Of a stretch of DNA of 27,394 bases, positions 1-27,394 are shown in pieces. Each line of letters starts with the position of its first letter. Positions within the stretch are counted from its first letter, which is position 1. This DNA comes from a virus: IMG/VR virus record IMGVR_UViG_3300032249_000078, positions 1 to 27,394 of that record. The stretch is one strand, 5' to 3'. Made by a program: the position numbers and the translations under genes. Under the pieces are notes generated by a model. That model ran no database searches. It saw only the letters and a list, made by a program, of their open reading frames with translations, and was not told the origin of the DNA.

Positions 1-224
1 ACTCAGGCAGCGCCACCATTTTGAATGGGCAAGTTAGCATTGTTGTCAATCATGGATTGGCTGGGCAACCTTTGTCGCAAGACATAATTATCACGCCGCG
101 ATTGTTGCCAACTGTTGCTGTTTATGTATCCGCTTTGTCAACAACCACATTTACGATTTCTGCGGCTAGTGCAGTTGCCGCAGATACATCTTTTAACTGG
201 GTTGCAACAATTCTCAAAGCGTAA
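1..224 (+). CDS. C-terminal end of a virion/tail protein (5' partial)
   Basis: The frame is open from the window edge (first full codon at base 3) to TAA at 222-224, leaving about 73 residues. The fragment is rich in Ser, Thr, Val and Ala with alternating beta-strand patterning. It contains NHGLAGQP, then YVSALSTTTFTIS and finally FNWVATI. This layout (His-Gly loop, Thr-rich strands, terminal F-x-W) is common at the C-terminus of phage tail and appendage proteins. It is probably the distal end of a tail gene whose start lies outside the window, perhaps the same gene entered at 26711. An internal TTG at 21 is unlikely to be a real start. Exact function is unknown. Confidence 0.6.
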   Translation, partial: SGSATILNGQVSIVVNHGLAGQPLSQDIIITPRLLPTVAVYVSALSTTTFTISAASAVAADTSFNWVATILKA

Positions 225-240
225 TTTTAAGGAAAAGATC

Positions 241-420
241 ATGCAAAACTTTGATAGCCAATTTGTTTCTGAGGAAACAATGAGAATTGCAACAGCGAAC
301 GCCGTTAAGATGCAACAGTTAACGACACTGACTGAGATTGCAGTGTCCGCAAGAGATGCAGAACTGGCAGAATCTCTCAGAACAGAAATTTTTAACGCAC
401 AATCAGCACAAGGAGTCTGA
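241..420 (+). CDS. Small hypothetical helical protein (59 aa)
   Basis: ATG at 241 follows an AAGGA ribosome site at 230-234. An upstream ATG in the same frame at 115 would overlap the preceding virion gene and is not preferred. The product is mostly alpha-helical and acidic to neutral, with Ala/Glu/Arg-rich segments (EETMRIATANAVKMQQL, SARDAELAESL) and no membrane segment. It lies between two virion-type genes and ends one base before the next start, so it is probably co-translated with them. I do not recognise a family. A minor structural or chaperone-like role is possible but only inferred from position. Confidence 0.6.
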   Translation: MQNFDSQFVSEETMRIATANAVKMQQLTTLTEIAVSARDAELAESLRTEIFNAQSAQGV

Positions 421-421
421 C

Positions 422-775
422 ATGGCCCAGAATAGTCAAATCGCGTTTGCCCCACTTGGCAACACTGTTGTCATTCCTGCAGCGACCTCTGCCTCCACTG
501 GTGTTCAGGCGCTTGTTAATGGCAGGCTTGATGCACAGGGCACAGGTCAATATCGCATCATTAACTCTAGCAACAACACGGTGTTTCTTGGCGTTGGCAC
601 AACTGCTGCGATTGCTACAGCAAACGCTGTTGCACCTGTTGCAGGTACTCCATCCGCAGCCATAGTCCTAGCACCTGGCGCTGTTGAGGTTCTGCGATTT
701 GCTCGTACATCGTTTTTCAGCGGTCTTGCATCATCGGCATCTACGGTTTACATCGTGCAGGGCGAAGGTATGTAA
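422..775 (+). CDS. Small beta-rich virion-type protein (117 aa)
   Basis: ATG at 422 has AAGGAG at 410-415, a strong ribosome site. The protein is almost free of charge and built of Ala, Thr, Val, Ser and Gly with beta-strand periodicity (NTVFLGVGTTAAI, APGAVEVLRFAR, ASTVYIVQGEGM). This resembles small head-decoration or tail-appendage domains of podoviruses. Its make-up is like the two 111-residue proteins at 20531 and 20877, though no clear homology can be claimed by eye. Its stop overlaps the next start by one base (TAATG), so the lysis genes downstream are probably translationally coupled to it. Confidence 0.65.
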   Translation: MAQNSQIAFAPLGNTVVIPAATSASTGVQALVNGRLDAQGTGQYRIINSSNNTVFLGVGTTAAIATANAVAPVAGTPSAAIVLAPGAVEVLRFARTSFFSGLASSASTVYIVQGEGM

Positions 776-996
776 TGGACAACCAGCAAGTCTTCAACAT
801 CGTAGTCTGTTGTGCAGGGTTTCTTGCAGGCTGGGTGCTGAACAACATTACCAAGTCGCTGACTCGACTTGAAGACAGGCTGGAAGAAATACCGCAGCGG
901 TATGTGGCTAAAGACGACTACCGTAGGGACATTGATGAGCTAAAAGAAATCTGTAAGCAGATTTTTGACAAACTGGACAAGAAAGCTGACAAATGA
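775..996 (+). CDS. Small membrane-anchored coiled-coil protein (73 aa)
   Basis: The start overlaps the previous stop (TAATG). Residues about 6-23 (FNIVVCCAGFLAGWVLNN) form one membrane segment. They are followed by a charged helix with the YVAKDDYRRDIDEL region and a lysine-rich end (FDKLDKKADK). Similar short proteins with an N-terminal anchor, a YV-x-K-x(2)-Y/F motif and a terminal coiled coil occur next to phage lysis genes. Their role is not established. The topology would fit an accessory holin or an inner-membrane spanin-like partner, but no lipoprotein partner is visible. It is the first of four genes linked by 4-base ATGA overlaps, consistent with a lysis operon. Confidence 0.7.
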   Translation: MDNQQVFNIVVCCAGFLAGWVLNNITKSLTRLEDRLEEIPQRYVAKDDYRRDIDELKEICKQIFDKLDKKADK

Positions 997-1325
997 GCGA
1001 TGAGCAAAAAGAATCTGCAAAAAGCGCTTTGATTGAAAAGATTACGTTTGCGATTCTGCCGCTGCTTTTTACGTGTGTGGTTTATCTAATGTCTGCGCTA
1101 TCCAACTTGGCGCATGAGGTCACTATCTTAAATAGCAAAATCAGCTTGGTAGTGACTAGCGACAACAAGCAGGCGACCAACACAGGGGCCGAACTTGCCC
1201 GTGAACGGCTGCGCCAAGACCTGTCGTTAGAGATTCAAAAGAACAGGGACGACATTCAGTACAACCGCCAAAAGATTGCCATTTTGGAAGAACGTGCCAA
1301 ACACACTTGCGAGAAACCTAAATGA
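993..1325 (+). CDS. Single-TM coiled-coil protein of the lysis cassette (110 aa)
   Basis: It starts in an ATGA overlap with the previous stop. Residues 1-16 are charged. About 17-38 (ITFAILPLLFTCVVYLMSAL) form one membrane helix. The remainder is a charged, probably coiled-coil region (ELARERLRQDLSLEIQKNRD) with one Cys near the C-terminus. Short cytoplasmic N-terminus, one TM and a long helical tail is the topology of inner-membrane spanins such as Rz. However, the sequence is not recognisable as Rz, and I found no nested or adjacent lipobox-bearing Rz1. A spanin or holin-regulator role is therefore a positional inference. Confidence 0.65.
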   Translation: MSDEQKESAKSALIEKITFAILPLLFTCVVYLMSALSNLAHEVTILNSKISLVVTSDNKQATNTGAELARERLRQDLSLEIQKNRDDIQYNRQKIAILEERAKHTCEKPK

Positions 1326-1837
1326 TTACCTTACTTTCAACCATCGTGTCATTCCTGATGGGCGGCTTGCCTAAGCTGCTAGAGGCTTTCCAAGACCGTG
1401 CTGACAAAAAGCATGAGCTTGCTTTGGCCCAAATGCAGATTCAGCGTGAGCTAGAAATGCGTAAAGCTGGCTTTGAGGCGCAGGAGCGCATTGAACACAT
1501 CAAGTCTGAACAGCTAGAAATTGAAACAAAATCGTCAGAAAAAACGGCTCTAATTGGAGCACAGCAAGCGGAGATGCAAGCCATCTACGCCCATGACACA
1601 AGCCTGAACGAAGGGACTAGCCAATGGATGCACAATTTACGAGCGTCAGTAAGGCCCGTTATCACCTACGGCTTTTTCTTTCTCCTAGTGGCAATCGACC
1701 TGACCCTAGCATGGCATGGTATTTCTACTGGCGTTACTTTTGAAAAGATGGCAGAGCAACTTTGGGATAACGAAACCCAAACCCTGTTTGCGTCCATCAT
1801 AGCGTTTCATTTTGGCGGTAGAGCGTTTGGCAAATGA
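1322..1837 (+). CDS. Holin, three-TM GTA/phage type
   Basis: 171 residues, starting in an ATGA overlap. Residues 1-23 form a hydrophobic N-terminal helix. About 24-100 form a highly charged coiled coil (RELEMRKAGFEAQERIEHIK). Two further membrane helices follow at about 109-131 (ASVRPVITYGFFFLLVAID) and 152-167. The motif LRASVRPVITY plus a C-terminal FHFGGRAFGK matches the family called holin of 3TMs for gene-transfer release. Holins permeabilise the inner membrane at a set time so that the cytoplasmic endolysin can reach the wall. The endolysin gene overlaps its stop by four bases, supporting this role. Confidence 0.85.
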   Translation: MITLLSTIVSFLMGGLPKLLEAFQDRADKKHELALAQMQIQRELEMRKAGFEAQERIEHIKSEQLEIETKSSEKTALIGAQQAEMQAIYAHDTSLNEGTSQWMHNLRASVRPVITYGFFFLLVAIDLTLAWHGISTGVTFEKMAEQLWDNETQTLFASIIAFHFGGRAFGK

Positions 1838-2313
1838 ACGTCAGCTCCAAAGCCCTGAAGGTCATTAAGCACCATGAAGGCTTAAGGTTTAACCCATACC
1901 GCTGCCCCGCAAAACTGTGGACTATCGGTGTTGGCCATGTGCTTTACCCCGAGCAGGGCAAGCTAAAAATAGAAGACCGTGACGCTTACCCGCTGCGCCC
2001 TGAAGACAACCGCAAATTTTCTGTAGAGGAAGTGGATTCCATCCTTGCTGCAGACTTACAGAGGTTTGAGCGTGGCGTAATAAAGTTTGTGCCTGTACCC
2101 CTAACCCAAGGGCAGTTTGATGCCCTAGTGTCGTTTTCGTTCAATGTAGGGCTAGGCACACTCCAACGATCTACGCTACGTCAAAAAGCCCTGCGTGGCG
2201 ATATGGCAGGCTCAGCAGATGAGCTACTCAAATATTGCATTGCAGGCGGCAAGATTCTTAAAGGGCTTCAAAACAGGCGTATTGATGAACGTGCCATGTT
2301 TCTTAGTCTTTAA
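1834..2313 (+). CDS. Endolysin, GH24 lysozyme (muramidase)
   Basis: 159 residues. It cleaves the MurNAc-GlcNAc bond of peptidoglycan at the end of infection. The catalytic signature E-x8-[D/C]-x5-T is present as E15, C24 and T30, followed by TIGVGH (30-35). The C-terminal LKGLQNRRIDERAMF matches the usual GLxxRRxxE end of phage lysozymes. The second catalytic position is Cys rather than Asp, as in P1 Lyz. There is no N-terminal signal-anchor or signal peptide (MNVSSKALKVIKHHEG), so export should depend on the upstream holin. ATGA overlap with the holin gene. The 3' end overlaps a minus-strand peptide gene. Confidence 0.93.
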   Translation: MNVSSKALKVIKHHEGLRFNPYRCPAKLWTIGVGHVLYPEQGKLKIEDRDAYPLRPEDNRKFSVEEVDSILAADLQRFERGVIKFVPVPLTQGQFDALVSFSFNVGLGTLQRSTLRQKALRGDMAGSADELLKYCIAGGKILKGLQNRRIDERAMFLSL

Positions 2314-2389
2314 GAATGTAGATTGCAATCAAGACGGAAACAACCAAGGCCAAACCGCCAAGCAATAAGAGTAAAAAGATTTCTAGCAT
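2303..2389 (-). CDS. 28-aa single-TM peptide at the end of the leftward operon
   Basis: A short frame of 28 residues starts at ATG 2389-2387 and stops with TAA at 2305-2303. The peptide begins MLEIFLLLLLGG and ends IAIYILKD, so almost the whole chain is one membrane helix. No good ribosome site is visible, but its start overlaps the preceding stop (ATGCTAG), so translation by coupling is plausible. It also overlaps the last 11 bases of the endolysin gene on the other strand. Tiny hydrophobic peptides are common in early phage operons. A membrane or exclusion role is speculative. Confidence 0.4.
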   Translation of the reverse strand: MLEIFLLLLLGGLALVVSVLIAIYILKD

Positions 2390-2682
2390 GGTATTGCCAA
2401 GCGCCATTCACGTTCTTGATTGCCTGTACTAGATTTGACGGTTTTGCCTGTAAGCATAACCAACCCATCCTTTTGCAGTTCAGGCAGCCGCCTAGAAATC
2501 TGAACGCCATCAAGCCCTGTGTGTTGGGCAATGCCATCCTTGCCTAGCGGCCCGTGCTTTGCCAAGCATTCCAAAATCGTATTAACGTGTTTGTTGGAAA
2601 ATTTAGGGGCAGCGTCAGCCGCCATGAATGATGTGATGGGGTCTGAAGACCTAGCTCTAATATGATCAAAAGTCATCATCAA
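2383..2682 (-). CDS. Winged-helix DNA-binding-type protein (99 aa)
   Basis: Three consecutive ATG codons begin the frame. AGGA lies six bases before the first one, so 2682 is preferred. Residues about 28-85 read as a winged helix: NTILECLAKHGPLGKDGIAQ is helix 1 to 2, TGLDGVQISRRLPELQKDG is the recognition region, and LVMLTGKTVKSSTGNQEREW is the wing. Phage proteins of this type sit next to recombination or replication genes and may act as regulators or as DnaT-like helpers. The gene overlaps its upstream neighbour by 11-17 bases. Function beyond likely DNA binding is not known. Confidence 0.75.
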   Translation of the reverse strand: MMMTFDHIRARSSDPITSFMAADAAPKFSNKHVNTILECLAKHGPLGKDGIAQHTGLDGVQISRRLPELQKDGLVMLTGKTVKSSTGNQEREWRLAIPC

Positions 2683-2887
2683 ATCCTAGGTCTTTTGGTT
2701 TAGGGTCGTTCAGGTAAGCCCAACCGTCCCACCCGCCATCTTTAAGCGGGATAACGTCCAGCTTCAACATATCGCCATTCTTGGTTTCAATGATGCTGCC
2801 GATTCTTTGGTAACGGTTCTTAGAAGCGCCTTGGGCATTGGTGTACTGCCCTACTATGCACGATATTTCTTTTTTGAGCTTAGACAT
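2666..2887 (-). CDS. Small SSB-like/recombination-associated protein (73 aa)
   Basis: The protein has a compact beta pattern: ISCIVGQYTNAQGASKNRYQ, IGSIIETKNGDMLKLDVIPL and GGWDGWAYLNDP, then an acidic tail (DLGFDDDF). A barrel-like core with a terminal acidic tail resembles small phage single-strand-binding proteins found beside Erf/RecT and exonuclease genes. The assignment rests on pattern and neighbourhood, not on a diagnostic motif. It overlaps the exonuclease gene by eight bases. A partner role in strand annealing, either protecting ssDNA or recruiting the annealase, is an inference. Confidence 0.65.
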   Translation of the reverse strand: MSKLKKEISCIVGQYTNAQGASKNRYQRIGSIIETKNGDMLKLDVIPLKDGGWDGWAYLNDPKPKDLGFDDDF

Positions 2888-3542
2888 TTGGGTTTCCTAG
2901 TGAGTTGAGTAAATTAACCTTGGATTCGACTTCTGCAAGGAAAGTCTGAATTTCATCTTCTATGTGGGCAATGTAGTCTTCATCCCTTTCAATTCGTGTG
3001 ACAAAGAGTTGCAAATGTTTAGGCATACGGGGGTCAAACACCACATAGTCGCAAAACACCCTGTCCGTACAAGCAAGCTGGAACTGGATTTGCGTAAAGT
3101 ATTTCTGTGGGCATTTCTTGGTCAACAGGGTTTCAATCATGGTTGCCGTGTTGGGGCATTTGATCTCTACTAGGCCATTGACCCCCACAAAGCCATCAGG
3201 ACTAGCCCCTGCCATTGGAATGTTGGGGTGAGGCACAAACCCTACTTCTTCCACCATAACGTCTTTGGCTAACTCATAAGCCGCCCTAGCAAACGGCTCT
3301 TGATCTGTACCCCATTGCATAGCCGCATTGGAATAAGACTCTGTGGGCTTTTGCGTCATGCGCTCTACAACGAGTTGGGCCATGTAGTTTTCACGGCTGG
3401 TTGAATAGCCTGTCTTGGTCTTGGCAATTACGTCAGCCACCCTGCTTGCCGTGACTTTGCCCAAACGGGCTGTAAACCATTCGTCTGTACGTTGTTCGGC
3501 GGTAGCCACTAAACCAGGCCATGTGGACGGAAGTTCTATCAT
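2880..3542 (-). CDS. YqaJ-family recombination exonuclease (lambda-exo type)
   Basis: 220 residues. Members degrade the 5' strand of linear duplex DNA to expose ssDNA for an annealase. QRTDEWFTARLGKVTASRVA (17-36) is the typical N-terminal YqaJ block. The PD-(D/E)xK active site is visible as E82 (WGTDQEPFAR), D116 (GASPDGFVG) and E126-x-K128 (LVEIKCPN), with a later QIQFQLACT segment. It lies immediately after the Erf gene with an ATGA overlap, so the two probably form a recombination pair working on phage DNA ends and concatemers. Length matches the family. The start is set by the coupling with Erf. Confidence 0.93.
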   Translation of the reverse strand: MIELPSTWPGLVATAEQRTDEWFTARLGKVTASRVADVIAKTKTGYSTSRENYMAQLVVERMTQKPTESYSNAAMQWGTDQEPFARAAYELAKDVMVEEVGFVPHPNIPMAGASPDGFVGVNGLVEIKCPNTATMIETLLTKKCPQKYFTQIQFQLACTDRVFCDYVVFDPRMPKHLQLFVTRIERDEDYIAHIEDEIQTFLAEVESKVNLLNSLGNPNV

Positions 3543-4102
3543 GTTGTCTCCTTTGCTTTTTTGATACGTGCGGCTTTAGCAGCCATTACCCGTGATTGCC
3601 ATGTTTGATCGCCATTACAGGCTTCATAAGCGGCTGCGTAGGCGGTCTGCAGTTCTTCTTTGTTGGTGGTAGCGTCTATTGCTGCAAGGTGGTCTGCCAT
3701 CAGTTGTGCGCTAACCTTTGGCTCCTGCTTGCGACTAGCGGCATTACCGTCATCGTCTTCAGGAGCTATCCCACAAGCTGCCATCAGGCTGTAACGCCTG
3801 GCATACGTCAAAGCCGAGCCGTAGCCCTGCGGGTCTTGTTTGGCAGCAGGTACATGGAGCTTGCCGCTGGACAGGCTTTCACCTGATTCATGCAAGAACA
3901 AAGTCTCAACAATTACGCCGTCTAAACATTCGCTGGTTTGCTGCATCAAGAACACCCCATTTGCATTCAATGCATCGACCACGGCCTCCACACACGCACT
4001 CAAATCGGCATACTTGCTTCTGAAGTGCGGATTGGTATTGCTCTTGAGGGCTGGCCCAAACTGATTTTGGGCTTTGACTAACGCTGTTGCTATCTTGTTC
4101 AT
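3539..4102 (-). CDS. erf: Erf-family single-strand annealing protein
   Basis: 187 residues. Erf proteins bind ssDNA, form rings and anneal complementary strands. In P22 Erf circularises the infecting genome by recombination between redundant ends. The conserved block NPHFRSKYADLSACV (24-38) and the DPQGYGSALTYARRYSL plus GIAPEDDDGN stretch (90-120) are diagnostic. The C-terminal third is Ala-rich and helical with a basic end (KAARIKKAKETT). AGGAA lies before ATG 4102, which fixes the start. It is paired with the YqaJ nuclease downstream. A longer overlapping frame starting at 4148 is rejected. Confidence 0.94.
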   Translation of the reverse strand: MNKIATALVKAQNQFGPALKSNTNPHFRSKYADLSACVEAVVDALNANGVFLMQQTSECLDGVIVETLFLHESGESLSSGKLHVPAAKQDPQGYGSALTYARRYSLMAACGIAPEDDDGNAASRKQEPKVSAQLMADHLAAIDATTNKEELQTAYAAAYEACNGDQTWQSRVMAAKAARIKKAKETT

Positions 4103-4147
4103 AAAGTTCCTGCAGTTGTTTGGTTTCGTAAAATTGTTGTTGGGACA

Positions 4148-4333
4148 TCAGTCTTCCAAAATCTGAATGACTTCTTCAACTTCCTGTTTCAGGCTGTCGA
4201 GCAAGTAAACGTATTCACGAATCTTGGACTCCAGCATTCCGACTTGGAAAGCCAAACGATCTACTGCAGGTTGCCCTGCATACATCCTGTCGGCGGCAGC
4301 TGATATGTTTGCAATAATTTGGTTAGCAGTCAT
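4148..4333 (-). CDS. Small helical early protein (61 aa)
   Basis: GGAGG lies seven bases before ATG 4333. The product is one long amphipathic, coiled-coil-like helix, with Leu/Ile/Val at heptad positions from residue about 28 (FQVGMLESKIREYVYLLDSL) and an acidic end (EVEEVIQILED). No catalytic or metal motif is visible. It lies between a small membrane protein and Erf in the leftward operon, the position where P22 carries its abc and kil small genes. Its role may be in modulating host recombination or takeover, but this is positional inference and no family is recognised. Confidence 0.65.
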   Translation of the reverse strand: MTANQIIANISAAADRMYAGQPAVDRLAFQVGMLESKIREYVYLLDSLKQEVEEVIQILED

Positions 4334-4456
4334 TTATGGCCTCCACAAAAACAAGTCGATGGCAACGATTGCTAAAGCAACCAACGTGAGGCAAGTGATG
4401 ATGCGATCAACCTTGCGCTTTTTCTGATTGGGATATGGGCCTTCAATTTCAAACAT
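4334..4456 (-). CDS. 40-aa single-TM early peptide
   Basis: A short frame from ATG 4456 to TAA 4336-4334 has a strong ribosome site (TAGGAG, nine bases upstream). The N-terminus is hydrophilic and basic (MFEIEGPYPNQKKRKVDR). It is followed by a single membrane helix (IITCLTLVALAIVAIDLFLW) and a two-residue tail. The positive-inside rule puts the N-terminus in the cytoplasm. Its stop abuts the next gene's start (TAAATG). Small membrane proteins in early operons may act in superinfection exclusion or host inhibition. Function here is unknown, but the coding signal is good for its size. Confidence 0.6.
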   Translation of the reverse strand: MFEIEGPYPNQKKRKVDRIITCLTLVALAIVAIDLFLWRP

Positions 4457-4473
4457 GGTGTACTCCTAAAGAT

Positions 4474-4487
4474 GGGGCCGAAGCCCC
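4474..4487 (-). promoter_or_regulatory. Intercistronic UUCG-tetraloop hairpin
   Basis: In the minus-strand transcript, GGGGC-TTCG-GCCCC gives a 5-bp GC stem closed by a C(UUCG)G tetraloop, one of the most stable small RNA hairpins. It lies between the 79-aa and 40-aa genes. There is no T-run after it, so it is more likely an mRNA-stabilising or pausing element than a full terminator. Confidence 0.45.
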
Positions 4488-4497
4488 GTTTGGTTTG

Positions 4498-4737
4498 TTA
4501 AGCAGAAAAACGAACTGCACGATTTGCGGCATTAAGGGCACGTTTGCGGCAAACCGCACCCATTGCAGCATTACCAGCGGCGTAATAAGCATCTGCTTTT
4601 TTATCTAAAGATGCTGCAAGGCCCCAATCACGTTCTGCTTTTGCGGCGTTAGAGGGTTCAGCGTAACCCATACCCCAACCCAATGCGATAAGGGTTGCTT
4701 CTGATGGTGTGGCTGCTTGTTTTGTAAAAGTTGTCAT
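4498..4737 (-). CDS. First gene of the leftward operon, small Ala-rich protein (79 aa)
   Basis: AGGAG lies five bases before ATG 4737. The protein is Ala-rich and helical (KADAYYAAGNAAMGAVCRKR), ends basic (ALNAANRAVRFSA), and has Trp-containing segments near the middle (ALGWGMGYAEP, ERDWGLAAS). No membrane helix or known motif is seen. As the promoter-proximal gene of the early operon it would be among the first phage proteins made, a position often used for host-takeover or anti-defence functions. No specific function can be assigned. Confidence 0.65.
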   Translation of the reverse strand: MTTFTKQAATPSEATLIALGWGMGYAEPSNAAKAERDWGLAASLDKKADAYYAAGNAAMGAVCRKRALNAANRAVRFSA

Positions 4738-4767
4738 CTGCTTACTCCTAAAAAGACCCTTATGCGA

Positions 4768-4863
4768 TTTGCTAGGGCATGGGTGAAGTATAAGCCAGCT
4801 TTACGGTATTGCAAGACTTTTTTACTAGGACAAACCCTAATTGTGGCTTTTTTGTCAATCTAG
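4768..4863. promoter_or_regulatory. Candidate operator region with CTAG-centred repeats
   Basis: Two near-identical 12-mers, TTTGCTAGGGCA (4768-4779) and TTTACTAGGACA (4821-4832), differ at two positions and bracket the leftward promoter. A third CTAG at 4860-4863 sits in a loose dyad (TTGT...ACAA, 4852-4870) over the -10 of the rightward promoter. CTAG is usually rare in bacterial DNA. The layout suggests binding sites for the Cro-like protein encoded at 4878, but this is inference. Confidence 0.4.
4787..4814 (-). promoter_or_regulatory. Leftward early promoter (candidate)
   Basis: On the minus strand, TTGCAA (4814-4809) and TATACT (4792-4787) are spaced 16 bp apart, a reasonable sigma-70 match. 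Transcription would start near 4780 and give a leader of about 43 bases before the 79-aa gene. It is the only good candidate for the operon running to 2303. Confidence 0.5.
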
Positions 4864-4871
4864 CTTACAAT
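4841..4871 (+). promoter_or_regulatory. Rightward promoter for the Cro-like gene (candidate, leaderless)
   Basis: TACAAT at 4866-4871 is a good -10. The best -35 is a weak TTGTGG at 4841-4846 with a long 19-bp spacer. The expected start of transcription falls on or next to the ATG at 4878, so the mRNA may be leaderless, as the lambda cI mRNA from PRM is. No Shine-Dalgarno sequence precedes this ATG. Confidence 0.4.
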
Positions 4872-4877
4872 GGCGGC

Positions 4878-5030
4878 ATGGAAAAAGAAAAAGCAATTCA
4901 ACTAGCTGGAGGCGTTACGGCACTTGCAGCTTTGCTTGGCATCAAAAGGGCTGCTGTGTACCAATGGGGCGACAGCTTGCCACAAGCCAGGGTTTGGCAA
5001 TTAAAGACTTTGAAGCCTGAATGGTTCTAG
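4878..5030 (+). CDS. cro: Cro-like helix-turn-helix repressor (50 aa)
   Basis: The protein is short, like P22 Cro (about 60 residues), and is nearly all helix-turn-helix: GGVTALAALLGIKRAAVYQW followed by G-D-S-L-P-Q-A-R and a short tail ending LKPEWF. The alignment ALGI-x(2)-AAV-x-QW-x(3)-IP is the hallmark of Cro/YdaS-type phage repressors. It should bind operators in the upstream control region and repress early transcription. The first ATG preceded by a promoter-like -10 is 4878. An upstream in-frame TTG at 4809 would run through the promoter and is rejected. No divergent CI repressor gene is present. Confidence 0.85.
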   Translation: MEKEKAIQLAGGVTALAALLGIKRAAVYQWGDSLPQARVWQLKTLKPEWF

Positions 5031-5038
5031 GCTATGAT
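5010..5038 (+). promoter_or_regulatory. Promoter for the structured RNA (candidate)
   Basis: TTGAAG (5010-5015) and TATGAT (5033-5038) are separated by exactly 17 bp. The element overlaps the 3' end of the Cro-like gene. Transcription would start near 5045, just ahead of the first pairing segment of the RNA at 5053, so the promoter and the RNA fit each other well. Confidence 0.5.
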
Positions 5039-5044
5039 TAGAGA

Positions 5045-5154
5045 TATAACGCTTGGCGGCGTTTTTGTAGTGGGGTTACACATGCTGTCTGCTGGTACTA
5101 CACCAGTCCGCCAACATCCGTAAGGGTGAGACAGCAGGTGTAGCCCTTTTTTTT
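5045..5154 (+). ncRNA. Candidate ~110-nt structured small RNA / leader
   Basis: The non-coding interval between the Cro-like gene and the next gene holds several pairings. TTGGCGG (5053-5059) is perfectly complementary to CCGCCAA (5108-5114). CTGGT-ACTAC-ACCAG (5092-5106) is a clean hairpin, extended by a G-T pair. A long stem pairs 5072-5090 with 5129-5147. The first and third helices cross, so they form either a pseudoknot or two exclusive states. With its own promoter and a T8 terminator this looks like an independent small RNA or an attenuator. No known RNA family is recognised. Confidence 0.55.
5072..5154 (+). terminator. Long-stem Rho-independent terminator / attenuator
   Basis: The 5' arm 5072-5090 pairs with the 3' arm 5129-5147 without bulges. 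There are eight base pairs, one A-G mismatch, then ten more including two G-T wobbles. Eight T residues follow (5147-5154). The 3' arm end TAGCCC (5141-5146) can instead pair with GGGCTA (5156-5161) just before the next ATG. That would place the T-run in a loop and hide the G-run used as a ribosome site. Confidence 0.65.
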
Positions 5155-5164
5155 GGGGCTAAAA

Positions 5165-5347
5165 ATGGCAATTTACTTGCGAGCTGAGATTGAAACAGAA
5201 GTCCATGGTGATGGGGACGGATTCATAACAATCACTCAAACAGACTCAAACGGTGAAAAAACAGAAATTTATTTAACTGTGCATCAGTTTGAGACAATTT
5301 TTAATCACGAAAAACACATAGTGCGTGAAGCATTTGGCACAGAATGA
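5165..5347 (+). CDS. Small hypothetical early protein (60 aa)
   Basis: ATG 5165 follows a short G-run (5155-5158) that may serve as a weak ribosome site. The same G-run can be locked in a hairpin with the terminator arm upstream. The protein has a beta-type N-terminal half (AIYLRAEIETEV, GFITITQTDSNGEKTEIYL) and a helical C-terminal end (HQFETIFNHEKHIVREAF). It is acidic, with no membrane segment or metal motif. The stop overlaps the initiator gene start (ATGA), so the two are probably co-translated. No family recognised. Confidence 0.65.
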   Translation: MAIYLRAEIETEVHGDGDGFITITQTDSNGEKTEIYLTVHQFETIFNHEKHIVREAFGTE

Positions 5348-6192
5348 AACGTCCATCGTTTCAGTTTTACCCGTCTGATTGGCTGCGGGACACAGCTCTA
5401 AGATCATGTTCTATAGGCGCTAGAGGCTTATGGATTGACATGATTTGTTACATGCACGAAGGTAATCCTTATGGGCATTTAAAGGTTGGCAACAAGGTTA
5501 TCCTTGCACCTAACCTTGCGTCTATGGTTGGGTCAACCTTAGATGTTGTTGAAGATTGGCTTGATGAGCTTTTTCAAGCTGGCGTTTTTCAGTACGCAGA
5601 AGACAACGCCATTTTTTCTAAACGGATGATTAGGGACGAAAACCTACGCCAATTAAGGGCTGCAGGAGGAATTAAGGGCGGGAATCCTAATCTAAAGGAT
5701 AACCATAAGGTTAACCTTAAACCCAACCTTAAAGATGAAACCAGGGTTAAACAAAAACCAACCCCTACATCTTCATCTGCATCTTCATCTTCAATAAATA
5801 CCCCCCTACCCCCAAAGGGGGAGTTGTTTGATATTTTTTGGAAAGCCTACCCAAAGAAGGTCGGCAAGGATGCCGCCTACAAAGCATTTGCCAAACGCAA
5901 GCCTGATGAGCAATTGGTTAAGACCATGATTGCATCCGTCCGTAGGCAAGCCGACACCGAGCAATGGAAAAAAGACGGTGGGCAATTTATTCCCCATGCC
6001 AGCACTTGGCTCAACGAAGGGCGATGGCAAGACGAAACCGAAATCGGTGCAGAACAGGATTGGCGCATTACCCGTAAAGGCGTGGAAGACATGGCTGAAA
6101 AGCTAGGTCTAGGCAGGTGGAATCAGATGTGCCAGTTTGACCAATACAGAAATTCCGTAGTTACAGAAGCAACACAAAGGGGATTGACATGA
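5344..6192 (+). CDS. Phage replication initiator-like protein (282 aa)
   Basis: The N-terminal domain (1-110) starts RPSFQFYPSDWLRDTALRSC and contains the GLWIDMICYMHE and LDELFQAGVFQ winged-helix pattern seen in YdaU/DUF1376-like replication proteins. A low-complexity linker follows (about 113-160), with a period-4 Lys/Asn motif, then a Ser run. The C-terminal domain (161-240) has FWKAYPKKVGKDAAYKAF and GGQFIPHASTWLNEGRW, the typical ending of phage O-like initiators that load host helicase. It leads the replication part of the rightward operon. The linker-coding DNA holds 12-bp repeats that may be the origin. Confidence 0.8.
   Translation: MKRPSFQFYPSDWLRDTALRSCSIGARGLWIDMICYMHEGNPYGHLKVGNKVILAPNLASMVGSTLDVVEDWLDELFQAGVFQYAEDNAIFSKRMIRDENLRQLRAAGGIKGGNPNLKDNHKVNLKPNLKDETRVKQKPTPTSSSASSSSINTPLPPKGELFDIFWKAYPKKVGKDAAYKAFAKRKPDEQLVKTMIASVRRQADTEQWKKDGGQFIPHASTWLNEGRWQDETEIGAEQDWRITRKGVEDMAEKLGLGRWNQMCQFDQYRNSVVTEATQRGLT
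5695..5754 (+). repeat. Iteron-like 12-bp repeats, candidate replication origin
   Basis: In strict 12-base register from 5695 the units include AAGGATAACCAT (5695), AAGGTTAACCTT (5707) and a third ending AACCTT (5719). More degenerate units follow to 5754. TAAGGTTAACCTTA (5706-5719) is a perfect 14-bp palindrome, and AACCTTAAA occurs at 5713 and again at 5725. They encode a period-4 Lys-rich linker. Lambdoid phages keep their origin as iterons inside the initiator gene, so an origin here is plausible. Confidence 0.45.
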
Positions 6193-6551
6193 AAGTTTTA
6201 ACGCCTGAAGAAATTTCAGAATTGCAATGCACAGCTTTTGAATGCCCTAATCGGTGGTCTGTGGATACGGGCAGAAAATTGTGCAGCGCACACGCATGGT
6301 CAGAACCGCACGAATGGGCGAAAATTACCCAAGGCATGTACTCTGCCTCCATCGTCAAAATAAAACGCCACCAAGACCCGATTAGACCCCTTACTGAGCA
6401 AGAAAAAAGGCAGGCAATCCAGCGCATCCACAATCTACCGCTAGTTGACTCCAAAAAATGGGCTTACAAACTTAAAGATCGTGAGGAAAGTGGTGAGCAT
6501 TTAAGTCAACTACAGAAAAAGTCATGGCGTGTAGCCTTGAGGATTGTATGA
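6189..6551 (+). CDS. Putative small zinc-binding early protein (120 aa)
   Basis: The start is in an ATGA overlap with the initiator gene. The N-terminal third carries C14, C19, C32 and H35 in the order C-x4-C-x12-C-x2-H (LQCTAFECPNRWS, GRKLCSAHAW), a likely CCCH zinc site. The middle and C-terminal parts are charged and helical (LTEQEKRQAIQRIHNL, KDREESGEHLSQLQKKSW). Position directly after the initiator suggests a helicase-loader accessory or other replication role, but no family can be named. Confidence 0.7.
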   Translation: MKVLTPEEISELQCTAFECPNRWSVDTGRKLCSAHAWSEPHEWAKITQGMYSASIVKIKRHQDPIRPLTEQEKRQAIQRIHNLPLVDSKKWAYKLKDREESGEHLSQLQKKSWRVALRIV

Positions 6552-6832
6552 ACTTCTACCAAGCTCATGCCATCCTAGACAAAGTGAAAGATGGTACAAA
6601 TTACCCCCCACAAATCGTATTACAGGCATTGGAGATGACAGGTGACACAGGAACAGATAGAGCACATGAGGGATTGCGAGGCACGGGAATGGATGAGCAG
6701 ATACAGAAAAAGAATGATGGAAATGGGCGATGCCCGAAGCTGGTGGCAAAAAATGTCATCCGACATAGCCAAATTTCGTGGGGAATCGGCATTGGCCGAC
6801 CTGCGGAGCAGAATGAATCGGTTGAGGCATGA
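6548..6832 (+). CDS. Small hypothetical protein, 3' half overlapping another gene (94 aa)
   Basis: ATGA overlap with the previous stop, and GAGGA shortly upstream. The first ~33 residues (MNFYQAHAILDKVKDGTNYP, then QIVLQALEMTGDT) look like a real small helical phage protein. From about residue 34 the composition becomes irregular because the same DNA encodes the 68-aa protein at 6642 in another frame. The frame nevertheless ends in an ATGA overlap with the VRR-NUC gene start. Either the full 94 residues are made, or the original stop near 6645 has been lost. Function unknown. Confidence 0.5.
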   Translation: MNFYQAHAILDKVKDGTNYPPQIVLQALEMTGDTGTDRAHEGLRGTGMDEQIQKKNDGNGRCPKLVAKNVIRHSQISWGIGIGRPAEQNESVEA

Positions 6833-6848
6833 GGGCGGCACGGACTGA
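6642..6848 (+). CDS. Small Arg/Met-rich helical protein, GTG start (68 aa)
   Basis: GGAG (6631-6634) precedes a GTG start at 6642. The protein is helical and basic: TQEQIEHMRDCEAREWMSRY, then KRMMEMGDARSWWQKMSSDI and RLRHEGGTD. Short phage proteins with a CEAREW-like motif followed by an Arg-rich helix are common in replication/Nin-type regions, but their function is unknown. It is almost wholly nested within the neighbouring 94-codon frame and overlaps the VRR-NUC gene by 20 bases. The sequence looks more protein-like than the competing frame in this stretch. Confidence 0.6.
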   Translation: MTQEQIEHMRDCEAREWMSRYRKRMMEMGDARSWWQKMSSDIAKFRGESALADLRSRMNRLRHEGGTD

Positions 6849-7113
6849 TGCCAACCATGTCCAGGTTATATCGGCTCTACGTGCCGCTGGCGCTACGGTT
6901 CAGTCTTTGGCGGCCGTTGGCAAAGGCGTACCTGACCTTTTGGTTTCGTTCAAGGGTGTAAACCTTTTGATGGAAGTCAAGGATGGCAATAAATCACCAT
7001 CACGCCAAAAACTTACAGAAGACCAAATTAAGTTTCATGGGACATGGCAAGGCCCAATTTCTGTTGTTGACGGGCCTGAAGCGGCCTTAAGAGCATTGGG
7101 GGTAATTAAATGA
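6829..7113 (+). CDS. VRR-NUC domain nuclease (94 aa)
   Basis: VRR-NUC proteins are small PD-(D/E)xK nucleases. The stand-alone phage forms can cut branched DNA, such as Holliday junctions. The active site is visible as G33-V-P-D36 (KGVPDLLVSFKG) and E49-V-K51 (LLMEVKDG), followed by the conserved SRQKLTEDQIKFH helix with its Gln. The whole protein is the minimal domain. It starts within an ATGA overlap and its stop overlaps the next start by four bases. In this operon it probably resolves recombination or replication intermediates before packaging. Confidence 0.88.
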   Translation: MRAARTDANHVQVISALRAAGATVQSLAAVGKGVPDLLVSFKGVNLLMEVKDGNKSPSRQKLTEDQIKFHGTWQGPISVVDGPEAALRALGVIK

Positions 7114-7943
7114 ATCCATTTAAAATCATTGAGCCAACTTGCATTGGCTTTTCAGGCGGCAGAACATCTGCATATATGCTTTGGAGAATTATTCAATCAA
7201 ACGATGGTTTGCCGAATGATTGCATTGTCACTTTCCAAAACACAGGCAAAGAGGAGGAGGCAACTTTGCGGTTTATTAGGGACTGTGAAGTTAATTGGGG
7301 GGTCAAAATACATTGGATTGAGCGCGTCTTTGACGATGTGGGTTTTAAAGTAGTTAACTTTGAAACCGCTAGTAGGAATGGTGAACCATTTGAGGCATTA
7401 ATTCAAAAATACAAAACACTTCCAAACCCAGTTTCTCGGAATTGCACAGGCCAATTAAAGATACGTGCCTAAGCGTTGTTTGTTAAATCTCTTGGAATTT
7501 TTCCTGATCATGGCTATTCAGCAATTGAAAAACTTGGCTGGGTCGGCATTCGGAAAGATGAAGAACGCCGTGCTGCAAAGATAGCTGACAAATCAAGAAT
7601 ACCTCTTTGGACGGCAGGGATTACAAAAGAAATGATCGGTGACTTTTGGAAAAATCAGCCATTTGACCTTGATTTACCTAACATGAATGGCGTTACTATG
7701 CACGGCAATTGCGACTTGTGTTTCTTAAAGCCGTTGCCTCAAATCCTATCCTTGATTGCTGAAAAACCAGAACGAGCCATTTGGTGGGCAAACCTTGAAT
7801 CACTTAAATTATCAAAAGACCCATCAGGCTCTATTTTTAGGATTGATCGACCAAACTACCAATCTATGTTGAGTTACAGCAAAGAGCAGCGAGATATGTT
7901 TGACTCAAATGAAGAATCAATTGCTTGTTTTTGTGGGGATTAA
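7110..7943 (+). pseudogene. PAPS-reductase-like PP-loop protein, interrupted by in-frame TAA
   Basis: Codons 1-120 and 122-277 are in the same frame and form one domain of the phosphoadenosine phosphosulfate reductase/adenine nucleotide alpha hydrolase superfamily. They are split by a single TAA at 7470-7472. The PP-loop is GFSGGRTSAYM (13-23). RNCTGQLKIR (110-119), GWVGIRKDEERR (143-154), GNCDLCFLK (199-207) and the terminal CFCGD complete the family pattern. C112, C201, C204 and C273/C275 could bind an iron-sulfur cluster, as in DndC. No ribosome site precedes the second half. It is probably a nonsense mutant, a sequencing error or a readthrough gene. Confidence 0.8.
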
Positions 7944-8270
7944 ATGATTGAGCAAAAGACGCAAGACATTCGAGACAAAGCCCCCGTCTACGGCGCAGCC
8001 AAAGCGCAAAGGGTGTACCTTGAGGAATTTAGGAAATCCAAAAAAGCCCTGTTGATGAAGGAAGCCCTAACAATGGGCTATGAAGCCGCTAACGCACAGG
8101 AGCGTGAAGCGTATGCCGACCCTAGTTATCAACAGCTACTTAAAGGATTGGCTGTGGCAATAGAACAGGAAGAAACTCTGCGATGGGAAATTGAGGCGGC
8201 AAGGTTAGACGTTGAGATTTGGCGCACAAAAGAGGCCACCAACAGAATGCAGGATAAATCCCACCAATGA
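7944..8270 (+). CDS. Helical hypothetical protein (108 aa)
   Basis: ATG 7944 follows the previous stop directly (TAAATG). The product is a charged helical protein with likely coiled coil: QDIRDKAPVYGAAKAQRVYL, EEFRKSKKALLMKEALTMGY and then EETLRWEIEAARLDVEIWRT. The order of a Tyr/Arg N-terminal helix and a C-terminal IEAARLDVEIWR helix is common to small proteins in Nin-like regions of betaproteobacterial phages, as far as I recall. No function is established. The stop overlaps the methyltransferase start (ATGA), so they may be made in fixed ratio. Confidence 0.7.
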   Translation: MIEQKTQDIRDKAPVYGAAKAQRVYLEEFRKSKKALLMKEALTMGYEAANAQEREAYADPSYQQLLKGLAVAIEQEETLRWEIEAARLDVEIWRTKEATNRMQDKSHQ

Positions 8271-8971
8271 AGGTTGAAATTGAAAACGCAACCTTGTATC
8301 TTGGGGATTGCATGGACATATTGCCAACCTTGCCAAAAGTAGATGCGGTGATTACTGACCCGCCTTATGGGATTGGCGAGGCTGCGGGAGCTAATAAGTC
8401 AAGGTCAAAACTGGCGCTGGCTTGTGACTATGGAACTTCCACTTGGGACGATGAGCCAGTTAGCGATGAATTGATTGGCATGGTGATTGGCGCGGGGAAG
8501 CATGCCGTTATTTTTGGCGGCAACTATTACGCGCTTCCACCAACAAAGTGCTGGCTTGTTTGGGACAAGCAAAACGGTGCGAATGATTTTGCAGATTGTG
8601 AGCTTGCTTGGACAAATTTAGACAAGGCTGTTCGACGCATTGTGTGGGCTTGGAATGGTTTTATTCGCAAAGGCGAAATGTCTCGCGCTGTAGGCGGGTG
8701 GAATCTAAGAAGTCATCCAACTGAAAAACCAGTTGGGGTTATGGGTTGGTGCATTCAGCAAGTAGCTGGCATTCCTGAAACCATCCTTGATCCTTTCATG
8801 GGCAGTGGCACCACAGGCGTCGCCGCCATTCAGCTTGGCCGCAAGTTCATCGGCATCGAGCGCGAGCCTAAATATTTTGACATTGCTTGCAAGCGCATAG
8901 AACAAGCCGTGGCACAAGGCCAACTGTTTGAACCCGAGCCACAAAAACAAGAACAGGTAAGTTTTCTATGA
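8267..8971 (+). CDS. DNA methyltransferase, N6-adenine/N4-cytosine type (beta class)
   Basis: 234 residues. It transfers a methyl group from SAM to an exocyclic amino group in DNA. The catalytic motif IV TDPPYG (30-35) comes before the SAM-binding motif I LDPFMGSGTTGVAA (174-187), the order of beta-class N6_N4_Mtase proteins. The conserved HPTEKP (150-155) and FIGIERE near the C-terminus are present. The target-recognition region between them is short. No restriction endonuclease gene is adjacent, so it is an orphan enzyme, most likely protecting phage DNA from host restriction. Target sequence is unknown. It overlaps the HNH gene by four bases. Confidence 0.92.
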   Translation: MKVEIENATLYLGDCMDILPTLPKVDAVITDPPYGIGEAAGANKSRSKLALACDYGTSTWDDEPVSDELIGMVIGAGKHAVIFGGNYYALPPTKCWLVWDKQNGANDFADCELAWTNLDKAVRRIVWAWNGFIRKGEMSRAVGGWNLRSHPTEKPVGVMGWCIQQVAGIPETILDPFMGSGTTGVAAIQLGRKFIGIEREPKYFDIACKRIEQAVAQGQLFEPEPQKQEQVSFL

Positions 8972-9282
8972 TTCCCAAACACCAATACGTCCGAAGCAGA
9001 AAGCTGCTTAAGCTGGTGACTGAGCTACCTTGCCAGCATTGCGGTACAGAACACATGGTGCAGGCAGCACACAGCAATTGGGGCGGCGGCAAGGGGCGAG
9101 GCGTGAAAGCAGACGACAACTTAGTAGCGGCGCTATGCCTAAACTGTCACTATGAGATTGACCAAGGCAAAGATTTAAACAAGCTAGAACGTCAGATCAT
9201 GTGGAACAACGCCCATAGAGCCACAGTTTTTTTATTGTGCAAGCGTGGGTTATGGCCTGCAGATGTGCCATTACCTCAGTAA
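8968..9282 (+). CDS. HNH/YbcO-like putative nuclease (104 aa)
   Basis: The protein carries LPCQHCG (C22, C25), AAHSNWGGGKGRGVKADD with H35, and LCLNCHYEID with C57, C60 and H61. This order (CxxC, AH...GxGxK, CxxCHxxxD) is that of the YbcO/DUF1364 family in lambdoid Nin regions, which has an HNH-type fold with a structural zinc and is a presumed ssDNA/dsDNA nuclease. The C-terminal part is helical. It is the last gene of the rightward early operon, directly before a terminator. Role in recombination or packaging is inferred. Confidence 0.8.
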   Translation: MIPKHQYVRSRKLLKLVTELPCQHCGTEHMVQAAHSNWGGGKGRGVKADDNLVAALCLNCHYEIDQGKDLNKLERQIMWNNAHRATVFLLCKRGLWPADVPLPQ

Positions 9283-9317
9283 AATGAATATGCTGACAAA
9301 TGCAGTTGCCAGCTTTT

Positions 9318-9341
9318 GGGGGCTGATGCTCCCATTTTTTT
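9318..9341 (+). terminator. Rho-independent terminator before the packaging genes
   Basis: GGGGGC-TGAT-GCTCCC (9318-9333) forms a six-bp stem with one G-T pair, followed by A and seven T residues. The 3' arm GCTCCC can instead pair with the G-run and AGC at 9342-9351, which includes the ribosome site of the terminase gene. It therefore marks the end of the early operon and may act as a switch into the late operon. Confidence 0.65.
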
Positions 9342-9351
9342 GGGGGGAAGC

Positions 9352-9771
9352 ATGAAAACTAAGATAGGAAGTCCAGATAGAGCCAAGATAGCCGCAGAGG
9401 TCTTTAAAGGCATGAGAAACGGATTGAGCGCATTAAAATCATGCAAGGCGGCAGGTGTTCATCAAAGCACTTTTAACGATTGGTTGAATGATGATAAAAC
9501 TCTAGCCGTAGAATATGCGCGTGCGCGAGAAGATTTAATCGAATACATAGCCCAAGAGATCATGGATATTAGCGACCAAGACGTTGATATTGTGGGCGAC
9601 AAAAAAGATTGGGCGGCTGTGCAAAAGCATAAACTTCAAGTTGATTCTCGCAAATGGCTTTTATCAAAACTTGCCCCTAAGAAATATGGAGACAAGTTGG
9701 AATTAAGCGGCGACCCCGAAAATCCATTGACAATCCAAAAGATTGAACGGGTTATTGTTAAGAATGCTTAA
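9352..9771 (+). CDS. Terminase small subunit, Sf6 gp1-like
   Basis: 139 residues from ATG 9352, preceded by GGGGGG. A longer frame starting at TTG 9316 would begin inside the terminator and is rejected. The small subunit recognises the packaging site and stimulates the large subunit. Residues about 10-45 hold an HTH (GLSALKSCKAAGVHQSTFND). The middle is helical (YIAQEIMDISDQD). DSRKWLLSKLAPKKYGDK (about 99-116) is the conserved signature of Sf6-type small terminases. The first gene of the late operon, overlapping the large subunit by eight bases. Confidence 0.9.
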   Translation: MKTKIGSPDRAKIAAEVFKGMRNGLSALKSCKAAGVHQSTFNDWLNDDKTLAVEYARAREDLIEYIAQEIMDISDQDVDIVGDKKDWAAVQKHKLQVDSRKWLLSKLAPKKYGDKLELSGDPENPLTIQKIERVIVKNA

Positions 9772-10990
9772 CACACTCCAGCTTCAAACACCTGAGTGGG
9801 CTTTACCTTTGTTGCAGTCCTCACGTTACAAAGGTGCTTGGGGTGGGCGAGGTTCAGGAAAGTCGCATCTTTTTGCTGAGATGATGATTGAAGAACACAT
9901 CATCGACCAGCGCCGCAGAAGCGTTTGTGTCCGTGAAATCCAAAAATCTCTGAATCAATCGGTCAAGCGGCTGCTTGAGACCAAGATCGAGGGCATGAAC
10001 GCTGGCGCATACTTTGAAGTGCAGGATTCTGTAATCAAGTCCAAAAAAGGCGACGGGGCGATTATCTTTCAGGGTATGCAAAACCATACAGCAGACAGCA
10101 TTAAGTCGCTGGAAGGTTATGACTGCGCATGGGTTGAGGAAGCCCAAAGCCTGAGTCAAACCAGCCTTGACCTGCTAAGACCAACAATTCGTAAGCCAAA
10201 TAGTGAATTATGGTTTACATGGAATCCAAGGCAGCAATCCGATCCTGTAGATTTTCTATTGCGTGGGCCAGAGCCTCCAGCCAGCGCAACCGTCATTAAA
10301 GTCAACTTTGGTGAAAACCCTTGGTTTCCCGAAGTCTTACGGGAGGAAATGGAATACGACAAACGGCGAGACCCTGACAAATATCAGCACGTTTGGATGG
10401 GGCAATACCTGCAAAACAGCAGCAGCAGAGTATTCAGGAACTGGAAGATTGACGAGTTTGAAGCACCTAGCGATGCTGTTCACCGACTAGGTGCAGACTG
10501 GGGCTTTGCAGTTGACCCGACAGTTTTGGTGCGCTGCCATATTATCGGGCGCACTCTTTACATTGACTATGAAGCCTACATGGTCGGCTGCGAGATTGTG
10601 AACACGCCTGAGTTATTCATGCAAGTGCCAGACGCTGAGAAGTGGCCTATCGTGGCAGACTCAGCCCGACCCGAGACCATCAGCCACATGAAGCGAAACG
10701 GTTTTCCCAAAATCATGACAGCGGTTAAAGGCCCAAAATCAGTTGAGGAAGGCATTGAGTTTTTGAAGAACTACGACATCGTGGTTCACCCTCGCTGCAC
10801 ACACACTATTGACGAGTTGAGCCTGTACAGCTACAAATCAGACCCACTTACTGGTCGAATTCTGCCAGTGCTTGAGGATAAGAAGAACCATGTAATTGAT
10901 GCTTTGAGATATGCCTGCGAAGGCGTAAGGCGTGCAGCAGTCACCAAACAAGCTATATTTACGCCATTGCCCAACGTCAAACGCTGGTAG
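9764..10990 (+). CDS. Terminase large subunit, PBSX-type ATPase/nuclease
   Basis: 408 residues from ATG 9764; the upstream TTG at 9743 is unlikely. The motor packages DNA into the prohead and its nuclease cuts concatemers. The Walker A motif is GGRGSGKS (27-34) and the Walker B/catalytic region is DCAWVEEAQS with E125. The coupling motif region is WFTWNPRQQSD (150-160). The C-terminal nuclease has acidic residues D245 (GADWGF), D299 (VADSARPE) and D379 (HVIDALRYA). Domain order and motifs fit the Terminase_3/PBSX XtmB family. It is followed 16 bases later by the portal gene. Confidence 0.95.
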   Translation: MLNTLQLQTPEWALPLLQSSRYKGAWGGRGSGKSHLFAEMMIEEHIIDQRRRSVCVREIQKSLNQSVKRLLETKIEGMNAGAYFEVQDSVIKSKKGDGAIIFQGMQNHTADSIKSLEGYDCAWVEEAQSLSQTSLDLLRPTIRKPNSELWFTWNPRQQSDPVDFLLRGPEPPASATVIKVNFGENPWFPEVLREEMEYDKRRDPDKYQHVWMGQYLQNSSSRVFRNWKIDEFEAPSDAVHRLGADWGFAVDPTVLVRCHIIGRTLYIDYEAYMVGCEIVNTPELFMQVPDAEKWPIVADSARPETISHMKRNGFPKIMTAVKGPKSVEEGIEFLKNYDIVVHPRCTHTIDELSLYSYKSDPLTGRILPVLEDKKNHVIDALRYACEGVRRAAVTKQAIFTPLPNVKRW

Positions 10991-11006
10991 ATAATGAAGG
11001 ACAACT

Positions 11007-13067
11007 ATGGCACGCATACCTAACGACCAACGCCTTGCAAATCTGCACTCTGAAGCACTGCGGCAGTTTAACGACATCCAAACTGCGCTACGTGATGAGC
11101 GCTTGCAATGTTTGCAAGACCGTAGGTTTTACTCACTTTGCGGCAGTCAATGGGAAGGCCCACTGTGGGATCAGTATGAAAACAAGCCCAAATTTGAGGT
11201 TAACAAAATCATGTTGGCGGTCATTCGCATCGTCAACGAATACCGTAACAACCGAATTACAGTCGATTATGTAAGCAAAGATGGCGCAGACAATGACAAG
11301 TTGGCTGAAGTTTGCGATGGTCTTTACCGTGCTGATGAGCAAGCATCGGTGGCTGATGAAGCCTACGACAATGCATTTGAGGAAGCTGTAGGTGGTGGCA
11401 TTGGTGCGTGGCGGCTGCGTACTGTTTACGAAGACGAAGAAGACCCTGAGAATGAGCGCCAGCGCATCAGATTCGAGCCAATCTTTGATGCTGACTCAAG
11501 TGTATTCTTTGACCTGAACGCCAAGCGCCAGGACAAGTCTGACGCTAAATATGCCTTTGTAGTCACAAGCATGACCCGTGAAAGCTACAAGGAAATCTAC
11601 AACGATGACCCGACTGATTGGCCCAAGATCATTCACCAATACGAATTTGATTGGGCAACGCCTGATGTGGTGTTTGTGGCTGAGTACTACAAAGTTGAGG
11701 AAAAAACCGAAGTCATCCGCATATTTGAGGCCATTGACGGTTCAGAGGAACGCTACACCCAGCAGGACTTTGCAAACGATGAAAGCCTAGAAGAAACCCT
11801 CATGGCTGTCGGCACAAGGGAAGTGCGTCAAAAGCGCATCAAGCGTATGCGTGTACGCAAATACATCATGAGTGGCGGCAAGGTTTTGGAAGATGCAGGC
11901 TACATTGCAGGCAAAAACATCCCGATTGTGGTGGTATACGGCAAGCGTTGGTTTGTGGACAACATCGAGCGTTGCATGGGTGCGGTGCGTTTGGCTAAAG
12001 ATGCACAACGCCTGAAGAATATGCAACTCTCCAAGTTGGGCGAGATAAGCGCACTGTCCAGCATCGAAAAACCCATTCTTACACCTGAGCAGGTGGCAGG
12101 TCATCAGTTAATGTGGGCAGAAGACAACCTAAGGGATTACCCTTATCTGCTCGTTAACCCGATTACTGGGCCTGACGGAAGCCAAAGCATTTCAGGCCCC
12201 GTGGCTTACACACGCTCGGCAGCCATACCACCCGCAATGGCGGCACTATTGCAGATTACTGAACAGGATATGCAGGACATTTTGGGCAACCCGCAAGGTG
12301 CTGACAAGATCGTTTCAGGTGTATCAGGGAAAGCTGTTGAGATGATTCAAACCCGTGTGGATATGCAGACCTATATTTACATGAGCAACTTTGCCAAGGG
12401 AATGAAGCGCTGTGGTGAGATATGGCTTGGCATGGCAAAAGAGATATATACCGAAGACAAGCGCAAAATGAAAACCATTGCGCCTACTGGTGAGGCAGGG
12501 GTGGTTGAGTTAATGCAGCCAACTATTGACACCGAAACTGGTGCAGTAGTGATGGCAAATGACCTATCAAATGCCACATTTGATGTGGTTGCAGAGGTTG
12601 GCCCATCGTCCAGTAGCAAACGGGCGGCAACTGTTAGGGCATTGACAGGGATGCTTCAGATCACAAGCGACCCTGAGACTGCGCAAGTTTTGACTGCAAT
12701 GGCGATGATGAATATGGAAGGCGAAGGCGTTGGGGATGCCAATGCCTACTTCCGCAAGAAACTCCTGCGGATGGGAGTGGTCAAGCCAACTGACCAAGAG
12801 GCCGAACAGTTGATGGCTGAAATGCAAGGCCAAACGCAAGACCCGAATGCCATATTCCTGCAAGCTGCTGCTGAAGAAGCAATTGCTAAAGCAGCCAAGG
12901 CTAGAGCCGATACGGTTGAGACTGTTGCCACAGCAGAATTGAAACGTGCTCAAACATTGCAAACTTTGGGCAAAGTTGATGAAACTGCACAAAACATTGC
13001 ACTTACAAATGCAGAGGCAATTCAGCAGTTAATACAAGGCCAAGAAATACAGCCAGTTGTCAGATGA
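11007..13067 (+). CDS. P22-type portal protein (686 aa)
   Basis: AAGGA precedes ATG 11007. The dodecameric portal forms the DNA channel at one capsid vertex. P22 gp1 is 725 residues, so length agrees. The N-terminus has FYSLCGSQWEGPLWDQYENK and NKIMLAVIRIVNEYRNNRI, typical of the P22 portal clip and wing region. VGGGIGAWRLRTVYEDEEDP and FEPIFDADSSVFFDLNAKR follow. The centre includes IPIVVVYGKRW and AAIPPAMAALLQI. The C-terminal ~75 residues are Ala-rich helix (EEAIAKAAKARADTVETVA), a shorter counterpart of the P22 barrel. Confidence 0.92.
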   Translation: MARIPNDQRLANLHSEALRQFNDIQTALRDERLQCLQDRRFYSLCGSQWEGPLWDQYENKPKFEVNKIMLAVIRIVNEYRNNRITVDYVSKDGADNDKLAEVCDGLYRADEQASVADEAYDNAFEEAVGGGIGAWRLRTVYEDEEDPENERQRIRFEPIFDADSSVFFDLNAKRQDKSDAKYAFVVTSMTRESYKEIYNDDPTDWPKIIHQYEFDWATPDVVFVAEYYKVEEKTEVIRIFEAIDGSEERYTQQDFANDESLEETLMAVGTREVRQKRIKRMRVRKYIMSGGKVLEDAGYIAGKNIPIVVVYGKRWFVDNIERCMGAVRLAKDAQRLKNMQLSKLGEISALSSIEKPILTPEQVAGHQLMWAEDNLRDYPYLLVNPITGPDGSQSISGPVAYTRSAAIPPAMAALLQITEQDMQDILGNPQGADKIVSGVSGKAVEMIQTRVDMQTYIYMSNFAKGMKRCGEIWLGMAKEIYTEDKRKMKTIAPTGEAGVVELMQPTIDTETGAVVMANDLSNATFDVVAEVGPSSSSKRAATVRALTGMLQITSDPETAQVLTAMAMMNMEGEGVGDANAYFRKKLLRMGVVKPTDQEAEQLMAEMQGQTQDPNAIFLQAAAEEAIAKAAKARADTVETVATAELKRAQTLQTLGKVDETAQNIALTNAEAIQQLIQGQEIQPVVR

Positions 13068-13091
13068 CAATAAAAGTATCAAAATGTAATT

Positions 13092-13124
13092 AACGGCATC
13101 CACCCAGCCGTTCAAACATGGGTG
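13092..13124 (+). promoter_or_regulatory. Overlapping hairpins upstream of the scaffold gene
   Basis: AACGGC (13092-13097) pairs with GCCGTT (13107-13112). CACCCA (13101-13106) pairs with TGGGTG (13119-13124). The two hairpins are interleaved and so mutually exclusive. The second covers the G-rich stretch just before the first scaffold start at 13131. In P22 scaffold synthesis is autoregulated after transcription. A similar role here is inference. Confidence 0.4.
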
Positions 13125-13130
13125 AGTTGA

Positions 13131-13964
13131 ATGGGGTCAAAGATGAATGAAAAGGCAGATATTGAGGACAATGAAATCGAGGTAGAAGAAATCGAAGTCA
13201 GCGAACCCGTTGATGAAGTTGAAGATACCGAAGAAGTCGTTGTCAGCATTGGTGAGGAAGCGCCGCCTCCCGAAGAACATACTCCTGCGCCTGAATGGGT
13301 AAAAGAGTTGCGTAAAACGAACCGTGAAAAAGAGCGCCGCATTCGTGAGCTGGAAGCAAGGCTACAAACAACGCAGATTGAGAACAAGCCAATCGCATTA
13401 GGTAAAAAGCCAACGCTAGAAGAACACGATTATGACGCTGAGAGATTTGAGGCATCACTAGCTGATTGGTTTGAGCGCAAGCGCCAAGCTGATGAAGCAA
13501 ATGCCAAGCAAGAAGCTGAAGTTATGAATCAGCAGAAAGCGTGGCAGTCAAAGCTGGATGGCTACAGCAAGGCGAAAGCCGAGTTGAGAGTTAAAGACTA
13601 TGAAGACGCTGAAGAAGTTGCACAGCAGCTTTTAAGCGTAGTCCAGCAAGGCGTGGTGCTTCAAGGTGCAGAAAACCCTGCACTGGTCGTTTACGCACTT
13701 GGAAAAAACCCTGCCAAGGCAAAAGAGTTGGCTGAAATCAAAGACCCCGTAAAGTTTGCCTTTGCGGTAGCAAAACTGGAGAAGGAATTGAAAGTTTCAA
13801 ACCGTAGGCAAGCGCCTGCACCTGAGAGAATCGTTACAGGAACTGGGCGGTCATCGGGTGCAGTGGATTCAACCCTTGAACGGCTGAGAGAAGAAGCGGC
13901 TCGTACTGGCAACATGACTAAAGTCATTCAGTACAAGGCGCAGAAACGATCAGCATCTAAATAA
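13131..13964 (+). CDS. Scaffolding protein, P22 gp8-like
   Basis: 277 residues, close to P22 gp8 (303). It directs coat assembly and leaves the prohead before packaging. The N-terminal 60 residues are very acidic (DIEDNEIEVEEIEVSEPVDE). The middle is charged coiled coil (EWVKELRKTNREKERRIREL). A helical region follows, and the C-terminus is basic (RTGNMTKVIQYKAQKRSASK). This matches the P22 plan in which the basic C-terminal helices bind coat. ATG 13131 and ATG 13143 are both possible starts, differing by four residues. It lies between portal and coat, as in P22. Confidence 0.85.
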   Translation: MGSKMNEKADIEDNEIEVEEIEVSEPVDEVEDTEEVVVSIGEEAPPPEEHTPAPEWVKELRKTNREKERRIRELEARLQTTQIENKPIALGKKPTLEEHDYDAERFEASLADWFERKRQADEANAKQEAEVMNQQKAWQSKLDGYSKAKAELRVKDYEDAEEVAQQLLSVVQQGVVLQGAENPALVVYALGKNPAKAKELAEIKDPVKFAFAVAKLEKELKVSNRRQAPAPERIVTGTGRSSGAVDSTLERLREEAARTGNMTKVIQYKAQKRSASK

Positions 13965-13981
13965 TTTAATAGGAGCTTATT

Positions 13982-15271
13982 ATGAGCAATAGTTTTTCAA
14001 AAGAGGAGCGCGTTGCGTTCGAGGACATCCTCGAAGGCTTTAACGATGCTTTAGTATTGTCCCGCAACGTGTCCATCTACAACACTGATGGCTCGATGAT
14101 GGAGCGAACCAACAACGTGATTTACCGTCCACAGCCCTACATTGCACAATCGTACGATGGTATGGATCAGACTGGTAACTTCACCGCTTACACCCAGCTT
14201 TCCGTCCCTGCGACATTGGGCTTTCAAAAGTCTGTGCCGTTCATCTTGGATGCGCTGGAATTGCGTGATGCTTTGCAAGAAGGTCGCTTGGGTGATGCTG
14301 CAAAGCAGAAACTGGCCTCCGACATCAACATCGCCATCATGAACACTGCCGCAAACCTCGGTTCGTTAGTGGTCACTGTCAGCACAGCCGCTGGTGACTA
14401 TGATGACATCGCTTTGTGCGACAGCATCATGAACGAACAAGGTGTGCAAGCCTTTGACCGTTATTTGGCTTTGTCCTCACGTGACTACAACGGTATTGCT
14501 GGCAATATTGCTGGTGGTACTGGTGGCGCATCCGTGTCACGTAGTTTCGCTGGTAACAAGTCAAACAATGCGTTTGAGCGTTCTTATGTGGGTATGGTTG
14601 CTGGCTTTGAGACCTACAAACTCGACTATGCAAACCGCATTGCAGCGGCAACTGGTGCTGACCCCACAATGAGCACTTTGGCTGCGGCAAATAACTACTA
14701 TGTGCCTCTTGCCACCTCAACTGCTGTAACTGGTGAGACTCAGAACGTGGACAATCGTTTCCAAACGATCACCGTGTCTGACACTACCAACTTGCCTGCT
14801 GGCACTGCCATAGAGATTGAAGGCGTTGAAGCTGTCCATCACATCACCAAGCAAGGTACTGGTTTCTCCAAGACTTTCCGTGTGGTGTCTGTGACCAATG
14901 CAACCACTTGCGTGATCACACCTCCTATCATTTCCGCACAAGGTGGAACTGATGCCGAGTTGCAGTATCAAAACTGTATCGTGACTGCCGCCTCTGGTCG
15001 CACTATCAACCGCTTGAACGTTGATGCTGCTCCTATCAACTGCTTCTGGCAGAAAGATGCGTTGGAGATTCTGCCAGGTCGTTACGCTGTCCCGTCTGAT
15101 GCTGGTGTCGCAGTGATGCGTGCCTCCACCGATCAGGGCATCGAGCTTGTGATGCAGAAGCAATACGATGTAAACACCATGAAAACCAAGTATCGTTTGG
15201 ATACATTGTTTGGCGTGGTCAACAAACAGCCAGAGATGTCAGGCATCCTGTTGTTCAACCAAACACCTTAA
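13982..15271 (+). CDS. Major coat protein, P22 gp5-like with I-domain
   Basis: AGGAG precedes ATG 13982. 429 residues, almost the same as P22 gp5 (430). The HK97-fold shell protein has the N-arm and spine (MMERTNNVIYRPQPYIAQSY; FILDALELRDALQ). An A-domain region with SYVGMVAGFETYKLDYANRI follows. The inserted beta-barrel I-domain at about 245-335 (NVDNRFQTITVSDTTNLPAG ... TFRVVSVTNATTCVITP) resembles the VDNRFATVTLSATTG segment of P22. The C-terminus returns to the core (NVDAAPINCFWQKDALEI). Codon use is somewhat more GC-rich in third positions than neighbours, as expected for a highly expressed gene. Confidence 0.92.
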   Translation: MSNSFSKEERVAFEDILEGFNDALVLSRNVSIYNTDGSMMERTNNVIYRPQPYIAQSYDGMDQTGNFTAYTQLSVPATLGFQKSVPFILDALELRDALQEGRLGDAAKQKLASDINIAIMNTAANLGSLVVTVSTAAGDYDDIALCDSIMNEQGVQAFDRYLALSSRDYNGIAGNIAGGTGGASVSRSFAGNKSNNAFERSYVGMVAGFETYKLDYANRIAAATGADPTMSTLAAANNYYVPLATSTAVTGETQNVDNRFQTITVSDTTNLPAGTAIEIEGVEAVHHITKQGTGFSKTFRVVSVTNATTCVITPPIISAQGGTDAELQYQNCIVTAASGRTINRLNVDAAPINCFWQKDALEILPGRYAVPSDAGVAVMRASTDQGIELVMQKQYDVNTMKTKYRLDTLFGVVNKQPEMSGILLFNQTP

Positions 15272-15281
15272 GGAGTAAATC

Positions 15282-15893
15282 ATGAGTTATCAAGTAATCT
15301 TTACACAAGGTACAGCCACCGTTACAGTGCCTGCTGGTCAGAAAATCGCTGTTCAAGCCTTTTCACCAGCAAGCGTGTTTCAAGAAGTTGGTTATCCCAA
15401 CTTTCCTGATTCACAAGACCTGTTGTCTGTTGTTGAAAACACCACTTATGTGTCACCCGCATTCACCAATGCTACTGTCGTGACTATTCAAGCTGGTGCA
15501 TCTGGTGCTTTATATAGCACTGGAACATCACCTGCAATCGGTAACGATGGCAACTGGCAGTCTCAACCTGCTCCAGCCGACATTGCTGATGGCGGCTCGA
15601 TGGCTATGACTGCGGCTAACCTGTTGACCAGCATCATCACAGCAACGCCAACAGCTAGCCGCAACATCCAGTTGCCTACTGCTGCTGCACTTGAGGCGGC
15701 AACCGTATTTGCAATTGATGATTCGTTTGACTTCAGCGTTATCACCTTGGCTGCGTTTGCTTTGACCTTGACGGTCAACACAGGCGTGACCATTGTGGGT
15801 TCTCCTGCGACAGGTGCTGGAGCTGGCGCTGCGGCACGTTTCCGCATCCGCAAGACTGCTGCAAACACATTTGTGGTTTACCGCATCATGTAA
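15282..15893 (+). CDS. Putative head decoration/virion protein (203 aa)
   Basis: GGAG precedes ATG 15282, ten bases after the coat stop. The protein has two beta-rich parts. The first is 1-75 (VIFTQGTATVTVPAGQKIAV, TNATVVTIQAGASGALY). The second is 100-203 (LLTSIITATPTASRNIQLPT, TLTVNTGVTIVGSPATGAGA, ARFRIRKTAANTFVVYRIM). The second half is a module I have seen in several phage virion proteins of unknown function. A gene directly after coat and before a terminator would be made in large amounts, which fits a decoration or spike role. Not proven. Confidence 0.65.
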   Translation: MSYQVIFTQGTATVTVPAGQKIAVQAFSPASVFQEVGYPNFPDSQDLLSVVENTTYVSPAFTNATVVTIQAGASGALYSTGTSPAIGNDGNWQSQPAPADIADGGSMAMTAANLLTSIITATPTASRNIQLPTAAALEAATVFAIDDSFDFSVITLAAFALTLTVNTGVTIVGSPATGAGAGAAARFRIRKTAANTFVVYRIM

Positions 15894-15898
15894 AACAG

Positions 15899-15927
15899 AC
15901 AGGCCAGCAGAGATGTTGGCCTGTTTT
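15899..15927 (+). terminator. Rho-independent terminator after the coat operon
   Basis: ACAGGCCA (15899-15906) and TGGCCTGT (15917-15924) form a perfect 8-bp stem with a 10-base loop, followed by TTTT-AATT. It lies six bases after the coat-adjacent gene and would reduce transcription of downstream genes relative to coat. Confidence 0.75.
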
Positions 15928-15942
15928 AATTAGGAGCACATC

Positions 15943-16113
15943 ATGCCAATGGCAAAAGGTTACTCAGATAAGACCATTTCCAAAAATATCAAAATGGAAA
16001 TGAAATCAGGCAAGCCCCAAAAGCAAGCCGTGGCGATGGCACTTGGCATGGCAAGCAAGTCGGCAAAAGCCGCTGGCAAGCCTAGCAAAGCACCCATGAA
16101 AAAAATGAAATGA
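15943..16113 (+). CDS. Very basic Lys-rich small protein (56 aa)
   Basis: TAGGAG lies before ATG 15943. The protein contains 14 Lys, no Arg and two acidic residues: GYSDKTISKNIKMEMKSGKP, QKQAVAMALGMASKSAK, then AAGKPSKAPMKKMK. The motif GKPQKQAVA-x-AL plus a Lys-rich tail is typical of a small phage family similar to DUF6496, whose function is unknown. A highly positive, disordered-looking protein could bind DNA or RNA. It is joined to the next gene by an ATGA overlap and is the first of several small basic proteins in the head operon. Confidence 0.7.
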   Translation: MPMAKGYSDKTISKNIKMEMKSGKPQKQAVAMALGMASKSAKAAGKPSKAPMKKMK

Positions 16114-16454
16114 TAAAGTCAGCCGCAATTGTTAAAAGCAAAACTCTCGCCCCGTGGCGGGAGGTGCGGCTGCAAAAGCGCAAATTAAAAAAAGCGCAAG
16201 CAGTAGAGCGTAAAGCAACAAAACAGGTGCATCCATCCCCAATTGGCAAGAGGATTCGTGAAGTGGTTGATGTTCCTAAAGTCATTGAAGCCCCTATTGA
16301 GGAAACTTCTATTGAGGACAACCCACCAAATCGTGAGGAAATGCTGCAGCAAGCTGAAGCCATTGGGATGAAGGTTGACAAACGCTGGTCAGATGCGACA
16401 CTACTAAAACACATTGAGGATTTCGCATGGGCTACACAAAACGCCAATTCGTAA
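16110..16454 (+). CDS. Basic protein with C-terminal SAP/HeH-like helix pair (114 aa)
   Basis: The N-terminal 55 residues are rich in Lys/Arg (REVRLQKRKLKKAQAVERKA). An acidic/proline linker follows (PKVIEAPIEETSIEDNPPN). The C-terminal ~38 residues (REEMLQQAEAIGMKVDKRWS, DATLLKHIEDF) resemble a short helix-extension-helix of the SAP/HeH type seen in phage head-associated proteins. It starts in an ATGA overlap and ends 28 bases into the gp4-like gene. DNA- or capsid-binding is plausible, but specific function is unknown. Confidence 0.65.
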   Translation: MIKSAAIVKSKTLAPWREVRLQKRKLKKAQAVERKATKQVHPSPIGKRIREVVDVPKVIEAPIEETSIEDNPPNREEMLQQAEAIGMKVDKRWSDATLLKHIEDFAWATQNANS

Positions 16455-16909
16455 CCGCCGCACTCGAAGAAATCGGGCTGGCCTCTTACGTCTTTGATAT
16501 GCAGCCCGAGCAGCTTGAATCTGCCTTGCGCCGCCTTGATGCCATGATGTCTGATTGGAACGCAAAGGGCATCCGTTTAGGGTATCCGTTGCCATCCAGC
16601 CCACAGGACAGCGACTTAGATGAAGAAACCCTTGTGCCTGATTCAGCTTACGAAGCCATAATTTGCAGTTTAGGCATCAGGCTTGCGCCAAGTTATGGCA
16701 AGCAGGTGATGATTGAGACAAAGACCACTGCCAAGCAGGGTTACGATATCTTGCTGCAAAGAGCCACATTCCCTCTGGAAAAACAACTGCCCTCCACCAC
16801 ACCAGCAGGTGCTGGCAACAAGCCTTGGAGGGTTTACGACAATCCGTTTGTCAGACCGCCTTATTTCCCAGTGGATGCTGGGCCTGATGGCCCTATCGAA
16901 TACAACTAA
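16427..16909 (+). CDS. Head-completion/tail accessory factor, P22 gp4-like
   Basis: 160 residues against 166 in P22 gp4. gp4 attaches below the portal and stabilises packaged DNA. In P22 it is also a muramidase. The N-terminal helices (TKRQFVTAALEEIGLASYVF) and LESALRRLDAMMSDWNAKGI followed by LGYPLPSS match the P22 pattern V-x-AAL-x-x-LG and LEAMMAEW-x-x-GI-x-x-GY. The next block CSLGIRLAPSYGKQVMIETK also aligns with the gp4 core. GAGGA precedes ATG 16427, so the 28-base overlap is likely real. Confidence 0.88.
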   Translation: MGYTKRQFVTAALEEIGLASYVFDMQPEQLESALRRLDAMMSDWNAKGIRLGYPLPSSPQDSDLDEETLVPDSAYEAIICSLGIRLAPSYGKQVMIETKTTAKQGYDILLQRATFPLEKQLPSTTPAGAGNKPWRVYDNPFVRPPYFPVDAGPDGPIEYN

Positions 16910-16918
16910 AGGACAGTC

Positions 16919-17977
16919 ATGCCGCAAATCAATCAATTACCCGTTCTCAGCACAATTTCAAGCGGAGATCAGTTACCAGTTTACTCGCCCAACAATGGGG
17001 ATGCACGGCGTACCTCGATTGGCAGTTTGCTGACGTTTTTTCAGCAAAGTTTTGCATCGCCTACTCTGGCTACAAATCTTTATGTGCCAGGTTCGGGTTT
17101 CAATATCACTGTGCCAACTCCTGTCAGTCAAGATCAATGGATGCTGTTGCAACCCGCTGGAACACTGGCAACAGGAACGATTACCCTGCCTTTGAACACT
17201 GGTGTACCCGATGGCACAACGGTTCTGATTACCACCACACAAGAGATCACATCGTTGACGATTGCCCTAAATGGTGCGACCGCTATTTATGGCGCAGTGA
17301 CATCATTAGCGGCTGGCGCGGCAACAGCGATTCGTTTCTATCAGCCTACAAATTCGTGGTATCAGATTATTTCTGATGTAGTTTATGCGGCTGGCGTACA
17401 AAATTTCTTGGCAACCCCATCAAGTGCCAATTTGCGTGCGGCAATGACCGATGAGACAGGGACGGGTCTATTGGTATTTAACACCAGCCCAACCTTTGTC
17501 ACCCCTGTTCTTGGAACAGTCACAAGTGGCAATATTTCTGCTTGCACATCTACAAGCATGGTGATGGTCACTCCGATTCTTGGAACGCCAACTTCAGGAA
17601 CATTGACCAATTGCACTGGATTGCCACTTACAACAGGCGTGACAGGCGCTCTGCCAGTTGCCAATGGAGGCACTGGAGCATCAGCAACAGTTCAGTCATT
17701 GAGTGGTTCAGGTGCTGTAAACATCACAAGCCTTGCCACTGCTTTTACTTCAACTGCTACTGGTAATGCATTAACTCTTGCTGATGGTGCACAAGGGCAA
17801 CTTAAAACAATTATTTATGTTGCAGAAGCGGCTGGTGGTGATACTGGTATTTTGACTCCAACCAATCTTGGAAGCGCCACCACAATCACCTTTAATACTG
17901 TTGGAGATTCTGTAACGCTCCAGTTTGCTGGTACTGATTGGTGGGTTGTCGGATTCCGTGGTGCGGTTGTTGCGTAA
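16919..17977 (+). CDS. Fibre-like virion protein in the neck cluster (352 aa)
   Basis: AGGACA precedes ATG 16919. The N-terminal 40 residues (QLPVLSTISSGDQLPVYSPN, NGDARRTSIGSLLTFF) form a conserved virion-attachment module of podoviral fibre proteins. Then come beta segments (ITLPLNTGVPDGTTVLITTT) and short repeats around 190-250 (TPVLGTVTSGN, TPILGTPTSGT, LPVANGGTGAS) that mark phage tail fibre shafts. The C-terminus (DWWVVGFRGAVVA) is a small terminal domain. Its place between gp4-like and gp10-like genes suggests a neck or head fibre rather than the main receptor-binding spike. P22 has no equivalent gene at this spot. Confidence 0.7.
   Translation: MPQINQLPVLSTISSGDQLPVYSPNNGDARRTSIGSLLTFFQQSFASPTLATNLYVPGSGFNITVPTPVSQDQWMLLQPAGTLATGTITLPLNTGVPDGTTVLITTTQEITSLTIALNGATAIYGAVTSLAAGAATAIRFYQPTNSWYQIISDVVYAAGVQNFLATPSSANLRAAMTDETGTGLLVFNTSPTFVTPVLGTVTSGNISACTSTSMVMVTPILGTPTSGTLTNCTGLPLTTGVTGALPVANGGTGASATVQSLSGSGAVNITSLATAFTSTATGNALTLADGAQGQLKTIIYVAEAAGGDTGILTPTNLGSATTITFNTVGDSVTLQFAGTDWWVVGFRGAVVA
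17500..17625 (+). repeat. In-frame tail-fibre shaft repeats
   Basis: Two coding repeats, CCTGTTCTTGGAACAGTCAC (from about 17504) and CCGATTCTTGGAACGCCAAC (from about 17573), give TPVLGTVTSGN and TPILGTPTSGT. They are followed by the related sequence LPVANGGTGA. These are typical of repeat-built fibre shafts and may mediate recombination between fibre genes. Confidence 0.55.
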
Positions 17978-18159
17978 TGGCATCCAAACCCAAGTCCTCT
18001 GTCAATGCGGCTGGCAACTACACGAAGCCAACTATGCGGAAAGCATTATTTGAGAAAATCAAAGCAGGGACAAAGGGCGGTGAGCCTAACGAATGGTCAG
18101 CCAGAAAAGCGCAAATGTTGGCAAAAGAATATAAGGCGAAGGGCGGAGGCTACCGATGA
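17977..18159 (+). CDS. Small basic DUF5872-like protein (60 aa)
   Basis: ATG 17977 overlaps the previous stop (TAATG). An earlier in-frame start at 17938 lies inside the fibre gene and is rejected. The sequence MASKPKSSVNAAGNYTKPTM, then RKALFEKIKAGTKGGEPNEW, then SARKAQMLAKEYKAKGGGYR is the compact AGNYTKP-x-MRK...W-x-ARKAQMLAK-x-YK-x-x-GGGY pattern, which I associate with DUF5872. Function of this family is unknown. It is Lys-rich and conserved across many phages and some bacteria. Coupled by ATGA to the next small basic gene. Confidence 0.75.
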   Translation: MASKPKSSVNAAGNYTKPTMRKALFEKIKAGTKGGEPNEWSARKAQMLAKEYKAKGGGYR

Positions 18160-18389
18160 AAGCTACGCAAAAAAGCCTCAAAGATTGGTCAAGCCAAAAT
18201 TGGCGCACCAAGTCAGGAAAGCCATCATCTGAAACAGGCGAGAGATATCTGCCTGAGAAGGCGATTAAGGCACTGAGTGCGGCTGAGTATGCGGCAACCA
18301 CAAGGGCAAAACGTGAGGCTACTAAAGCAGGGAAGCAGTTTGCCAAGCAGCCCAAAAAGATTGCTGAAAAGATCAAGGGGTTCAAATGA
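18156..18389 (+). CDS. Small basic protein, KSLKDW...GERYLPEKA type (77 aa)
   Basis: The product is QKSLKDWSSQNWRTKSGKPS, then SETGERYLPEKAIKALSAAE, then a strongly basic tail with YAATTRAKREATKAGKQFAK. The W-x-TKSGKPSS-x-TGERYLP core recurs in short proteins of many aquatic phages, often beside the other two basic families seen here. Net charge is strongly positive, with no membrane or enzyme motif. ATGA overlaps on both sides show tight co-translation. A structural DNA-binding or mRNA-binding role is possible but not known. Confidence 0.7.
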   Translation: MKATQKSLKDWSSQNWRTKSGKPSSETGERYLPEKAIKALSAAEYAATTRAKREATKAGKQFAKQPKKIAEKIKGFK

Positions 18390-18679
18390 AAACACCAGCC
18401 TACGCACGCAAGGAAGGACAAAACCCTAAAGGCGGCTTGAACGCCAAAGGAAGGGCTGCGGCAAAGGCCGAGGGCATGAACCTCAAACCACCAGTAAAGT
18501 CTGGTGACAATCCTCGCAGGGCATCGTTCTTGGCTCGCATGGCTGGCAACGCTGGCCCTGAATACAAGGATGGTGAACCCACTCGATTGTTGTTAAGTCT
18601 GAGGGCTTGGGGAGCATCATCAAAAGCAGATGCCAAAGCCAAAGCAAAACGCATCTCTGAACGCAACAAGGCCAAGTGA
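18386..18679 (+). CDS. Small basic DUF6321-like protein (97 aa)
   Basis: Pattern ARKEGQNPKGGLNAKGRAAA, then LKPPVKSGDNPRRASFLARM, then EYKDGEPTRLLLSLRAWGAS and a Lys/Ala tail. The GQNPKGGLN, PPVKSG-x-NPRR-x-SF and GEPTRLLLSL-x-AWG blocks are those I associate with DUF6321. The conserved Arg/Lys and Trp residues suggest nucleic-acid contact, but function is unknown. It is the last of three adjacent basic genes and its stop overlaps the gp10-like start (TGATG). Confidence 0.75.
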   Translation: MKTPAYARKEGQNPKGGLNAKGRAAAKAEGMNLKPPVKSGDNPRRASFLARMAGNAGPEYKDGEPTRLLLSLRAWGASSKADAKAKAKRISERNKAK

Positions 18680-20124
18680 TGCAGATACCCATTCTGAACG
18701 GTATCTACACCGACAGCACCCCTGAATTGCGTACAAGCTACCCAGTGAATCTTGTGCCTGTGCCAAAGCAATCAGGCATCAGCAATGGGTTTCTGCGACC
18801 TGGCGATGGCATTGTGTCCAATGGTACAGGGCCAGGAGTTGACCGTGGTGGCATCAACTGGCAAGGCAACTTATATCGAGTGATGGGTACAAAGTTGGTG
18901 GAAATTGACAGTGCAGGCACAGTAACCGTGTTGGGTGATGTGGGTGGGCCAACAGATCAACTGGTGACGATGGACTACAGTTTTGATGTGCTTGCGATTG
19001 CTTCTGGTGGTCGTCTTTATTATTGGATTCCAGTTAATACGCCAGCAACATTGGTGTGGAATCCAACTGCACCAATTCTGCGACAAGTGACTGACCCTGA
19101 CCTTGGTGTGGTGCTCGACTTTTGCTGGGTGGATGGATATTTCATGACCACAGATGGAGCAAATTTAGTAGTCACCGAGTTGACAGACCCGACTCAAGTC
19201 AACCCTTTGAAATACGGAAGCTCAGAGGTTGACCCAGACCCTGTGGTAGCACTCATCAAGTTGAGAAACGAAGTGTATGCTCTTAATAGCAATACCATTG
19301 AGGTATTCGATAACGTGGGCGGTGAAGTATTCCCATTTGCACGAATTGATGGAGCACAAGTCCAAAAGGGCGTACTTGGCACACAGGCTTGCTGTATTTT
19401 CATTGACCGAATTGCTTTTTTAGGTGGTGGTCGAAATGAGGCTCCATCCATCTATGTTGGTGCAGCCGCAACAACTCAGAAGCTAAGCACTCAGGAAATC
19501 GACAATCTTTTGCTTGAATACACTGAAGCGCAATTGACCTTGGTTAAATTAGAGGCCAGAAACGACAAGAACCATCAACATCTTTATGTGCATTTGCCTG
19601 ACCGCACGATAGTTTATGACGCATCAGCATCTCAGGCGTTAGAAACTCCTGTCTGGTTCACGCTGACCACAACTATAGATGGATTTGCACAATACCGAGC
19701 GAGAAACTTGGTGTGGATATACGACAAATGGATGGTTGGTGACCCGCAGTCCAGCAGTATTGGCTATTTAGTGCAGGACATTGGAAGCCATTGGGGACAA
19801 CAAGTGCGCTGGGAATTTGGCACGCTGATTGTGTACAACGAAGGTAACGGCGCAATCTTTAACGAGATGGAATTGGTCAGCCTGACGGGTAGCGTTGTGC
19901 TCGGCAAAAACCCAAAAATCAGCACAAGTTATTCACTAGATGGGCAAAGTTATTCACAGGAAAAGTTTATATCTGTTGGCACTATTGGCAACCGTCAAAA
20001 GCGTTTGGCTTGGTTTCAGCAGGGGCATATGAGGAACTGGCGCATTCAGCGTTTCCGTGGGGATAGTGATGCCCATGTGTCCTATGTGCGCCTAGAGGCA
20101 CAGATTGAAGCATTGGCGTACTGA
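18679..20124 (+). CDS. Packaged-DNA stabilisation/tail hub protein, P22 gp10-like
   Basis: 481 residues against 472 in P22 gp10. gp10 binds below gp4, closes the channel and carries tailspikes and needle. ATG 18679 is coupled to the previous stop; a GTG three bases earlier is less likely. The N-terminus (LRTSYPVNLVPVPKQSGISN, GFLRPGDGI) and YRVMGTKLVEID match the start of gp10, followed by repeated beta blades (LAIASGGRLYYWIPVN, FAQYRARNLVWIYDKWMVG). The C-terminus RNWRIQRFRGDSDAHVSYVR closes a beta-propeller-like fold. Confidence 0.9.
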   Translation: MQIPILNGIYTDSTPELRTSYPVNLVPVPKQSGISNGFLRPGDGIVSNGTGPGVDRGGINWQGNLYRVMGTKLVEIDSAGTVTVLGDVGGPTDQLVTMDYSFDVLAIASGGRLYYWIPVNTPATLVWNPTAPILRQVTDPDLGVVLDFCWVDGYFMTTDGANLVVTELTDPTQVNPLKYGSSEVDPDPVVALIKLRNEVYALNSNTIEVFDNVGGEVFPFARIDGAQVQKGVLGTQACCIFIDRIAFLGGGRNEAPSIYVGAAATTQKLSTQEIDNLLLEYTEAQLTLVKLEARNDKNHQHLYVHLPDRTIVYDASASQALETPVWFTLTTTIDGFAQYRARNLVWIYDKWMVGDPQSSSIGYLVQDIGSHWGQQVRWEFGTLIVYNEGNGAIFNEMELVSLTGSVVLGKNPKISTSYSLDGQSYSQEKFISVGTIGNRQKRLAWFQQGHMRNWRIQRFRGDSDAHVSYVRLEAQIEALAY

Positions 20125-20546
20125 TGGCAACCGCACCAGTTTCCCGCAGACTAAACTTGACCCGTGACCAGCTTGCGGAGTTTCTGACCGATCAGCAACA
20201 GATTAGACAGTTTGAATTGTTGTTTTCTACTGTTGATACCTTGCAAGTTATTGTCGGGACTGACTTTGAATATCAGGCAGATACGGCAGCGGCAACAGCA
20301 AACGAAGCATTGGCACAATTAAGTGCATTGGCACAGGACACAGCAGTCGATGATGCTGTCCTCAATGCCAAAATACAGCAGACCTTAGATGCCATTCCAA
20401 GATTGGCTCAAGCATTGGATTTGCTTGCACTTGCCCCCGTGCGTAATAATATCGAGCTGGAGCACGATGTAAATGGCATCTTGCCGTATGCAAACCAAAC
20501 TCCACGGGTACGATCAAATCAGGTGCTGACATGGCTTTCGATGTAA
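20124..20546 (+). CDS. Virion protein in the needle/hub position (140 aa)
   Basis: TGATG coupling to gp10. The first half (LNLTRDQLAEFLTDQQQIRQ, FELLFSTVDTLQVIVG) is a conserved start of small podovirus structural proteins. The second half is Ala-rich helix (ANEALAQLSALAQDTAVDDA, LNAKIQQTLDAIPRLAQALD) with coiled-coil character. P22 has its trimeric coiled-coil needle gp26 in this genome position. This product is shorter and may be a needle or hub accessory, but homology to gp26 is not evident. Confidence 0.6.
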   Translation: MATAPVSRRLNLTRDQLAEFLTDQQQIRQFELLFSTVDTLQVIVGTDFEYQADTAAATANEALAQLSALAQDTAVDDAVLNAKIQQTLDAIPRLAQALDLLALAPVRNNIELEHDVNGILPYANQTPRVRSNQVLTWLSM

Positions 20547-20866
20547 TTACCCCTGCTAAATTAGGCCAAGCCGCCATCACCACTGGTGTGACTACACTTT
20601 ATACAGTACCAGCCTCAACTAGAACGCTACTCAAAGAATTCAGCATTGCAAATACAACGGCAGCCGCCATCAATGTGAGAGTGTTTTTAGTTCCATCTGC
20701 AGGCTCTGCTGGAACTGGAAATGCTTTCCTATACGATGTGCCTGTGCCAGCCAGTAATGCTTTGCAATACAACGGCATTGAGGTATTGAACGCAGGTGAC
20801 ACTATTCAAATTCAAGCGGCATCCACTGGCCTGACAATCATTGCAAGTGGTGGCGAAGCCACATAA
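20531..20866 (+). CDS. Small beta-sandwich virion protein A (111 aa)
   Basis: Starts within the end of the previous gene. Highly uncharged beta-rich protein: AITTGVTTLYTVPASTRTLL, KEFSIANTTAAAINVRVFLV, LNAGDTIQIQAASTGLTIIA and a terminal SGGEAT. The motif TLYTVPA-x-TRT-L-K-x-F-x-IANT resembles small tail/appendage domains. It shares length, strand order and ending with the next gene, so the two are probably paralogues from a tandem duplication. Probably surface or appendage proteins of the particle. Confidence 0.7.
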   Translation: MAFDVITPAKLGQAAITTGVTTLYTVPASTRTLLKEFSIANTTAAAINVRVFLVPSAGSAGTGNAFLYDVPVPASNALQYNGIEVLNAGDTIQIQAASTGLTIIASGGEAT

Positions 20867-20876
20867 GGAGTAAGAA

Positions 20877-21212
20877 ATGACTGTAACAATCAAGGTACTG
20901 ATACCACCCAAACAAGCTGAAGGCACACAGACAACGCAGTACACCGCTGTGAACTGTAAGGCGATCATTGACAAGTTCACAGCCACCAACACCACGGCAG
21001 GCAATGTGACGATCAGCGTGAACTTAGTGACTAGTGGCGGCACAGCAGGAACTACCAATTTGATTGTGGACACACGAAGCATTGCCCCAGATGAGACTTA
21101 TACTTTTCCCGAGCTAGTAGGTCAGGCATTAGAGCCAGGCAGTTTTATTTCCACAATTGCAAGCGCGGCCACATCACTCACCATTCGCGCATCAGGGCGT
21201 GAAATCACTTAA
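20877..21212 (+). CDS. Small beta-sandwich virion protein B (111 aa)
   Basis: GGAG precedes ATG 20877. Same length as its neighbour, with aligned segments: TQYTAVNCKAIIDKFTATNT against TLYTVPA-x-TRTLLKEFSIANT, and ATSLTIRASGREIT against STGLTIIASGGEAT. It is more charged and contains one Cys. Two diverged copies in tandem suggest a hetero-oligomer or a copy specialised for another partner. Virion role is inferred from position between hub and ejection genes. Confidence 0.7.
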   Translation: MTVTIKVLIPPKQAEGTQTTQYTAVNCKAIIDKFTATNTTAGNVTISVNLVTSGGTAGTTNLIVDTRSIAPDETYTFPELVGQALEPGSFISTIASAATSLTIRASGREIT

Positions 21213-21222
21213 GGAGCACAGC

Positions 21223-21612
21223 ATGAAAGAATTTATGGTTATCCCACGGGGCTTTAATGGCTTGCCGATGGAAGAAGAGTTTTTGACCAACGCAGAGAAT
21301 AAAAAGAACTATGCCGTTGCGGTGGCTGATTGGAACTATGGCCCCGAAATGCCAACCAATGAGCCAGGTGCAAATAAGCCTTTTTATGTAGCACTTGCAG
21401 AGGCTATGCAGTGCGATGAAAAAGACGCACGGCGCAAACATTGCTCGAACTGCGAATACTACGACAACAGCTTTATGGCTCAAGTCAAGATTGAACGCAT
21501 CCCAATGGCGGCTTATGACAAGGGCGCAGGGTTCAGGGGTCACTGTGAAAAACTGAACTTTATCTGTAACGATATGCGGGTTTGTCAGGCTTGGGAAGGC
21601 TATGAAGATTGA
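21223..21612 (+). CDS. Cys-rich, HiPIP-like or zinc protein in the virion operon (129 aa)
   Basis: AAGGAG precedes ATG 21223; a longer upstream frame would overlap the previous gene. The N-terminal half is ordinary (MVIPRGFNGLPMEEEFLTNA). The C-terminal half has C74-x2-C77 (KHCSNCEYYDN), C108 (FRGHCEKLNF), C115 and C121 (CNDMRVCQAWEG), plus C64. This spacing with conserved W and aromatic residues resembles high-potential iron-sulfur proteins or a zinc site. Similar Cys-rich proteins occur in podovirus tail regions. Metal type and function are unknown. Confidence 0.65.
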   Translation: MKEFMVIPRGFNGLPMEEEFLTNAENKKNYAVAVADWNYGPEMPTNEPGANKPFYVALAEAMQCDEKDARRKHCSNCEYYDNSFMAQVKIERIPMAAYDKGAGFRGHCEKLNFICNDMRVCQAWEGYED

Positions 21613-21682
21613 CCAAATCTGTGCGAAAATCAAACCGCTGAGAAAAGTGCTACCAGCGGCATCCAAGAAATTGAGGTGTTGA
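21602..21682 (+). CDS. Possible 26-aa basic peptide
   Basis: ATG 21602 overlaps the end of the Cys-rich gene by 11 bases and is preceded by GGAAGG. TGA is at 21680-21682, one base before the next gene. The peptide begins MKIDQICAKIKPLRK and ends with ASKKLRC, so it is basic with two Cys. It fills an otherwise empty 71-base gap. Evidence is limited to the start signal and fit. Confidence 0.3.
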   Translation: MKIDQICAKIKPLRKVLPAASKKLRC

Positions 21683-21683
21683 C

Positions 21684-22502
21684 ATGGGACTTCTTAGTGT
21701 TTTAGGCGGCGTTGCAGGTGCTGTAATTGGTGGCGGCCCAATTGGGGCTTCTATTGGTGCGGCCCTTGGCGGTGCATTAGAGGGCGGTCAAGCAGCGGCT
21801 CAAGCAGGTCAAACACAAGTAGCTGCCGCACAGGGTGGAATGGATGAACAGCGCAGGCAGTTTGAAGAATTCACCCGTATTCTGCAACCTTACACGCAGG
21901 TTGGCTTAACTGCGGTTCAAGGTCTTGCACCCTATGCCGAGGCAGGTGCACCTGCACTCGAGCAACAACAGGCACTCTTAGGATTAAGAGGCCCACAAGC
22001 AGAACGTGAAGCCATATCAAGAATAAGCGGTGGTGAAACATTCCAAGCGCTTGCACGCCAAGGCGAAGAAGCACTATTGCAAAGGGCATCCGCAACGGGT
22101 GGATTGAGAGGCGGAAATATACAGGCTGCACTCGCACAATTCAGGCCTCAATTGTTGAGTGGTTTGATTGAACAGCAATACGGTAGGCTGGGTGGACTTT
22201 CGGCAACGGGGCAAACCACACTAGCCGGATTAGCAGGGCTTGGACAGGCATCGGCGACACGCCAAGCCGCTGCTGGTCAACAAACAGCCGCCAATATTTC
22301 AGGTCTATTAGGACAACAGGGAAGTGCCCAAGCAGCGTCACAACTTGCACAGCAAAGAGCGCTGACCCAAGGTGTTGTGGGTGGTTTTGGTGCGCTTCAA
22401 GGTGCTGGTGTGGATTTAGGTTCTATTTTCAGAGGAACCCCAACAATAAGCCAACCAATAAACCTAGCATCAGGTGAATATATGGGTTCTTTGGAGTTTT
22501 AA
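21684..22502 (+). CDS. DNA ejection protein, gp7/p32-like (272 aa)
   Basis: GAGGT precedes ATG 21684. The N-terminal 34 residues are hydrophobic and Gly/Ala-rich (GGVAGAVIGGGPIGASIGAA), like a membrane-inserting segment. A Gln/Ala-rich helical body follows (EQRRQFEEFTRILQPYTQVG, EREAISRISGGETFQALARQ, GGLRGGNIQAALAQFRPQLL). This is the pattern of podoviral DNA-transfer proteins such as P22 gp7 and the p32 type. They leave the virion on infection and help form a conduit across the envelope. First of three ejection genes in the order gp7, gp20, gp16 of P22. Confidence 0.85.
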   Translation: MGLLSVLGGVAGAVIGGGPIGASIGAALGGALEGGQAAAQAGQTQVAAAQGGMDEQRRQFEEFTRILQPYTQVGLTAVQGLAPYAEAGAPALEQQQALLGLRGPQAEREAISRISGGETFQALARQGEEALLQRASATGGLRGGNIQAALAQFRPQLLSGLIEQQYGRLGGLSATGQTTLAGLAGLGQASATRQAAAGQQTAANISGLLGQQGSAQAASQLAQQRALTQGVVGGFGALQGAGVDLGSIFRGTPTISQPINLASGEYMGSLEF

Positions 22503-22504
22503 TT

Positions 22505-23872
22505 ATGGCTCAACCAATAGACTACACACCATTAGACCCATTTGCAGCAGGCTTATCGGGATTGAAGTTTGGCATGGGCTTGGCAGAAGTAGAGCAGCGC
22601 CAAATGCTTGCAGAGCAGCAAAAACGCTCACAAGAGCAATACCAACAGGCATTTGCACGTATCCAAAGCCCCAATGCCACCGCATCTGATTATGAAAACC
22701 TCATGCTTCTAAGCGGCAAAGACCAAGCTGAAAACATCCGCAAAGTTTTAGAAGGCAGAGATACCCGTCAAAACCAAAACACACTTAAACAAATCGGTGG
22801 GGTTGCTTTTGCACTCAAAACAGGGAGTCCAGAGCAAGCCTCTATGTTGTTAATGCGCCAAGCCGAGGCCGCACAAAATAGTGGCGATTCTAATGAAGCG
22901 CAATACCTACGGCAAATGGCAGAACTTGCAAGAAGCCAACCTGACAATGTGGGTAACTTGTTTGCATCGCAGATGACTTTTATTCCTGGTGGCAAAGAAG
23001 CTCTAGAAAATCTTTTAAAGCTAACCAAAGAAAAAAGAGAAGTGCAAGAATTCAAGCCAACATTAGAAAAATTAGAAGCTGAAGCAATAGAAAAAGGTGT
23101 TCAGGCAGAATTTGCACGCCCAACAGCAGAGGCAAATCTTGCAAAACTAAGTAAGGAAAAATTAGCACCAAGCGTTCAAGAGGCGATTGACTTTAAGAAT
23201 TTAAGCCCAGAAGACCAAAGGGTTTTCCAAAACTTACAGATTCTTAAGAAACCACCAGCAGCAGTGACCAATGTCAGCGTTCAGAATTTAGATAAAACAG
23301 CAGCATCTGAACTTGGAAAACTGGTTCCAGATTTATATAACCAAGCGAATTCAGCCGTTTCACAACTTCAAGATTTGCCTAGATATAGGTCTGCGCTTGA
23401 TAAAGCAATTACTGGCCCATTTGCAGAGCAGCGTCTTAGCGGGTTAAGACTTGCCAACGCAGTAGGATTCACTGGAGATAAAGCCATAGAAGCTACCCGT
23501 GAAGTGATTCAGGGCCTTTCTGAGATGGCTTTGAAATCACGATCAATGCTCACAGGTCAGGGCGCAATCACAGAAGGGGAGCAACGATTGCTAATTAAGG
23601 CTAGAAGTGGCGATATTGACTTCACTAAATCAGAACTCAACAAAATATTTGATGTTGCTGACAGGGCAGCAAAAGCACAATATCAACAAAGCAAGAAATT
23701 GCTTTCATCTGCATCCGCAGATAGCCCTACTGCAAGAATGTTTTTAGAAAATGTGCAGCCTTTACCTGAAGCGGTTGAAAGTGTAAAAGTTGGCAGCCAG
23801 ACCTATACACGCCCTGCGAACTTTACTGATGCTCAGTGGAGCGCATACAAGCAATCCATGGGGGCAAAATGA
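22505..23872 (+). CDS. DNA ejection protein, gp20-like (455 aa)
   Basis: Starts two bases after the previous stop. Length is close to P22 gp20 (471). The N-terminus is Gln-rich helix (EQRQMLAEQQKRSQEQYQQA). The middle is charged coiled coil. The C-terminal half holds GPFAEQRLSGLRLANAVGFT, then EVIQGLSEMALKSRSMLTGQ and GAITEGEQRLLIKARSGDID, a conserved block of phage internal virion proteins. Helical and soluble, it should be injected with the genome to form the periplasmic part of the conduit. Its stop overlaps the next start by ATGA. Confidence 0.8.
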   Translation: MAQPIDYTPLDPFAAGLSGLKFGMGLAEVEQRQMLAEQQKRSQEQYQQAFARIQSPNATASDYENLMLLSGKDQAENIRKVLEGRDTRQNQNTLKQIGGVAFALKTGSPEQASMLLMRQAEAAQNSGDSNEAQYLRQMAELARSQPDNVGNLFASQMTFIPGGKEALENLLKLTKEKREVQEFKPTLEKLEAEAIEKGVQAEFARPTAEANLAKLSKEKLAPSVQEAIDFKNLSPEDQRVFQNLQILKKPPAAVTNVSVQNLDKTAASELGKLVPDLYNQANSAVSQLQDLPRYRSALDKAITGPFAEQRLSGLRLANAVGFTGDKAIEATREVIQGLSEMALKSRSMLTGQGAITEGEQRLLIKARSGDIDFTKSELNKIFDVADRAAKAQYQQSKKLLSSASADSPTARMFLENVQPLPEAVESVKVGSQTYTRPANFTDAQWSAYKQSMGAK

Positions 23873-26214
23873 GTCCTGAAGAATGGTTGGCATCCCAGAC
23901 TAGTCAGGCTGCGCCAGCAGTATCTGCTCCAGCACCTAGGGCCACAGCACCTACTGCGGCCTCCATGTCACCTGAACAATGGGCGGCATCACAACCAAAG
24001 CCAATGGGTTTTTTTGAAGGCATAGCAGAATCAGTAACTGGTCGTGCTCGCGCTACACCAGAGACACAAACATTGCCTGAATGGACTGGAATGCCTGAAC
24101 TCAATCAAATGAGTCTTTCAAGTTTTAAATCTGCGCTCGGAACCTTACTGTCAAATCCTGCGGAAACTGTTCAAATTTTGCAGTCCAATTTTCCGCAACT
24201 TGGGGTACGTCAGGATGCAAAAGGAAACTTTATTCTGCGTTCAAGTGTTGACCAAAAAGAATATGCAATACCACCTGGATTTACTGCTGGCGATATACCC
24301 AGAGCCATCGGCGGATTGTTAGCATTTACCCCAGCAGGCAGGGCGACCACCATCGCTGGTGCGGCTGGAAAAGCAGGATTAACCCAAGCAGGGATTGAGG
24401 CAACGCAAGCTGCTACTGGTGGAGAGATTAGCCCGACAGAAATTGGTTTAGCAACCGCCACAGGCCCATTAGGGCAAGTTATTCAGAGAGCTGCACCACC
24501 AGTGGTTGCTGCTGTTAAAAAGGCGGTGCAACGCCCAACACCAGCTCCAAGGGTAGAGCCACAAATGCAAGCTGGTGCGCCGATGGGTACGGCATTAGCA
24601 CCTGAAGGCCCTGCGGTAGTTCAAGCTGTTGAGGAAGTGATAACTCCACCTCCTGCTCCAGCCGTAGCACCAGCCATTGAAATTACCGAAGAGGAAGTCG
24701 GCACTTTGGTTAAAAAAGCATCAGGTACTGGCTTTGGTTCGACTGCGGCAAGGGACAGATTGGCTGATTTGGCACAAGTCAATGTGGCGGCAAAAGAAGC
24801 CGCAGACCGTCTTGGAATTCAGTTGCCTGCTGATGTGTTCAGTGATAATCCGCAAGTAAGGGCGGCGGCAGGATTGACCCGTTCTGTTGCTGGCGGTGAA
24901 GCAGAAGCCGCATGGCGTAATACAGTAACCCAAGCTGTTGACAAGGCAGACGATGTCATAAAGCAGTTTGATGCCACATTTGTTGAGGGAGCAGTCGCGC
25001 CTGGAGTTGTTTCACAGAAAATTAAAGACTCATTGACCAAGACCCGTTTAGACCTTAATTCTGCTGCTGGAAAAATATATAACTCAGTCGATGAAAAAGT
25101 CCCAAAGACCACTATTGTTGGCTTGCCAAAACTACGTGAAACTCTTGATGCAGTTAAAGCTGAAGTTGGAGATGCTGGAATGTCTTCAGCAGAACGTAAT
25201 CTCGCAAAAATGATTGAAGAAGGTAATGTGACCTATGGTCGGCTGCAGCGTGAAAAACAGTTGATTGGAAATGCCATCAATAAATTGGAATCACCTTACG
25301 GCAGTATGGCTGAAGCTGATTTAAAGCGTCTATATGCAGCTCTTGCTGACGATCAACTTACGAATGTTAGAAATGTTGGTGGTGAAGCATTGCGTCAAGA
25401 ACTACGAGCCGCCAATCTTTTGTACGCCAAAGAGCGAGCATTGGGCAAGCGTATCGTGAATGCATTTGGTCAGGACATTGAGGGCAGTGTTGCCAACAAG
25501 ATGCGAACAGCGATCACCAGTTCCGCTAAAGGTGACACTGGAGAATTTAATCGTCTCTTAAAAACAGTACCTGATGATTTACGCAAAGAAACGCTGGCCA
25601 CCGCACTGGCATCCGTCACACGATCTGCTAGGGGCGCTGAGAAAGGTGGATTCGGATTTTCCGAATTTGCCGACATTTACCCCAAGCTGCGTGCAAATCC
25701 ACCCGTTTATAAGACCATTGTTGATACGCTGGGCAAAGATTCGGCAGATGTACTGCGAGACCTATTTGAGGTCTCCAAGCGAGTCACAGAGGCAAGGGCC
25801 AATGTTCTGACAACAGGCAAAGCAAATCAAGCATTATTGCAAGGAATGCAAGCTGAAAGTTTAATTGGCAAGGTCATGGAAAGCACCTTGGCAAAAGGCA
25901 TGGTGACTGGAGCAGCCGCAATAAGCGGCCCAATTGCAGCCGCAGCAACATCGGTGGTTACTAGTGCGCTCACCCAAGGCAATAAAGACGCACTCAAAGC
26001 CGCAGGAAAATTGTTTGCAGATGAAAGTTTTCAAAGTCTCGCAATAGATGCTGCGACAAAAGGCGAAACTGCCGCCAGTTTACGAAAAGCTGCCACATCA
26101 TCTGCATTCAGTAAATTTGCAGATGCCGCCTTGTTACCCAAAAGCCTTGATGCGAGAATCCAGTTCTTACAAAGTGCAATCCAAGCTGGTCAAGCCACAC
26201 AGGAGAATGAATAA
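23869..26214 (+). CDS. DNA ejection protein, gp16-like large internal protein (781 aa)
   Basis: ATG 23869 is coupled to the previous stop; the upstream GTG at 23836 is not favoured. P22 gp16 is 609 residues. The N-terminus carries two copies of a short motif (MSPEEWLASQ at 1, MSPEQWAASQ at 33) joined by an Ala/Pro linker. Segments with GLLAFTPAGRATTIAGAAGK (about 147-166) and later AKGMVTGAAAISGPIAAAAT (about 680-699) are hydrophobic Ala/Gly-rich and could insert in membranes. Pro/Ala linkers (about 220-265) separate domains. The C-terminal helical region is typical of injected proteins that begin DNA entry. Confidence 0.8.
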   Translation: MSPEEWLASQTSQAAPAVSAPAPRATAPTAASMSPEQWAASQPKPMGFFEGIAESVTGRARATPETQTLPEWTGMPELNQMSLSSFKSALGTLLSNPAETVQILQSNFPQLGVRQDAKGNFILRSSVDQKEYAIPPGFTAGDIPRAIGGLLAFTPAGRATTIAGAAGKAGLTQAGIEATQAATGGEISPTEIGLATATGPLGQVIQRAAPPVVAAVKKAVQRPTPAPRVEPQMQAGAPMGTALAPEGPAVVQAVEEVITPPPAPAVAPAIEITEEEVGTLVKKASGTGFGSTAARDRLADLAQVNVAAKEAADRLGIQLPADVFSDNPQVRAAAGLTRSVAGGEAEAAWRNTVTQAVDKADDVIKQFDATFVEGAVAPGVVSQKIKDSLTKTRLDLNSAAGKIYNSVDEKVPKTTIVGLPKLRETLDAVKAEVGDAGMSSAERNLAKMIEEGNVTYGRLQREKQLIGNAINKLESPYGSMAEADLKRLYAALADDQLTNVRNVGGEALRQELRAANLLYAKERALGKRIVNAFGQDIEGSVANKMRTAITSSAKGDTGEFNRLLKTVPDDLRKETLATALASVTRSARGAEKGGFGFSEFADIYPKLRANPPVYKTIVDTLGKDSADVLRDLFEVSKRVTEARANVLTTGKANQALLQGMQAESLIGKVMESTLAKGMVTGAAAISGPIAAAATSVVTSALTQGNKDALKAAGKLFADESFQSLAIDAATKGETAASLRKAATSSAFSKFADAALLPKSLDARIQFLQSAIQAGQATQENE

Positions 26215-26700
26215 ATGTCAGCACTATCAGTAGAACCACCATTCCCAGCATTTGCTGATGCTAGTGGTCAGCCTCTTGATGATGGCTATATTTGGATTGG
26301 CACAGTCAACCTGAACCCAATTACTAACCCCATTGTTGCCTATTGGAACTCTGCACTGACCATCACTGCTGTACAGCCTATTCGCACTAGTGGTGGTTAT
26401 CCTGTCTATCAAGGCACACCATCACGCATCTACACCAACGGTGATTACTCTATCCAAGTGCAGAACAAAAATGGCACTGTGGTCTATACATCGCTGAATG
26501 ACAATGCTTTTAGTGGTGGGTCGTTGGCTTCAAACGCCACAGGCACAGGCACACAGACAATTTTTCCATTGGGTTCATTACCTACGGCAATCTACATCAA
26601 TGGCGTGTATCAGAATCAAAATACTTACACATTTGCAAATGGCAATGTAACATTCAGCCAAGCACCACCATTAACCTCTATCATTGAATTTGTATTCTGA
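26215..26700 (+). CDS. Tailspike head-binding adaptor without receptor domain (161 aa)
   Basis: AGGAGA lies before ATG 26215. Residues about 10-100 match the P22 tailspike head-binding domain: FADASGQPLDDGYIWIGTVN, then NPIVAYWN, TAVQPIRTSGGYPVYQGTPS and YSIQVQNKNGTVVYTSLND. The last ~55 residues (GTQTIFPLGSLPTAIYINGV, YQNQNTYTFANGNVTFSQAP) are a short beta connector found in modular tail fibres. There is no beta-helix receptor domain, so the anchor is a separate protein that probably receives the fibre encoded next. P22 fuses these parts in one 667-residue protein. Confidence 0.85.
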   Translation: MSALSVEPPFPAFADASGQPLDDGYIWIGTVNLNPITNPIVAYWNSALTITAVQPIRTSGGYPVYQGTPSRIYTNGDYSIQVQNKNGTVVYTSLNDNAFSGGSLASNATGTGTQTIFPLGSLPTAIYINGVYQNQNTYTFANGNVTFSQAPPLTSIIEFVF

Positions 26701-26710
26701 GGAATAAACC

Positions 26711-27394
26711 ATGTTAAAAACAATTTCAACTATCACAAACGCAATTGGCGCTTTGAACTACAAAGGCACATGGAATGCCTCGACAAACACACCAACCTTG
26801 GCGGATGGCACTGGTGCAAAAGGTGACTATTATGTGGTCAGCACCGCAGGAACGCAGACATTTGGTGGTGTGCAATTATTCTTTGGTTTGGGTGATTGGA
26901 TAGTCTATAACGGCGCAGTCTGGCAACGAGTTGAGGGCGGTTCGGATGGAAACTTTGCCAATGTAACACTGACATCTACAGATACAGGAGCCTCTGCCGC
27001 ACCATTACTTGATCTTTACAGAGATTCAGCAAGCCCAGCGGCCTCTGATACATTGGGTGAAATTGAATTTAATGGTGAAGACTCTGCTGGAAATAAGCAG
27101 CAATATGCATTAATTCATGGTTCAATTATCAGCCCAACATCAGGCGCAGAAGGTGGACAGATTCATTTTGAGACGACAACTGCTGGTGCGTCTACTGAAA
27201 AAATGATTATCGGCACAAGCAATCTTGTGATTAACGAAATCGGTGCAGTCTTTAACGTGCGGATTGAGGGAGATACAGATGCCAACTTGCTATACACCGA
27301 TGCAACCAACAGCCGTGTGGGTATTGGCACAATAAGTCCAGCAACTAAGTTAGATGTAAATGGAGTTACATCATCACAATCTTTTATTCCAACA
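26711..27394 (+). CDS. Tail fibre (3' partial)
   Basis: GAGGAATAAACC precedes ATG 26711 and the frame stays open for 228 codons to the window end. The N-terminus has KGTWNASTNTPTLADGTGAK, then GDYYVVSTAGTQTFGGVQLF and WIVYNGAVWQRVEGG, the common N-terminal module of phage fibres that bind the virion. Shaft segments with Thr/Ser and Gly follow. Near the end is ATNSRVGIGTISPATKLDVN, a repeat that often precedes a C-terminal chaperone or receptor domain. The receptor-binding end is outside the window. Follows the adaptor by ten bases. Confidence 0.85.
   Translation, partial: MLKTISTITNAIGALNYKGTWNASTNTPTLADGTGAKGDYYVVSTAGTQTFGGVQLFFGLGDWIVYNGAVWQRVEGGSDGNFANVTLTSTDTGASAAPLLDLYRDSASPAASDTLGEIEFNGEDSAGNKQQYALIHGSIISPTSGAEGGQIHFETTTAGASTEKMIIGTSNLVINEIGAVFNVRIEGDTDANLLYTDATNSRVGIGTISPATKLDVNGVTSSQSFIPT

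Follow-up and report, generated by a model that had tools for sequence, protein, structure and literature searches.

An undescribed phage RNA family with two crossing helices, located before replication genes and proposed to be a leader of the replication operon

The stretch of DNA analyzed here (the window) is the whole of IMG/VR virus record IMGVR_UViG_3300032249_000078, 27,394 nucleotides, and the terminase, portal, and head genes recognized in this 27.4-kb record assign it to a tailed phage. A leftward operon with an Erf-type annealing protein and a YqaJ exonuclease lies opposite a rightward operon, in which a Cro-like gene is followed by the RNA described here and then by genes including one for a replication initiation protein (Table 1). 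The RNA, which spans 5046-5154 and is about 105 nt long, occupies the decision point that separates early regulation from DNA replication. The first gene after it encodes a protein with no match in Pfam or PHROGs. No CI-type repressor was recognized adjoining the Cro-like gene, where two small leftward ORFs of unknown function are found (window 4148-4737, minus strand). Elsewhere in the window, the product of 7110-7472 matches the PHROGs phosphoadenosine phosphosulfate reductase, an auxiliary metabolic gene (E 9e-22).

Table 1. Features of the RNA locus and of int-alpA RNAs in two related loci (positions are those of the window unless a locus is named)
Feature	Position	Strand	Basis or remark
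Cro-like gene, 50 aa, 5' of the RNA	4878-5030	+	Pfam P22_Cro, E 1.6e-12
Promoter: TTGAAG, 17-nt spacer, TATGAT	5010-5038	+	Sequence and family -10/-35 signal
Hairpin H1: stem 5048-5052/5059-5063, loop UUGGCG 5053-5058	5048-5063	+	
Pseudoknot H5, 5' strand (the H1 loop; partner 5109-5114)	5053-5058	+	Six sequence types, always complementary
Pseudoknot H2, 5' strand UGUAGU (partner, the H4 loop)	5066-5071	+	
Long stem H3, 5' arm; 18 pairs, one conserved mismatch position	5072-5090	+	
Hairpin H4: stem CUGG 5092-5095/CCAG 5103-5106	5092-5106	+	
Pseudoknot H2, 3' strand ACUACA, within the H4 loop	5097-5102	+	
Pseudoknot H5, 3' strand CGCCAA	5109-5114	+	100% paired
Hairpin H6: stem 5115-5119/5124-5128, loop GUAA	5115-5128	+	Covariation
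H3, 3' arm (putative terminator arm)	5129-5147	+	Fold and covariation
Alternative hairpin H7: AGCCC 5142-5146 with GGGCU 5156-5160, over the Shine-Dalgarno region	5142-5160	+	
U-tract of the putative intrinsic terminator	5147-5154	+	Sequence; nearly all members
First gene 3' of the RNA, 60 aa, unknown	5165-5347	+	ATG 10 nt past the U-tract
Replication initiation protein	5344-6192	+	PHROGs phrog_270, E 5e-29
int-alpA RNA	L305:2907-2975		
int-alpA RNA	L331:2477-2545		

The sequence elements named in the original prediction of a structured RNA at this locus are all present where it had placed them: TTGGCGG at 5053-5059 and its complement CCGCCAA at 5108-5114, the long stem with its single mismatch (A × G, 5082 × 5137), the promoter, and the T8. 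The three helices that it listed (H3, H4, and H5) were confirmed, but H1, H2, and H6 had been overlooked. As a single sequence, the window RNA folds 3.5 SD better than its dinucleotide shuffles (-47.3 versus -35.5 kcal/mol), and none of 200 shuffles equaled it.

The family comprises more than 140 distinct sequences from IMG/VR phages, two GenBank phages, and a few Burkholderiales genomes. Pattern scans of IMG/VR alone yielded at least well over a hundred copies. Most homologues are from metagenomic contigs, and all family counts are lower bounds. One pattern, CATGCTGTCTGCTGG, was discarded as too loose, many of its matches being due to chance. In a blastn search against phages, two GenBank phages from Manatee Spring matched over the RNA but not over its flanks, with 87% identity and with compensatory changes in two stem pairs. 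Further carriers are a named isolate genome, Polynucleobacter sp. UK-Kesae-W10, and one betaproteobacterial MAG. A covariance model built on 57 members matched in 3 of 399 genomes of the host family and in 2 of 399 genomes of the order and, except for the reference Polynucleobacter, in none of about 370 genomes of the class and about 300 of the phylum; no plasmid copies were found. Given this scarcity in host genomes at all four ranks, the RNA belongs mainly to phages, in Burkholderiales and freshwater settings, and is not a host gene. Two host-family genomes carry a GC-rich variant (L359:1501-1601 and L360:1501-1601) in which the fold is kept without a clear U-tract. The 3' arm of H3 in this variant can also pair with the segment before the ATG, and in L359 the next ORF, which has an HNH/AP2-type start, lies 12 nt downstream of the RNA.

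All six helices covary. In an alignment of 57 members, 97.6% of the cells of the six-helix structure are paired, and 29 pairs change on both sides; the covariation score is 0.503, compared with 0.167 for shuffles and 0.05 to 0.10 for slid partners. Shuffle statistics are inflated by the relatedness of the sequences, a weakness from which the slid controls are free. H3 is 96% paired, with changes on both sides in 16 of its 18 pairs, and H2, which crosses it, is paired in 99% of cells and changes on both sides in all 6 pairs. The H1 stem is 100% paired, and three of its four counted pairs change on both sides, as do three of the four core pairs of H6, the loop of which varies in length. H4 is invariant in the pattern-selected sets; compensatory change is found in divergent members (CACC/GGUG in L291, L292, and L311; CCGG/CCGG in L359 and L360). 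The RNA core is far more conserved than its flanks, and the fold is stable, with invariant core residues.

H5 is invariant in the 57-member alignment because the search pattern fixed UUGGCG/CGCCAA. Its variation was sought where it had not been fixed, i.e., among relatives of the replication protein, in a scan excluding the usual sequence, and in the bacterial genome L429. Six types were found (UUGGCG/CGCCAA, UUGACG/CGUCAA, UUGGAG/CUCCAA, UUGGCA/UGCCAA, UUGGUG/CACCAA, and UUGGUC/GACCAA). In these sequences, obtained without an H5 constraint, every change is matched on the opposite strand without exception; for three positions of the 3' strand, changes on both sides occur in 14, 13, and 6 of 33 distinct sequences. 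Three apparent mismatches were judged to be wrong matches of the regular expression; L392, for example, pairs UUGGAG with CUCCAA in the model alignment. The crossing of helices that had been proposed from the window alone is borne out by these changes, and the pairings are conserved at homologous loci, a check that had been proposed with it.

In the resulting geometry, all 6 nt of the H1 loop are paired with the strand directly 3' of H4, and the H4 loop (one U followed by five or six paired nucleotides) binds the strand directly 3' of H1. This reciprocal double pseudoknot is closed by H3, and H6 is stacked directly between H5 and H3. The covariation of all helices would fit either one double-pseudoknot fold or two alternating folds, between which these data cannot distinguish. 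Energy models of the nascent RNA without the 3' arm of H3 predict a nested helix (UUGGCGG...GUAGU/ACUAC...CCGCCAA) in three of four members tested, and this nested version of H5 and H2 opens H1 and H4. For the fourth member, L205, the predicted nascent fold is partly alike: H5 forms, and H4 is kept.

The promoter just 5' of the RNA is conserved in the family. A -10 box matching TATAAT in at least five of six positions is present in 91 of 118 upstream regions, where shuffles predict 54 (any position), and 83 of the 91 boxes sit 5 to 11 nt 5' of H1; a TTG-like -35 at a spacing of 17 nt emerges although it was not selected for. Judging from these signals, a sigma-70 -10 box would start the transcript at the fold, but there are no transcript data. 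A small HTH-like gene ends directly 5' of the RNA in many other members as well. H1 and the U stretch that follows it (5048-5066) score as a short terminator-like site about 20 nt past the predicted start, possibly a promoter-proximal pause. At the 3' end, H3 and the U8 tract satisfy the definition of an intrinsic terminator (a stable stem and then a U-tract), and the U-tract is kept in nearly all members; that termination takes place is an inference. A simple scan for short-loop terminators omits this site because the loop is long.

Among the matches listed, 132 of 147 distinct members have the ATG of the next gene 8 to 14 nt past the U-tract. Since this leaves no room for a promoter, the downstream genes would be transcribed only via read-through. 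The first genes after the RNA fall into 18 unrelated clusters, the largest of which (111 of 194 loci, among the matches listed) matches replication/primosomal families; other clusters encode small unknown proteins, HNH and GIY-YIG-type endonucleases, and ParB-like proteins. At five loci (L314, L205, L413, L008, and L216), HNH or GIY-YIG-type endonuclease genes lie exactly between the RNA and the replication gene, and these insertions keep the spacing of about 10 nt to the RNA. The pairing that had been predicted between the terminator arm and GGGCTA before the ATG at 5165 (H7) is present, with moderate support at the level of the family: its own partners score 12.7, versus 10.9 ± 0.18 for exchanged partners, with relatedness uncontrolled. 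Because the end of H3 can also pair before the ATG, one strand is common to the terminator and to a ribosome-site hairpin. The features expected of a riboswitch or attenuator leader (a conserved structured leader, a terminator, and a gene on the same transcript) are met.

With respect to Rfam 15, which gave no matches on the window at or above the gathering score, the earlier statement that no known family is recognizable holds. Near the RNA, only chance-level miRNA and snoRNA matches appear at E values of up to 5, and three other members have no match at E values of up to 0.1. A literature search found no description of this RNA, subscription papers being outside its scope. H5, H3, H4, and H6 occur in the strand order of P1, P2, P3, and P4 of HDV-like ribozymes. 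An HDV-like ribozyme was rejected: H6 abuts H3, leaving no unpaired J4/2 stretch for the catalytic C, and H1 and H2 are extra covarying helices, of which H1 flanks the P1-like strand. As the promoter lies directly at the 5' end of the window RNA, no cleavage would be needed, unlike in HDV-like ribozymes.

We think it somewhat probable, in the absence of in vivo data, that the RNA acts in cis as a leader or attenuator of the phage replication operon and that termination releases it as a stable small RNA. The original prediction had offered several functions; of these, the gene order agrees best with an attenuator located between Cro and the replication genes, since only about 10 nt separate the U-tract from the downstream ATG, and a small RNA remains compatible as the terminated product. 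In the mechanism that we propose, the promoter at the end of the Cro-like gene would start the transcript, probably supplemented by read-through from further upstream. The first ~105 nt would fold into the compact double pseudoknot clasped by H3, and the foot of H3 together with the U-tract would form an intrinsic terminator at which, by default, most transcripts would end as stable small RNA. Termination would leave the replication gene, which starts about 10 nt beyond, unexpressed. Read-through transcripts would serve as the replication mRNA, in which the last nucleotides of H3 could instead pair over the ribosome site (H7), and the strand shared by H3 and H7 would link termination with translation. 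What tips the balance might be cotranscriptional folding, a small molecule, or a factor from the host or the phage.

Sequence and covariation demonstrate the six helices with their two crossings, the promoter and U-tract, and a constant position before the gene, while the occurrence of termination, its regulation, and what tips the balance are inferred. In favor of an attenuator, we counted the covariation of all helices, the ATG spacing across unrelated first genes, the replication families in the largest cluster, the conserved -10 box, the pairing of the H3 3' arm with the segment before the ATG, the lack of a conserved free seed, and the predicted nested nascent helix, which would provide a built-in competition with the final fold. 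Against it, no RNA-seq or termination assay exists, no antiterminator or ligand has been identified, the spacing may reflect genome compactness only, a stand-alone sRNA gene would likewise have its promoter exactly where the fold begins, and the support for H7 is moderate and uncorrected for relatedness. Furthermore, because L359 and L360 keep the fold without a clear U-tract, termination would not be universal. The RNA probably decides how much of the replication genes is expressed, a function that is inferred, and it provides a concrete case in which the control of phage replication at the RNA level can be examined with reporters. The family is undescribed and widespread, and its two crossing helices are established by covariation.

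The exact fit of promoter and terminator to a stable fold with invariant core residues would also suit a phage sRNA that acts in trans by binding a host or phage protein (e.g., RNA polymerase, a nuclease, or a chaperone), with its adjacency to replication genes reflecting genome compactness. In relatives, the same slot is occupied by int-alpA-type RNA, an sRNA by Rfam class, and there is a precedent in IsrK of the Gifsy-1 prophage, where a single promoter can give rise both to a short RNA that is terminated and to a read-through mRNA encoding phage regulators (PMC4825925). However, a strong terminator between a promoter and essential genes would act in cis regardless, and the ATG spacing is fixed whichever gene comes next, so trans action remains a serious but unlikely reading. 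IsrK is described as a trans-acting, base-pairing RNA, whereas the window RNA has no evident free seed. A base-pairing sRNA was rejected for want of a conserved free seed; no conserved single-stranded antisense seed remains because both loops are used internally. A type III antitoxin RNA was likewise rejected, as the gene after the RNA is of many unrelated kinds and not a toxin. We consider it improbable that the nascent RNA binds RNA polymerase during elongation and renders the enzyme resistant both to the terminator of this RNA and to those encountered later. The early position in the rightward operon and the conserved compact fold recall HK022 put, another nascent structured phage RNA in an early operon, which causes antitermination in cis as RNA alone (PMC9378689). 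Yet put consists of two stem-loops in about 70 nt and has no terminator of its own; it suppresses terminators, whereas the window RNA, which does not share this architecture, has a terminator built into its fold and two pseudoknots. No sequence or Rfam relation to put was seen, and nothing found supports put-like action.

A translational switch in which the ribosome site of the replication gene is freed once UUGGCG and CGCCAA have paired into the pseudoknot would have its model in the repZ leader of ColIb-P9/IncI plasmids. For the ColIb-P9 replication leader, a 5'-UUGGCG-3' loop motif is named (Asano et al. 1998, as listed in PMC10724649), and the parallel extends to a UUGGCG hairpin loop and a pseudoknot before a replication-initiator gene (references in PMC10724649; PMC8383071). 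In ColIb-P9, the pseudoknot 5' of the ribosome site is needed for translation, and in the phage RNA the ribosome site could, without H3, be covered by H7. On the other hand, the plasmid system uses an antisense RNA, and no terminator is described there; in the phage RNA, a U-tract separates the pseudoknot from the gene, and the loop varies freely while remaining complementary. PK-repZ is named among RNA families in PMC12370729, but the window RNA has no Rfam match, even at permissive E values, and there is little likelihood that such a switch operates here. At most, put, IsrK, and the repZ leader would serve as functional analogies, and none implies membership. Finally, although the RNA does end in a terminator-like stem and a U-tract, an ordinary strong terminator with chance or hitchhiking structure has hardly any probability left: two crossing helices, which simple terminators do not need, covary, the core is much more conserved than its flanks, and this reading is refuted as far as covariation can refute it.

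With regard to the leader that we favor, the slot upstream of the replication gene is itself informative. The RNA lies 130 to 440 bp upstream of the gene in 17 of 66 relatives of the replication protein, and several other relatives hold a different RNA in the slot. int-alpA RNA (RF02996) is above threshold in two of them (L305 and L331) and below threshold in others; int-alpA or int-alpA-like RNAs also occupy the slot in L287, L313, L321, L327, L330, L332 to L335, L337, and L339. A GAAAAG...CCUGCC core is common to about 17 loci, and several int-alpA-type loci have an ACCU...AGGU-type hairpin over the ribosome site. int-alpA resembles the window RNA in its slot before the replication gene, in the long closing stem and U-rich tail of its Rfam consensus, and, for several members, in a hairpin immediately 3' of the RNA by which the ribosome site can be masked. 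It differs in its three-way junction with conserved GAAAAGC and CCUGCCUG, and there is no sequence similarity; its covariance model does not match the window RNA. The repeated presence of unrelated structured RNAs in one slot suggests that their job is tied to the slot. No function for int-alpA RNA was found in the literature examined, and the slot comparison provides a new hypothesis for it. More tentatively, and with considerable doubt, the RNA might be a self-contained switch of a new structural class, in which a nested nascent fold would compete with the double pseudoknot plus terminator and with the ribosome-site hairpin; a host signal or factor would thereby license phage DNA replication, and unrelated RNAs, including int-alpA, would have evolved the same job in the slot. 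Hairpin-plus-U-tract or closing-stem leaders also occur in the slot in L297/L298, L312/L315/L316/L326, and L324; they have a long-range stem, with or without a U-tract, that ends a few nucleotides before the ATG and are possibly further undescribed RNA classes.
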